Shown here piece after piece: positions 1-50,753 of a stretch of 50,753 bases of DNA. How positions within the stretch are numbered: position 1 is the stretch's first letter; each line of letters begins with the position of its first letter. The stretch is from Candidatus Poseidonia sp. (GTDB lineage Archaea > Thermoplasmatota > Poseidoniia > Poseidoniales > Poseidoniaceae): assembly GCA_030829545.1 (NCBI GenBank), contig JAURAI010000011.1, positions 1 to 50,753 of the forward strand. The letters are read 5' to 3'. The position numbers and the translations under genes are program-made. The notes beneath the pieces are model-generated. The model made no database searches and was not told the origin of the DNA. It saw only the letters and a program-made list of their open reading frames with translations.

Positions 1-1840
1 AGGGTGGTGTGACGACATAGGGTCTGAATTCGGGATGATTGGTCAATACGGCTCCTCCGCTGTATGCCACTTCCATACCGTCAACAGAGGATGCAAATTG
101 GTAGGATAGGCGAGACAAATGGAAGGCCCAAACCGTTCCAATCGTAGCGTGGTCGCTTTCGCCATTGTCGCCCAACACATCAATGCTCAGACTTGCAGGA
201 TGGCGACCTTCATTCCACGCTTGTTGGACGTCAACCTCGCCTCGTCCACCCATGCGTTCCCACGGCAAGTCGGTGGTGATCCACCCGCTGGCTTGTGTGT
301 TGACTTTTGTGCAACGTTCCGCTCCATCATGGACGAGGTGTTGCATGCCATCATTGCCACTCAGGCGCATGATTCGAATTGGATGGTCTTGCTCAACATC
401 CACGGTTGTTGTACCGCTGTTGAGAGCAAGTGTGGCATCGTCATTGCTGTCGAGGAAGGTGCCCGTTTGATTGGCTGCACCGCTTGCATTCCACGACGAG
501 GTATAGCCTGCCAGTTGGATGCGAAGGCTCTCCTCAGTGATGTTGTGAGCGTTGTAGTAAGTGAATGAGCCGCCCGATAATGCTCCTGTATCTCCTGCAG
601 GAACCCACGTGTGACCCTCCACAGCATCGGTGAGATTGGTGTCATGGTCAACCGACCACGTGACAAAAAATGCTCCGTCCCCATCCAAGGTCGGTGAACC
701 GTCAATGCCACTTGGTGGCCAGTGCAAATCTTCTACGCCACCTGGTTGGACTGAAATGCCTCCACTTCGCCATGTCACGGTAATGATTTGTTCACCCGGA
801 TTGGAAAGCCGAAGCAGTCCATCAAGACTGGGTGGTTGGAAAGTTTGGCCCAAATAGGCGCCAGTCGTTGATGGCCAGGAAGTTACACCAGCATCACCGC
901 TGCCTGCAAGGACCAACATGCGGGAAGCGGCGCTTGTGGTTACGTGGATCACGGCCGCTTGTGAGAGGTTGAGTTCATGTGTTGATGTGACGGAGGTGCG
1001 TGAAAGATTGCTGGAATAGCCGTAGTGAATGGAAGTTTCTCCGTTGATGGTGAGGTGTATTTGATTGGCAACATCGCTGACGATGTGAAGCGTTGTTGGA
1101 CCAGCCTGTACGGGTATGGACCACGCTTGTCCACGTTTGTCTGCAGGCTCAGGGTCATTGGGAAGCATGTAGGTTGCACCAGCGTCTCCTCGCAATCCCA
1201 TGACATTCAACGGATGGCTGGATGCGAGTACCGTCTCACCACGAGCACTGAGGTTGAGCGTGACCATTTCGTCAACGCGCAGCTGGGTTGTGCTCACCTC
1301 AGCATCATCCTCCGTGAGTGTGAGGGTGATTGGACCGAGTGGCATGGCAAGGCCGGGTGTGACGGTGACGGTTGCAGCATCGAATGCAGGGTCCAATGTG
1401 TAGTAATACGGTCGGTCGGGACCGAGTCGCAAATCCGTGATGCACACCGATGAGACGAGGCTTTCGGGGTGGCGTATCTCGAGGGTGTCATCAAAGTCAA
1501 GCGCACCACGGGCACGCAGGGACATTGCTTCTTCCCACGTGGCAGAGTACCACATTCCACCTCGCAGACTATCCCACACAAGGTTGCCATCGACTGGGAT
1601 GAGGGTGCTGTGAGTCGAATCGCCAGGCATGCCACGCTCGCTTAACTCAGCGGTCTCATGAGCAAGGAGCGTCATTTGTGATGCCATGTCGTGTCGCTCC
1701 ACCGAGCCTTCCATTTCTTCGATGACTGGCATCATTGAAATCATCATCAAACCGATGATGGAAAGAACGCCTCCAAACAAAAGGACGGTCGCAACGGCAG
1801 CAGAGACTGCTTCCTCATCGCGTTTCAAATTGAACTTCAA
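1..1840 (-). CDS. Pilin-like secreted/anchored protein, partial (3' end outside window)
   Basis: The minus-strand frame is open from 1840 to the window edge, giving about 613 residues with no stop. The start is a TTG at 1838-1840 that overlaps the TGA of the upstream gene (TTGA), with GAGGTG about 5 nt before it, so translational coupling is likely. The N-terminus reads MKFNLKRDEEAVSAAVATVL followed by a hydrophobic stretch to about residue 36. This is the layout of archaeal class III (type IV pilin/archaellin) signal peptides, where a prepilin peptidase cuts just before the hydrophobic helix. The rest is a long Thr/Asp-rich ectodomain with no domain I recognise. The N-terminal region resembles haloarchaeal pilin-like proteins in having an SQ-rich amphipathic stretch after the helix. 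Being much longer than a normal pilin, it is more likely a minor or adhesive pilin-like protein than a major subunit. Function is inferred. Confidence 0.75.
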   Translation of the reverse strand, partial: MKFNLKRDEEAVSAAVATVLLFGGVLSIIGLMMISMMPVIEEMEGSVERHDMASQMTLLAHETAELSERGMPGDSTHSTLIPVDGNLVWDSLRGGMWYSATWEEAMSLRARGALDFDDTLEIRHPESLVSSVCITDLRLGPDRPYYYTLDPAFDAATVTVTPGLAMPLGPITLTLTEDDAEVSTTQLRVDEMVTLNLSARGETVLASSHPLNVMGLRGDAGATYMLPNDPEPADKRGQAWSIPVQAGPTTLHIVSDVANQIHLTINGETSIHYGYSSNLSRTSVTSTHELNLSQAAVIHVTTSAASRMLVLAGSGDAGVTSWPSTTGAYLGQTFQPPSLDGLLRLSNPGEQIITVTWRSGGISVQPGGVEDLHWPPSGIDGSPTLDGDGAFFVTWSVDHDTNLTDAVEGHTWVPAGDTGALSGGSFTYYNAHNITEESLRIQLAGYTSSWNASGAANQTGTFLDSNDDATLALNSGTTTVDVEQDHPIRIMRLSGNDGMQHLVHDGAERCTKVNTQASGWITTDLPWERMGGRGEVDVQQAWNEGRHPASLSIDVLGDNGESDHATIGTVWAFHLSRLSYQFASSVDGMEVAYSGGAVLTNHPEFRPYVVTPP

Positions 1841-2922
1841 CGGCTCACCTCAATGCGTTGCAAGTCAACCTCAAAGTAAAGCGGGAGGTCTTGTGACGAG
1901 ATGCTGAAACCATCAGCACCACTGGCTCGCTGGTAAGGTGAAAAACCAATGAATGTATCAAGGGTTCCCGCAGAGCGTTGGATGGTATAATCGGAGAGCC
2001 ATGTCTCGTGATATTGAGGTGTGATGACGTCATGCAGAACATTGGTGACGAGGAAACGAACGTTGTAAGAGGGTCCACTGAACAGTGTCATGGGTCCTTG
2101 CGAAATGAATTCCATTCCGATGTTGCTTCCCGTCCCAATTGAGCCGTTGGAGACGATATCGGTCAACAGAAGGGAGAGGCGCAACTCATCGTTGGCCATA
2201 CGGTCAAATTCGATCATCGGCATGGTTGTCACATCCCATGCACCGTTGGGGAAACGTTCTGCCCGAGCATTGTTCATGAGAACGATTTGATGGTCCCCTT
2301 GGCCGAGCGAGGTTTGGATTTGCAGGCCTGAGAGCGTGATGTCAAAACTACGGTGGAGAAGTTGGTCCTGTTCCCCATAGATGCTCACCATCATCCAATG
2401 ACTGTTGCTGACGTTGTGTGTGACGAACACTTCCTGATGACTCGCAGTAAGTGTGGATGTGAACTCGTTGCGTTCCGACTCTATGGTGATGCTTCGTGCG
2501 CTCTCATTAGCGGCCAATACGGCGATGGTCGTACCGTTAACGGTTCGTAGCGTAATGCTCTCTGTGGGGGTGAAATCAGCGGCAATATGCCAGTGTTCTA
2601 CGTTTTGGACGGAGCGTATCGAGGTCGACTGCATGGCGAGCGTGTTGCGGAAGCCTGTCCCATCGGGAGCATTACCGGCAACTTCGACCCGGTCTTCAAT
2701 TCGGTCAGCGATGCCACTGGCTGAGTTCCAATTTGTATTGTCCTCAAAATCTGACAAATATGGATTAAGGAAAATCCACACACCACCCATGATGGTAATG
2801 ACCATCGCCAAGAGCATGACAACGCCCAGAACTTCACTCACAGCACGCTCGTCCTGCTTGGACTGGCGTCGAGATATGACCTCGGCGTGGTTGTTCACGC
2901 TTATGTCACGATGCGGTATCAT
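1837..2922 (-). CDS. Archaeal type IV pilin-like protein (Pilin_N type)
   Basis: 361 residues. After a charged leader of about 26 residues (Arg/Lys/Asp/Glu rich) comes RAVSEVLGVVMLLAMVI and a hydrophobic helix to about residue 52. RAVSxVxGVxLM is the hallmark of the archaeal Pilin_N family, cleaved by a PibD-like prepilin peptidase between the Arg and the Ala. The remaining 300 or so residues form a polar ectodomain with many N-x-S/T sequons and no second membrane segment. AAGGTCA lies about 12 nt before the ATG. The gene overlaps the next pilin-like gene by 4 nt, so the two products are probably made together and may assemble together. No ATPase or platform gene of a pilus system is in the window. 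Pilin-like export is well supported; the actual role (attachment, surface sensing) is inference. Confidence 0.82.
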   Translation of the reverse strand: MIPHRDISVNNHAEVISRRQSKQDERAVSEVLGVVMLLAMVITIMGGVWIFLNPYLSDFEDNTNWNSASGIADRIEDRVEVAGNAPDGTGFRNTLAMQSTSIRSVQNVEHWHIAADFTPTESITLRTVNGTTIAVLAANESARSITIESERNEFTSTLTASHQEVFVTHNVSNSHWMMVSIYGEQDQLLHRSFDITLSGLQIQTSLGQGDHQIVLMNNARAERFPNGAWDVTTMPMIEFDRMANDELRLSLLLTDIVSNGSIGTGSNIGMEFISQGPMTLFSGPSYNVRFLVTNVLHDVITPQYHETWLSDYTIQRSAGTLDTFIGFSPYQRASGADGFSISSQDLPLYFEVDLQRIEVSR

Positions 2923-2954
2923 TTAGCCATTGACCTTGTTTTGGCTATGATGGC

Positions 2955-3767
2955 TTAATTGGTGGTCGTTTTTTCCGATTCAACTTCCTTCGTAGCCTTG
3001 CCGATGTAGTGGGAGAATTCCGGGCCGTCTTGCATTGAGATTTTGAGGTCCCCGCTGAAAATCTCGTCGATGTAATACAGGACTGTCGATTCAGCAATAT
3101 GGGGCATGTTGTTTTTCTCGCTCAGATGTGTGAGTGTAATCGTGCGGGTTGCTTCGGTGCAAACTTCTGCTAGGAATTGGCCCGTTTGGTCGTTGGAAAG
3201 GTGACCGCCTCTACCGGTAATGCGATCTTTCAACGAGTACGGGTAGGGTCCAGAGACCAACCGTTGATGGTCATAATTTGATTCGATTGAGATGTGTTCA
3301 CAACCGCGAACATGGGCGATCAGTTCGTCAGTCCAAGACCCCAAATCGGTGATAATTGCAGCACGTTCTCCTCCGTGGCTGGCAATGAATGCCACATTGT
3401 CCGAACCGTCATGGGGGACTGGGACTGGAAGCAGCGTGAGGTCGTCGCCAATTTTCACCAAGTCAAGGGAGTCAAAATAATTCGTCAATTCGGGGTCCAG
3501 ACCGAGTTCAAGTGCCGTTCGTTCGTTGGCCAAAACGGGGATGCTCCATTTTGATTGTACGACGCAAGCACCTCCTCCATGGTCGCCATGATGGTGTGAA
3601 ATGACGACGCAATCAATGTCTTCTGGTTCCAAGTTCAGTCGAGCCAACCGCTTCTTGAGCTGGACGCCACTGAATCCCTGATCAACCAAGACTTTTGCAT
3701 TGGGGGTCTCAAGCAGGGTAGAGTTTCCTCTGCTCCCTGTTCCCAAGTGCGTGATGGTCATCGTCAT
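2955..3767 (-). CDS. Metallo-beta-lactamase-fold hydrolase (WalJ/YycJ-like)
   Basis: 270 residues from the chosen ATG. The N-terminus MTMTITHLGTGSRGNSTLL is typical of the YycJ/WalJ branch of the MBL superfamily (phosphodiesterase or nuclease type). The metal-binding motif SHHHGDHGG is at residues 57-65, with further His/Asp ligand candidates downstream (ITDLGSW, LTHLSE). The fold would bind two metal ions and hydrolyse a phosphodiester or similar bond; bacterial relatives have been linked to DNA repair or cell-wall control, but the archaeal substrate is unknown. The open frame extends upstream to a GTG at 3806; I prefer the ATG pair at 3761-3767 because the fold begins right after it, although no clear ribosome-binding site precedes either. 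It is cytosolic (no signal peptide) and transcribed away from the giant repeat-protein gene. Confidence 0.8.
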   Translation of the reverse strand: MTMTITHLGTGSRGNSTLLETPNAKVLVDQGFSGVQLKKRLARLNLEPEDIDCVVISHHHGDHGGGACVVQSKWSIPVLANERTALELGLDPELTNYFDSLDLVKIGDDLTLLPVPVPHDGSDNVAFIASHGGERAAIITDLGSWTDELIAHVRGCEHISIESNYDHQRLVSGPYPYSLKDRITGRGGHLSNDQTGQFLAEVCTEATRTITLTHLSEKNNMPHIAESTVLYYIDEIFSGDLKISMQDGPEFSHYIGKATKEVESEKTTTN

Positions 3768-3955
3768 GTGAACGAAGGATACGCAACGCGGGAGGGACTT
3801 GAACACACCGCTTCTGCCTTCGCTTGTTGGCTTGTTTTTGCGTGATTTGAGGGTTCAGGAAGGCAGCAATGTATGAACAATGTTCCATCACCCTCATAAG
3901 CAATCTTTCCAAGGTGTTCTTAGGGCGAAGCGTATGCTACGCGTGGGGCGGTAAT
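3768..3955. promoter_or_regulatory. Divergent intergenic region with a short inverted repeat
   Basis: This 188-bp stretch separates the MBL hydrolase (minus) from the giant repeat protein (plus) and should hold both promoters. A perfect inverted repeat GCGTA-TGC-TACGC lies at 3930-3942, about 14 nt before the plus-strand ATG, overlapping an ACGCGT palindrome (3939-3944). It could be an operator or a leader hairpin. No confident TATA box was identified; CTCATAAG near 3894 is a weak candidate for the plus gene. Confidence 0.3.
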
Positions 3956-6900
3956 ATGAGGAGAAGTCAAACCACACTGTTGACGACCATAGCGGTCATC
4001 TCTAGCCTCCTCTTCATGTCTCAATTCCCTGCTATTTCCAATGTGGCGAACATCCACCCCGACGATACCACACAAACTCCTCCGCCCAATACCGATACGG
4101 ACGGCGATATGATTCCTGACGTTCATGAAACCCTCTTCGAAGAATGGATGAATTGGACCTCGGTTGACGGCCGTGATGTCTTCGTCCAAGGCATGGACAA
4201 AAACAACGCATCGGATGCATCTACTGATTTTGATCGTGATGGATTAAACGCAACAGAGGAGTTTTGTTGGCCCTATCCAGCCAACTGTACGGCACCTGGG
4301 TTCCCTCGTGGCTTGACGGGGCAACTGGATGAAAACAATGACCGAATCTATCTCGACCCTCGCCTTTCGGACACCGATGGTGATGGAATGCCCGATGGAT
4401 ATGAAGCATACATGTGTCTTCGAACCGGTGGTTTTGATTCCTCTGCCCTCCGTTACAACTGCGGCTCCTTTGACCCGCTCAACAACAGTGATTTCACCCT
4501 CGATGGAGATGACGACGGCTTCGACGTCGACCGAAACGGGGAGATGAGTGAGTCCGAACGGTATACTGCTCCCGAAGAATATGCTTACGGAACTCCGTTC
4601 AACTTCACGACGGAACTTGACGGCTTGTGGTGCCATGCAACCCTTCCCGAGGGCTCCGTCCTCAAGAGTTGGCCCTACATTCAATCCGGAGCAAATGCTT
4701 CCTTCCATAACCTTCTTTCAGCCTGTACCACCAATGCCACAGACCCAGTCGGCGAAGATATGTGGCTTGGAACCGACCCTCTGCTTGATGATTCTGACCG
4801 CTATTACTGGGATGGATTCTCCGTTCGCCCTCTGTATCCCTCCTTTGGTGACGGCATGCCCGATGGTTGGGAAGTTCATTTCGGACTTGACCCACTCAAC
4901 CGCAGCAATGCACTCACCGACCCTGACCGTGACGGCTGGGATACCAATCGGGATGGAGCAATTTCTGCCGACCTTGCCCGTACGGAAACGGCGATGAATT
5001 TCGGTGAAGCCCTTTCGACCCTTCAAGAATACGGCGTTCATTTTGACGATGGTAACACGGTGTATCCAGGATTGAAATCAACACAACTTGGTGATGCTTC
5101 AGATTACAATCTAATGCCGTTGGTCTACGACGTAACAGAAGATGAAATGGCCGTCATGCACCATGACATACGAGCACTTGATGAACAAAACGGAGACCTC
5201 TATGTCATGACAAAATACGGTATTTCCGTACTCAACATCGATGAATCCACTCAAAACCATCAATGGATGCCCCAAGGCGTTGAAATTCATGATGGAATGC
5301 TGGTTCGCTCCAACGGTATTCCATACGCCCTTGCCATTGCAACCACGACTGGCTTCGCCCTTGCCCCGCTCCTCGCAGACGGCTCGCTGGGCAACCTTGA
5401 CTCATGGGATTGGAGCATGGTTGGTGAACTTCATGCACTGTCTCTTCTCGAGGGGACGGATGGTAACCAGCAGGTCATCGGTCTCGGGCACGGTGGCGTC
5501 GGTGGAATCATTGAGATATCGTCGCTTGGGGCAATCAGCGAAACCTTTGCTCTCGGTCAAGGTTTGCGTGCCGGCCTTGAGACTGCCAATGCCTCTGTTA
5601 CGTCGATTGAACACGGTGCAATTGGAGGTTCAACGCTTGTCCTCTTCGTAGGAACTGACCGCGGTCTGATGATGGTTGAAACAGCATCGGCACGTGACGA
5701 GGTTGCTGGTGAATGGCGTTTCTTCTTCACCCAAGAATCTACGGGCATCTCACCTGACGTCGATGAATTGCGCAGCTTGCCCCTTGGTACAGTTGGCAAT
5801 CCAGCAGAGGTCAGAGACATTCTACTGGACGGACCTTCTTCTAGCAATGCTCAATCTCTGTGGTTCGGAACTCCAGCAGGGTTGCACAAGATGAACCTCG
5901 TTGAAGATACCATTGAGCACAGCGGACTCTTACTCCATCCCGGTGTTGACGGGAAATTGTCCAAACAAACCAACAGTATTCAATCCATTCACGTCACAGG
6001 CGATGAATTACTCATCGGTTCGGATTGGGGCTTGTGGGCGATTGCCGGCGACTACACCGCAGTATACGGGCTTCAGGACCAAACACGACTTCCCGGTGAA
6101 ATTACTGCCATCACCACCATGCTCGTAGACGGTAATATGACCATCTACGCAGGTGCTTCCCCTGGACGGTATGCAAATTTACAACTGATTGACCCGGGTG
6201 CTAATGATTCTGACGCAGACGGCATGCCCGATGGTTGGGAAGTCATTCACGGACTGGACCCCACAGACCCTTGGGATGCGCTCTACGATTCGGACGGTGA
6301 CGGGCTCGACCTTGATCAATCAGGTGATATGAACTTGGAACGTTTGTGGACAAATCTCGATGAATTCCGTTACATTCAGTCAACCCCTGAGGGTTACAAC
6401 TCAACCGATCCCCGAGAAGGCGACACAGACGGTGACGGATTAGGAGACGGCGCTGAATACTTTGGCTTCTTCTTCGAAGAGTCCAATCTTTGGTGCCATT
6501 ATGACGTACAACTGGTCTACATTTGCAATGATGCAGCGGGGCTCGCAGCGAACGATACCTACCTGCAATATGCGAACATTGACAGCAATACCGACCCGAC
6601 CAACCACGATTCTGATGGTGACGGCATGCCCGACGGCTGGGAAATCGAGCATCGCCGATGGGTTGGTGCAACCTTTACCGGAGGAAATAACTGGAGTTTA
6701 GACCCACTTCGTGCTGACGATGCTGAATGGGACGCAGACGGCGATGGCCTGCCAAATCTTTGCGAGTACCAGTGGTCCATTGTGCGATTGGTGGGTCTCA
6801 ACGGAGATTTGCTCGCAGAATATGGTGAATCTCCGGAGGCTGTTGCGAACTGGTCCGTAGCCGACCCGAATGCGATTGACTCGGACGGTGATTCGCTTCC

Positions 6901-9700
6901 TGATGGATGGGAATCCAAAGGCCTGTGCAATTGGGACCCTTCTCGCAAAGGTGTCAATCCACTGAATGGTTCGGACGCGTTTGAGAACCCGGACGGTGAC
7001 GGATACGATATCAACAGAGACGGCATCATCTCTTCGGACGAGGCCTTTGTGAACTATCTTGAATATCACATTCGAAGCGACCTGTTTAGCGGCAACCATA
7101 CGCTTGATGGAGTTGAATTGCCAAATGGTTTCTCAACGAATCTCTTCCAGAATATTTCTGATTATGGAATGCCCGAAGCCAACTTTGGCGAACGTGCTTC
7201 TGGAGCACTTTCTGTAGGGCAATCAAGTTACAGCGTGGGTGCAGCAGACCCATTGGATTCAGATTCCGACGATGATGGTATGCCGGATGGGTGGGAAATT
7301 TGGTTTGCCCGGTGGGATTTACTCGATGACGAATGGACGCTCAATCCAATGGATACATCAGATCGTTGGGGCGATGCTGATGACGACGGCATGACCAACT
7401 GGGAAGAATACAACTCGATTTCTCCGTTGTACTCTCAAACAGATGCAAACCGTTCATCCCCTCAATGGTTTGTCACCACCATCGGTCAAGCCTATGCCCT
7501 CCAACAATGGCCAGGGATACCTACAGAATCTTCCTTTGGCGATTTCCTATCTCAAGACCAGATCAACGCAACCGGTTGGACAACAGACCCGAACAACGTT
7601 GACACAGACGGTGACGGCATGCTAGACGGGCTTGAATTGCTCTTCACAACTTGGAATGTCTCAGCGAATATGTGGACGTTGAATCCTCTGGTCGCCGGAG
7701 ACGGTGACTTCGACGGTGACGAAGACGGTTTGATTGACCGTCAGGAATTTGCTCTCGCTGTCGAACAACCAGACAACGGTATTGACCACCCAAGCGACGC
7801 CCCGCTCCTGCATGTTGATGGCGATTATCAACAACCTACTGAAAAAGCACAGCGTGTCTTTAACATCCTCATTTCGAAGGAAACTCGCGGAAAACGCCTC
7901 CTCAATGATTTCAATGCATGGCAGCAAGGTGAGCCACCAAATGCCTTCATCGAGGTCATTCTTGGAATGACCGACCCAACCATTGCCGATACCGACGGTG
8001 ATGGCATGTACGACGGATTTGAGTATTGGTTCACTTCTTGGGACCTTGAAGAAAACCGTTGGGCGATGAATCCTCTCATCGACGGTGATGTCAACTTGGA
8101 TTCAGACGGAGACAGTTTTGACTGCAACGAAGACGGTACTATTGACGTCAACGAAACCTTCAGCAATTTACGAGAATGGGAATCCAGAACATGGGGCAAA
8201 TACCTCAACCGAGATACTGTACCATCCGGCATCATCGATTTCGGAGAAGATGCCATGACAGCATATCAGGAAGAACTCGGTTATTCGTTGATTCAAGCAC
8301 AGAACGCACTTTATCTTGACTTCGTAGAGAAAGGTCAAGACTCACAAGATCGCATGACAAAAATCAACACCTACGACAGCGAAAATTTCAATCGAAGTCT
8401 TCGAGGTGTTGCCGACCCGACCCATCCTGACTCAGATGGTGATGGAATTCCAGATGGTTGGGAATATTGCTATGCAACCTACGGAATGGACGATATCACG
8501 ACCATCAATCATTGGGCTGCAAACCCACTCAACCCATGGGATGTCAATTACGATGGAGACCATGACGGATGGTACGACCGAACCAGCTTTGACATCCCTG
8601 CAGAACAGGGCACGTGGGAAGACAGAGTCTTCACGCCTTCTGGTCAACTCATCCAAAATGGACTCGGCGATCTTCCATTCACGAACATTATGGAATATGA
8701 CAACGAGACTCGCCCCGACCTCAACGACAGTGACGAGGACAGTCGCACCTTTGTGACGACCGTTGAAAACGATGTGGTGACCTCTCACATACGAGATTAC
8801 AACTATTCCGATGGGCGTGAAGTCTTCAAGTACGGTTCCAATCCGAGTGACAATGATACAGACGGAGACATGCTCCCTGACTGGTATGAATACAAGATGG
8901 GATGGAACGAGAATAATGACAATTTCAGCACCTATCTCGAGATTCGAGTGGTCTGGATTGACGTTGCTACCGGTGGGGCGTGCGATACGAGTACAACGTC
9001 GTGCTTGCCGCTATCACAGGATGGTTCAGGTGGTACATTGAGCCGCCCAGACCTTGAATTCACGTGGTTTACAATGGATCCTTCCGACCCCAACGACGCT
9101 AACCTCGACCCAGACCAAGATGGAAATTGGGATTGTTCGGGAGCAGGATGCACGTACGAATCATATACGAATTTCCAAGAATTTTATGCGATTACAACCA
9201 CCGATTATGCCTCTCCAAACGCAGTTCGGCTGAGTGGATTAACACACGATGGGGCGCCCGTGACAGAAGGATGGCAGTTCAGGGCTGCATTGCTGGGACT
9301 TGGCCAAACCAATGAACTCAGCCTGAATTATCTGAAACTTGAAAAATATGCTGGGATGGACCGTCAATACGGTTACATTGTGGACGACGGCGATAGCAAC
9401 TTCTTGATTGTTGACCCCTCGGATGACATCGTTTTGCTCGCAGGCAATCGGACTGATGCTTGGGAAATCTACTATGCAGGCTCTCCAAATACACCTCCAG
9501 TGCGGAATGTTGGCGAGCATGAGTTCGGTTGGTATCTCTTGGATTTCGACGATGATCACCTAGCAGAGGGGAGCAGTCCAATCAATTGGGATACTGACGG
9601 GGATTGGATGAATGACTGGTTTGAAGTTCGAGATGACGAGGAAGACGGAGTTCGCGGGGACTCTTCCCCAATTCGTTATGATTCAAGGACAACCTCTTGA
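3956..9700 (+). CDS. Giant secreted acidic repeat protein with TSP3-like calcium-binding motifs
   Basis: 1914 residues from the ATG at 3956; the frame is open back to 3869, but MRRSQTTLLTTIAVISSLLF is a clean signal peptide (cleavage likely after about residue 30). The protein carries about 15 acidic loops of the type DTDGDGMPDGWE, resembling thrombospondin type 3 repeats, which bind Ca2+ through alternating Asp residues. Several are paired with a second loop 35-45 residues later and a conserved W-x-LNPL stretch between, forming long modules. Residues of about 390-745 lack the loops and instead contain short beta-rich repeats (LYVMTKYGISVLNI, LWFGTPAGLHKMNL, LLIGSDWGLWAIAG) that look like a beta-propeller. 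No C-terminal membrane segment is seen, so it is secreted or held by other surface proteins. The next plus-strand gene follows closely. A structural or adhesive surface role is inferred. Confidence 0.85.
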   Translation: MRRSQTTLLTTIAVISSLLFMSQFPAISNVANIHPDDTTQTPPPNTDTDGDMIPDVHETLFEEWMNWTSVDGRDVFVQGMDKNNASDASTDFDRDGLNATEEFCWPYPANCTAPGFPRGLTGQLDENNDRIYLDPRLSDTDGDGMPDGYEAYMCLRTGGFDSSALRYNCGSFDPLNNSDFTLDGDDDGFDVDRNGEMSESERYTAPEEYAYGTPFNFTTELDGLWCHATLPEGSVLKSWPYIQSGANASFHNLLSACTTNATDPVGEDMWLGTDPLLDDSDRYYWDGFSVRPLYPSFGDGMPDGWEVHFGLDPLNRSNALTDPDRDGWDTNRDGAISADLARTETAMNFGEALSTLQEYGVHFDDGNTVYPGLKSTQLGDASDYNLMPLVYDVTEDEMAVMHHDIRALDEQNGDLYVMTKYGISVLNIDESTQNHQWMPQGVEIHDGMLVRSNGIPYALAIATTTGFALAPLLADGSLGNLDSWDWSMVGELHALSLLEGTDGNQQVIGLGHGGVGGIIEISSLGAISETFALGQGLRAGLETANASVTSIEHGAIGGSTLVLFVGTDRGLMMVETASARDEVAGEWRFFFTQESTGISPDVDELRSLPLGTVGNPAEVRDILLDGPSSSNAQSLWFGTPAGLHKMNLVEDTIEHSGLLLHPGVDGKLSKQTNSIQSIHVTGDELLIGSDWGLWAIAGDYTAVYGLQDQTRLPGEITAITTMLVDGNMTIYAGASPGRYANLQLIDPGANDSDADGMPDGWEVIHGLDPTDPWDALYDSDGDGLDLDQSGDMNLERLWTNLDEFRYIQSTPEGYNSTDPREGDTDGDGLGDGAEYFGFFFEESNLWCHYDVQLVYICNDAAGLAANDTYLQYANIDSNTDPTNHDSDGDGMPDGWEIEHRRWVGATFTGGNNWSLDPLRADDAEWDADGDGLPNLCEYQWSIVRLVGLNGDLLAEYGESPEAVANWSVADPNAIDSDGDSLPDGWESKGLCNWDPSRKGVNPLNGSDAFENPDGDGYDINRDGIISSDEAFVNYLEYHIRSDLFSGNHTLDGVELPNGFSTNLFQNISDYGMPEANFGERASGALSVGQSSYSVGAADPLDSDSDDDGMPDGWEIWFARWDLLDDEWTLNPMDTSDRWGDADDDGMTNWEEYNSISPLYSQTDANRSSPQWFVTTIGQAYALQQWPGIPTESSFGDFLSQDQINATGWTTDPNNVDTDGDGMLDGLELLFTTWNVSANMWTLNPLVAGDGDFDGDEDGLIDRQEFALAVEQPDNGIDHPSDAPLLHVDGDYQQPTEKAQRVFNILISKETRGKRLLNDFNAWQQGEPPNAFIEVILGMTDPTIADTDGDGMYDGFEYWFTSWDLEENRWAMNPLIDGDVNLDSDGDSFDCNEDGTIDVNETFSNLREWESRTWGKYLNRDTVPSGIIDFGEDAMTAYQEELGYSLIQAQNALYLDFVEKGQDSQDRMTKINTYDSENFNRSLRGVADPTHPDSDGDGIPDGWEYCYATYGMDDITTINHWAANPLNPWDVNYDGDHDGWYDRTSFDIPAEQGTWEDRVFTPSGQLIQNGLGDLPFTNIMEYDNETRPDLNDSDEDSRTFVTTVENDVVTSHIRDYNYSDGREVFKYGSNPSDNDTDGDMLPDWYEYKMGWNENNDNFSTYLEIRVVWIDVATGGACDTSTTSCLPLSQDGSGGTLSRPDLEFTWFTMDPSDPNDANLDPDQDGNWDCSGAGCTYESYTNFQEFYAITTTDYASPNAVRLSGLTHDGAPVTEGWQFRAALLGLGQTNELSLNYLKLEKYAGMDRQYGYIVDDGDSNFLIVDPSDDIVLLAGNRTDAWEIYYAGSPNTPPVRNVGEHEFGWYLLDFDDDHLAEGSSPINWDTDGDWMNDWFEVRDDEEDGVRGDSSPIRYDSRTTS
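4080..9640 (+). repeat. Coding repeats encoding acidic DxDGDGMPDGWE loops
   Basis: About 15 copies of a short coding motif for the acidic loop recur through the giant protein gene, from the first at about 4095 (DTDGDMIPD) to the last at about 9590 (DTDGDWMND). Copies are diverged at DNA level, but some are nearly identical: 4850-4875 and 6218-6243 share 26 identical bases covering DGMPDGWEV, and a closely similar copy lies near 6620. Spacing is irregular at roughly 130-190 codons between full modules, so this is a protein-domain repeat and not a DNA tandem array. Confidence 0.8.
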
Positions 9701-9767
9701 TTTCCTCGGTTAGGACAACTGACCTTTGACCGCATGGTTCAAAGTGTATGTCGGACGTGTCGGAACT

Positions 9768-12700
9768 ATGCAAGGGCGCGTTCAGCATTCAAGGTCGTCG
9801 CACGGTGTGTTCCTCCTCTTGGTCGGGTTGATGCTGTTTACGCCCTTGAGTCCGATGGCTGAATTGTTCACATCAGATGCCGAGGCAGCCGTCGGCACCC
9901 GTCACGTTTACGAATTCCACGACGGTTCAAGCGAATATATTGCACTCTACCAAGGTGCGAATGCAGACCTTGGAGCCAAGGTCTCCCTGCCGAAGGGTGC
10001 ACTGGTCACCGATGTGAGCATGACCCTTTCAGGAGCATCCGCTACAGGCTGGTCTCAAGTCGTTGCTGATGACCGAGTGCATTGGATTCGAGGAGATGAA
10101 ACCAATGTTGACGATCGTTCGGGTGATTTGACATTGGCACTTGATAACCGCAGCAATAACTTCCTTCCCCACGGAGATGATGCGTATGTTAACCCGAACT
10201 CTGATGCATGGTTGGATAACGGATCCTATGCATTGCGACAACCCCACACCTCCAACGCTACAGAGAGCCTCTTTTCCCAACAACTGACGAAAACCTCGTC
10301 CAGTTTCATGGCGCAAAGCCAAGGAGCGATTCTAAAGCACCACGATTGGCTCTTCCTGTCCACATGGTCGTCGTCAACCTTCAACAACGTTGTCCACCGC
10401 CTCTACCCGAACAATGCAACCCGTGAGTCCATCATTACGCTCGACCAAGCACAGTGTACCCTCCCACAGAAGCACTCTTCGTCCTATTACGGCTATTATG
10501 GATTCAGGGATTGGACCATCACCGATGATGAACGCCTCTTTGGAATCCTTTCGGGATATCGGTACACCTACGGGTCATCCGCCCCCGTCAATTATCACCG
10601 TGTGATGGAAATGGATATTTCTAAAGATGATACGTGGACTTGCATTGATTCCTATGACATTTCACCCTCTGTTGGTGAATATACTGGAATTGCATACGAC
10701 CGAGAGACCGGTCAGGTTTGGGTTGCGCACAACGCCATGAATCGTCTCTACGGCTATGACTTCTCGGGAGATGGGACATCAACCTACACTCGCAGCCAGG
10801 AATACTACACCTATTCCTCCTCATCCAGTTCCAAGTGGGAATGCGGTGGTACCTACAGTACCAACCAGAAGCAAATGTTGCGCGGGCTTGAAATGAACAG
10901 CACGACGTTCTTCATGCGCTGCCAAAAAGACGCTTATTACAACGACCGTGACCAACTTGAAGCATGGTCCATTTCAGGCTCATCAACAGCGCTCATTCCC
11001 GAAACTGAAGTGCGTCAAATCTCTCGTCTTGGGTACGGCCTTCAGTTTGACGGAGACCGGTTTGTGACCGTTGACAGCGGGTATTCAACGTGGTCGAGTA
11101 CCACGCTGTACTATCGTGAATTTGGTACGAGTTGGCTCTATGAGACCACACCCGCTCCCGGAACCACCACCTGGTACGGTGATGTTGTTGAATCGGGAGA
11201 CGATGTTTTGGCAGTGAATGTCCAGACATATTGGTCGGCAGCTTCCATTGGTGACCGCGTGGATTACTGGGTCTCAGCAGACAACGGCACCCATTGGGAA
11301 GAAGTCGAATCAAACCAGACCATTCATTTTGATTATCCAGGTAAGGAATTGGTTTGGAAGGCTCAACTGATCGGTTCAACCGCCGTATCATGGTGGGTCG
11401 ACATGGAATATGCCACCGCCTACACTGCCTCAGGGCAATGGGAGTCGCCTCACTTCAACACGGGCACCAAGGTCGGGAAAGTACGTCCACAATGGACTGC
11501 GGATGTTCCTGCGGGTACGACCCTTGCTGTCACCGTTTCAAACGATAACGGTTCTGTTTGGATTGAAGCAACCAACAATGCTGAAACCAGTTTCTCAACT
11601 GAAGCCGCAGGAAATACTCTGAAGTACGGAATTTCCTTTACAACCACAGATCCTTCTCTCACACCGAGCATTGACGAGTTCATCCTTGAGTACGAGGAAG
11701 GATATCCTGACCGTCCGATGCTGGATGTTGGTGGTGATGGTGATTACGATTGGGAATCTCAAATCTTCCTCAACGAGTCATCAGTGATCGCTTCTGACGA
11801 TTCAGTCGTCGGTGACATCGTCAAGAAAGCGCCAACGCTGGTCGATGCCTTCAATGACTTCATTCCCGAGAACGGTGATGGATGGCTGGACATACCAATC
11901 GGTGTCAAGGCAGCATCATCAGGGAGAGTAAAGATCTCCAATATTGACATTACCTACGCCATGCAAACTCGGGCCGTTGATGCATCCTTTGAGGGTGGCT
12001 TGGCTGCACCCGATGGTATTTATCGGAATTTCATCACCCGTGTAGCCCCCGGTGACGATGTTGACAGGGTGACAAAGGCCGTTATTGCCATCAACCATTC
12101 CTATGGAGAAAACCCCACCTTCACTTGGCAACAGGGCGATGCATGCAGCACCAACAATGACGTTGGCGAAATTGTCATGTTCGATGCTCCAAATTGCACC
12201 TCAACGGTGGATGCAAACGGTGTTCGATCAATTTGGATGCCCACAGCGGTCAACTGGAGTTGGAATGATGAAGTCTCCACAGAAGCAATTATTTCCGTAG
12301 AAGATGACTTGGGTGTAGCAGTCAGCCAGTGGGATTCGAGTACCATGGATCTCTCAGTTGAAAACGACATTCAACTCGATGGTCTTCAAGTCTGGGAAGA
12401 AACAGGTCGTCAATTGTATCCGATGGATTGGGTGCGTGGTGGTTTCAATCTCAGCTTTAGCGGTAAAATACACTTCCAAGATTCACAACTGATGCCTCCT
12501 GCCGGTAGTTTCTCACTCCGGGTTATCGGTCAAAATGTCACCTACGATGGTGACCCAATGGGTGAGCCAATCGTCCTTTACCAAGAAGTCAATCCAGCTT
12601 TCGGAGAATACAACATGACCTTCACCTCGCCCATTGAATCCTCACAGGGTGGTATGATTTTCTACGTTCAGGCTGTGGATTTGAAGAACGGTTCAACCTA

Positions 12701-15170
12701 TACCAATCCCAACTACAATTCGATGCGTCTCATCCTTGATGGAAACTCTCCTCTCGTTTTGAGTGCAACACCTTCCGATGGCGAAGAACGCCACGCAGGA
12801 GCAACGGGAGTTGGCCAAGCAGTATCGATCGTCGTTCAAGATTCCGTTGACCCACCCAAGCAAATCAGCCTTCACTATTGGGTTGGTTGCCGTGCAAGCG
12901 AAGCCATCGGATGCAATGATTACAATTTCGATGGCCTACCTAACGAAGATGAGTACGAACTCATGACGCTCTCATCTCCTGAAACTCGAACGGGAGGATT
13001 GAACATCTTTGAAGGCCTGATTGACGACTCGATGCTCCTTCACAAGCAACGCGTGTCCTTCTATGTGTCCGGGGAAGACGAGCAAAACAATCAGATTGCG
13101 ATGGGCCAGGGGCCTGTATGTCCTCAAAGCACCATCACGTGTGGGACACGGCCCGGTGAAGTATTGCCCGATTGGGATGCTGACCTTGTGACCTATTTCA
13201 TACGCCAAGAATTTGAGCCACTTGTGGATCTCGGCAATTCATCCATCATCGGTCATGATGATTACGAACCCATGCACCCGGGCATACCTTACACCGCTCA
13301 AATCAAGTTGAGTGACAGTAATGGCTGGCAAGACATTCAATACGTACAAGTTGCCTTTGGTGGCGACCTCGACGATGATGAGTCCTCTATGTTCATCACG
13401 CTTGAAGAAGGGCTCGACGGTCAGCCTGTGGCCACCATCGTGTCTGGTTCCAACAACATTGCTGTTTCAAACCTCTATTCGACGGTTGAGGTTGAAGAAA
13501 ATAATGAAACTGTGATTGTCATTCAGGCGAGATTCCAACTAACTTGGATGTTCCCAGAATCCTTTGATACCAATGGTGAATCTCATTTCATCCCTCGTAT
13601 TCGTGTAACTGATATGCCATGTAACGATGGTGAGATCATTCCTTGTTTCGAAGTAACCGAAGGCTTAGGTGACGACTGGTGGAGTTTGGACAACGACTTC
13701 CGCTTTGATACAGAAGCAGGCCACATTCGCGCCATTGAACTCCGCAACAGTGAGAACCACTACAACGCTGAGAACTTTGAGACCATTATCGGAGCAGGTC
13801 AAGCCCTCCGTGTCTCGGGTCGTGTCCTCTTCTCTGAAGACGAGACTCCCGCTCCACCAGGCGCATTTGACGTCGTGTTTGGAGATTATGAGAACAATTG
13901 GCGCACCTCAACACGTGATGATGGTGAATTCAGTCTTGACCTCCTCGTACCTTCGGTACGTTCCGGACGTCTTGACCTCCGCCTGAGCATGGACGACCTT
14001 CCCGGTCTTGCAGTGGACGAAACATCCTTTGCCCCACGTGTCCGCCTTGCTGTTGACAGTGTGCGACCCACCATTGGTGGTATTGCACTCAACGGTGTAC
14101 CCGACGGTTCACCTCTCTCAATTGGACAGGCAGATAGCCTCGAAGTACGTCTTATTACCAACGACGAGAATGGATTCAATTTCAATGAAGATGCAGTCCT
14201 GCACTACCGAGTGAAAGCCGGTGAAGCAGAAATCTCACGAGGTAGCATCTTGTTGCCTGATGTCATCTCCTTTGGTTCAGAATTCATTTGGAGCGGCCAG
14301 TTGGACTTGACAGATGCTGGAGCAACGACGTTGTTGCCTTCCTATGCAGTTGATGTGTGGGTTTCGGGATCTGATGAAGCAGGCAATCCCTACGACACTG
14401 CATCTAATTCAATGATGGAACCCTTTGCTTCATGGCCCCTCGCTCTGCTCGGACCAAGTATCGACCTCCAAGATGAAGCAACGAAACTTCAGTGGGATAA
14501 CCCAAGCCCCTATGCTGGTGAAACAGCAACAATGGTCGTAACCGCTACCAACCTTGGCGGTAACGGCATGGTTGAATTTGCCCTGCAAGAACTCGTTGAA
14601 GGCGGATACTGGTCGACCAGTTCAATGGTTGGAGTCGAGGTCACTTCGGGACAGACCCTGACGGCATCTCTTCCAGTGTCAGCTGATGCTCCTCAAGGAA
14701 CAGCGATTGAATACCGTGTTTTGGTTCTCGTCGACGGCGTCGAAATGGACCGTCAAAGTGTTGAATCTCTTCTGATCAAGGAAGAGACAGTGCGTGATGG
14801 TGAAGCCCTCTCACAGCAACTTTCGGATGATATCTTCAGCGTGACGCTGTTCATCATTGCATTGACATCTCTTTCCTTTGGAATGTACGCCCTCGTGCTA
14901 CGACGTCGGATGCTAGCACCTGAGACCGAGGAGGAAGCGGCTGACCAAACCGAAGAAGTGGTTCAGCAAATGGTCAATCAAAAGGTACTGCCGAGCATCG
15001 CTTCACCTACGCAACCACCCTCGCCCCCCGTAGCTCCGGCTCCTCCTGCACCCGCCATGAACCGTTCATCACCCCCTCCGCTTCCACCTACTGGACTACC
15101 TGACGGATGGACAGAGGACCAGTGGACTTCCTATGGTTGGCAGTATATTGATGCCCTCTCAAAGAAGTGA
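9768..15170 (+). CDS. Giant membrane-anchored surface protein with LPxGWT cytosolic tail
   Basis: 1800 residues from the ATG at 9768 (the frame is open from 9726). It has an N-terminal signal peptide (core GVFLLLVGLMLFT, then a likely cut after DAEAA), a long ectodomain, one membrane helix at about residues 1690-1712 (TLFIIALTSLSFGMYALVL) followed by RRR, and a cytosolic tail of about 90 residues. The ectodomain contains Ig/jelly-roll-like beta segments with Asp/Asn-rich stretches; NDNGSVWIEA followed by IDEFILEYEE resembles carbohydrate-binding beta sandwiches, but no family is certain. The tail is Glu-rich, then Pro-rich, and ends LPPTGLPDGWTEDQW plus YGWQYIDALSKK. Almost the same tail ends the subtilase at 45757. 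Start choice is uncertain because no strong ribosome-binding site is seen. Its stop is overlapped by the ribosome-binding site of the next gene, implying coupled expression. Confidence 0.85.
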   Translation: MQGRVQHSRSSHGVFLLLVGLMLFTPLSPMAELFTSDAEAAVGTRHVYEFHDGSSEYIALYQGANADLGAKVSLPKGALVTDVSMTLSGASATGWSQVVADDRVHWIRGDETNVDDRSGDLTLALDNRSNNFLPHGDDAYVNPNSDAWLDNGSYALRQPHTSNATESLFSQQLTKTSSSFMAQSQGAILKHHDWLFLSTWSSSTFNNVVHRLYPNNATRESIITLDQAQCTLPQKHSSSYYGYYGFRDWTITDDERLFGILSGYRYTYGSSAPVNYHRVMEMDISKDDTWTCIDSYDISPSVGEYTGIAYDRETGQVWVAHNAMNRLYGYDFSGDGTSTYTRSQEYYTYSSSSSSKWECGGTYSTNQKQMLRGLEMNSTTFFMRCQKDAYYNDRDQLEAWSISGSSTALIPETEVRQISRLGYGLQFDGDRFVTVDSGYSTWSSTTLYYREFGTSWLYETTPAPGTTTWYGDVVESGDDVLAVNVQTYWSAASIGDRVDYWVSADNGTHWEEVESNQTIHFDYPGKELVWKAQLIGSTAVSWWVDMEYATAYTASGQWESPHFNTGTKVGKVRPQWTADVPAGTTLAVTVSNDNGSVWIEATNNAETSFSTEAAGNTLKYGISFTTTDPSLTPSIDEFILEYEEGYPDRPMLDVGGDGDYDWESQIFLNESSVIASDDSVVGDIVKKAPTLVDAFNDFIPENGDGWLDIPIGVKAASSGRVKISNIDITYAMQTRAVDASFEGGLAAPDGIYRNFITRVAPGDDVDRVTKAVIAINHSYGENPTFTWQQGDACSTNNDVGEIVMFDAPNCTSTVDANGVRSIWMPTAVNWSWNDEVSTEAIISVEDDLGVAVSQWDSSTMDLSVENDIQLDGLQVWEETGRQLYPMDWVRGGFNLSFSGKIHFQDSQLMPPAGSFSLRVIGQNVTYDGDPMGEPIVLYQEVNPAFGEYNMTFTSPIESSQGGMIFYVQAVDLKNGSTYTNPNYNSMRLILDGNSPLVLSATPSDGEERHAGATGVGQAVSIVVQDSVDPPKQISLHYWVGCRASEAIGCNDYNFDGLPNEDEYELMTLSSPETRTGGLNIFEGLIDDSMLLHKQRVSFYVSGEDEQNNQIAMGQGPVCPQSTITCGTRPGEVLPDWDADLVTYFIRQEFEPLVDLGNSSIIGHDDYEPMHPGIPYTAQIKLSDSNGWQDIQYVQVAFGGDLDDDESSMFITLEEGLDGQPVATIVSGSNNIAVSNLYSTVEVEENNETVIVIQARFQLTWMFPESFDTNGESHFIPRIRVTDMPCNDGEIIPCFEVTEGLGDDWWSLDNDFRFDTEAGHIRAIELRNSENHYNAENFETIIGAGQALRVSGRVLFSEDETPAPPGAFDVVFGDYENNWRTSTRDDGEFSLDLLVPSVRSGRLDLRLSMDDLPGLAVDETSFAPRVRLAVDSVRPTIGGIALNGVPDGSPLSIGQADSLEVRLITNDENGFNFNEDAVLHYRVKAGEAEISRGSILLPDVISFGSEFIWSGQLDLTDAGATTLLPSYAVDVWVSGSDEAGNPYDTASNSMMEPFASWPLALLGPSIDLQDEATKLQWDNPSPYAGETATMVVTATNLGGNGMVEFALQELVEGGYWSTSSMVGVEVTSGQTLTASLPVSADAPQGTAIEYRVLVLVDGVEMDRQSVESLLIKEETVRDGEALSQQLSDDIFSVTLFIIALTSLSFGMYALVLRRRMLAPETEEEAADQTEEVVQQMVNQKVLPSIASPTQPPSPPVAPAPPAPAMNRSSPPPLPPTGLPDGWTEDQWTSYGWQYIDALSKK

Positions 15171-15179
15171 GGTGATTCT

Positions 15180-15623
15180 TTGTCGGATGATACGCCCGTT
15201 GATGGCTTGGTGACGCTGCAAGAGCGGATGGTCAATCTCATCAATCAACTGAGCATGCCCTTGGTTGAGGTCGCACTTGTTCTTCAAAAGCACATTGCGG
15301 CTTTGATGACAACACTTCAGGAACATCTTGACTCAGCCCAACAAAGTGCCAGTGAACATATACTTCTACCGTGGCCGTTGGATGTAGAAGCAGCTGAATC
15401 CAACGCAAATTTCCCTGTTGAAAAAGTGATGAAGGTTGTTGACGCACAGCGAATGGACATCCTCGAAACATTGATTCGCGTGACACTCATTGAAATCGAT
15501 GCTTCCATCATTGAGGCTCTTTTGGCATTGCGTTCTTGGGAGCATCTCGTACGGACCCAACTCGCATTGGCCAAAGGACCCGGCCAACTCTTTTCCCCTC
15601 TCGACATACCTGAAGACTGGTGA
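15180..15623 (+). CDS. Small helical cytosolic protein, unrecognised
   Basis: 147 residues, starting with TTG at 15180; GAGGTGAT lies about 7 nt upstream and overlaps the stop codon of the giant anchored-protein gene, which supports both the start and translational coupling. The sequence is Leu/Ala/Glu-rich and looks mostly alpha-helical, with long amphipathic stretches (LQERMVNLINQLS; VALVLQKHIAALMTTLQEHL), no signal peptide, no membrane segment and no cysteine motif. It ends SPLDIPEDW. I do not recognise a family. Its tight coupling makes it a candidate cytosolic partner of the anchored protein's tail, but that is speculation. Confidence 0.72.
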   Translation: MSDDTPVDGLVTLQERMVNLINQLSMPLVEVALVLQKHIAALMTTLQEHLDSAQQSASEHILLPWPLDVEAAESNANFPVEKVMKVVDAQRMDILETLIRVTLIEIDASIIEALLALRSWEHLVRTQLALAKGPGQLFSPLDIPEDW

Positions 15624-15660
15624 GCATGGGGTTCAAAAAGAAGGCACGGGAGGACTTGCT

Positions 15661-16449
15661 ATGAACAGGCAAACAGTGCAGACACTTCTCATTGCTATGC
15701 TTGTTGCATTCACCAACCTTGCAGGTTGCCTTGGCAGTAGCTTTGACGATGTGATTCCAGAGCGTAAGGGAATACCGGGTGGCCTCACCCTTGCTTGCCT
15801 TACTTCGACCACCTACACATCGATGATCGTTGAAGTTGATTACGAGTCCGGGTACAAGCCGTTTACCAGCAGTACTGATATGTTGATCGACAGACTCACG
15901 AGCGTTTGTGACAAACCGGATGGCATTTCCATCGAGTTCCAAGAAGTCAATTTTGGGCAACAAGGTGATTGGAGTGCAGAAGATGTTCGTGACAAGGCTT
16001 GGGACGAGAAAAGTGGCTCCCCTCGCGAAGATTCTACCCTTCGTTGGCAATTGATTTTCCCAGCGGGCACCTACAGTGATGCCTCGGTGTTGGGAGTTGC
16101 TGTTGACGCATCAACGGTTGCTCTGTTTAGTGATTCCATCGATCAAGCCGAAGGTCCTCTTGGACGACCGTCTGTAGAAGATGTTGAAAACAGCGTTGTA
16201 GTTCATGAAGTCGGCCATCTCCTCGGTTTGGTCAATTTAGTGTACGAATCACCGGTAGACCACGAAGATGATGAGCATCCAGGTCACTCAAATAATGATG
16301 ATTCCGTCATGTATTGGGCGGTAGAGTCAACAGATATTGTCAACTTCATTTTCGGAACGCTGCCAAATGATTTCGACAGTGATGACCTCAATGATTTGGC
16401 CGGTTTGGCAGACGGTTCCATTCCAATACGTGATCAACTCTGGTCTTGA
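15661..16449 (+). CDS. Lipoprotein zinc metalloprotease (HExxHxxGLxN)
   Basis: 262 residues from the ATG at 15661; GGGAGG lies about 8 nt upstream, and the longer open frame from 15490 only adds residues overlapping the previous gene. The signal peptide ends in a lipobox, LAGC, so the mature protein should be lipid-anchored outside the membrane. The active-site motif VVHEVGHLLGLVN gives two zinc His ligands and the catalytic Glu. The metzincin third His (position 11 of HExxHxxGxxH) is Asn here; a nearby HEDDEHPGH probably supplies the third ligand, and SVMYWAV looks like the Met-turn. This layout (HExxHxxGLVN, then a His/Asp-rich loop, then VMYW) matches a family annotated as membrane metalloproteases in marine Bacteroidetes, as far as I recall. 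Likely role: degradation of extracellular protein or maturation of neighbouring surface proteins. The 3' end overlaps the convergent gene. Confidence 0.82.
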   Translation: MNRQTVQTLLIAMLVAFTNLAGCLGSSFDDVIPERKGIPGGLTLACLTSTTYTSMIVEVDYESGYKPFTSSTDMLIDRLTSVCDKPDGISIEFQEVNFGQQGDWSAEDVRDKAWDEKSGSPREDSTLRWQLIFPAGTYSDASVLGVAVDASTVALFSDSIDQAEGPLGRPSVEDVENSVVVHEVGHLLGLVNLVYESPVDHEDDEHPGHSNNDDSVMYWAVESTDIVNFIFGTLPNDFDSDDLNDLAGLADGSIPIRDQLWS

Positions 16450-16784
16450 GGTTGTGATTTGAAGGCAATGGCGTCACGCCACGCATCAAAGATTGACCAG
16501 AGATACAATCCGAGCCACAAGATGATGGTGAGGGCAAGAGGAATCTGCAACAAAAACCAGTCCAGGCCACGGCGGTGTTCCCGATTGAAGTGTTGGCCGA
16601 GATAAAGGAACGGAATGATGGAGAGCAGCACTGCAAAAATGGGACGCAAGGCACCCCATGTTCCCACTCCGAAGGTGATTTCTCTCCAAATTTCTTTGAT
16701 CACACGAACGGGTAAGAAACCTTTCTTTTCTTGCGATTGTTCTGGGGAGAACTGGACAACCAACTCTTCCTCCATGCTTTTCAT
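16434..16784 (-). CDS. Small two-helix membrane protein, unrecognised
   Basis: About 116 residues from the ATG at 16784 (MKSMEEELVVQF); GAAGGG about 7 nt upstream favours this over the ATG at 16799. A charged cytosolic N-terminus of about 35 residues precedes two hydrophobic segments (LRPIFAVLLSIIPFLYLG and FLLQIPLALTIILWLGLYLW), joined by a basic loop NREHRRG. The C-terminus is short and polar. The layout resembles small DUF4870/YccF-like or TM2-like membrane proteins, but I cannot assign it. It converges with the metalloprotease gene, overlapping by 16 bp. Coding is supported by the open frame, the ribosome-binding site and the two credible membrane helices. Confidence 0.65.
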   Translation of the reverse strand: MKSMEEELVVQFSPEQSQEKKGFLPVRVIKEIWREITFGVGTWGALRPIFAVLLSIIPFLYLGQHFNREHRRGLDWFLLQIPLALTIILWLGLYLWSIFDAWRDAIAFKSQPQDQS

Positions 16785-16799
16785 GCTAGAGCCCTTCAT

Positions 16800-16861
16800 T
16801 TGTCAAGGTGACGCCTTCAACGAGGCGTATTGATGAATAACTGGGGCTGCTAACAGCAAGC
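16800..16861. promoter_or_regulatory. Divergent promoter region with perfect inverted repeat
   Basis: The gap between the small membrane protein (minus) and the Pcp-Nudix gene (plus). ACGCCT-TCAACG-AGGCGT at 16811-16828 is a perfect 6-bp inverted repeat with a 6-nt spacer. A second, smaller one (GCTG-CTAA-CAGC, 16846-16857) abuts the plus-strand start. GAATAAC near 16835-16841 lies about 24 nt before the ATG and could serve as a TATA box for a leaderless transcript. The repeat could be an operator acting on both genes. Confidence 0.35.
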
Positions 16862-17881
16862 ATGGGCAAGTTTCGGGTTCTTGTAACAGGGTTCGAACCA
16901 TTTGGTGGGCACACCACCAATATCAGTTCTCTTCTTGCAGAGCAATGCGTGGGTTTGCAACACTTAGCAAACCCTTGGAATGACTCTCAGATTGAGGTAG
17001 AGTTCACGTTTGATATTCTTTCAGTCGACCAAGCGGGCTCTGTCAAAACTGCCCAACGAATCAATGAAGGAGAATCGTGGGATGCAATCCTCCACCTTGG
17101 ATTGTGTGAACAATGCAGTCTTCCTCGCATCGAGAGGCGAGCACAAGACGTGGTTCGAATGAGGATTCCAGATAATGCCGGACGGCAAATTACTGACGAG
17201 GTCTTGACTGGAGACGGACATCGTGGCAGTTGGATTGACCCTTCGATATGGCGCGAGGAAGCCTTGCCGTTGCCCTTTGAAATCTCCACTGATGCAGGGA
17301 CCTATCTGTGCAACGAAACCTATTACAGAACACTGGAGGCTCTGATTTCCTCGCCTCATAAGAGCAGAGCACTGCCCAATCCTGCACTGTTTTTACACCT
17401 CCCATCTGAAACGCAGATTGACATCGGTCTCGCTCTTGAATTTGTCAAAGCGACCGTGGCGTTGATGCTTTATCCAACACCGTTGCGACCGGTTGATGTT
17501 GTTGCTGCTTGTCTCATCAATGCGAACGGGGAACACATGCTTGCTAGAAGGTCGGTTGGCCACGACCAGCAAGGGACATGGGAATTTCCCGGTGGGAAAA
17601 TAGAGGTGGATGAGTCCTGGAAAACGGCGGTAATTCGTGAATTGGATGAAGAATTAGGCCTTGCAGTAGAACCGTTGCATCCTCTTGGCACATGGGTGCA
17701 TAACCGCAACGATGTTTCCCTCTTGATTCACCTCATCGCTTGTCAGTTTACAGGAACCTCAAGCGAACCAGATTTACGAGTTCATGACCGGGTTCTTTGG
17801 AAACGAGGAGGCGAAGGCGAAGAACTGGAATGGACGGGTAGGGATGACGAGATGGATGCACATCTTGCCCAGTCCGATTAG
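16862..17881 (+). CDS. Pyroglutamyl-peptidase I fused to Nudix hydrolase
   Basis: 339 residues in two domains. Residues 1-205 are a C15 pyroglutamyl peptidase: VLVTGFEPFGG at the N-terminus, catalytic Glu91 in RIERRAQ, Cys150 in DAGTYLCNE and His179 in LFLHLPSE, so the Glu-Cys-His set is intact. This domain removes N-terminal pyroglutamate from peptides. Residues 208-339 are a MutT-like Nudix domain with a complete box: Gly245, Glu251, Arg259-Glu260 and EELGL at 263-267; MutT-type enzymes hydrolyse oxidised or non-canonical (d)NTPs. WEFPGGKIE is typical of 8-oxo-dGTP diphosphatases. The two domains read through in one frame without an internal stop; the linker is short (YPTPLRPVD). Both activities look intact, yet no pathway joins them obviously. 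The gene converges with UPF0201, overlapping by 4 bp. Confidence 0.9.
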   Translation: MGKFRVLVTGFEPFGGHTTNISSLLAEQCVGLQHLANPWNDSQIEVEFTFDILSVDQAGSVKTAQRINEGESWDAILHLGLCEQCSLPRIERRAQDVVRMRIPDNAGRQITDEVLTGDGHRGSWIDPSIWREEALPLPFEISTDAGTYLCNETYYRTLEALISSPHKSRALPNPALFLHLPSETQIDIGLALEFVKATVALMLYPTPLRPVDVVAACLINANGEHMLARRSVGHDQQGTWEFPGGKIEVDESWKTAVIRELDEELGLAVEPLHPLGTWVHNRNDVSLLIHLIACQFTGTSSEPDLRVHDRVLWKRGGEGEELEWTGRDDEMDAHLAQSD

Positions 17882-18393
17882 TGCCAGGTGGAGGCTTCAC
17901 CATCATCGTCCATCGTACGCTCGTCATTGATGGTACGAGGCACTTGGGTTCGGCCGGGATGCCACGTAGCGGCTTCAATCCACTGTGCTAAGCCATCTCC
18001 CTCGAGTTTGATACGGAATACACCGCCAAGAGGTGAATCGCCGGGAATTGGAAAAGCCACTTTACCAGCAAATGCTGCTTGTCGACTCAGTTCAAAGGTC
18101 GTTGCATCATCTCTAAGATTCTTTGACATGGCGTCCAAGGCAGTATCGAGAATCCTCTGGTCGTGAAGGGCCCCCAAGAAGGTCGTCATGGGGGGATTGT
18201 GAAATTCCCACGACGCATCTGTTCCCTTGCCAAATTCTGGTTCTTGCATGGGAACTTCATCAACTGCTTCCGGAAAGAGATGCTGCAAAGCCTGTCGCAC
18301 CTTTTCCGAGGAATCTGCTCCTGAGACTCGTGTTGAAATGTTGACGGAGATGCCTTCACCGATTCCGCTCAAGCGAAGCCTGCCTCCAACCAT
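17878..18393 (-). CDS. UPF0201 family RNA-binding-type protein
   Basis: 171 residues from the ATG at 18393 (MVGGRLRLSGIGEGISVNIS). The family pattern is clear: a beta strand then SSEKVRQALQHLFPEA, later DQRILDTALDAMSKNL, TFELSRQAAFAGKVAFP and DSPLGGVFRIKLEG. UPF0201 (DUF54) proteins are archaeal, about 140 residues, have an RNA-binding-like fold and no settled function. The open frame extends to 18666, but that would run through the start of the divergent glycosyltransferase gene and adds nothing family-like. GAGG lies only 1 nt before the ATG, too close for a normal ribosome-binding site, so a leaderless mRNA is possible. It has a C-terminal extension of about 30 residues (from WHPGRTQVPR) beyond the family core. 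Confidence 0.82.
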   Translation of the reverse strand: MVGGRLRLSGIGEGISVNISTRVSGADSSEKVRQALQHLFPEAVDEVPMQEPEFGKGTDASWEFHNPPMTTFLGALHDQRILDTALDAMSKNLRDDATTFELSRQAAFAGKVAFPIPGDSPLGGVFRIKLEGDGLAQWIEAATWHPGRTQVPRTINDERTMDDDGEASTWH

Positions 18394-18483
18394 GCCTCGG
18401 GTACATCCATTTCCTTCAAGAACATAACCTCCATTCCTCTGATTGAGGCAAAGGGTGAAAATCTCCTCGCATATTTTTGTTCT

Positions 18484-19521
18484 ATGGGGGGGGAAGACGG
18501 ACCGTTGTATGCTACGGTAATTCCTGTCCTCAACGAGCGCAATCACATTGAGATGTGTCTTCGTCCCCTTGTGCACCAAAGCATTGACCCATCCCTGCAC
18601 GTGATCATGGTCCTCGACGGTGGCTCCACGGATGGAACTCAAAAGGTGGTACAATCTTTGCAACAAGAATTCTCATCAGAGGAATATCCCGAATTGATCC
18701 TATTGGACAATCCTGGGCGAACGGTTTCCCACGGTCGCAATGAGGCGATGAAACACTTGCCTCCAACAGTCAAATTTCTAATTGAAATGATTGGCCATGC
18801 AAGCGTTAAATCAACCCACATCGAAGAACGCATCCAAGCGTGGGAACTTTGTGAACAAATCAGTACCAAACCTCTTGGTGGCGTTGGAGTGAAAGTATGC
18901 TCTCCAACCACGTCAATGACGCGCGTGGAATCGTGGATTGAATCAGCCCTTCTTTCACCCTTGGGTCAAAGTGGCGGCCAGTTCAGTGATTTCAGCGAGG
19001 TAGGGCCGACCCAAGTGCCGGCCTTTGTGATGCACCTTCGGAAGGCGATTGAGGCGGTTGGAGGTTGGGATGAGTCCTACCTCACCAGTCAAGACAGTGA
19101 GCTTTCAATGCGCCTGCTTCAGGCAGGGTACTCCCTCTATCGTTCTCCAAGCAGTGAGGTCGTCATGCGAAAACGGGACCGCCTTGGAAAGTGGTGGAAA
19201 ATGAGTCATCGTTACGGTTTTTGGCGCACCAAGGTACTGAAAAAGCATCCCAAACGAGCCAAGTGGCAAGAATTCCTTCCGCTCATTGGTCTGGTTGGAA
19301 CCTTGGGCCTTTTCCTCAGTGGCCTTCCAATGTGGTGGCTCGGGGCTGGACTCTATCTTGGCGTATTGTCCATTGAATCCTTGCGCCAAAGCATCCTGCG
19401 AAAAGACATCACTTGCTTGGTAGGTACTCCACTCGCATTGTTGATCCTGCATACTGGTTTTTCCATCGGTTTGGTGGATGGATTGGTCCGCAAAGGACGC
19501 ATGCCCAGTGACCGCAGTTAA
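18484..19521 (+). CDS. Family 2 glycosyltransferase with C-terminal membrane segments
   Basis: 345 residues. The GT-A fold is evident: ATVIPVLNERNHI at residues 10-22, MVLDGGSTDGT at 43-53 (donor-binding Asp), and SQDSELSMRLL near 202-212 in the place of the family's ED/DxE catalytic segment. RDRLGKWWKMSHRYGFWRTK resembles the basic QxxRW-like region of processive or ExoA-like enzymes. Two or three hydrophobic helices follow at about residues 265-335. It should transfer a sugar from a nucleotide or lipid-linked donor at the cytosolic membrane face, for S-layer, lipid or surface protein glycosylation; the acceptor cannot be read from sequence. The many N-x-S/T sequons in the neighbouring surface proteins make N-glycosylation a reasonable context. 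The next gene follows after 20 bp. Confidence 0.85.
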   Translation: MGGEDGPLYATVIPVLNERNHIEMCLRPLVHQSIDPSLHVIMVLDGGSTDGTQKVVQSLQQEFSSEEYPELILLDNPGRTVSHGRNEAMKHLPPTVKFLIEMIGHASVKSTHIEERIQAWELCEQISTKPLGGVGVKVCSPTTSMTRVESWIESALLSPLGQSGGQFSDFSEVGPTQVPAFVMHLRKAIEAVGGWDESYLTSQDSELSMRLLQAGYSLYRSPSSEVVMRKRDRLGKWWKMSHRYGFWRTKVLKKHPKRAKWQEFLPLIGLVGTLGLFLSGLPMWWLGAGLYLGVLSIESLRQSILRKDITCLVGTPLALLILHTGFSIGLVDGLVRKGRMPSDRS

Positions 19522-19541
19522 CACAACATGCCCATAGATAC

Positions 19542-20501
19542 ATGAGTCATGAACAAGAGCAGAGCGTGAGGTCGATGGTTGAAGCAAGGCGTCAAACCTC
19601 TCGCGGACTGACTGCGTTGCCTCTCCTTCTCATGGGCGCAACACATCTCTCGGTTCCACCCCTCCGGGCCATGTTTGAACTCGAACCTCGTTTGATGTAC
19701 GCCTATTACGGAGTCGCCATCGTTTTGGGCATTATCCTTTTTCGCAAATCACGTGTCGTGAAGGACCACGAATACAATCGTGCCAAAGCCATGAAGAAGA
19801 TCAAACACGTGTACGAGGCTGAACAGCGTGGCGTTTGGGAGACAAATGTTGAACTCAATCCAGAAATGGACGCTGTGACCAAAGCCGGGCTCAATCAAAG
19901 CGTTGCTGCTTTTTCCAGTGAAGCCCCGGAGATGGAAATCGAGGACGATGAACGTGTTGAAGTGAGCATGCTGACGGAATCACAACATGTTCGAAAAGCG
20001 TCAGCACGAGTCTCGGGTGAGGCTTCATTTGATGATGAAGCCATCACAGGAACGATTGGCGCTACCCGTAAAACAGGCTTGATGGATCAGGTATTGGACG
20101 CTATTTCTGGAATTTTTGGTCGTGATTCACGAGCACTTCGTGAACAACGGCGTCAGGCACGTCTCAAAGCCTCCGCTTCATCGTCTCCAGTAGTTGCTCA
20201 GCGACCAATTGCGCCTTTGAGGCTCACGAAAAGCAACGATGATACAGAAATTGATATGACCAGCATGAGCGATTCAGGCGGTGTGAAAACAGTCATTTCT
20301 TCTTCAGGTCAAGAGCGTGGTGCATACTCGGCAAGTGAAGAAAAAACCCTTCCTTCTGAATCCCTTGAAAGCATGGCTATGATGGGTCAAGCACCAAGTC
20401 CAAGCAATCGAATTCAAACTTCGGGACCGATTTGCCGAGGCTGCCAATCCCCCGTGACATCGAGCGAACGCTTTTGCCCACATTGTGGTCTGGATCTTTA
20501 G
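19542..20501 (+). CDS. Membrane protein with C-terminal zinc ribbon, unrecognised
   Basis: 319 residues: two hydrophobic helices at about 21-43 (LTALPLLLMGATHLSVPPLR) and 51-68 (YAYYGVAIVLGIILF), then a long polar, Ser/Glu-rich and probably disordered cytosolic part (about 70-295), ending in a zinc ribbon CRGCQSP...CPHCGLDL at 298-319. Such terminal ribbons are common in archaeal membrane proteins of unknown role. It lies between a glycosyltransferase and dnaJ on the same strand with short gaps (20 and 58 bp), so the three may be co-transcribed. I do not recognise a named family; the ribbon is the only identifiable domain. Confidence 0.75.
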   Translation: MSHEQEQSVRSMVEARRQTSRGLTALPLLLMGATHLSVPPLRAMFELEPRLMYAYYGVAIVLGIILFRKSRVVKDHEYNRAKAMKKIKHVYEAEQRGVWETNVELNPEMDAVTKAGLNQSVAAFSSEAPEMEIEDDERVEVSMLTESQHVRKASARVSGEASFDDEAITGTIGATRKTGLMDQVLDAISGIFGRDSRALREQRRQARLKASASSSPVVAQRPIAPLRLTKSNDDTEIDMTSMSDSGGVKTVISSSGQERGAYSASEEKTLPSESLESMAMMGQAPSPSNRIQTSGPICRGCQSPVTSSERFCPHCGLDL

Positions 20502-20528
20502 TGAACGACCCGTGAGATTGAAAGCAGA

Positions 20529-20552
20529 CCCCTCCTCGTGCGGGTAAGGGGG
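20529..20552 (+). promoter_or_regulatory. Possible hairpin masking the dnaJ ribosome-binding site
   Basis: CCCCT at 20529-20533 can pair with AGGGG at 20547-20551, the latter being most of the Shine-Dalgarno-like AGGGGG before dnaJ. Inside, CC (534-535) can pair with GG (543-544), leaving a TA bulge. If formed in the mRNA it would hide the ribosome-binding site and could open on warming, as RNA thermometers of heat-shock genes do. This is read by eye only and no energy was computed. Confidence 0.3.
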
Positions 20553-20559
20553 CACTGTT

Positions 20560-21681
20560 CTGGCTGACAAACGAGACTACTACGAGGTGTTGGGCGTTGA
20601 ACGCTCAGCCAGCGATGGTGATCTCAAAAATGCCTTTCGTCGGCTTGCCCGAAAGTATCACCCCGACCGCAGCACAGAAGAAGACGCTGAAGATCGCTTC
20701 AAAGAAATACAAGAGGCATATGCTATTCTCTCGGATTCTCAAAAGCGTGCACATTATGATCGATTTGGACATGATGGCCCTCAAGGCAATCCCTTTGGTG
20801 GATTTGGTGGAGGTGGTTTCAATATCAATCTTGAAGACATCCTCGGAGGGGACTTCTTCTCGTCCATGTTTGGGGGCTCCTCACGCCGACGAAGTCGGAG
20901 AGGCTCTGATATTCTTCTTCGACACTCCATCGACCTTGTTGATGTGTTGAACGGTACTGACCAAGAGGTTACACTGGACTTGCCCAAGCCTTGCTCCTCT
21001 TGTGACGGTACGGGTGCAGATGGTGGCGACCTGGTATCTTGCTCACGGTGTTCGGGGCAGGGGCAAGTTCGTGTCCGCCAACAGGTGGGCCCCTTCATCC
21101 AAGAATCAGTTCAGCCTTGCGATGCCTGTTCAGGCAGAGGAAGTGTGAGCGAAAAATCATGTGACGATTGCTCGGGTAAAGGGCGCTCAATGGAAAGTAC
21201 AACACTCCGTTTTTCCGTCCCTCTTGGTACTGAAGACGGTAGTCGCCTTCGCATGCGAGGCAAGGGTGAACCAGCCCCTCAAGGTCAGGGAGAATACGGT
21301 GACCTCTTCATTGAACTTGAAGTAGAACAGCATCCTTGGTTTGAGCGCAGCAATTCGGATCTGATCATGTCATTGCCCCTCGGTTACCCCGACCTCCTTC
21401 TTGGAACGAGCATCACCATTGACCATTTGGATGGAAAACCCCTGGTTGTCAAAGTCCCCTCCAACTCAAATTCCGGTGAAACCATTGAAATCAAGAAGAG
21501 GGGATTGCCAAGACAGCGAGGCAATGGTCGCGGAGACGTCATTGTCCTGTTGAAATTGCACATGCCGGCAAAGGTTCCCAAAGCAGCCAAGAAAACCATG
21601 GCCACGCTTCGAGATGAATTAGGTCCCAAAGACCAACAACAAAGCATCATTGATGACGCACGAGAACGTCGAAATTCATGA
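20560..21681 (+). CDS. dnaJ: Chaperone DnaJ (Hsp40, type I)
   Basis: 373 residues if started at the CTG at 20560, which gives MADKRDYYEVLGVE, the standard DnaJ start; AGGGGG lies about 7 nt upstream. The first ATG/GTG/TTG in frame is the GTG at 20587, which would cut off helix I of the J domain, and a TAA at 20545-20547 closes the frame upstream. Domains: J domain 1-70 with HPD in YHPDRS; Gly/Phe region 75-95; zinc domain with four CxxCxGxG repeats (CSSCDGTG, CSRCSGQG, CDACSGRG, CDDCSGKG); C-terminal substrate-binding domains. It stimulates DnaK ATPase and delivers unfolded proteins. This is the bacterial-type DnaJ that some mesophilic euryarchaea acquired with DnaK and GrpE; neither partner is in this window. 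Its 3' end overlaps the convergent membrane-protein gene by 6 bp. Confidence 0.93.
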   Translation: MADKRDYYEVLGVERSASDGDLKNAFRRLARKYHPDRSTEEDAEDRFKEIQEAYAILSDSQKRAHYDRFGHDGPQGNPFGGFGGGGFNINLEDILGGDFFSSMFGGSSRRRSRRGSDILLRHSIDLVDVLNGTDQEVTLDLPKPCSSCDGTGADGGDLVSCSRCSGQGQVRVRQQVGPFIQESVQPCDACSGRGSVSEKSCDDCSGKGRSMESTTLRFSVPLGTEDGSRLRMRGKGEPAPQGQGEYGDLFIELEVEQHPWFERSNSDLIMSLPLGYPDLLLGTSITIDHLDGKPLVVKVPSNSNSGETIEIKKRGLPRQRGNGRGDVIVLLKLHMPAKVPKAAKKTMATLRDELGPKDQQQSIIDDARERRNS

Positions 21682-23889
21682 TTCTTCAAGAGCTCGTGCG
21701 AGAGTCTCTGGAATTCGTGCTGCGAATGGCTGCTGATTGATTCGTCCGTTGAGTTCAATGTCTACAGAGGGAGCATTTCCATTCAATTCGACCATCAAAA
21801 AAGTGCGATGGCCTTGTCCGAGGGCGTCCAAAAAGATCTCTTCACCTTGGTGCAAAAATCGGGGCTCAACGGAAACCACTTCGTACGCAGCACCATCGGG
21901 TGCATCAAATCGCAATGCTGCCAACTCCCAATCACCTTCAATGACATGGATACCTATCACCAAAGGCCAACTTCCTTCAACTTTTGCGAGCCGCTGGTCA
22001 ACCCGCCAAACAGCCATAGCCAGATGTTCTGTACGATGATGGAGTGTTGGTTCACCCCACGCATCCATGCCATCCTCCCACTCTAATTGGGCAACAGCAT
22101 GGAGGGCTCGAGCAATGTCTTTTTGCGAGGACTTCACGTTGAGTTCTCCTGCGTCCAAACGTGCACTGTACCATGCAAGGCGTTCCTTTTTCTCGCTAAT
22201 TTCACGACCAAAGTCTTTGGCTCGTTTGATATCAATAGCCAGGTAAAGGACCGGTATCAAAAACAGGGCTCCGAGGAACCACCGCGCAAAACCTCCCCAA
22301 AATACAGCATCTTCACTCGGAGGAAACCAGGGTTCATCACCCTCGTCAACCAGTGCATAGGTGGAAGTGATTCTGTAGGCGTGAGCAGGGACATCTTCAC
22401 CCCAGTTATGTTGTGTGACATCGGATGCATTTTGGAAGCGCAATTGCAGGTATTGTGTCCCTCTTCCAACCTGCAGGCCGAGCTTCAATTGGTCTGCTGC
22501 TGGCCGGGTGATGTCCGTGTTCAGGACCTCGCCAGTCGTTTGGTCAATGTCCCAGACTTGAAGTTCTAAATCAGAGATATTCCCCTCAACGGTGAATTGG
22601 AGGAAATGAATCGAATCCATCCAACCGTCAACCTCCATCCGGTAGGTATCCACCGTATCGTGAACTCCGAGGGTGAACTGGGCCTCAAGACTGCTCGTCA
22701 AATTCAGAAGTGGCCACGAAGCGTTGTTCTCTTCACTCCAAGGTGGCAGGAATGATGGGGCTTCCAAGCCATTGACGTCACTGAAATCATGGATGGTGAC
22801 CTCCACGCCAAAGGCCTGAGTTTGTGAGATGATGACTCGTCCTCCATCAACACCAGGATAGGGATAGGTGCGAAGGGATTCACCTTCAATCAGCGTGTGC
22901 TGGACGCCTTGAACCCAGTTTCCGTTTAACAATTGGTCAACTTGCAGGGTAACAGCACCTAAGCGTGTGTGGAGGTCCAAAGAGCGGGTATCATTCCAAT
23001 CAAAGGGAGCAACTGTCGAATTGTGGCCGAGGACTTCCCGTCCGTGATGCAAGTCATGTCCGATCAGCGGAGTGGTTGGTTGTGCCTCATACATGTACAG
23101 GTGAGCACTCCACAGCGTCGGACCGACGCTTGTCCCCAACCGTGCAATAAATCGCCCATTGTCCGGGGCAGTCCACCATGCGGAGGATGGTGCTTGTGCT
23201 GAAAGTTCTGAAAAAGCATCAAGCAGGTGGTGCTCATTGCCCAACAGGGTTTCCGTTGTGCTGTTTTGGAAGTACATTTGCAAGTTCACATCGTCGGTAG
23301 ATTCCAACCATTGCCACTCAAGGGTATCTCCAATTGAAACATTGATGGTCACGTATTCATCATGTTCGGAATCCAGTATGCCAGAGTGATGAAGGTTGGA
23401 AAGTTCGTCGTTATCAATACCAGCCAAGGTGTCTCTGGCAGTGTCCATACACATGCTTGCATTGACGCAGCGGCCAATTTCCTGTGAGATTACTGTCGTG
23501 GACGGGCTAGGACGAATTGTTGGATTGGTATCGGAGATGTTCTTCGCCAATGAAACACGTACGGTCTCATCAACAGAGGTACTGAGGGTCAGGTTCAGTT
23601 CAGTTGCATCTCCTGTGAAGAGAACGACCTGTTGGCCATCAGTCGTTGAGGCCTCGTCGTAAGCCAGTGTGATTTCACACGAATTGCAATCGACACTTAC
23701 CATGGTGTAGGTGTCGGGTTCAACCATTAGACTTGCTGTGTAGGTCTCGTCTGCATCAAGGTTGAACGTGTTGATACGTTGGTCGGCGACGAATTCAATG
23801 GGATTGGCTGCTGCTTGTGGAGGGAGCGCTGCCATCAGAAAGAGGCCGAGAAGAAGGACGGCTGATGCTCTCAGGTACTGCCTTCCCAT
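21676..23889 (-). CDS. Single-pass membrane protein with large glycosylated-type ectodomain
   Basis: 737 residues. Signal peptide MGRQYLRASAVLLLGLFLMA, cut probably after QAAA. The ectodomain (about 30-525) is beta-rich with many N-x-S/T sequons and a few Cys (CNSC near 68, CVNASMC near 140) that could form disulfides. One membrane helix lies at about 530-551 (WFLGALFLIPVLYLAI). The tail of about 185 residues is an apparently folded cytosolic region: first helical and charged (DFGREISEKKERLAWYSARL), then beta-like to the end. Four-part order signal-ectodomain-helix-soluble tail suggests a receptor or link between surface and cytosol, but no domain is recognised. Start ATG is clear from the signal peptide. 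It diverges from arcS with a 42-bp gap. Confidence 0.8.
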   Translation of the reverse strand: MGRQYLRASAVLLLGLFLMAALPPQAAANPIEFVADQRINTFNLDADETYTASLMVEPDTYTMVSVDCNSCEITLAYDEASTTDGQQVVLFTGDATELNLTLSTSVDETVRVSLAKNISDTNPTIRPSPSTTVISQEIGRCVNASMCMDTARDTLAGIDNDELSNLHHSGILDSEHDEYVTINVSIGDTLEWQWLESTDDVNLQMYFQNSTTETLLGNEHHLLDAFSELSAQAPSSAWWTAPDNGRFIARLGTSVGPTLWSAHLYMYEAQPTTPLIGHDLHHGREVLGHNSTVAPFDWNDTRSLDLHTRLGAVTLQVDQLLNGNWVQGVQHTLIEGESLRTYPYPGVDGGRVIISQTQAFGVEVTIHDFSDVNGLEAPSFLPPWSEENNASWPLLNLTSSLEAQFTLGVHDTVDTYRMEVDGWMDSIHFLQFTVEGNISDLELQVWDIDQTTGEVLNTDITRPAADQLKLGLQVGRGTQYLQLRFQNASDVTQHNWGEDVPAHAYRITSTYALVDEGDEPWFPPSEDAVFWGGFARWFLGALFLIPVLYLAIDIKRAKDFGREISEKKERLAWYSARLDAGELNVKSSQKDIARALHAVAQLEWEDGMDAWGEPTLHHRTEHLAMAVWRVDQRLAKVEGSWPLVIGIHVIEGDWELAALRFDAPDGAAYEVVSVEPRFLHQGEEIFLDALGQGHRTFLMVELNGNAPSVDIELNGRINQQPFAARIPETLARALEES

Positions 23890-23931
23890 GCGTTGGCGTA
23901 GCGGTGATGACTTTCAAATCAATCCCCTCAT

Positions 23932-25752
23932 TTGGTTCAAACCCTTGAAGAAGACGGGCGACCCCGACGCGTCATGGGCGAGGGCTTAGCACGCACCGTG
24001 ATGCACCGTCATCGCTATTCTCGTCAATGGGGTTTGGGAGATCGCAAATCTCCTGCCAGCCTCACGCCATCGCTTGTCCTCATGGATGACGATGTTGCTC
24101 TTCCGCTGCCTTATGCGCCCTTCAGCACCTCGTCCACATCAACGCTCCCCGCAACGCTTGAAATGAATGCACGTGGTGCTTTTGTGGCTCCTGAATTTAG
24201 CGAGATTGGGCCGTCGTATTCAGTAGGTGTTGGCCATGTGCTTCCTCCGTCTCTTGAGGATGCTAATGCGGGGGAGGTCCAAGGGACATCCTCCCTCCTG
24301 CCGGTATCGTGGCAACGAATGAATCACGACGAAGGCCTCCTCGAACCGTCCCTTTCTCCCGATATTGTTGTGCTGACCGATGCGGTGCAACTTGCTGGAC
24401 AAGGTCAGAAATTATCACAGGCCATTCTTGCTCTCAAACAACGCTTCCCCGGGGCGCTTCTTTGGGCTCCAGGTCTCGGTGGTCCAGACAACGTCGCTTT
24501 GCTCACACTCATGGGTGTTGACCTCTTCGACATGGCACGTAGCCGTGAAGCTTGTGCCAATGAGGCACTCCTCACCCAACAAGGTCCGAGGTTTCCGCTG
24601 GACCACGAAGCCTTCGTCATGGAGGCTCAGGCCTATCATTGGATGAAAGCACTCGATGAAGTGCGAGCAGCGATGATTCATGGCACGCTTTCTACGCTTG
24701 CAGAACGCCAATCTCTTTCAAGCCCGAAATCTGTTGAGCATCTGCGACACCACCGTCACCTCGTTAGCCAACAACACGATGCGCTCTCATCGCATGTCAA
24801 AGCAGACCAGCTCTTTGCCTGTTTCAGCGAATCAGCCCTGCATGACCCGCTTGTTGAACAGTGGGAGCAATTCATGACTTCATCGTATCAAACACCCGAA
24901 CCAGTTCGTGAGGTCATGATTCTCCTGCCTTGCTCTGCACGGAAGCCATACCGACTCTCTAAGACTCACAGTCGGTTTATCCGTGCCATCCAATCAACGG
25001 GCTGCCATGAAGTGATGATGACTTCGCCTCTCGGTTTGGTTCCCCGTGACCTTGAGGATGTATGGCCTGCTTCCAATTACGATGTGCCGGTGACGGGTGA
25101 TTGGTCACTGGATGAGTTGGCCCGAGTTGAGCGGATGCTGAAGTCTCTTGTCAAACGAATCGGCTACAAACGAATTATCAACCATACCAACTTAGATTTG
25201 GGCTTTCTTGAGATTGAAGTTGTGAATACTCGGGAAGGGCGAGGTTCAACCAATCATGACGCTCTTCAAGATCTCACAGCAGCTGTGAACGACGCCGTTA
25301 CGACCTATGAGTTGCGCAATCAAAAAAACAGCCATCGACTTTTGGAGCACTTCAAGAGCATCGCTCGAAAGACAATGAAAAATGATGAATGGTGCGAGAA
25401 TATAGTCATTCGAGGTAAGTTACCACGGTGGCGGCTGGAGTTAGACGGCACACAAATTGCCGTTTGGTCGATTGATCGAAATGGTTTTTCCTTCTCAAGG
25501 GCTTCAATTGATCTCTTGGCTCAGCACGATGCGTTGCCTAAAATCCATCTTGTCGCCGAAACAGTTTGGAAAGGCGATGTCTTTGCCCAGATGGTTCAAT
25601 CCTACGACCCAATGATTCGCTGTGGCGACGATTTGCTCGTTTATCAAAACGGAACCGTGATTGGCCTCGCTCGGGCCATTGCACCAGGATGGGAGTGGGC
25701 AGGAACACCGGGTACTCTAGCCAAATCACATCAGCGCAAAAAGATGCGATGA
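23932..25752 (+). CDS. arcS: Archaeosine synthase ArcS (TGT-related)
   Basis: 606 residues from a TTG at 23932 (no in-frame ATG occurs nearby upstream; an in-frame stop at 23908-23910 limits the frame). The first 300 or so residues are a tRNA-guanine-transglycosylase-like barrel without the usual catalytic Asp pair obvious. Then comes the ArcS signature LLPCSARKPYRLSKTH at about residues 331-346, and a C-terminal PUA domain at about 520-600 (WKGDVFAQMV...MIRCGDDLLVYQNG...GLARA). ArcS converts preQ0 at position 15 of archaeal tRNAs towards archaeosine (G+), by adding lysine which a radical SAM partner then processes, or by amidotransfer in some groups. Archaeosine stabilises the tRNA core. Position just before rps15, with 76 bp between, places it in a translation neighbourhood. 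Family assignment is firm; the start codon is not. Confidence 0.88.
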   Translation: MVQTLEEDGRPRRVMGEGLARTVMHRHRYSRQWGLGDRKSPASLTPSLVLMDDDVALPLPYAPFSTSSTSTLPATLEMNARGAFVAPEFSEIGPSYSVGVGHVLPPSLEDANAGEVQGTSSLLPVSWQRMNHDEGLLEPSLSPDIVVLTDAVQLAGQGQKLSQAILALKQRFPGALLWAPGLGGPDNVALLTLMGVDLFDMARSREACANEALLTQQGPRFPLDHEAFVMEAQAYHWMKALDEVRAAMIHGTLSTLAERQSLSSPKSVEHLRHHRHLVSQQHDALSSHVKADQLFACFSESALHDPLVEQWEQFMTSSYQTPEPVREVMILLPCSARKPYRLSKTHSRFIRAIQSTGCHEVMMTSPLGLVPRDLEDVWPASNYDVPVTGDWSLDELARVERMLKSLVKRIGYKRIINHTNLDLGFLEIEVVNTREGRGSTNHDALQDLTAAVNDAVTTYELRNQKNSHRLLEHFKSIARKTMKNDEWCENIVIRGKLPRWRLELDGTQIAVWSIDRNGFSFSRASIDLLAQHDALPKIHLVAETVWKGDVFAQMVQSYDPMIRCGDDLLVYQNGTVIGLARAIAPGWEWAGTPGTLAKSHQRKKMR

Positions 25753-25828
25753 GGCCTCATGCGCTCTTCGTACCGTGCGGAGTGATTAAGAAGGGGAGAT
25801 AAGTCGGAAGGTCGCTTGGTGACGCTCT

Positions 25829-26287
25829 ATGGCACGTATGTACAAGTCTCGTAAAGGCCAAAGTGGCTCAACCCGCCCGCATGTTCTAGAGGCACCTGGA
25901 TGGTCCAATACGGACAAAGATGCCGTTACATCCCTCATTCTTGACCTTGCTAAGGCTGGCAAATCAACCTCTGAAATCGGCATGATTCTCCGTGACAAGC
26001 ACGCTGTCCCCAACGTCCGCTTGGTCGTCGGCAAGCGCCTTGGCCAAGTTTTGGCTGAGAATGAAATGGGCGGTACTTACCCTGAAGATATGATGAACCT
26101 CATGCGCCAAGCAGTCGCCATCATCAACCACTTGGGTTCAGGCAATCACAAGGACTTGCACAACAAGCGTGCTTTGGAAATCACCGAATCCAAGATTCGC
26201 CGTCTCGCAAATTACTACAAGGGAGAAAACCGTCTTCCTGCTGAATGGCGCTACAAGCGTGATGAACTCCGCTTGATGGTTGAGTGA
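25829..26287 (+). CDS. rps15: 30S ribosomal protein uS15
   Basis: 152 residues, the usual archaeal/eukaryotic length, with the N-terminal extension MARMYKSRKGQSGSTRP absent from bacterial S15. The core includes LAKAGKSTSEIGMILRDKHAVPNVR and the rRNA-binding segment LHNKRALEITESKIRRLANYY. It binds 16S rRNA at the h20-22 junction and helps nucleate the platform of the small subunit. GGTGA lies about 7 nt before the ATG. In many archaea rps15 is followed by a recJ-like gene, and here the next gene may be a diverged form of that neighbour. Confidence 0.97.
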   Translation: MARMYKSRKGQSGSTRPHVLEAPGWSNTDKDAVTSLILDLAKAGKSTSEIGMILRDKHAVPNVRLVVGKRLGQVLAENEMGGTYPEDMMNLMRQAVAIINHLGSGNHKDLHNKRALEITESKIRRLANYYKGENRLPAEWRYKRDELRLMVE

Positions 26288-26306
26288 TTCATCACTCGAA
26301 ATAAAC
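26282..26306. promoter_or_regulatory. Dyad over the rps15 stop followed by a TATA-like box
   Basis: GAGTGAT-TC-ATCACTC at 26282-26297 is a perfect 7-bp inverted repeat with a 2-nt spacer and includes the rps15 stop codon. AAATAAAC at 26299-26306 directly after it could be a TATA box about 45 nt before the ATG of the next gene, leaving a leader of about 20 nt. A factor bound to the dyad would cover the BRE position. A weaker ACACC...GGTGT hairpin follows at about 26305-26321. Confidence 0.35.
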
Positions 26307-26346
26307 ACCTTGATTTGGTGTCGTTGTCTCGTATGATCGATAGACG

Positions 26347-27270
26347 ATGCGAGATTTACTCAGCAGCCCCTTCGTTCAACCGGTAGGCGAGAAGCTCCGC
26401 ACCGATCTTGAAAGCATGAAGGCAAGCGAGTTAATTCATCTCTATGCGCCTGCAAATCTTGAGGGCCTTCTTGCGATCGGTCAATTGGAGGCCGCTTGCC
26501 TCGATGCTGGAATCAAATACAGTCGTCGCTTCTACCTACCTAAACATCACCGTCCACGCGACGAACTCTTAGAGATTCCATCTCCTTCCACAGGCGTGAA
26601 TGTCGTCATTGCTTCAGAGGAAGAGACCTGGCAAGTTGGCGACCTGTCAGATGTCGACGGTGTTCAATTCGTACCCCTCGCCACAAGTGTGCAAATGGGG
26701 AATCAGCACCGAATCCATCACGGTTCGCTTGATTGCGTGATACAATGTGCAGCCGTCGCAGCCCTTCTTGCTCCGAACGGCCGTCGTGTTCGGAAATTGA
26801 GGCCCTATCTGTCGCTTGGTTTGTGGCTACGCGGGGCCCTTGATACCACACTTGACCCCATCCATTCTGCCGTTCTTCTTCATCTGAAAGAAGAAGGGAG
26901 TGTTCGAATCGTGCCACTGCCTGAAGTGAGTCAACCACGTCAAGGAATGATTCCTCACTTGCCAGAGCGTCGTTTGCTCAAGTTGCAAAATGCCTGGCCA
27001 AAAATGAATGTTGATGAACGAAAGCAAGCCCTTAGTGAATTGATTTTGCCGTGTTTGACCGACTCAAGTCTTTCGACGCCACGGTTGGAAGAACTGGTTT
27101 GGAAACGGATGCTAATCGGCCAAGAGCCAATTGATTTGGCCAGCCAAGCAGACGCGCTGCGTCAAGAGTGGCCTGAAGAGGCTGATGCCTCACGTATCCA
27201 TGCCGCACAACGACTTGACCATTGGTTGCGAACGGGTTCATTGATGCTCGGGGATGAAGCGACGGTTTGA
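26347..27270 (+). CDS. Possible inactive RecJ/Cdc45-like protein
   Basis: 307 residues, cytosolic, with no clear catalytic motif. The region ELIHLYAPANLEGLLAIGQL at residues 28-47 aligns in style with the start of DHH phosphoesterases of the RecJ/GAN group, where this place reads roughly HxDxDG; here the acidic and His ligands are replaced (APANLEG). The following LEAACLDAGIKYSRRFYLP also fits that group's second strand. GSLDCVIQCAAVAALLAPNG could match a later segment. The gene directly follows rps15, the conserved location of recJ-like genes in archaea, whose products join GINS and MCM as Cdc45 counterparts. Both arguments are indirect, and the protein is shorter than full archaeal RecJ-like proteins (about 450-480 residues). 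Treat the call as a hypothesis; otherwise unrecognised. Confidence 0.5.
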   Translation: MRDLLSSPFVQPVGEKLRTDLESMKASELIHLYAPANLEGLLAIGQLEAACLDAGIKYSRRFYLPKHHRPRDELLEIPSPSTGVNVVIASEEETWQVGDLSDVDGVQFVPLATSVQMGNQHRIHHGSLDCVIQCAAVAALLAPNGRRVRKLRPYLSLGLWLRGALDTTLDPIHSAVLLHLKEEGSVRIVPLPEVSQPRQGMIPHLPERRLLKLQNAWPKMNVDERKQALSELILPCLTDSSLSTPRLEELVWKRMLIGQEPIDLASQADALRQEWPEEADASRIHAAQRLDHWLRTGSLMLGDEATV

Positions 27271-27295
27271 AACCCCACGGCCTCTTGGCGTAACC

Positions 27296-27646
27296 ATGGC
27301 GATTGAGCGACTTTTGACGGGCAGCATCCAAAATCAACTGCAGGATTTACTCTCAACTGAAGACCTTGTGATTGAAGCATTCAGGGATTTGGTGAAGGAT
27401 GAACTAAAAAGTCATATTCGCTCAAAGGTTGAAGAAGATCCCGAATTGAAAGCAGAAATCAAGGAAGCAGTTGGCTATTACTTCCAATCAAAGGCCCGCA
27501 GTGTCTATGCGGAACTCAAGGCCACCCGTGCCGCTACTCGACTTGGCTTGCGATTGTTACCAGATGACCTCCAAGGTGAGGTTGGCGAGGCTCTTGTAAC
27601 GCTCTTTGAGAAAGAACTCGGCGACCTGCTCGAGAAGGCACTTTGA
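27296..27646 (+). CDS. Small helical charged protein, unrecognised
   Basis: 116 residues from the ATG at 27296 (MAIERLLTGSIQNQLQDLL). The frame also has an ATG at 27254 that overlaps the end of the preceding gene; I prefer the later one because family-like sequence starts there, but neither has a good ribosome-binding site. The protein is Leu/Glu/Lys-rich and probably all helical: FRDLVKDELKSHIRSKVEED, then EIKEAVGYYFQSKARSVY, and LPDDLQGEVGEALVTLFEKE near the end. No Cys, membrane segment or catalytic motif is seen. Overlap or near-overlap with the upstream gene suggests a shared transcript, so it may act with that protein. Function unknown. Confidence 0.7.
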   Translation: MAIERLLTGSIQNQLQDLLSTEDLVIEAFRDLVKDELKSHIRSKVEEDPELKAEIKEAVGYYFQSKARSVYAELKATRAATRLGLRLLPDDLQGEVGEALVTLFEKELGDLLEKAL

Positions 27647-27649
27647 TGC

Positions 27650-27668
27650 TTTTTCTTCACTTCAGTGA
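27650..27668 (+). terminator. T-tract and short hairpin after the helical-protein gene
   Basis: TTTTT at 27650-27654 begins 4 nt after the stop codon and is followed by the hairpin TCACT-TC-AGTGA (27657-27668). Archaeal termination relies on T-rich tracts, so this may end the rps15-region transcript before the next, separately promoted gene. The tract is short and the evidence weak. Confidence 0.3.
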
Positions 27669-27710
27669 GTTCAAGTTATGAACCCGCCAACCGTAGCATA
27701 GGCGAGGAAA

Positions 27711-29732
27711 ATGAGACTGGCATTCTTTCTGTCGGTGTTGCTTACGGCAACTGTTCTTCTTCCGATGGTCTCTGAGGTTTCTGCGGATGCCTCGGAAGAA
27801 GTCATGGTTTGCTGCGATGCATCGCCCGTAGAACTGTACCTCTTGGGCAGTGACAGCCAACGAAAACTCACACCATTCATTTCTGAATTAGGCGAAGAAT
27901 CTCAATCCATTACCCTCGAAACTTCTGTATCCTCTCAAGAAAGTCTTGGACGCTGGATAATGCCCAACTTATGGGGAGGCGCAATCCCCTCTTCAACATG
28001 GACCTTTTCCATTGCCTATACGGTTGAGAATGCTGCTGGTGTTCAAATCAATGCTACAGCAACCGTCAACATTGGCTCAAAAAGTTTCAGTGCTCAAACA
28101 GAACCAGGATCGTCATTCTTAGCCCAAGGGTCAGGTTCATTGACGTTTGAAATTGACATCGAATCACTTTCAACAACCGGGACTTCCAAGATTGAACTTG
28201 AACTTGAAGCACAAGCAATTGTCTTCAGTGTTCCAGGTGCAGACGCTAAGTTGGAATTTTTGTGGGGCAGTGAAGAAGATGCATCTTCGCTTGAAGCTAC
28301 CATCCCACTTCTGGACATTTTAATGTTGGAACCTGAAGTTGAAGGCTCTGACGTATATCTCGCAGTTCGCCTTGATTCTCCTTGGGGTCTCACGACCTTG
28401 GCGCTAGCGGAATCAATCAGCCTGCGAGTCAACGGTCAGGAAGTGACTGGCGACCCAATTGAAACAGCATCTGGTGATACCGTCCGAGTAACGTGGACAT
28501 GGTCTGGTGCAGGAGGAGGCATCGAAACGATTGATGTTGAAGTTGAACTCAGCCTCCAACAAGACCAGCCTTCGTTGAAAGGTTCGGCGTCATTTGAAAT
28601 TGAAACCTTTGATACAGGCGGTGGGACGGGAACCTATTACCCTCCAGATGAACCGCTACGAACGGACGGAGGAGGAAGTTTTCTTGATGTTGATATCAGG
28701 ATTAATCTCGCATCTGAAAATGGGAATTTGAAGTTAGAGCGCGTCACGACCATTACCATGGATGACGAAATTGCATTTTGGATGCGGTGGGGAATGGACC
28801 ACATTGGCGATGAAAACCCTGCACTTACATCCATGCTTCGAGCCTTCAACGCAGGAGCGGTTACTGACGAAGACCGTGTCAGCCGCTTCATTGAACCGGT
28901 GGAATTGAGTGAGTTTGAGCGCCAACTCGTCACGCTTGGCCCCATGTATCTCACCGAAGGACTCGGTTTGATTTCAGAAGAATTGGTCGGAGATTTCCGC
29001 GCATTTAACGAACTGAAAATTGAAGTGGATTTGAACGGTCAAAATGCGGTTATCAATCACCCCGTGACGATTCGTTTTTCAACTACAGAATTGATTACAG
29101 AAGATACATTGAGGATGGATTTGATCAGCAAGTTTACCGTCGTACAACCCGTTCCTTTGTGGAAGAGTTTCACGCTGAATCTCGAGGCTTCATCAAGTTA
29201 TACAACCTCCTTTAGTGAGAGCATCCTACGGGAATCTGATGCCTTTGATTTCTCTGTTTCCCGCATGCCTTGGGGTGATCAAGTCACGCTCACTGGAGAA
29301 GGTATTGACCAATCTGAGTCGTTTTCGCTGACATCAGCGGCGACCTCTCTCATCATATTTGCACCGCTCACACTCTCTATCCTCACCCTGCTCGGAACCG
29401 CAGGTTCATTTTTTATCGGACTTTTGATCACGCGTAATCGAAAACGCACCTACCTGTATCTTGAGAGCGTCCTCATTCCAGTGATTGCTTTCATCCTTCT
29501 TTTCGGATATCCCTTAGAATTCATTGGCGGAAGCATCCTTGTGATGACCTTCATTTGGTGGACCACAGCCATTGCAAGTCCAAAGTTGCTTAACGGCGCA
29601 ACCAGGGGTTCTGTTGTCCATCCCCAGATTCCGTGTCCAGCCTGCCAGGTAATGAATCCAGTAACGACAATGGAACGCCCTCATCGCTTTGCGTGCCAAG
29701 GATGTCAACGTACCATCAAATTGGTAGCTTGA
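27711..29732 (+). CDS. Membrane protein with ectodomain, three helices and zinc ribbon
   Basis: 673 residues. Signal peptide MRLAFFLSVLLTATVLLPMV, probably cut after EVSA. An ectodomain of about 510 residues follows, acidic and beta-rich, with a Gly-rich linker near residues 300-320 (TGGGTGTYYPPDEP). CC at about 34-35 may form a disulfide or be modified. Three hydrophobic helices lie at about 543-573, 585-603 and 604-622, and the protein ends in a zinc ribbon CPAC...CQGC at about 643-666, which by charge should be cytosolic. GAGG is about 6 nt upstream of the ATG. The architecture joins a surface-exposed domain to a cytosolic metal-binding end; I do not recognise the family. It converges with the CBS protein, with one base between the stops. 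Confidence 0.8.
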   Translation: MRLAFFLSVLLTATVLLPMVSEVSADASEEVMVCCDASPVELYLLGSDSQRKLTPFISELGEESQSITLETSVSSQESLGRWIMPNLWGGAIPSSTWTFSIAYTVENAAGVQINATATVNIGSKSFSAQTEPGSSFLAQGSGSLTFEIDIESLSTTGTSKIELELEAQAIVFSVPGADAKLEFLWGSEEDASSLEATIPLLDILMLEPEVEGSDVYLAVRLDSPWGLTTLALAESISLRVNGQEVTGDPIETASGDTVRVTWTWSGAGGGIETIDVEVELSLQQDQPSLKGSASFEIETFDTGGGTGTYYPPDEPLRTDGGGSFLDVDIRINLASENGNLKLERVTTITMDDEIAFWMRWGMDHIGDENPALTSMLRAFNAGAVTDEDRVSRFIEPVELSEFERQLVTLGPMYLTEGLGLISEELVGDFRAFNELKIEVDLNGQNAVINHPVTIRFSTTELITEDTLRMDLISKFTVVQPVPLWKSFTLNLEASSSYTTSFSESILRESDAFDFSVSRMPWGDQVTLTGEGIDQSESFSLTSAATSLIIFAPLTLSILTLLGTAGSFFIGLLITRNRKRTYLYLESVLIPVIAFILLFGYPLEFIGGSILVMTFIWWTTAIASPKLLNGATRGSVVHPQIPCPACQVMNPVTTMERPHRFACQGCQRTIKLVA

Positions 29733-29733
29733 T

Positions 29734-30144
29734 TTAGAGGTTGAGTCCTTTCAGGTTCGCAACCAACTCAATAGCATCTTTGTAGTCGCCAGGCGAGAAG
29801 TAACCAACAAATTCTTCGTTTTCATCAACCGCTACAACTGCTTGAGGAGTGCGCGTTTTAATGTCCTTCAATACGCCTTTGAGGTTATCATTAAGTTGGA
29901 CTTTCATGAAATCCATTTCCATGTGACCATGGCAGTGATCTTTTGTCGCATCGACTCCTTCGCTGAGTGCTTTGATCAATTGGCGTTGACCAATGACACC
30001 TTTGACGCGCTGGTCATCGTCCAATACCACGACGATTCCGCCAGATGTTGTTAGAAGGCGCAATGCAGCTTCCTGCAAGGTGTCTTCAATACCAACAGTC
30101 GTGTGTTCATCATCAAGGTTAAGGTCGCCAACGGTCTTGCTCAT
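29734..30144 (-). CDS. CBS-domain pair protein
   Basis: 136 residues consisting of two CBS motifs: the first at about 8-65 (TLQEAALRLLTTSGGIVVVLDDDQRVKGVIGQRQLI, listed here only in outline), the second at about 78-133 (LKGVLKDIKTRTPQAVVAVD, EEFVGYFSPGDY). Stand-alone CBS pairs bind adenosyl compounds (AMP, ATP, SAM) in the cleft between the two motifs and usually regulate another protein. Between the motifs sits DHCHGHMEMDFM, a His/Cys/Met-rich stretch that could bind a metal ion. No enzyme domain is attached and the partner is not evident; the neighbours are gltX upstream on the same strand and a membrane protein converging from the other side. It has its own promoter candidate at the end of gltX. 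Confidence 0.88.
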   Translation of the reverse strand: MSKTVGDLNLDDEHTTVGIEDTLQEAALRLLTTSGGIVVVLDDDQRVKGVIGQRQLIKALSEGVDATKDHCHGHMEMDFMKVQLNDNLKGVLKDIKTRTPQAVVAVDENEEFVGYFSPGDYKDAIELVANLKGLNL

Positions 30145-30168
30145 ATGTTGATGACTGCTTTCGTTACC

Positions 30169-30178
30169 TATGTATTTT
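30169..30178 (-). promoter_or_regulatory. TATA-like promoter of the CBS-protein gene
   Basis: On the minus strand AAAATACATA occupies 30178-30169, centred about 29 nt before the ATG at 30144. This is the distance expected of an archaeal TATA box for a leaderless or nearly leaderless transcript, and no ribosome-binding site precedes that ATG. It abuts the gltX stop codon, so the CBS gene is probably transcribed on its own. Confidence 0.5.
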
Positions 30179-30179
30179 C

Positions 30180-31946
30180 CTAAACATTTTCTTCGCCAAG
30201 TTCTTCATGGCAGAGAAGGAGTGTATCGTCCTCCATCACTCTTGCGTATCCGATACGTTCGAGCTGTACGATGGTGCCAGCAGTGTAAGCGTGTGTTTCA
30301 ACATGGCCGTTGACATGGTGAATCTCATTGTCCTTGGTGTAACACAATTTGCTTTCCCTTGATTGGTCCGAAGAGAGCCAGTGGACAATAGGGCGCTTGT
30401 CCTTTCGTTCAGTGGAACCCATGCTTGCTACGGTGTCGTTCAGTGCGACATCAGCGAATTCTTTGAGGCGAAGGTCCATCAATTCGATGTCAGCGCCCTC
30501 GAGCAGAATCTTCTTTGAGCGCAATGACCATGTTCGCATCCCCATGGAGGCATCGTTGGGGTGAACCGGCAACGAGACCTCCGAAGGTGTATCTCCTTCA
30601 AGAGAAAATGAAATTGGATTGCGAACGAACGTAAGTCGCGGTGCAGTACTATCGACCACTTTTGTATTGTGCGAATAAAGGGTTGCAAGAGGAACTGAGA
30701 TGTCCTTTTGTGTGATGCCGAGTTCAAGCCAGAACGAACGCAGTGCCTTGGAATCAATCCCTCGCATCTTGAGGGCTTGAAGCGTGGGCAACCGCGGGTC
30801 ACTCCATCCCTCGTACAGTTCAGCCTCGACGTCTTTACGCATTTGTGAGGTTGAAAATCCTCCCCACTCATGCACTTTCACTCTGCCCCAGTAGGTCGTT
30901 TCAGGATAGGTCCAACCGAAATGTTCGTACAATAATTTCTGCTTTCGAGTCGAGTCCATGAGGTCTTTTCCACGAATGATATGTGTGACGCCTTGGAGAT
31001 GGTCTTCCACGGCACTTTGGAAATCCAGTAAAGGCCATACGACATAGTTTGAGCCAATCGTAGGGCGTGGATGTGGATGCGCTTTTGTATCCTGCAAACG
31101 AAGAGCAGGCCAGTCTCGAAGCGCCGGATTCTTCAATGTCATATCGGTCTTGACTCGGACAACGGCATCTCCTGGTTGGAAGACTCCTTTGAGCATTGAT
31201 TTCCACAGCACGATGTTGTCTTCCTTGGATTGATCTCTGCACGGACATGCAGTTTTCCCAACCCGATGAACCTTGAAATCCTCTGCCGAACATCGGCAAA
31301 CATAACCAAATCCGCCCTCAAGCATCTGGTTTGCATGCACATAGTATTCTTCAATTCGGTCAGAGGCGATGACGACGCGGTCGGGTTTCCGTCCAGTCAA
31401 CCATTCTGTTTCTTCTTCGATGCTTTTGTAAGCCTCAAGCATGGGCGGCTTCACCTTCGTATCGGTATCATCAAATCGTAAAATGAATGTCCCATTGTAT
31501 CGTTCACGGTAGGTGCTGTTGATGACTAAGCCTCTTGCATGTCCAAAGGATAGTGGTCCGTTTGGATTGGGGGCGAATCGCAGCACAACAGGGCGATCTT
31601 CTGCATCAACCAGATCGGGTAAACCTTCTCGTCGTGCCTTCACTTCACGCTTTTGGAGCAATTCAGGTGCTTCTTCTGCAAGAATATCACGAAGGGATTC
31701 AACACCGTATTCAGCAGCCATTTCATTGGCCTTTGCAACCTCAGATGCCACCAATGCGGTGACCTCTTTGCCGTGTTGGCGGAGATCTGCTCTTACACCC
31801 ATAATTCGGCCAATGACCGACCCCACGGCGCCTTTTCCCTCATATTCAATGGCATTTTGATAAGCGAGATGGCGGAAAAAATTTCGAGTCTTCGCATCAG
31901 GTTCCCAATTATCGCCCATCAATTTGGGCACGGGGCGTCCCTTCAT
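30180..31946 (-). CDS. gltX: Glutamyl-tRNA synthetase (archaeal type)
   Basis: 588 residues from the ATG at 31946, which overlaps the rnhB stop (TGATG); MGDNW at 31919 is an alternative start. An N-terminal helical region of about 100 residues typical of archaeal GluRS precedes the class I catalytic domain: RFAPNPNGPLSFGHARG carries the HIGH-type motif, and FSTSQMRK stands at the KMSKS-type site, as STS variants do in archaeal enzymes. A probable zinc site CRCS...CPCRD lies between. The C-terminal half is the beta-barrel anticodon-binding domain of the GluRS/GlnRS-B group. The enzyme charges tRNA-Glu, and in archaea also mischarges tRNA-Gln when GatDE is present. It is the third gene of a minus-strand cluster with rnhB and a surface-protein gene. 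Confidence 0.95.
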   Translation of the reverse strand: MKGRPVPKLMGDNWEPDAKTRNFFRHLAYQNAIEYEGKGAVGSVIGRIMGVRADLRQHGKEVTALVASEVAKANEMAAEYGVESLRDILAEEAPELLQKREVKARREGLPDLVDAEDRPVVLRFAPNPNGPLSFGHARGLVINSTYRERYNGTFILRFDDTDTKVKPPMLEAYKSIEEETEWLTGRKPDRVVIASDRIEEYYVHANQMLEGGFGYVCRCSAEDFKVHRVGKTACPCRDQSKEDNIVLWKSMLKGVFQPGDAVVRVKTDMTLKNPALRDWPALRLQDTKAHPHPRPTIGSNYVVWPLLDFQSAVEDHLQGVTHIIRGKDLMDSTRKQKLLYEHFGWTYPETTYWGRVKVHEWGGFSTSQMRKDVEAELYEGWSDPRLPTLQALKMRGIDSKALRSFWLELGITQKDISVPLATLYSHNTKVVDSTAPRLTFVRNPISFSLEGDTPSEVSLPVHPNDASMGMRTWSLRSKKILLEGADIELMDLRLKEFADVALNDTVASMGSTERKDKRPIVHWLSSDQSRESKLCYTKDNEIHHVNGHVETHAYTAGTIVQLERIGYARVMEDDTLLLCHEELGEENV

Positions 31947-32680
31947 CAAATGCGTGCATCATCATTCTTGAACAAGCTCTGTTGTTTTGTTCTGAGTTGA
32001 CCTCTAACGGGTAGGTCGCCCGTTCTGTTCGTTTCCCAAAAACGTCGTACAGTTGCCCAACCCCACCGAACTTCATTGTGAATACCAGATTGAACGATGA
32101 GGTGTGCAAGGGCAGCCTTCGTTTTTGGATCGCTGGGATATCCAGAACCCAGATCGAGATTGGTATCCTCTTTCAGTTGCTCAATTTGACGATCACGTTC
32201 TTGTTTGGCCAAGATACTTGCCATTCCCACGATGGGATGGTGGAGGTCTGCTTTATGTTCACTTTTCATGGCACTGTTTTTCCAAGGCCAACCGTCGATT
32301 CGTTCACAGATTCGATCTGTGAATCGTTGAGGGTTCACGTCACATGCATCGGCAAGAATCTGCACGTTTTCCCGGCAAGAGAGTTCACTGATCGCCTCAC
32401 TAAATCCTCGAACCTCCAGCCAATTGAGACCGTCGTCAAGCATTGCAAGATCAATCTGTTCAGGTGAACAGGTGACTACGGAAGCAACCCAACCTTTCGT
32501 CTCAGATTGTGAGAAAAACCAGGCTTCAAGTTCATCACGCCGTTTTGAGGACAGGTCTTTTGAATCCTTAACACCGGCCTCAATGAGGAGATCGTAGTCT
32601 TCGGGAGGCACACCACATGCAGCGATGACAAGCGGGCCGAGCACCGGTCCACGTCCAGCTTCGTCAACTCCAACCAACAT
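31946..32680 (-). CDS. rnhB: Ribonuclease HII
   Basis: 244 residues. GVDEAGRGPVLGPLVIA at residues 4-20 holds the first catalytic acidic pair (Asp6, Glu7); a third Asp is in ILADACDV near 108-115, and the fourth in the helix after HHPIVGMASILAKQERD. The enzyme cleaves RNA in RNA/DNA hybrids, including single ribonucleotides in DNA and Okazaki primers. GAGGGG lies about 7 nt before the ATG and overlaps the end of the preceding surface-protein gene, giving a coupled run. The C-terminus is slightly longer than the catalytic core, about 30 basic residues (RGQLRTKQQSLFKNDDARI), where other family members carry a PCNA-binding motif; QQSLF here may be such a PIP-like site. Confidence 0.95.
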   Translation of the reverse strand: MLVGVDEAGRGPVLGPLVIAACGVPPEDYDLLIEAGVKDSKDLSSKRRDELEAWFFSQSETKGWVASVVTCSPEQIDLAMLDDGLNWLEVRGFSEAISELSCRENVQILADACDVNPQRFTDRICERIDGWPWKNSAMKSEHKADLHHPIVGMASILAKQERDRQIEQLKEDTNLDLGSGYPSDPKTKAALAHLIVQSGIHNEVRWGWATVRRFWETNRTGDLPVRGQLRTKQQSLFKNDDARI

Positions 32681-32691
32681 ACAAAGCCCCC

Positions 32692-35118
32692 TCAGAATTC
32701 AAGGTCATCGGGTGGACCGTGTGGTGGTGAGGCAGGAGTTGGTTGAGCAGCCTCTGGCTTCTGTTGCTGTGAAGGTAAGGGTACGCTCTCTTGAGGCTGA
32801 ACCGAAGTTGGAGGTGGAAGATGAACATCTGGTTCTTGTTCACTGCCCTTTCCCAGAATGATTGAGGCGGCTTCAACCAGCCGTGGCTCAACGGGAGGTG
32901 CCTGTTGGCTCGGAGAGGATGTCACCTGCATACGGCTCACATCAGAGTACGTTGTCCCTGTATCTGATGGCGCTCCAGTCGATTCAGCGGTGTCTGCATC
33001 CTTTGCTCTGAATTTTTCCATCCAGTCATTGCTGTCCGCATCTATTTGCTGGTAGGGCAGAAGGGATTGCTCGCTTAAACGACGGTCACGATCGATGACT
33101 GCCTTGTAGATAATGACTCCAGCGACCATGATCGAAATCACAACAAAAGCCCACGCTTTGACATATGCAATCGTCGTTTCCACTGCCGAAGACCAATCAA
33201 AGCCCTCGTCGGCTTCTTCAGTGGGTTGCCAAGACATTCCGAGGTAATCTCCTTGCGACGTATGGACAAAGGGAAGTTCAGGTGCAAAGCGGGAGCGGAT
33301 TGATGTATTGACGAAGACAGTACCATTGGTGTTTTGGTCTTGAGGTAAATCCACCCAAGCACGAATGGTAAAATTCGCTCCGAGAGGTATGTCGTTGATT
33401 TCAAATGAACGTGGATATTCAACTCCGTCCTCATAGACTGCAGAATCTGGAGGTATGAATCCCATCGGTGTTGAGTGACTTGATTGGAGTTGAACGAGCA
33501 GTCCATCAATTGCATTCCCGTCATTGCGAACCTCCATTGCAATGGATAAACGGCCTTTAGCGTTGACTTGCTCTTCGATATTGCGGAAGGTCCATTTGAT
33601 CTCGGGGGCGACTTTGAGTGGAATTTCTACAGAGTCCACCACCATGCCGTTATCGTCAAGCAATTCAATGGTTGCCACGCCAATCCGGTATGCAAGGGCT
33701 TGCTCTTCAGCATAAATCTCCACCAAGGGGTACGTCTTGCTTTGTGCGGGCTGAACGAGCAGGATTTCAGCTGGTAATGCAACGGTAAATCCATCGGTTA
33801 CAGCACCTGTTCGCAGTGCGTATGAGTTGTATGAGTTGCCAGTGTTGAGCACGTCTAAGGAAGCCAAACAGGATTGATTGGGCAGAATTGCATCACATTC
33901 AGTCGGGGTGTAGGTGAGTTCACCAGATGAAATGCGTTGGATGGTGGCCTTGACCTGGGTGGTCCGAGTGTTCAGCATTGCTCCGTCTGCAAATACGAAG
34001 ACCTGCACAGCGATTTCACCCGTGAATACATTGGGTGCCTGAATACCAATTTCGATGGTTCTCGATTCGTTGGGCAACAGTTCTACATCCTCAAGGCCTC
34101 CAAAGAGCGCCACTGTCCAGCCACTTACATTGAAGCGGTCTGCTGGCTGAAGATTTTGCAACGGAGTTCCTGTCTCGTCCACGCCTTGAAGTGAGATGTT
34201 GAGTGTATTGGGCGAGTTTCCAACATTGCGAACAACAACATTGAGTCGCCCGTCTTCATTGGGAGCCAAGATGAGTTCTTCATCCACATCATCAATGGAG
34301 ACATTTTTCTTTTCGTTCATTAACAAATCAAAACTCCATGATGTCGCTGCACTGTCCAAGCCTGAAGTTGCCGTGAGTGTGAATCTCGGGCCCGTTTGTA
34401 ACAAGGGCATTCCGTTTTCTACCGCTGGGACATCAACCCAGAGATAGACGTATACCAGCGTGCTAGGGGCTAGGACGGTGTAAGCATCGTTTCCAATTTC
34501 GTTGGCCATGTCCCAACCCCAGTTCCAATTTGACTGCGTGTACAATGAATACGTAACGTTGTCAGTATAACTGCCGTTATTTGATAAATTGACAGCAATG
34601 GACGTTCTGATGTTTTCATCAACTGTTAACGCCGTGATTCCTTCCGCTCCAAAATTGAGGTTGGAATACGGGGCCACAGTGACGTTCATGGTGACGGTGT
34701 GGTCGATATCAGCGTCAAGGTCCGATGTGATTGAGAGTTCAATTTGATAGGTTGCAAAATTCGCCGAGGCATTTGCTTTGATACCGAAAACAAATTGCTG
34801 AAGATGATTGGGAACCAGCGTATCGGTGAGCGGTAGATTCACCGGAGTAAGTGCGGATGGAAATGAATGTGGTGAGATGGTAAAGGCCTGATTGGTCGTG
34901 GCTTTATTGTGCAATGTGACATATGCACTGACGGTTTCGTTTTGATGGACGATCACATTCTCTTGTGCAGCCACTCCCATCGTTTCTTGGTCCCTTCCAT
35001 GAGTTGCCATATCGGCAATGGAAGGTGGGCAAAGCAGGGGCAAGACCATCAAGAGGATGAGGCCGATGCTTCGCATAAGAACAGGGTGAAAGGCCTTGGA
35101 TTTGAAGTGAACTCCCAT
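32692..35118 (-). CDS. Membrane-anchored surface protein with CARDB/NEW3-like repeats
   Basis: 808 residues; AAGGA about 8 nt before the ATG at 35118 supports this start, giving a basic n-region before the hydrophobic core SIGLILLMVLPLL. The ectodomain is built of Ig-like beta units of roughly 110-130 residues that recur with NVGNSPNTLNISL, NTGNSYNSYAL and NDGNAIDGLLVQL, the pattern of CARDB/NEW3 adhesion or scaffold domains. N-x-S/T sequons are abundant. One membrane helix is at about 650-675 (WAFVVISIMVAGVIIY), followed by a cytosolic Pro/Gln/Ser-rich tail of about 130 residues ending SPPHGPPDDLEF, without the LPxGWT motif of the other large proteins. It is the first gene before rnhB and gltX. 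Role at the cell surface is inferred. Confidence 0.83.
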   Translation of the reverse strand: MGVHFKSKAFHPVLMRSIGLILLMVLPLLCPPSIADMATHGRDQETMGVAAQENVIVHQNETVSAYVTLHNKATTNQAFTISPHSFPSALTPVNLPLTDTLVPNHLQQFVFGIKANASANFATYQIELSITSDLDADIDHTVTMNVTVAPYSNLNFGAEGITALTVDENIRTSIAVNLSNNGSYTDNVTYSLYTQSNWNWGWDMANEIGNDAYTVLAPSTLVYVYLWVDVPAVENGMPLLQTGPRFTLTATSGLDSAATSWSFDLLMNEKKNVSIDDVDEELILAPNEDGRLNVVVRNVGNSPNTLNISLQGVDETGTPLQNLQPADRFNVSGWTVALFGGLEDVELLPNESRTIEIGIQAPNVFTGEIAVQVFVFADGAMLNTRTTQVKATIQRISSGELTYTPTECDAILPNQSCLASLDVLNTGNSYNSYALRTGAVTDGFTVALPAEILLVQPAQSKTYPLVEIYAEEQALAYRIGVATIELLDDNGMVVDSVEIPLKVAPEIKWTFRNIEEQVNAKGRLSIAMEVRNDGNAIDGLLVQLQSSHSTPMGFIPPDSAVYEDGVEYPRSFEINDIPLGANFTIRAWVDLPQDQNTNGTVFVNTSIRSRFAPELPFVHTSQGDYLGMSWQPTEEADEGFDWSSAVETTIAYVKAWAFVVISIMVAGVIIYKAVIDRDRRLSEQSLLPYQQIDADSNDWMEKFRAKDADTAESTGAPSDTGTTYSDVSRMQVTSSPSQQAPPVEPRLVEAASIILGKGSEQEPDVHLPPPTSVQPQESVPLPSQQQKPEAAQPTPASPPHGPPDDLEF

Positions 35119-35170
35119 CTGCTTGTCCTTGCTTCGTAGGTTTCATGAAGAGAGCCACCTTGGGAATGTT

Positions 35171-35548
35171 ATGGCACCAATTTGGCCCTTCAAGAAAAAA
35201 GAACCAATTGCGCAGGTCGAGGAGGCTCCTCCAGCTGCGATTGTCTACAGAAAAGGCGAGGACCCAAATGCTCGTCCACAACAGGATGAAGTAGATTCAA
35301 GTGCCTACAAAGATGCGTTGGCTTTGTTTGGTGGTGGCTCTTCTACAGTCGAAGCAGCGACCGATCAATCCGTGCGATATGATGGAGTTACCTCTCCTCA
35401 GCCAGAACCTTCCGTGGTTGAAGAGGCACCAGAATTCACCTGGGTCCATCACACTGATGGCTATCATTACAAGCGTAAGGCGAGCGGGGAATTTGAACCG
35501 ACTCCCCATACCAAATCAGGTGATGGAATCTACACTCCGTATTCCTGA
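35171..35548 (+). CDS. Small acidic protein with conserved-looking aromatic C-terminus
   Basis: 125 residues from the ATG at 35171 (MAPIWPFKKKEP); the frame is open from 35123, but the earlier start would nearly touch the divergent gene. No clear ribosome-binding site is seen. The middle is polar, Pro/Glu-rich and probably disordered. The last 40 residues are different: FTWVHHTDGYHYKRKASGEF then EPTPHTKSGDG, a compact aromatic segment with the W-x4-DGYxYKR look of a small binding module. No cysteine, signal peptide or membrane segment, so it is cytosolic. Its 3' end overlaps the convergent SRAP gene by 19 bp. I do not recognise a family. Confidence 0.62.
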   Translation: MAPIWPFKKKEPIAQVEEAPPAAIVYRKGEDPNARPQQDEVDSSAYKDALALFGGGSSTVEAATDQSVRYDGVTSPQPEPSVVEEAPEFTWVHHTDGYHYKRKASGEFEPTPHTKSGDGIYTPYS

Positions 35549-36216
35549 TCGAAAAGAGTTGCAATTGGTTGAATGAGGCCAGCATGGTCATGTTGTGCAT
35601 GATTCACATCTCGTGATACAGCATGTCGATCAACGACGCCCCGTTCGGTCACGGGTGGAAGCGTCCCCTGAACGAGCCACGCCACCATCTGGTTGGGATG
35701 AACCAAGACCGGCATGCGATGGTGAACAGGTTGGCAATCTTCATTTGAATCACGAGTAAGAATGGCATAGGATTCAATCATGTTTTCACCATCGCTCCAT
35801 CGCTCAAAAATAACCGCCATATAGCTGAGCCTTCCTTTCATGTTGTAGTGGTACCATGGGACTTTCCCTTGAGGAGTGGTCATCCATTCATACCAACCAT
35901 CAACGGGAAGTAAACCCCTTCGATGACGGCGTGCTGATTGAAACATAGGCTTCTCATGAGCCGTTTCACTGCGTGCATTAATCGGTTCACGGCTTGATGG
36001 TTGAGCCCATGACGGTCGGAATCCCCAACGCATGAGGCGCATGTGACGTGGGGCAGGATGGTTCTGCGAAACGTCGGTCTGTGTGACGATGGGAACCCAT
36101 GCTTGAGGAGCAACGTTCCATGATGGCTCAAACGGAGTAAGGTCTGAGAGTGGTTCACAATCGAGGCTTTCTGACACCTCCTGGAGGGGCCGAGCAAGTG
36201 CAAACCGGCCGCACAT
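35530..36216 (-). CDS. SRAP-domain DNA-protein crosslink protein (YedK/HMCES)
   Basis: 228 residues. The ATG at 36216 places Cys at position 2 (MCGRFALARP), which the family requires after removal of Met; the GTG nine nt upstream would bury it, and GAGTGG lies about 5 nt before the ATG. The other conserved residues are present: Asn80 in INARSET, Glu110 in DGWYEW, and His165/166 in HHRMPVL. SRAP proteins form a thiazolidine crosslink with abasic sites in single-stranded DNA, protecting them during replication. The gene starts 9 nt after the pheT stop and is co-oriented with it, so it is likely co-transcribed. C-terminal tail is of normal family length. Confidence 0.93.
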   Translation of the reverse strand: MCGRFALARPLQEVSESLDCEPLSDLTPFEPSWNVAPQAWVPIVTQTDVSQNHPAPRHMRLMRWGFRPSWAQPSSREPINARSETAHEKPMFQSARRHRRGLLPVDGWYEWMTTPQGKVPWYHYNMKGRLSYMAVIFERWSDGENMIESYAILTRDSNEDCQPVHHRMPVLVHPNQMVAWLVQGTLPPVTERGVVDRHAVSRDVNHAQHDHAGLIQPIATLFDQEYGV

Positions 36217-36225
36217 GGTATCCAC

Positions 36226-37974
36226 TCAGACTGGATCGCTCAACAGATTCATCAAGGCAGCGACATCAATTTCAGCGCCGTTGAGGGGGACGCGTAATTC
36301 AAACAACGAGGCTACAGCGGGATCAATTTCACCAAAACACCCGACCCATTCATCGTTGACAATCAACTTCGCTCCACGTCCGGCTAACCAAGGCCCGTCG
36401 TTGGCTTCAAGTGGTTCAGCATGCCAAGACGTGATTCCTAAATCGTTGCACAATGCTTGGATGCGACCACGTACGGATGCAAAACCACCTGAACGCTCAG
36501 CCATGATAAAGGCCAATCTGTCCGTATTTCGGTGGTTACGCACGACCGTACCCAATTCATAGACGCCTTGAGGCAATTCATGATGGCGGTTGGTTGCCAA
36601 CAAACGCAGTAATCCAGGGAGTAAATGCTGGCGCAGCATTGTGTGGTCAATGGTGATTGGATTGGTAATGCTGGTGACATCATGATTGCTTTGCCATCGC
36701 ATGTTGTGAAATTGGTCGTTTTCGTTTGAGAGCGTCAGGGATTGGATTTGCATCAGTCCCAACCCCTGCATCGATTCTCGTAGCCTGCGGCGCATGTTGT
36801 GATCGCCACGAGGTTGTGCCGTCAACTGTGCTTTGGGAATATCTTCTCCAAGGTCCTCGTATCCGTGGCCGATGGCCAACTCTTCCACCAAGTCTACGGG
36901 ATGGAGAATGTCAAACCTCCATCGGGGCATCGTGAATTCAAGAATTGCTTGGCCAGCAGAGGCTTGAGACATCCTTTCAGCCTTCTTTGGAGCGTCCGAT
37001 GGAGCCATGCTTTTGCCGTTGAACCGCCCACCCATTCGATTGATAGCATGTTGCAATTCTTCATCACTGAACGAACGTCCCAGAAGATTCACAACCAATT
37101 CCTCGGGCACATGATGAACGACGCCTTCCCCAACAGGTGTTTGAATCGTCTCGCCGTGACATGTTGTAACCTCAACGGAATACACGCTCCCCCCACGTTC
37201 TTGAAGTTGTAAACAGACCAGCATAAGTGCTGCTTCGCAGGCTCTTTCATCCCAACCAGTCACGTCAATGAAGAACTCCTTTGTGCCTTGGTGGACTGTG
37301 GTGTGGCGTCCGTTGATGATTGGGGGGAACGAGAGGACAGCGTCACTTCCATCAAGAATCAATGGATATGTGTCCATGTCCTTGAGCAGGTGAGCATAAT
37401 CAATTCCCTTCGGGTGTTGCTCAAGGATCGCATCAATTGGCATGGGCGAGGTTTCACCCAGTGGTGTAAACTCGGTGGTTCCGGGAACTGCTACTACACG
37501 GAAAGGGGCCTGCAGAGATGATAGGTCGTGCACGCCAATGGATGCCCGTTTGCGTCCTCGCCCGAGAGCGAAGTGGAGTTTTTCTTGGTGGTCCATCAAG
37601 GATTTGATGAACTCGTCCATTTCTTCTTCCCCACCATGGATTTCAACTCCCTTAACAATCGCTCCTAGGATAACAGGGCGAATCTCTGACAAACGCGAAT
37701 CTACCGCAACGGTGATGCCGCTTTCGCTGACCTTCATGTCGGGAGTAGCCTCCGTTCCATGGAGGAAGGGTCGAAGTGCATGTGTGAGTGTTTCACCGCT
37801 TAGCAAATCCGGTCGGTCAGGAAATATTTCGATATCCAACGTCTCTTCATCGCACCGATCAATGTCGGTGCCCATCAACGGTAATTGGTCACCCATCAAT
37901 TCAACATCGTGCGTCAAGCCATGCTGGCTGAGCAGATGACGCAAGAGAGATTGTTGAACTGAAATAGTTGGCAT
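36226..37974 (-). CDS. pheT: Phenylalanyl-tRNA synthetase beta subunit
   Basis: 582 residues, the archaeal/eukaryotic length (about 550-590, much shorter than bacterial PheT because the tRNA-binding and ferredoxin-like ends are missing). The B1-B5 core is visible: DIDRCDEETLDIEIFPDRPD at about 36-55, a B3/B4 region with KGIDYAHLL, and PRWRFDILHPVDLVEELAI at about 365-383. The catalytic-like C-terminal module contributes TNPITIDHTMLRQHLLPGLL and GCFGEIDP. Together with the alpha subunit (pheS, not in this window) it charges tRNA-Phe. AGGTGA lies about 7 nt upstream of the ATG, between it and the preceding GXGXG gene (10-nt gap). The split of pheS and pheT is worth noting. Confidence 0.95.
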   Translation of the reverse strand: MPTISVQQSLLRHLLSQHGLTHDVELMGDQLPLMGTDIDRCDEETLDIEIFPDRPDLLSGETLTHALRPFLHGTEATPDMKVSESGITVAVDSRLSEIRPVILGAIVKGVEIHGGEEEMDEFIKSLMDHQEKLHFALGRGRKRASIGVHDLSSLQAPFRVVAVPGTTEFTPLGETSPMPIDAILEQHPKGIDYAHLLKDMDTYPLILDGSDAVLSFPPIINGRHTTVHQGTKEFFIDVTGWDERACEAALMLVCLQLQERGGSVYSVEVTTCHGETIQTPVGEGVVHHVPEELVVNLLGRSFSDEELQHAINRMGGRFNGKSMAPSDAPKKAERMSQASAGQAILEFTMPRWRFDILHPVDLVEELAIGHGYEDLGEDIPKAQLTAQPRGDHNMRRRLRESMQGLGLMQIQSLTLSNENDQFHNMRWQSNHDVTSITNPITIDHTMLRQHLLPGLLRLLATNRHHELPQGVYELGTVVRNHRNTDRLAFIMAERSGGFASVRGRIQALCNDLGITSWHAEPLEANDGPWLAGRGAKLIVNDEWVGCFGEIDPAVASLFELRVPLNGAEIDVAALMNLLSDPV

Positions 37975-37984
37975 GTTCGTTCAC

Positions 37985-39562
37985 CTATCGTGCAAACCAA
38001 TGGGGAAGTGGACGGCCATATCCTGCAAGGCGAAGGCCGCTTACCGCAGCCGTTTCATGGTCCAATGCCCTGAGGTGCTTGCGGTCGAGCATGTCAATGC
38101 TGCTCAAACCAATACGCCGTAATTCATTTGAGAGGTCACCTTGTGTACCCTGCAGCCAAAAAGCAATGTGCTGTGTTTCGACCATGGGCGTTTCACAGGA
38201 CACAATGTTGATTCCAGACCCAACCAATACGGCGAGTTCGTGGGCATTTGCAGCGAAACCGAGCATCAGCCCTGTTTGAATTTCTTGACCTGAAAGGTGG
38301 GCTTTTGCAGAGCGTCCCATCATCGGAAGTGATGCTGCCTCGGAGAGTCCTGAACCGTCTTCAATTCTCGCCATTGCGACATCAATTTGGTGATAGGCAG
38401 CTCTTTCGTGGAGCGATTGAATGCGACTGATGCCATCGATGAACATGACGGGGACGTTGGATTTGGCAATGGCTCGTAGGGCTACCAGCAATCCATCCAT
38501 GTGTTCTGCATTCATCGAAGGGAGGCGTTCCATATCAATTGCAAAACCACCGGCCTGTGGTAAATCTTCAGCGACCGTCAACAGATTTGTTGGCTGTATC
38601 ATCAACAGGTCAACAGCCCTTGGTTGTTGTTCAACCAAGGCAGGATGGCGGCTGAGGATCGTACTCAATCCATCACCATCACTTTTTCCAGCCAACATGG
38701 TTGAACCCTGTTCGAGCATTGGCAGGAGAGGCAAGGGAAGAGCAAGTGACTGGACGTGTTCTTTGATACCGACAAGGGCGACCGTGTCAACGGTTGCGTA
38801 GGGAGGGAGTCGGTTTTCTTCGTCATTGAGCAATCCAATTTGACTGAGGTCGCCAGATGAAACGGCGAATCCCACGCTTTCAATCCTCATCTCCTCTTGC
38901 GGTGTAAGACAAACTGCATCACTGGGAACATGCAAACTTTCATCGTCAAGAAGAACGTTGATTTCAGTCACTTCATTCTTCTTGAGAGGACGTAATACTA
39001 CTCCGGGAGGCGGAGTGGGGCATCTTCCGTTGATGATAATTCGTCCTCCAGTCATTCCCGCTCCAGGGTCGGGTCCAACATCTCCGTGAATTACAATGAC
39101 TCCGTCGCTCATTCCTCCACCGATTCGTGGGCCTGCTGCGCCTCGTATGACGAGGACACCGCCAGCCATCATTGCACCTGAATCACTGCCGCAACCATCG
39201 AGAATCGTGATGGTTCCAGATTTCATCATGTAGCCTGCGAAATCTCCCGCCATGCGTTCGCAAACGATGGCCGTCCCTTGGTTGGCAGCTCCGAGAAAAC
39301 TTCCAGCATCACCCTGGAGAGTGAAGGACCCACCTTTTCCGAAAGCAGCAACCCATGAACCCAGAACACCGAGTGCCCGAATGCGTGCGCCGTCGGGGAG
39401 TGCGGGGCATAAACCGAGTTCACCGTTTTTGGGAACGGGGTCGCCAGCATTGGTCCAACCAATGCGCAGGATGGCGTTTTGATCGGCTGCTGCTTGCAAG
39501 CGTGGACCCAGTTTTTCGTTGATGTTCATTGAACGAGCAACAACCTCAGAGACATCCGCCAT
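37985..39562 (-). CDS. Glutamate synthase-like protein: GXGXG domain plus degenerate FMN-type domain
   Basis: 525 residues from the ATG at 39562 (MADVSEVVARSMNINEKL); AAGGAAGT is about 6 nt upstream, and longer frames would run into the gap gene. Residues of about 45-190 are the GXGXG right-handed beta helix of glutamate synthase and formylmethanofuran dehydrogenase C: SGTITILDGCGSDSGAMMAG, IGGGMSDGVIVIHGDVGPDP and GMTGGRIIINGRC. The C-terminal part resembles the tail of the FMN-binding glutamate synthase domain: GLMLGFAANAHEL, a single Cys in SCETP where GltB has a CxxxxxCxxxxC cluster, then LRRIGLSSIDML and LDHETAAVSGLRLAGYG. No glutaminase domain is present. Whether it binds FMN or the Fe-S cluster is doubtful. 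It starts a run with pheT and SRAP. Confidence 0.8.
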   Translation of the reverse strand: MADVSEVVARSMNINEKLGPRLQAAADQNAILRIGWTNAGDPVPKNGELGLCPALPDGARIRALGVLGSWVAAFGKGGSFTLQGDAGSFLGAANQGTAIVCERMAGDFAGYMMKSGTITILDGCGSDSGAMMAGGVLVIRGAAGPRIGGGMSDGVIVIHGDVGPDPGAGMTGGRIIINGRCPTPPPGVVLRPLKKNEVTEINVLLDDESLHVPSDAVCLTPQEEMRIESVGFAVSSGDLSQIGLLNDEENRLPPYATVDTVALVGIKEHVQSLALPLPLLPMLEQGSTMLAGKSDGDGLSTILSRHPALVEQQPRAVDLLMIQPTNLLTVAEDLPQAGGFAIDMERLPSMNAEHMDGLLVALRAIAKSNVPVMFIDGISRIQSLHERAAYHQIDVAMARIEDGSGLSEAASLPMMGRSAKAHLSGQEIQTGLMLGFAANAHELAVLVGSGINIVSCETPMVETQHIAFWLQGTQGDLSNELRRIGLSSIDMLDRKHLRALDHETAAVSGLRLAGYGRPLPHWFAR

Positions 39563-39707
39563 AACACTTCCTTGCACCGCATGCACAAATATCCTGCTAT
39601 GGTTCTTGTCGGCAAGAGGTATTTTGGATGGTGGACGCTCATCCACGGCTTCGTAAAGAAAAGAAGTGTTTATTGAGGTTCTTAGAGAGCACAGCATGGA
39701 GAGGGTC
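39563..39707. promoter_or_regulatory. Divergent promoter region between GXGXG gene and gap
   Basis: Two short perfect inverted repeats lie in the middle: TCTTG-TCGG-CAAGA (39604-39617) and GTGGA-CGCTCA-TCCAC (39631-39646). For gap, GTTTATTG at 39668-39675 is a TATA candidate 33-40 nt before the ATG, in keeping with the short leader that holds GGAGAGG. For the minus gene, ATATTT near 39588-39593 is a weaker candidate. Both repeats lie between the two promoter candidates and could serve one regulator acting on both genes. Confidence 0.4.
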
Positions 39708-40745
39708 ATGAGCATCAAGGTCGCCATTAACGGATACGGGACAATCGGAAAGCGTGTGGCAGATGCTGTTGACGCACAGGATGACATGGAAATTATTGGC
39801 GTTACCAAAACGCGTCCTTCGTTCGGTTGCGACCTCGCTGTTCGCAAAGGATTCCCTCTGTATTGCACCTTCGATGAGCCTGAACGTATTGCTGCTTTCG
39901 CAGAGGCGGGTTATACCTGTCACGGCGGGCTAAGTGATTTACTCGCAGTAGCCGACATTGTCGTCGACTGCTCACCGGGTAAAGTTGGTGCTGCGAACAA
40001 AGAGACCTACGTCAACGCAGGCGTGAAGTACATTTTCCAGGGCGGTGAAAAGCATGCTATGGCTGGAATGTCCTATACTTCATCAGCCAATCATGCCGAG
40101 AACATGAATGCAGCAGGCACTCGCGTGGTGTCATGCAACACAACGGGACTTTCACGAACGCTTGTTCCACTCTACGAGCACTGCGGTTCTCTGAAGGTTG
40201 AATGTACCATGATTCGTCGTGCTGCAGACCCGGGCGATTCTGCCAAAGGACCAATTAACGCTATCAAACCAGTACTCAAAGTGCCTTCACATCATGGCCC
40301 AGACGTGATGACGGTCAAGCCTGAAATTGAAATCAATTCAATGGCTGTTGCAGTTCCAACCACGCTCATGCACTGCCACTCCATCGTGGCCACCCTCCCA
40401 GAGGGTCATGGTTTGACCACCGAAAGCGTTCTCGATCTTTGGTCGAACGAACCTCGTATCATCATCATGAACGGACAGGAAACAAACATCACGACGACGG
40501 CTGAAGTCATGGAATATGCTCGTGACATTGGTAGGAAATGGGGTGACCTCCACGAAATTTTCGTTTGGGAAGATGGAGTAAAACTTGACGGTAATACCCT
40601 GTATTACTTCCAAGCAATTCATCAGGAATCCGATGTAATCCCCGAAAATGTTGACGCAATTCGGGCGCTAACGGGGATTGAGTCCGACTGGAGAGCCTCG
40701 GTTGAAAAAACCGATGCTGCTATCTTCGCCTACAACGGATTGTAA
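39708..40745 (+). CDS. gap: Glyceraldehyde-3-phosphate dehydrogenase, type II (archaeal)
   Basis: 345 residues from the ATG at 39708; GGAGAGG 5 nt upstream decides this over the earlier in-frame starts from 39666. The N-terminus MSIKVAINGYGTIGKRVADA is the NAD(P)-binding Rossmann start of archaeal type II GAPDH, and the catalytic Cys143 sits in SCNTTGLSR. The catalytic domain carries IRRAADPGD and HCHSIVATLPEG, which match the family. It catalyses the reversible oxidation of glyceraldehyde 3-phosphate to 1,3-bisphosphoglycerate in glycolysis and gluconeogenesis. Length matches the family (about 335-345). Divergent from the GXGXG gene and followed after 47 bp by the giant subtilase. Confidence 0.96.
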   Translation: MSIKVAINGYGTIGKRVADAVDAQDDMEIIGVTKTRPSFGCDLAVRKGFPLYCTFDEPERIAAFAEAGYTCHGGLSDLLAVADIVVDCSPGKVGAANKETYVNAGVKYIFQGGEKHAMAGMSYTSSANHAENMNAAGTRVVSCNTTGLSRTLVPLYEHCGSLKVECTMIRRAADPGDSAKGPINAIKPVLKVPSHHGPDVMTVKPEIEINSMAVAVPTTLMHCHSIVATLPEGHGLTTESVLDLWSNEPRIIIMNGQETNITTTAEVMEYARDIGRKWGDLHEIFVWEDGVKLDGNTLYYFQAIHQESDVIPENVDAIRALTGIESDWRASVEKTDAAIFAYNGL

Positions 40746-40792
40746 GCACACCGATGAGGTGTATTCAAAAGTGGGGTGGAAGTCCCCATGAT

Positions 40793-43700
40793 ATGCGTTC
40801 ACGAGTAACTCTTCTGTTCGTACTCCTTCTCTTTGTTTTAACGCCGCTTTCTCAGGCGATTAATTCCACAGTATCTGCCTCTCATCTTGACCAAGAAGAA
40901 CAACCCGAAATGATGGCTGTTCAGGCACTCTCAGACGAAGAGCAATTGCAACTGGCCGCAGATCATTGGAGTGAAATGCCGAACGCTCAAATGATTTCTA
41001 TTGAGTTGAAAGATGCCTCTGGCATGCTCCATTTGGCTGCAGGGAGTTTTGATCCCACCCAAACAAAGGGCCCCGATGTCGCTTCAAGTCTGCGTCGTTC
41101 AGACGATGCAGCCCATACTGGTTTGGCTATGCTCCAACTTCATGATTCAAACGGACAAGTCCTTTCAGACCTCGTTGCTGAATACGGCCTCAAGGTCCTC
41201 GATGCGCTCCATGACGAAGGTTGGCTCGTACGACTTCCCAATGCACCCACCTCTACCATTCAAACTCTCAACGAAGACGAACGTGTTCGGTGGGTAGGCC
41301 ATCAACAGCCGGGATGGCGGCTCGCACCAGAATTGTTGACCTTCACGGAAGCGGACCAGTATATTTCGATGATTCCCTCATCTGACTTGGGCTTGGGTGG
41401 TTACGGAGATTTAGCAACCGACCTTGTCCGTTACGGCGCCGTGGAAGCATGGTGTGATGAGTGGAGTTGTCAATCTCTCGTCACATCTCAATCCTACATT
41501 GAATTCATCCGCAACATTGCTCATGATGGACGTATTATCTGGAGTGAACTCGCCATGGAACTACGAGTGCACAATGCAATTGCCTGGTCACTCTCAGGTG
41601 TTCAAAGCGTTGAGGACAATGCAGCGTTCACCCTTGATGGCTCAGGAGAGATGATTGCTATTTCGGATACGGGGTTGGATCAAAACCACCCTGATTTGGT
41701 GGGGCGTGTCGCCGCCACATACACCCAGTTTGGACTTGATACCTCCCCCGCTGATAGCAATGCAGGGCACGGCACGCACGTTGCGGTCACTGTGCTCGGT
41801 GATGGTTCGGGCGATTCCTCTGCCCGAGGCATTGCGCCCGAAGCCAACCTGGTCATGTACGCTCTCGAGCACGACCCAACTGGTGTCTTTGGACGAATCG
41901 GCTCAATCTACGACTTGCTCAGGGATGCTGAGCAAATGACGGCACGGATCGCAGTGAATGCGTGGGGTTTGAATGGGAATTACGGTCAGTACTCGGCTGA
42001 TGCCCGTTCAGTTGACGTTTTCGTTAACGACCGTCAGGACGTAACCCCCATTTTTTCAGTTGGTGACCGTGGTACCTCGGGAGCCTCTCAAGTTACTTCT
42101 CCTGGAACTGCGAAGAACGTCATCGCCATCGGGGCATCAACCACTGGCATGTCTGGAACCGCTCAAGCGGGGGCAGTTGCAAATTTCTCATCCCAAGGGC
42201 CGAGTCTTGATGGGCGCATCAAGCCGGACCTTGTTGCCCCTGGAGTTGGTATTTGTTCTGGTCTGGCAGAAGAAGCTCAAAGTCCAGCAGGTCCAGATTG
42301 CCTCACAGGGTCCCATGCAGGCGGCAATGCCTACTACATGTCCCTCTCAGGTACATCTCAGGCCACGGCAGTTGCGTCGGGTGTCGCTGCGCTTACCCGT
42401 GAATTCATTCGAGAGCAGGTGGGAGTTAGCTCTCCGTCCAGTGCCTTGGTTAAAGCAGCCATGATAAACGGGGCAACCGATTTGGGGACACCAGACATAC
42501 CGAACAATCTCGAGGGTTGGGGCCAGATTGATCTCGAACGTACCGTGATGCCAACGGACGGAACGACAACTTTGGACACCTTCTTTGATGATAACAAACC
42601 ACTTGAATCTGGTTTTGGTTTACTTTATTCTTTCTCACTTGACCCGTCCCACGGCATTGATATCACCCTCGCTTGGACCGATGAAGCAGGCAGTGCGAAC
42701 GCACCCGGTAACCAAAAGCGATTGGTCAATGACCTTGATTTGGTACTTATCGATCCGTCCGGCACCCAATGGCTCGGCAATCAATTTTCACAAGGTTTCT
42801 CCGTGATTGGTGGTTCTGCTGACGAAACCAACAATGTCGAACGCATTCGTATCGCATCAGGTGCGCTCCCATCCTCTCAAGGACAGTGGATCGTCCAAGT
42901 CCTCCACAGAGGTGGGACCACTCAAAACTTTGGTCTTGTGATGGCAGCCGCTGCGACTCCAACTCCACAAGCCGATTTGGTGGTGTTTGACGGAAGTATT
43001 CTCACCTCTTCTGTCAATCCGCTTAAGGACGACCTCATTTCCATTCGTCTTGCTTGGGTAAACCAAGGAACCAGCACGTCCGGTGATTTTGACATCATCT
43101 TAGAAGACACCACAACACAACAAACGCTGGCAACTTCCACACGGTCAGCCCTCGCTCCTGGAATGATCGATTCCTATACCATCTTCCACCAATTCACGAC
43201 CACAGGCATCCATTCGCTTCGTTTGGCGATTGATACTGGGAATCAAGTCCCAGAAATGAACGATGCATCCAGTGGGACGGACAACAATATCTGGGAACAA
43301 GATGTGGAGGTCACTGCTCTAGGGGTTCGAGTGGTCATTGCCAACGCAGACGGGACTGTTCCTGAAACAGCCGAAGAACGGTCCAACAACGCAGTCATCA
43401 ATTTGGACGTGCGCAATGATTCTGGAATTGACCTTCCTCTCGTGATTCTTCACGAGGGTACGGGAAACCAATCGGTTTTGCTCTCTTCTTCCATGGTTCA
43501 AATTCCAGCTCCCGGAAGAGAAAATTTCTTCTTGCCAAGCGCCGATCTATGGTCCAGAAATTTTGATGAAACGCCCAATTTTGTTCTGACTGGCCAAGGT
43601 ACGAATGACGCCAATAAAAGCATTAATCTACGCCTGGAAGATTTGGATGCAGACCTCACAACGAACCCAGAAAACCCTCGGTATGTGCGTGCAGGAACCT

Positions 43701-45757
43701 ATGTTGTTGAACTAACAGCAAGGTACGAATTCCAGCCTACTGTCACGCATACTCAACGTGTCACCATCAATGTTGAACAAATTGATCAAGTCCAAGTGGT
43801 AACGGCTGGAAGCAGTGGATTATCTGCAAAACCAGGGAGCTCAAGTTTCTTTTCAATTTCAGTGCGAAATACAGGGAATGCTCCGGCCCAATACAGTATT
43901 GATTGCGTATCTGAACAACGGTGGCAATTGATGCTCGGCGGCTCAAACTCGTCCCAATTGGACTTTGAACCGCTCAATATTCTCGAGTACCTACCGATGT
44001 CAATTCGCATTATTGTTCCTCTTGTTGCAAATGGAGTCCCTGCAGCGGGTGATACTGACCAAGTTACCTGTTATGTCACATCCTTGACCGACCCTACGAT
44101 GAATTTCACCGAAACAGTGACCATTGAAGTCTTACCTCAGGAATCCTTTGATGTGAACCTTCTTGACGATGAAGGCCCAGTGGGTCCCTCTCAACTGGCA
44201 GACGATATCTCTGTGGATAACGGGCAACAGGTCCATCTGAATGTTTCAGTAGAAAATACTGGAAACATCGCAGTCGATTTAGAGGTCTCAGTTCTGCCAG
44301 ACAACCCACAATGGGCTATGGAAGTTCGGTATGACACGCAAAAGGATTCACGAAAAGTCACTCTTTCATTGGCCCCGGGCATGACCACAACGGTCGAGTT
44401 GGTCTTCGCAGTTCCACTCACTGCGGAAGAAGGTGACTCAAATACCTACACCATACGAACGGAGCGATCCAACCAAAACTTCATCCAAAACATCACGAAA
44501 TTGATTGTCCGTGATGAATTGGGGATCACACTCACTCCTCCCTCCGACTCAATCATTGAAGTGTCAATCGGTGATGTCTATTCATACGGTGAATTCGTCG
44601 TAAAGAATACAGGGAATACCGACTTAACCCTCAATTGGACTCACGGATTGGCTCTTGATGGATGGCAAGTTGGTTTCGCCAACCCGTCGCTCTACCTTGA
44701 ACCACGAGAAGAAAAAGTGGTTCGCTTTGGCCTTATTCCTCCAGCACAAGAGCAAGTGTCTCAGAATGCATTTGAAATTTTAATTGCAGTAGAAGGGTCC
44801 AATGCTGGAAGGGTTGTTGAATCCAGTCAGATGATGACCATTGCAGTTGTTGAATCCTCCTTTGCGAACATCACCATTGAAACTGAAAGCGAGCAGCCAT
44901 TGCGTGGTATTTCTCGTCAGGACGGCCGTTCTCTCACGCTTGTTGTTCGCAACGATGGCAACATTCCATTGAATGCAGAACTCACTGGGGTTCTGTTGGG
45001 CAAGGATGAGATGATTCGTAGTGATTGGGACCTTGACCTCAGTATGACAACCATCAGTGATTTGTCGGTTGGGGACTCGGTTGACCTCGTCATCACGCTC
45101 ATGCCATCTGAATCTGTCAGTCGTTCGATGGTACAATTCCATCTCAAAATCACGGTGGGTGCAACCGTCGTTGCATCACAAACAATTGATGTCAGCGTAG
45201 AAACTGCCACAGGTGACGGAGGTTTGTTCAGCATACTTCCTCCCGCAGTAAGTTTTGGACTTGTCACTGTTGCACTCATCGGCTTGGTCGTGATTGGCCG
45301 TCGTATGAAAAAATCAGGTGAATTGGGTGATGATGGATTGGAATTGGTAGCGCCAAATACCCATGTCAATCCAGACCTTCTCGATGAACGCCGGAATAAT
45401 GCGCTCGATTTGGGCAATTCAGTTGACGACTTGACCAGCGGTGAAGTCAGTGACGACGAGATTGCGCAGGCCATCATGCAATCAATGGATCTTCCAGCCC
45501 TTCCTGCTCAAGTTCCCTCGGGCTTACCTCCTGCAGGATTGCCTCCGCGTAGAGCCGCTTCCGCCCCGCTGCCAATGGGCCTTCCACCAGCAGGCATGCC
45601 TCCCGTTGCTAAACAGTTGCCCGCCTTGCCACAAGCCCTTCCAACTGCACCAGCGGTGCAGACTGGTCCGCCCCTACCGCCCGGTGGCTTACCGTCCGGG
45701 TGGACTGCCGAACAATGGCAGCATTATGGCCATGAATGGCTCAAGCGACAAGGCTGA
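40793..45757 (+). CDS. Giant membrane-anchored subtilisin-like protease (S8) with LPxGWT tail
   Basis: 1654 residues from the ATG at 40793 (MRSRVTLLFVLLLFVLTPLS, a signal peptide); the frame is open from 40754. A propeptide-like region precedes the S8 domain, with Asp292 in AISDTGLD, His326 in NAGHGTHVA and Ser522 in LSGTSQATA. At the oxyanion position the usual Asn is Asp425 (FSVGDRGTSG). A P-domain-like jelly roll (FSLDPSHGIDITLAWTDEAG, then VNDLDLVLIDPSG) follows. Several CARDB/NEW3-like Ig modules come after (VRNTGNAPAQYSI, VENTGNIAVDLEV, VKNTGNTDLTLNW, VRNDGNIPLNAEL). A membrane helix lies at about 1480-1505, then basic residues and a tail of about 150 residues ending LPPGGLPSGWTAEQW then QHYGHEWLKRQG. 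Likely an extracellular protease for protein-rich organic matter, cell-anchored. Confidence 0.9.
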   Translation: MRSRVTLLFVLLLFVLTPLSQAINSTVSASHLDQEEQPEMMAVQALSDEEQLQLAADHWSEMPNAQMISIELKDASGMLHLAAGSFDPTQTKGPDVASSLRRSDDAAHTGLAMLQLHDSNGQVLSDLVAEYGLKVLDALHDEGWLVRLPNAPTSTIQTLNEDERVRWVGHQQPGWRLAPELLTFTEADQYISMIPSSDLGLGGYGDLATDLVRYGAVEAWCDEWSCQSLVTSQSYIEFIRNIAHDGRIIWSELAMELRVHNAIAWSLSGVQSVEDNAAFTLDGSGEMIAISDTGLDQNHPDLVGRVAATYTQFGLDTSPADSNAGHGTHVAVTVLGDGSGDSSARGIAPEANLVMYALEHDPTGVFGRIGSIYDLLRDAEQMTARIAVNAWGLNGNYGQYSADARSVDVFVNDRQDVTPIFSVGDRGTSGASQVTSPGTAKNVIAIGASTTGMSGTAQAGAVANFSSQGPSLDGRIKPDLVAPGVGICSGLAEEAQSPAGPDCLTGSHAGGNAYYMSLSGTSQATAVASGVAALTREFIREQVGVSSPSSALVKAAMINGATDLGTPDIPNNLEGWGQIDLERTVMPTDGTTTLDTFFDDNKPLESGFGLLYSFSLDPSHGIDITLAWTDEAGSANAPGNQKRLVNDLDLVLIDPSGTQWLGNQFSQGFSVIGGSADETNNVERIRIASGALPSSQGQWIVQVLHRGGTTQNFGLVMAAAATPTPQADLVVFDGSILTSSVNPLKDDLISIRLAWVNQGTSTSGDFDIILEDTTTQQTLATSTRSALAPGMIDSYTIFHQFTTTGIHSLRLAIDTGNQVPEMNDASSGTDNNIWEQDVEVTALGVRVVIANADGTVPETAEERSNNAVINLDVRNDSGIDLPLVILHEGTGNQSVLLSSSMVQIPAPGRENFFLPSADLWSRNFDETPNFVLTGQGTNDANKSINLRLEDLDADLTTNPENPRYVRAGTYVVELTARYEFQPTVTHTQRVTINVEQIDQVQVVTAGSSGLSAKPGSSSFFSISVRNTGNAPAQYSIDCVSEQRWQLMLGGSNSSQLDFEPLNILEYLPMSIRIIVPLVANGVPAAGDTDQVTCYVTSLTDPTMNFTETVTIEVLPQESFDVNLLDDEGPVGPSQLADDISVDNGQQVHLNVSVENTGNIAVDLEVSVLPDNPQWAMEVRYDTQKDSRKVTLSLAPGMTTTVELVFAVPLTAEEGDSNTYTIRTERSNQNFIQNITKLIVRDELGITLTPPSDSIIEVSIGDVYSYGEFVVKNTGNTDLTLNWTHGLALDGWQVGFANPSLYLEPREEKVVRFGLIPPAQEQVSQNAFEILIAVEGSNAGRVVESSQMMTIAVVESSFANITIETESEQPLRGISRQDGRSLTLVVRNDGNIPLNAELTGVLLGKDEMIRSDWDLDLSMTTISDLSVGDSVDLVITLMPSESVSRSMVQFHLKITVGATVVASQTIDVSVETATGDGGLFSILPPAVSFGLVTVALIGLVVIGRRMKKSGELGDDGLELVAPNTHVNPDLLDERRNNALDLGNSVDDLTSGEVSDDEIAQAIMQSMDLPALPAQVPSGLPPAGLPPRRAASAPLPMGLPPAGMPPVAKQLPALPQALPTAPAVQTGPPLPPGGLPSGWTAEQWQHYGHEWLKRQG

Positions 45758-45764
45758 AACCGTG

Positions 45765-45794
45765 TCAACGTTGAAAGGGTGGAGTGCGCACCCT
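45765..45794 (+). promoter_or_regulatory. Palindrome and hairpin before adk
   Basis: TCAACGTTGA at 45765-45774 is a perfect 10-bp palindrome and is followed at once by AGGGTG-GAGTGCG-CACCCT (45776-45794), a perfect 6-bp stem with a 7-nt loop. The ATG of adk is 6 nt after the stem, and no free ribosome-binding site is visible. The pair could be an operator plus leader structure, or part of the processing or attenuation between the subtilase and adk. Confidence 0.4.
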
Positions 45795-45799
45795 AATCC

Positions 45800-46426
45800 A
45801 TGGGCAGTATCGTTCTCTTTGGACCTCCTGGGGCTGGCAAAGGTACTCAGGCACAACGAATTATGGAATACACTCACCTCCCGCAGGTCTCAACCGGTGA
45901 CATGCTACGTGCTGCTGTCAAAGCGGGTACAGCCATTGGTCTCGAAGCAAAATCCTACATGGACCGAGGAGCCCTTGTTCCCGACGATGTGATTCTTGGT
46001 CTCATCAAAGAGCGAATCGAAGAAGATGATGCGGCCAACGGCGTGATGTTCGACGGCTTCCCTCGTACCATTCCACAAGCGGAAGCGCTCAGTCAACTTA
46101 CAGAGATTACACATGTTTTAGCCATTGATGTCCCTGATGAGCGAATTGTTGAACGAATCTGTGGGCGTTCAACCTGCGGGACTTGTGGGACTGTCTTCCA
46201 TGACGTGTTCAACCCGGTGCCAGAAGACGGCTGTGGGTGCAGCCAATACGTCGAGAAACGACGTGCAGATGACACAGAATCAACTGTCTTGACACGCCTC
46301 GGAGCATATCACGAGCAGACCTCTCCACTCGCATCATGGTACGAAGAGCGTGGTTTATTCCACCGAGTTGACGGTGACCGTGCAATTGATGAAATCACGA
46401 CCGATCTTCTCAACGTACTTCAGTGA
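45800..46426 (+). CDS. adk: Adenylate kinase (bacterial-type, zinc LID)
   Basis: 208 residues. P-loop GPPGAGKGT at residues 8-16, AMP-binding STGDMLRAA and DGFPRT, and a long LID domain with four Cys: CGTC... and CGCS near 134-155, arranged as in zinc-binding LIDs of Gram-positive adenylate kinases (with CGRSTCGTCG upstream). The enzyme interconverts ATP + AMP and 2 ADP. Most euryarchaea use a different, trimeric archaeal kinase, but this P-loop form with LID is the bacterial/eukaryotic type and probably came by transfer. It is followed by rnp4 and a CRM gene with gaps of 9 nt and an overlap, so the three are co-transcribed. The start ATG is clear from the P-loop distance. Confidence 0.95.
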   Translation: MGSIVLFGPPGAGKGTQAQRIMEYTHLPQVSTGDMLRAAVKAGTAIGLEAKSYMDRGALVPDDVILGLIKERIEEDDAANGVMFDGFPRTIPQAEALSQLTEITHVLAIDVPDERIVERICGRSTCGTCGTVFHDVFNPVPEDGCGCSQYVEKRRADDTESTVLTRLGAYHEQTSPLASWYEERGLFHRVDGDRAIDEITTDLLNVLQ

Positions 46427-46435
46427 GGCATTCAA

Positions 46436-46795
46436 ATGGGTCGCCGAAAGCAACGTCGTTCACGCCAACAGCGTGGGGAAAAGGCACGAGAGGCCCAGTC
46501 CCATTTGACGGCGATTCTCATGAGCCCCCTTGATCATCCTCGCGATGTTGTAGAATCTGCAGCAGTTCATCTTTCCAAAGTGTCGCAGCGGCATCGCCTA
46601 TCACTTCCCTCAAACGTGCGCTCACGGGTTTGCCGAAAGTGCTGGGGATCCAATAGTTTCACATCTCAATTCCGCGTTCGAGTCAAGGCAGGGCAGCGGA
46701 TTCACACCTGTCTGCGCTGCGGAACCATTCGACGGTACGGGGCTGGTCCAAAAGCACATCGAATTGCTCGTGTAACTGGAGGGGTGAATGAATGA
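46436..46795 (+). CDS. rnp4: Ribonuclease P protein component 4 (Rpp21)
   Basis: 119 residues. A basic N-terminal helix region (MGRRKQRRSRQQRGEKAREA) precedes the zinc ribbon CRKC...CLRCG at about 64-95. GTIRRYGAGPK just after the last Cys pair is typical of Rpp21/Rnp4. The subunit works with Rpp29 on the specificity side of the RNase P RNA, which removes 5' leaders from pre-tRNA. GTGAGG lies about 7 nt before the ATG. The gene overlaps the next (CRM protein) by 4 nt, ATGA, so they are translationally coupled. Confidence 0.92.
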   Translation: MGRRKQRRSRQQRGEKAREAQSHLTAILMSPLDHPRDVVESAAVHLSKVSQRHRLSLPSNVRSRVCRKCWGSNSFTSQFRVRVKAGQRIHTCLRCGTIRRYGAGPKAHRIARVTGGVNE

Positions 46796-47058
46796 CAACA
46801 ATTCCATCACACATTATGCAGGAGGCTAAATCACGGGATTTCCGACCCAGCGTCCGTATCGGCAAATCGGGTCTCAGCGAGACGGTTATGGATGAAATAC
46901 GTCAGCAATTGCGTTCGCGCTCTCTGGTCAAGGTCAAAGTCAACAAAGGCCTTTTTGAACGTGAGCAACGTTCGGCAGTCTGGGCTCAAATCGCAGAACA
47001 AAGCGACTCCACACTGGTCTTGCAGCGTGGGAACATTGGCGTATTGTGGCGAAGTTAA
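46792..47058 (+). CDS. CRM/YhbY-domain RNA-binding protein
   Basis: 88 residues covering one CRM domain: RPSVRIGKSGLSETVMDEI with the GKxGL-type loop at about 21-25, then LVKVKVNKGLF and an ending QRGNIGVLWRS. YhbY/CRM proteins bind structured RNA and associate with pre-50S ribosomes in bacteria; in archaea the gene is often next to rnp4, as here. A strong GGAGGGGTGA lies about 4 nt before the ATG. Likely a ribosome-assembly or tRNA/RNase P-related factor. Confidence 0.9.
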   Translation: MTTIPSHIMQEAKSRDFRPSVRIGKSGLSETVMDEIRQQLRSRSLVKVKVNKGLFEREQRSAVWAQIAEQSDSTLVLQRGNIGVLWRS

Positions 47059-47084
47059 ATCTTCGGGACGCAAAGGGTCAAAGA

Positions 47085-47100
47085 GTGGCCACTGGTGGCT
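47085..47100. promoter_or_regulatory. Palindrome upstream of the transporter gene
   Basis: AGTGGCCACT at 47085-47094 is a perfect 10-bp palindrome, and GCCAC-TG-GTGGC (47089-47100) is an overlapping perfect inverted repeat. The transporter ATG is 20 nt further on, with GAGGT about 8 nt before it. It could be an operator or mRNA hairpin controlling the transporter. Confidence 0.35.
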
Positions 47101-47119
47101 TAATCACTGAGGTCACACC

Positions 47120-48880
47120 ATGAACTCTCACCTTTTTACAAATCGTAGTCGACAGATTTCCTTTCTACTGCTTATTTTTGTTGGCTTCATGCTCCTCTCA
47201 GGATACACCCAAGCAGCTGGCGGCGGAGGTGTCGGCATTGAGGTCCACATCAAAGACGGCTTGGAAACACAGGCCATATGGGTTGGTCTCGCCATTCTCT
47301 TTGGTGTTTACACGTTAATTATTTTTGAATGGGTCCATCGAACCCTCGCTGCTGCAGTAGGTGGACTTCTCGCAGTCCTAGCATTGAATTATTACGCCGT
47401 TGAAGATACCTTCACGCTTGCTGAAATTACGACCATGATCGACTGGGAAACCATTGGGCTTTTACTGGGAATGATGGTGATGGTTGGTATTCTCTCCAAC
47501 ACAGGAGTGTTCGAATACTTCGCAGTTCTTTCGTATAAGAAAAGTGGCGGTTCAATTTGGACGCTGGTCGTCATTCTCTGTTCAGTGACTGCAGTTCTTT
47601 CGGCATTTTTAGACAATGTCACAACCATGCTTCTGTTGACGCCAGTGACCATCCAACTTGCCAAGGTTCTGGACATCAAACCGATACCCCTGTTAATTTC
47701 GGAAGTCTTGTTCTCGAATATTGGTGGTGCAGCAACGATGATTGGCGATCCTCCAAACATCATGATTGGCTCGGGCCTCTCTGCTAGCAAGATCGCTGAG
47801 GCTGAGGGCGGTAAATACGTTGATCCAACCTACAACGGAGGCGCTGGTATTGATTTGGCTCAGTACGGCGTGACTTTCAACGATTTCATCATTGAAATGG
47901 CACCGGGAATCTTCATGTGCATCGTGCCATCGTTCATGTTTTTGAAGTGGTTTTACGCTGATGAATTTTCTGGGACACGAATTCGTGACATCGCTGAACT
48001 TGAGGCAAAGTATGGTATCAAAGACCCAGCAATGCTCAAAGTTGCAGGTGTGATCCTTGCGCTGGTCATCATCAATTTCTTTGCCCACCCCATCACTCAC
48101 ATCGCTGTTTCTTGGATTGCTTTGGTTGGTGCTGTGGTCATGCTCCTGGCAACTGACCGGCACGATATCGAGGAGCCGCTCCATCACGTTGAATGGACCA
48201 CTCTTCTCTTCTTTGCTGGACTCTTCGTGCTCGTGCACTCTCTGCAGGAAATCGGCGTGATTGCCTTCATTGGAGAATACGTAGAAAAGGCGATTCAATT
48301 CTTCGGTAGCGATACAGGGGACGGTCAAACTGTGCGCCTTGCAGCCGCCATTCTCATCGTCTTGTGGGTTTCTGCAGTTGCATCTGCCTTCATTGACAAC
48401 ATCCCTTACACCGCAACCATGATTCCAATCGTGTTGCAAATCTCATACAATCTCGGCGAGTACCTTCTCACTCCGCTCATTTGGGCGTTGGCCTTTGGAG
48501 CCTGTCTTGGAGGAAACGGTACACTCATCGGTGCCTCTGCGAATGTAGTTACGGCTGGAATGTCCGAGGATGCTGGATACCCTATATCCTTCAACGAATT
48601 TTTCAGAGCTGGATTCCCGATTATGATCATCACGACCTTCATTGTATCGTTGTACATGTTGTTGGTATTCGTCGTCGGTGCAGATGGTGGTGCCAACTTC
48701 GTCAAACTCATCCTCATCGGTGTGACATCGTTGAGCATCATCGGGCAGTTGGCACGTGGACGGAGCAAAGGAAAGTCCTTTTCAGAAGCCCTTGTCGACG
48801 ACGAGATGGACGGCCTTGCTGAAATGGTCACCGATGTCAAATCCAAAACGGCTCAATTGCTTCGTGGCGAAGAAGAATAA
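47120..48880 (+). CDS. ArsB/NhaD-type ion transporter (IT superfamily)
   Basis: 586 residues with about 12 hydrophobic helices, one of them a likely signal/first helix (FLLLIFVGFMLLSG). The inverted-repeat signature of the ion transporter superfamily is present: SAFLDNVTTMLLLTP and FSNIGGAATMIGDPPNIMIG in the first half, SAFIDNIPYTATMIP and GGNGTLIGASANVV in the second. This places it with ArsB arsenite pumps, NhaD Na+/H+ antiporters and P-protein permeases. The DPPNIMIG segment is common to NhaD and P-protein. No ars genes lie nearby, so Na+/H+ exchange or organic anion transport suits a marine cell at least as well as arsenite export. The C-terminus is cytosolic, charged (VTDVKSKTAQLLRGEEE). 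Transport class is firm, substrate unknown. Confidence 0.85.
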   Translation: MNSHLFTNRSRQISFLLLIFVGFMLLSGYTQAAGGGGVGIEVHIKDGLETQAIWVGLAILFGVYTLIIFEWVHRTLAAAVGGLLAVLALNYYAVEDTFTLAEITTMIDWETIGLLLGMMVMVGILSNTGVFEYFAVLSYKKSGGSIWTLVVILCSVTAVLSAFLDNVTTMLLLTPVTIQLAKVLDIKPIPLLISEVLFSNIGGAATMIGDPPNIMIGSGLSASKIAEAEGGKYVDPTYNGGAGIDLAQYGVTFNDFIIEMAPGIFMCIVPSFMFLKWFYADEFSGTRIRDIAELEAKYGIKDPAMLKVAGVILALVIINFFAHPITHIAVSWIALVGAVVMLLATDRHDIEEPLHHVEWTTLLFFAGLFVLVHSLQEIGVIAFIGEYVEKAIQFFGSDTGDGQTVRLAAAILIVLWVSAVASAFIDNIPYTATMIPIVLQISYNLGEYLLTPLIWALAFGACLGGNGTLIGASANVVTAGMSEDAGYPISFNEFFRAGFPIMIITTFIVSLYMLLVFVVGADGGANFVKLILIGVTSLSIIGQLARGRSKGKSFSEALVDDEMDGLAEMVTDVKSKTAQLLRGEEE

Positions 48881-48943
48881 GCCACAATCACATGGGCGTT
48901 GAGTTCAAGTCCTTTGGCGACAACGGTTGGCTGAGGCAGAGCC

Positions 48944-50431
48944 ATGTTTGAATGCAGAGTCTGCGGTTTGCTTTCCCTCCGGGGAACATCATGCCCGGCC
49001 TGCGGGAGCCAACATCGTGACGATCTGTCAACCACGTTGGAGTCCGAAGAAATTCTTCCCACTGATGTTCCAGGATTGGATGACGCTGCAGAATCTTGGT
49101 ATGAGTTGGAAGGAATTGAACCCCCAACGCCAGAGGAGAGCGAACAACAGTCCAGTGATTCCAGTAGCCTGCCCTTTGGCTTCCAGGGCGAATCCAATGT
49201 TTACGCTTCGAATTTACCGTTCGGTATTGGTAGTTTTGCAGAAGGCATACCCTTTGATTCTGCGGGAGCCGATGAAGACCGATTTCCACTCACTTCGCAA
49301 CCCGACAAGTCACATCCTGCTGAAACGGCTCGGGTCGCTCAAGCAGACCAACATGCTCCTACCCCTGTGGCTGCAATACCGTTAGAACCTGCTCCAGCGC
49401 CTCCAGTCCCTTCAGTGCCAGTGCAACCTGCTCCAGCGCCTCCTGTCCCTTCAGTGCCAGTGCAACCTGCTCCAGCGCCCATCCCTGTCTCGAGGCCTTC
49501 GCAGTCACCACTGCCTGCCCTTGACGCCGATGTGAAACCGATGCTTGAGCTCCCTGCGATTGAAGCAGCCATCCCACCAGGACATCTCCCTCCTCCCGTA
49601 TCACCTGCTGCTGCGCCCTCCCAGCCTGTTCGGCTCGACTCAGCACGTTTGGTCTCTCGTGCACCTACTACAGAGGAAGAAGATGTTCCAGCCTATTGGA
49701 AAATCGATGCGGAGATTCCAAATTATGAAGAAATATACGATAACACTGAGGAAGTGATTGAGGTGAGTTATACTTCCCTCGATGATGATGTTGTCGTATA
49801 CGACCACTCGAGCGATTCTCCAGCGGCAGTATTCTACTCTCCTCTGGAGGCAACGCCCACCCAAACTGTCGCACCATCAATTCAACTGGATCTTCATCCG
49901 ATTCAGGCACTCGCTGTTGATGTTGGTGGGGACCCAGAACTGGCAACCTACTTACAAGATGGATTCCTCGCAATGCAGCAACAATCCTGGTCAAAAGCAG
50001 CGAGGAATTTCCAGAAAATGGCATCGAGAATGCCCTCCAGTCCTGAGGTTTTCAACAATTATGGCATTGCCCTACTTCAGCGTGCCTCGAGTATGAAGGC
50101 AGATGCAGACCCTCAGCAGCAACAACTTGCGGATGCACAATTTGAGTCATCCATTTTGGCCCTGCGAGAAGCGGCAAAGAATGCTCCATCCAATGGTGAA
50201 ATCTTGATCAATCTAGCACACGCCCTCATTAATAGCGGCCGTGCGGAGAAAGCATTGGGAATCATGAACGTTCACAATGCACGGGATACGGCCTCGGCCA
50301 AAGGCCTCAATACTGCTGCAGTTGCGATGTTCCAACTTGGTCAACCGGCCCAGGCTATCGCTACGCTGAAACTTGCCGGAAGCGATGATGTTGTTCAACG
50401 AAACCTGGCTCAATTTTCAGCACAATCTTAG
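48944..50431 (+). CDS. Zinc-ribbon, proline-rich and TPR protein, unrecognised
   Basis: 495 residues from the ATG at 48944; GAGG lies about 7 nt upstream. An N-terminal zinc ribbon CRVCG...CPACGS (residues 4-22) is followed by a long acidic and Pro-rich disordered region (about 30-300) with a 13-residue repeat PAPAPPVPSVPVQ present twice plus a third start, and by a C-terminal block of TPR-like helical pairs at about 325-490 (LQDGFLAMQQQSWSKAARNF, FNNYGIALLQRA, ILINLAHALINSGRAEKAL). TPR domains bind peptide ends of partner proteins. No signal peptide, so it is cytosolic, perhaps a scaffold. It is the last coding gene before the rRNA. Family not recognised. Confidence 0.78.
   Translation: MFECRVCGLLSLRGTSCPACGSQHRDDLSTTLESEEILPTDVPGLDDAAESWYELEGIEPPTPEESEQQSSDSSSLPFGFQGESNVYASNLPFGIGSFAEGIPFDSAGADEDRFPLTSQPDKSHPAETARVAQADQHAPTPVAAIPLEPAPAPPVPSVPVQPAPAPPVPSVPVQPAPAPIPVSRPSQSPLPALDADVKPMLELPAIEAAIPPGHLPPPVSPAAAPSQPVRLDSARLVSRAPTTEEEDVPAYWKIDAEIPNYEEIYDNTEEVIEVSYTSLDDDVVVYDHSSDSPAAVFYSPLEATPTQTVAPSIQLDLHPIQALAVDVGGDPELATYLQDGFLAMQQQSWSKAARNFQKMASRMPSSPEVFNNYGIALLQRASSMKADADPQQQQLADAQFESSILALREAAKNAPSNGEILINLAHALINSGRAEKALGIMNVHNARDTASAKGLNTAAVAMFQLGQPAQAIATLKLAGSDDVVQRNLAQFSAQS
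49388..49480 (+). repeat. 39-bp in-frame tandem repeat, two full copies plus a part
   Basis: The unit begins CCTGCTCCAGCGCCTCC and encodes PAPAPPVPSVPVQ. Copies occupy 49388-49426 and 49427-49465, with 15 further bases (49466-49480) of a third. The two full copies differ at one base (a silent position in the Pro codon of the sixth residue). It lies in the disordered linker of the zinc-ribbon/TPR protein, so copy number can change without breaking the frame. Confidence 0.9.
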
Positions 50432-50679
50432 ATTCCGTCCCATGGAGGCCTAAAAAGGTCGGAAATACGAGGACTGTTCTTCATCCACTGGACCTTTTAC
50501 AACCGATTTCTTCTTATACGGGGGGAAGGTCGGGTGGTTGCTTAGCACCCTGTTATGCATGTTGTGATGGGGGAAGGGCTGAGGAGAATCACCCCGAGGA
50601 GGTGGTTTTCTGAGGAGGCCGAATTGGCATGATATAGATACCGAAGGGTTACTCATATGGTGTGGTAACATACACATGT
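50432..50679 (+). promoter_or_regulatory. 23S rRNA leader region with promoter candidate and hairpins
   Basis: This 248-bp stretch has no credible gene. TTCTTATAC at about 50511-50519 is a TATA candidate. Downstream are GGGTG...CACCC (50532-50550), a 10-bp stem GAGAATCACC/GGTGGTTTTC with a 7-nt loop (50584-50610, two wobble pairs), and a bulged hairpin CATATG...CATGTG (50654-50680) that ends where the rRNA begins. These may be transcribed leader or processing elements of the precursor. No tRNA-Ala or 16S gene is present. Confidence 0.45.
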
Positions 50680-50753
50680 GATGCTACAACCCAACTGGGG
50701 GATCGCTCGGCTCGAGTGCCGATGAAGGTCGTGACAAGCTGCGATAAGCTGCG
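50680..50753 (+). rRNA. 23S rRNA, 5' end only (runs off window)
   Basis: The last bases match the conserved 5' end of large-subunit rRNA. GGATCGCTCGGCTC, then GCCGATGAAGG, GACAAGCTGCGATAAG, correspond in order to the start of domain I in archaeal 23S (in Haloarcula: GGAUUGCUCGGCUC, GAUGAAGG, CAAGCUGCGAUAAG). By analogy with that sequence the mature 5' end falls near 50680, give or take about 10 nt. Only some 74 bases are inside the window. No 16S rRNA lies directly upstream, so this 23S gene appears to be separated from 16S, as in Thermoplasma. Confidence 0.9.

Follow-up and report, generated by a model that had tools for sequence, protein, structure and literature searches.

A short C-terminal module of about 27 residues, with the approximate consensus P-P-[LIV]-P-x-x-G-[LI]-P-x-G-W-[TS]-x-[ED]-Q-W-x-x-Y-G-x-x-[WY]-L, ends giant membrane-anchored surface proteins of the archaeal order Poseidoniales and, within the genomes sampled, is confined to this order. 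Its predicted position is cytosolic, and we consider it reasonably likely that it is a docking module bound by one conserved partner at the inner face of the membrane, most likely to tether, cluster or retain these giants. The module was identified in two proteins of the window (the whole stretch of DNA analysed, 50,753 nucleotides of a Candidatus Poseidonia genome), whose features are as follows.

9726..15170, + strand: P0001, giant type I membrane protein, 1814 aa
14841..14897, + strand: membrane helix of P0001, with LRRRM directly after it (positive-inside charge)
14898..15071, + strand: predicted cytosolic linker of P0001, acidic first and Pro-rich after
15072..15167, + strand: C-terminal tail module of P0001, PPPLPPTGLPDGWTEDQWTSYGWQYIDALSKK (profile E 4.9e-17)
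40754..45757, + strand: P0002, giant type I membrane subtilase, 1667 aa (PF00082, E 1.1e-44)
41639..42523, + strand: subtilase (Peptidase_S8) domain of P0002 (Pfam)
45242..45298, + strand: membrane helix of P0002, with RRMKK behind it (positive inside)
45299..45667, + strand: predicted cytosolic linker of P0002, whose second half is Pro-rich
45668..45754, + strand: C-terminal tail module of P0002, PPLPPGGLPSGWTAEQWQHYGHEWLKRQG (profile E 2.1e-17; structure model)

P0001 likely starts at the ATG at position 9768, ahead of a signal sequence, and has no Pfam family at E ≤ 0.001 (a single weak match, E 0.032), while P0002 additionally contains a CARDB domain (Pfam, E 1e-7). Both begin with a signal-like hydrophobic stretch; a giant ectodomain and one membrane helix come next, then basic residues, a linker rich in Pro and finally the tail. 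The two tails are identical in 15 alignment columns. Frames and tails were thus seen as the first-pass annotation had described them, namely as two giant anchored proteins with different ectodomains and nearly the same end. The motif given there is present, although the module is slightly longer and extends from PP[LIV]P to about [WY]L. Its further claim that the likeness is not due to chance was borne out when the P0002 tail was used as a query and retrieved nine places in its own genome at E 1.5e-18 to 2.2e-7, window copies included.

A profile of eight of the nine own tails (the C1 tail, which lies behind an in-frame stop that separates it from its frame, was omitted) found nine strong places in the same genome at E 2.7e-19 to 7.4e-13, including both window tails. 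Six frames outside the window, P0001, P0002 and a related frame (C9) share one plan, in which an N-terminal hydrophobic stretch opens a long ectodomain, a single membrane helix lies close to the end, and linker and tail complete the frame. One of these frames has an extra, weaker hydrophobic stretch at residue 421. The ectodomains match subtilase, arylsulfotransferase (C1), PKD, beta-propeller-like, thrombospondin-3/NHL, Ig-like and cadherin-like families, several of these matches being below Pfam's cut-off, and kinship outside the tail was found in just two pairs of own carriers. Within 445 kb of this genome, the tail is present on 6 of 28 loosely defined frames with a signal and a C-terminal helix, and on 6 of 17 in a stricter set counted by hand (at least 600 aa, at least 40 aa behind the last helix). 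The remaining candidates have Trp-rich, zinc-ribbon-like or UBA-like ends, or stop soon after the helix. As only a part of comparable surface proteins bears the tail, it is not a general export signal.

The tail was found in all 115 sampled genomes of the order and in all 21 genera, with 1–12 copies per genome. The family of the source genome (57 genomes) has 5–12 copies each and the second family (58 genomes) 1–7. In a sample of 389 genomes of the phylum, 127 match, every one of them in the order, and none of the 262 genomes outside the order has a tail match at E ≤ 0.001. Seven of these 262 belong to the same class but a different order; in them, a richer profile built from 81 tails picked up five weak matches at E ≤ 1 (E 0.003–0.7), none with tail context, which are short frames or GLPSGWT within an ectodomain. 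Two of these out-of-order proteins weakly resemble a carrier ectodomain (26% over 426 aa, E 1e-8), and both end right behind the membrane helix, without a tail. The view beyond the phylum is that of GTDB genomes scanned with a DNA pattern for GWTMEQW, among the matches listed. This pattern occurs in at least 114 stretches, and of 80 titled rows among the matches listed, 77 are archaeal and three bacterial. Many archaeal titles among the matches listed name Poseidoniales, Poseidoniaceae or Thalassarchaeaceae, and others only Euryarchaeota or similar. The three bacterial rows (Coprococcus, a gammaproteobacterium and Acidaminococcus) contain the heptapeptide in unrelated proteins without tail context and were attributed to chance. 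The same DNA pattern gave six viral stretches, none with tail context, and a viral spread of the tail was rejected.

After removal of the bacterial rows, the carrier set comprised 111 stretches (116 matches) among the matches listed. We excluded nine matches with fewer than 200 residues upstream in frame, nine with N near the end and one open at the 3' end, leaving 97 usable carriers among the matches listed. All 97 have a membrane helix upstream of the tail (mean hydropathy ≥ 1.7), so the tail was not found to be a part of soluble proteins, an occurrence that the first-pass annotation had named as evidence against a dedicated sorting system. The distance from helix to motif is 30–149 residues in these 97 carriers among the matches listed, and the motif starts 16–24 residues from the end in 81 of them, 46–50 in 13 and 76–84 in three. 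Lys and Arg are more frequent in the 12 residues after the helix than in those before it in 95 of the 97 among the matches listed, and less frequent in none. Cysteine is absent from the 10,557 residues behind the helix, compared to 0.92% before it, and the density of sequons on the inner side is one third of that on the outer side (0.29 vs. 0.87 per 100 aa). Hydropathy and charge thus predict a cytosolic C-terminus, in agreement with the location assumed at the outset.

The tail is strongly constrained compared to its surroundings. Across all pairs of the eight own carriers, identity is 63% in the tail, 17% in the membrane helix and 12% in the linker, and it is likewise 63% when only pairs of tails between clusters are compared. 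These eight tails, which were not selected by the pattern, are identical at P, P, P, G, L, P, G, W, Q, W, Y and G, and variable at the position behind Thr/Ser (M, A, E, V). When the seven GWTMEQW positions, which the search had fixed, are set aside, the other 20 positions of 102 tails show 65% identity within ectodomain clusters and 57% between clusters, vs. 11% expected from composition. Per-cluster tail identities of 70–78% contain these seven positions and are hence inflated. Of the positions that the pattern left free, P-7, G-4, P-2 and G10 never vary in the 97 carriers among the matches listed, and Y9 is conserved in 96 of them. The upstream stretch is similarly conserved among the matches listed (P-10 in 91/97, P-9 in 83/97, L/I/V-8 and P-7 in 97/97). 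Since all four synonymous codons are used at each of P-7, G-4, P-2, G0, T2 and G10, selection acts on the protein. Lys or Arg has no conserved position within the tail.

Ectodomains of 102 proteins (94 carriers among the matches listed and the eight own ones; three with an ectodomain of less than 150 aa were omitted) were clustered by BLAST (E 1e-10), and "unrelated" holds at that depth. Nine clusters resulted at an alignment threshold of 150 residues and 13 at 200, with the arylsulfotransferase protein falling into one of the nine. The tail is therefore not limited to close paralogs of the two window genes, the other outcome that would have spoken against a sorting system: the own genome has two related pairs only, and the 102 proteins form nine clusters. 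The nearest tail belongs to the same ectodomain cluster for 76 of the 102 tails, indicating that tails mostly descend with their proteins, and common descent within families adds to tail similarity. Clusters 0, 2, 3 and 4 bear the tail in both families (a comparison of 46 loci, two of which lack the tail by regular expression), so that the tail probably predates the family split and was already present on several unrelated proteins, with at least four ectodomain types. A search for the cluster 0 ectodomain in 20 out-of-order genomes yielded a single weak match, in G119 (28% over 172 aa, E 6.6e-7).

AlphaFold2 modelled the P0002 tail (81 rows, 45 residues) with a mean pLDDT of 79 and a pTM of 0.48. 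The mean pLDDT is 90 for residues 21–30 and 91 for residues 31–40, with a helix spanning residues 30–44, and the tail is thus predicted with confidence to form a turn followed by a helix. The pTM of 0.48 and the lack of a Foldseek match leave some doubt whether the isolated tail folds stably; that the Foldseek search of the tail model against the PDB gave no match carries little weight for so short a chain. The helix is more amphipathic than shuffled sequences (mean z 1.7; 89 of 102 above 1), and W-T-x-E-Q-W is consistent with the beginning of a helix marked by a capping box and a hydrophobic staple.

We found no family accounting for the tail in Pfam, NCBIfam or the PDB. Single weak matches to DUF4245 (E 0.098), BcpO (0.094), AzuC (0.11) and a WW fragment (0.86) were judged to be due to chance. 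The pattern of the SHOCT domain, consisting of Gly, a hydrophobic residue and Thr followed by a helix with acidic and aromatic residues, resembles the tail, but at the place of PPLP in the tail, SHOCT forms a helix. The SHOCT profile matched none of 81 tails at E ≤ 10 and none of the eight in the own-tail scan, with HMMER filters on in the Pfam scan and most matches above about 0.1 dropped. Weak SHOCT matches occur in 7 of 40 genomes of the order, none over the cut-off and all in genes other than carriers. Like the tail, which shares its C-terminal position on diverse proteins, SHOCT (PF09851) is a short C-terminal module of many unrelated proteins whose function is given as unknown in the accessible text of PMC3581485.

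The signals LPXTG, MYXO-CTERM and PGF-CTERM place the motif before a hydrophobic helix and a basic end. This order was not found here, as the helix lies 30–149 residues upstream of the motif in all 97 usable carriers among the matches listed. Sortase-type tags such as GlyGly-CTERM resemble the tail in that one C-terminal tag marks many unrelated surface proteins and implies a many-to-one partner, but the GlyGly-CTERM motif stands ahead of a hydrophobic helix with a basic stretch last (PMC6219818, as far as its accessible text goes). The tail is not a WW domain by Pfam, AlphaFold2 gives a helix, and the sole WW match in the PDB covers nine residues (SGLPEGWEM, E 0.86). It does contain a PPLP core in a proline-rich stretch, like WW ligands of the Prp40/FBP11 type, and WW domains occur in a few relatives; unlike such ligands, it includes a conserved helix beyond PPLP. 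Pancreatic polypeptide and Trp-cage miniproteins combine polyproline with an aromatic amphipathic helix in about 30 residues, which is an architectural likeness only. Searches of the accessible literature on surface proteins of Poseidoniales/Marine Group II and of motif strings in full texts returned no description of the tail and one chance match in an unrelated paper. In their accessible portions, PMC6461757 and PMC6864105 treat adhesion, flagella, thrombospondins and flotillin and name no organiser of surface proteins.

A second shared tail, rich in Trp, is present in 30 of 30 genomes sampled from the own family and 6 of 25 from the second family, with one borderline match outside the order (E 9.4e-4). 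It is borne by giants and by a soluble protein of about 240 residues. The occurrence of Trp-rich modules does not support them as an obligatory receptor of the PPLP tail, which is found in 58/58 second-family genomes as opposed to 6/25 for these modules. WW domains above the Pfam cut-off were detected in 3 of 60 genomes of the order, all in the second family, and no WW match was found in the other 57, own genome included. One of the three (L309) is the last part of a giant with thrombospondin repeats and follows its membrane helix, another (L308) lies close to the N-terminus of a small membrane protein, and the third (L310) within a long frame. The best solved relatives of the L309 domain in the PDB are Prp40/PRPF40A. 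The first WW domain of PRPF40A binds PPLP, best within PPLPPGAP, according to the accessible part of PMC11079029, and the PPLPPGGLP of the tail is close to this ligand. A bacterial WW-like motif is also on record (PMC12331936, accessible text).

Taken together, the part of the initial proposal that concerned a shared, conserved, predicted-cytosolic module on unrelated surface proteins is well supported; a single receptor, sorting or retention machinery that would read it is the inference favoured here, and no partner gene was found. In the docking reading, the PP[Leu/Ile/Val]P stretch and the Gly-Leu-Pro-x-Gly-Trp turn would lead into the short amphipathic helix [Thr/Ser]-x-[Glu/Asp]-Gln-Trp-x-x-Tyr-Gly-x-x-[Trp/Tyr]-Leu, held on a flexible linker 30–149 residues past the membrane helix. 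A single conserved partner, in the cytosol or at the inner face, may bind this tail and thereby tether a set of protease, arylsulfotransferase-like, Ig/PKD, propeller-like and thrombospondin-repeat giants. With regard to the ribosome tunnel, the tail is synthesised last, well after the membrane helix, and is thus not an initial export-targeting signal but must act on the inserted protein. The variable copy number per genome, from 1 to 12, speaks against docking. Inspection by eye of the genes that flank five carrier loci (C21 twice, C3, P0001 and P0002) revealed no recurrent neighbour.

Tails might also bind one another through the aromatic face of the helix, which would cluster the surface proteins with no need of another partner. 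The helix is indeed amphipathic and rich in aromatic residues, double-unit versions exist on other giants, and one record (L188) has two tail copies in one frame with N between, but the invariant or nearly invariant Tyr9, Gly10, P-7, G-4 and P-2 of the 97 carriers among the matches listed, and the G, W, Q, W, Y and G shared by all eight own tails at the helix end, are more readily explained by a specific binding groove than by loose self-association, making this fairly unlikely. An aromatic, amphipathic helix could also rest on the inner leaflet and sense or stabilise the membrane, and a membrane helix is present in 97/97 usable carriers among the matches listed; such a role, which we regard as very improbable, would need neither the invariant Pro, Gly and Gln nor the PPLP stretch, and the tail offers no conserved Lys/Arg position for it.

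Being the last part translated, with the motif starting 16–24 residues from the end in 81/97 carriers among the matches listed, the tail could be a completion or quality-control tag that a protease or chaperone reads to decide on turnover or shedding of inserted giants. This appears quite improbable, as 16/97 among the matches listed extend further (motif start 46–84 residues from the end), and inspection by eye picked out neither a protease nor a chaperone gene next to any of the five loci. PPLP could instead be the ligand of WW or WW-like modules on further proteins, soluble or at the surface, within the same cells, as hinted at by the giant ending in a WW domain nearest to the PPLP-binding Prp40/PRPF40A (PMC11079029, accessible part). 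WW domains in 3/60 relatives are too rare for a general receptor, however. The Trp-rich tails, with their patchy occurrence in the second family, gave no clear sign of WW kinship (hhalign E 0.15, probability 0.4%, from small alignments; Pfam WW match in none of four proteins), and the conserved helix would be left unexplained, so that this is the least probable of the readings. Polyproline ribosome stalling was considered as well and would likewise leave the conserved helix unexplained.

Under the favoured docking reading, the tail suggests that surface proteins are addressed from the cytosolic side, unlike with sortase-type tags, which act outside the membrane. As all sampled genomes of the order have the tail, and proteases as well as probable adhesins bear it, it offers a direct handle on the partner. 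In a broader and unlikely scenario, Poseidoniales would use an inner-face docking code, with giants ending in a few recurrent cytosolic modules (the PPLP and GWT-helix tail, its double-unit relatives, the Trp-rich and zinc-ribbon-like ends and, in some species, WW), and PPLP could pair with WW or Trp-rich modules and cross-link the coat from inside. The Trp-rich module, being present also on a soluble protein, would then be a candidate scaffold, and the system would amount to eukaryote-like adaptor logic within an archaeon. The diverged double-unit versions are found on a PA14/laminin-G giant (C9, IPEGWTLEQYRLWLEGPCPEGWAEEQW) and a lamin-tail/phospholipase-D giant (C13, VPGWTEDMVAQYLLQGWTMDQLATYYQEQ). 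The C9 type is present in 24 of 194 phylum genomes, exclusively in the own family, and the C13 type in 35 of 243 (31 in the own family and four in the second), with some matches on other giants.

A Pfam search identified WW domains that pass the database's cut-off; they come from three genomes, all belonging to the order's second family:

L308 668-751, WW domain
L309 1501-1575, WW domain
L310 1501-1581, WW domain

At L309, the domain is located after the membrane helix and terminates a thrombospondin-3 repeat surface protein. Other C-terminal ends are found among the giants of the own genome:

C21:15834-19916, minus strand, giant surface protein with CxxC end
C21:166850-171754, minus strand, giant surface protein with CxxC end
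C3:140391-147173, minus strand, 2,261-residue frame

Both C21 giants carry CxxC pairs at their end, past the membrane helix, which look like zinc ribbons. In the C3 frame, Gln-Gly-Tyr units are repeated past the membrane helix, and there is a weak match to UBA (E 0.0037).

A conserved, Trp-rich and acidic C-terminus that also occurs on giant surface proteins is present in a soluble protein of the own genome and its orthologs; the soluble protein has only weak and scattered Pfam matches:

C2, L037:25-780, minus strand, soluble protein of ~240 aa (MAKKKGGFGRFLGAITGSPYERLLKQ...)

Two further genes were noted, the first lying beside the tail-bearing giant P0001:

Window 3869-9700, plus strand, P0003 (1943 residues)
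Own contig C1, L034:3080-5248 and downstream, plus strand, arylsulfotransferase-like surface protein

The tail motif is absent from P0003, which has weak matches to bacterial TSP3 repeats. The P0001 frame begins 25 bases past its end, and the two genes possibly form one operon. In the arylsulfotransferase-like protein, a stop follows the membrane helix and the tail lies downstream of this stop in the same frame; in a relative, L175, the tail is present in frame. The L188 locus encodes the tail twice within one frame, and a stretch of N separates the copies in the assembled sequence.
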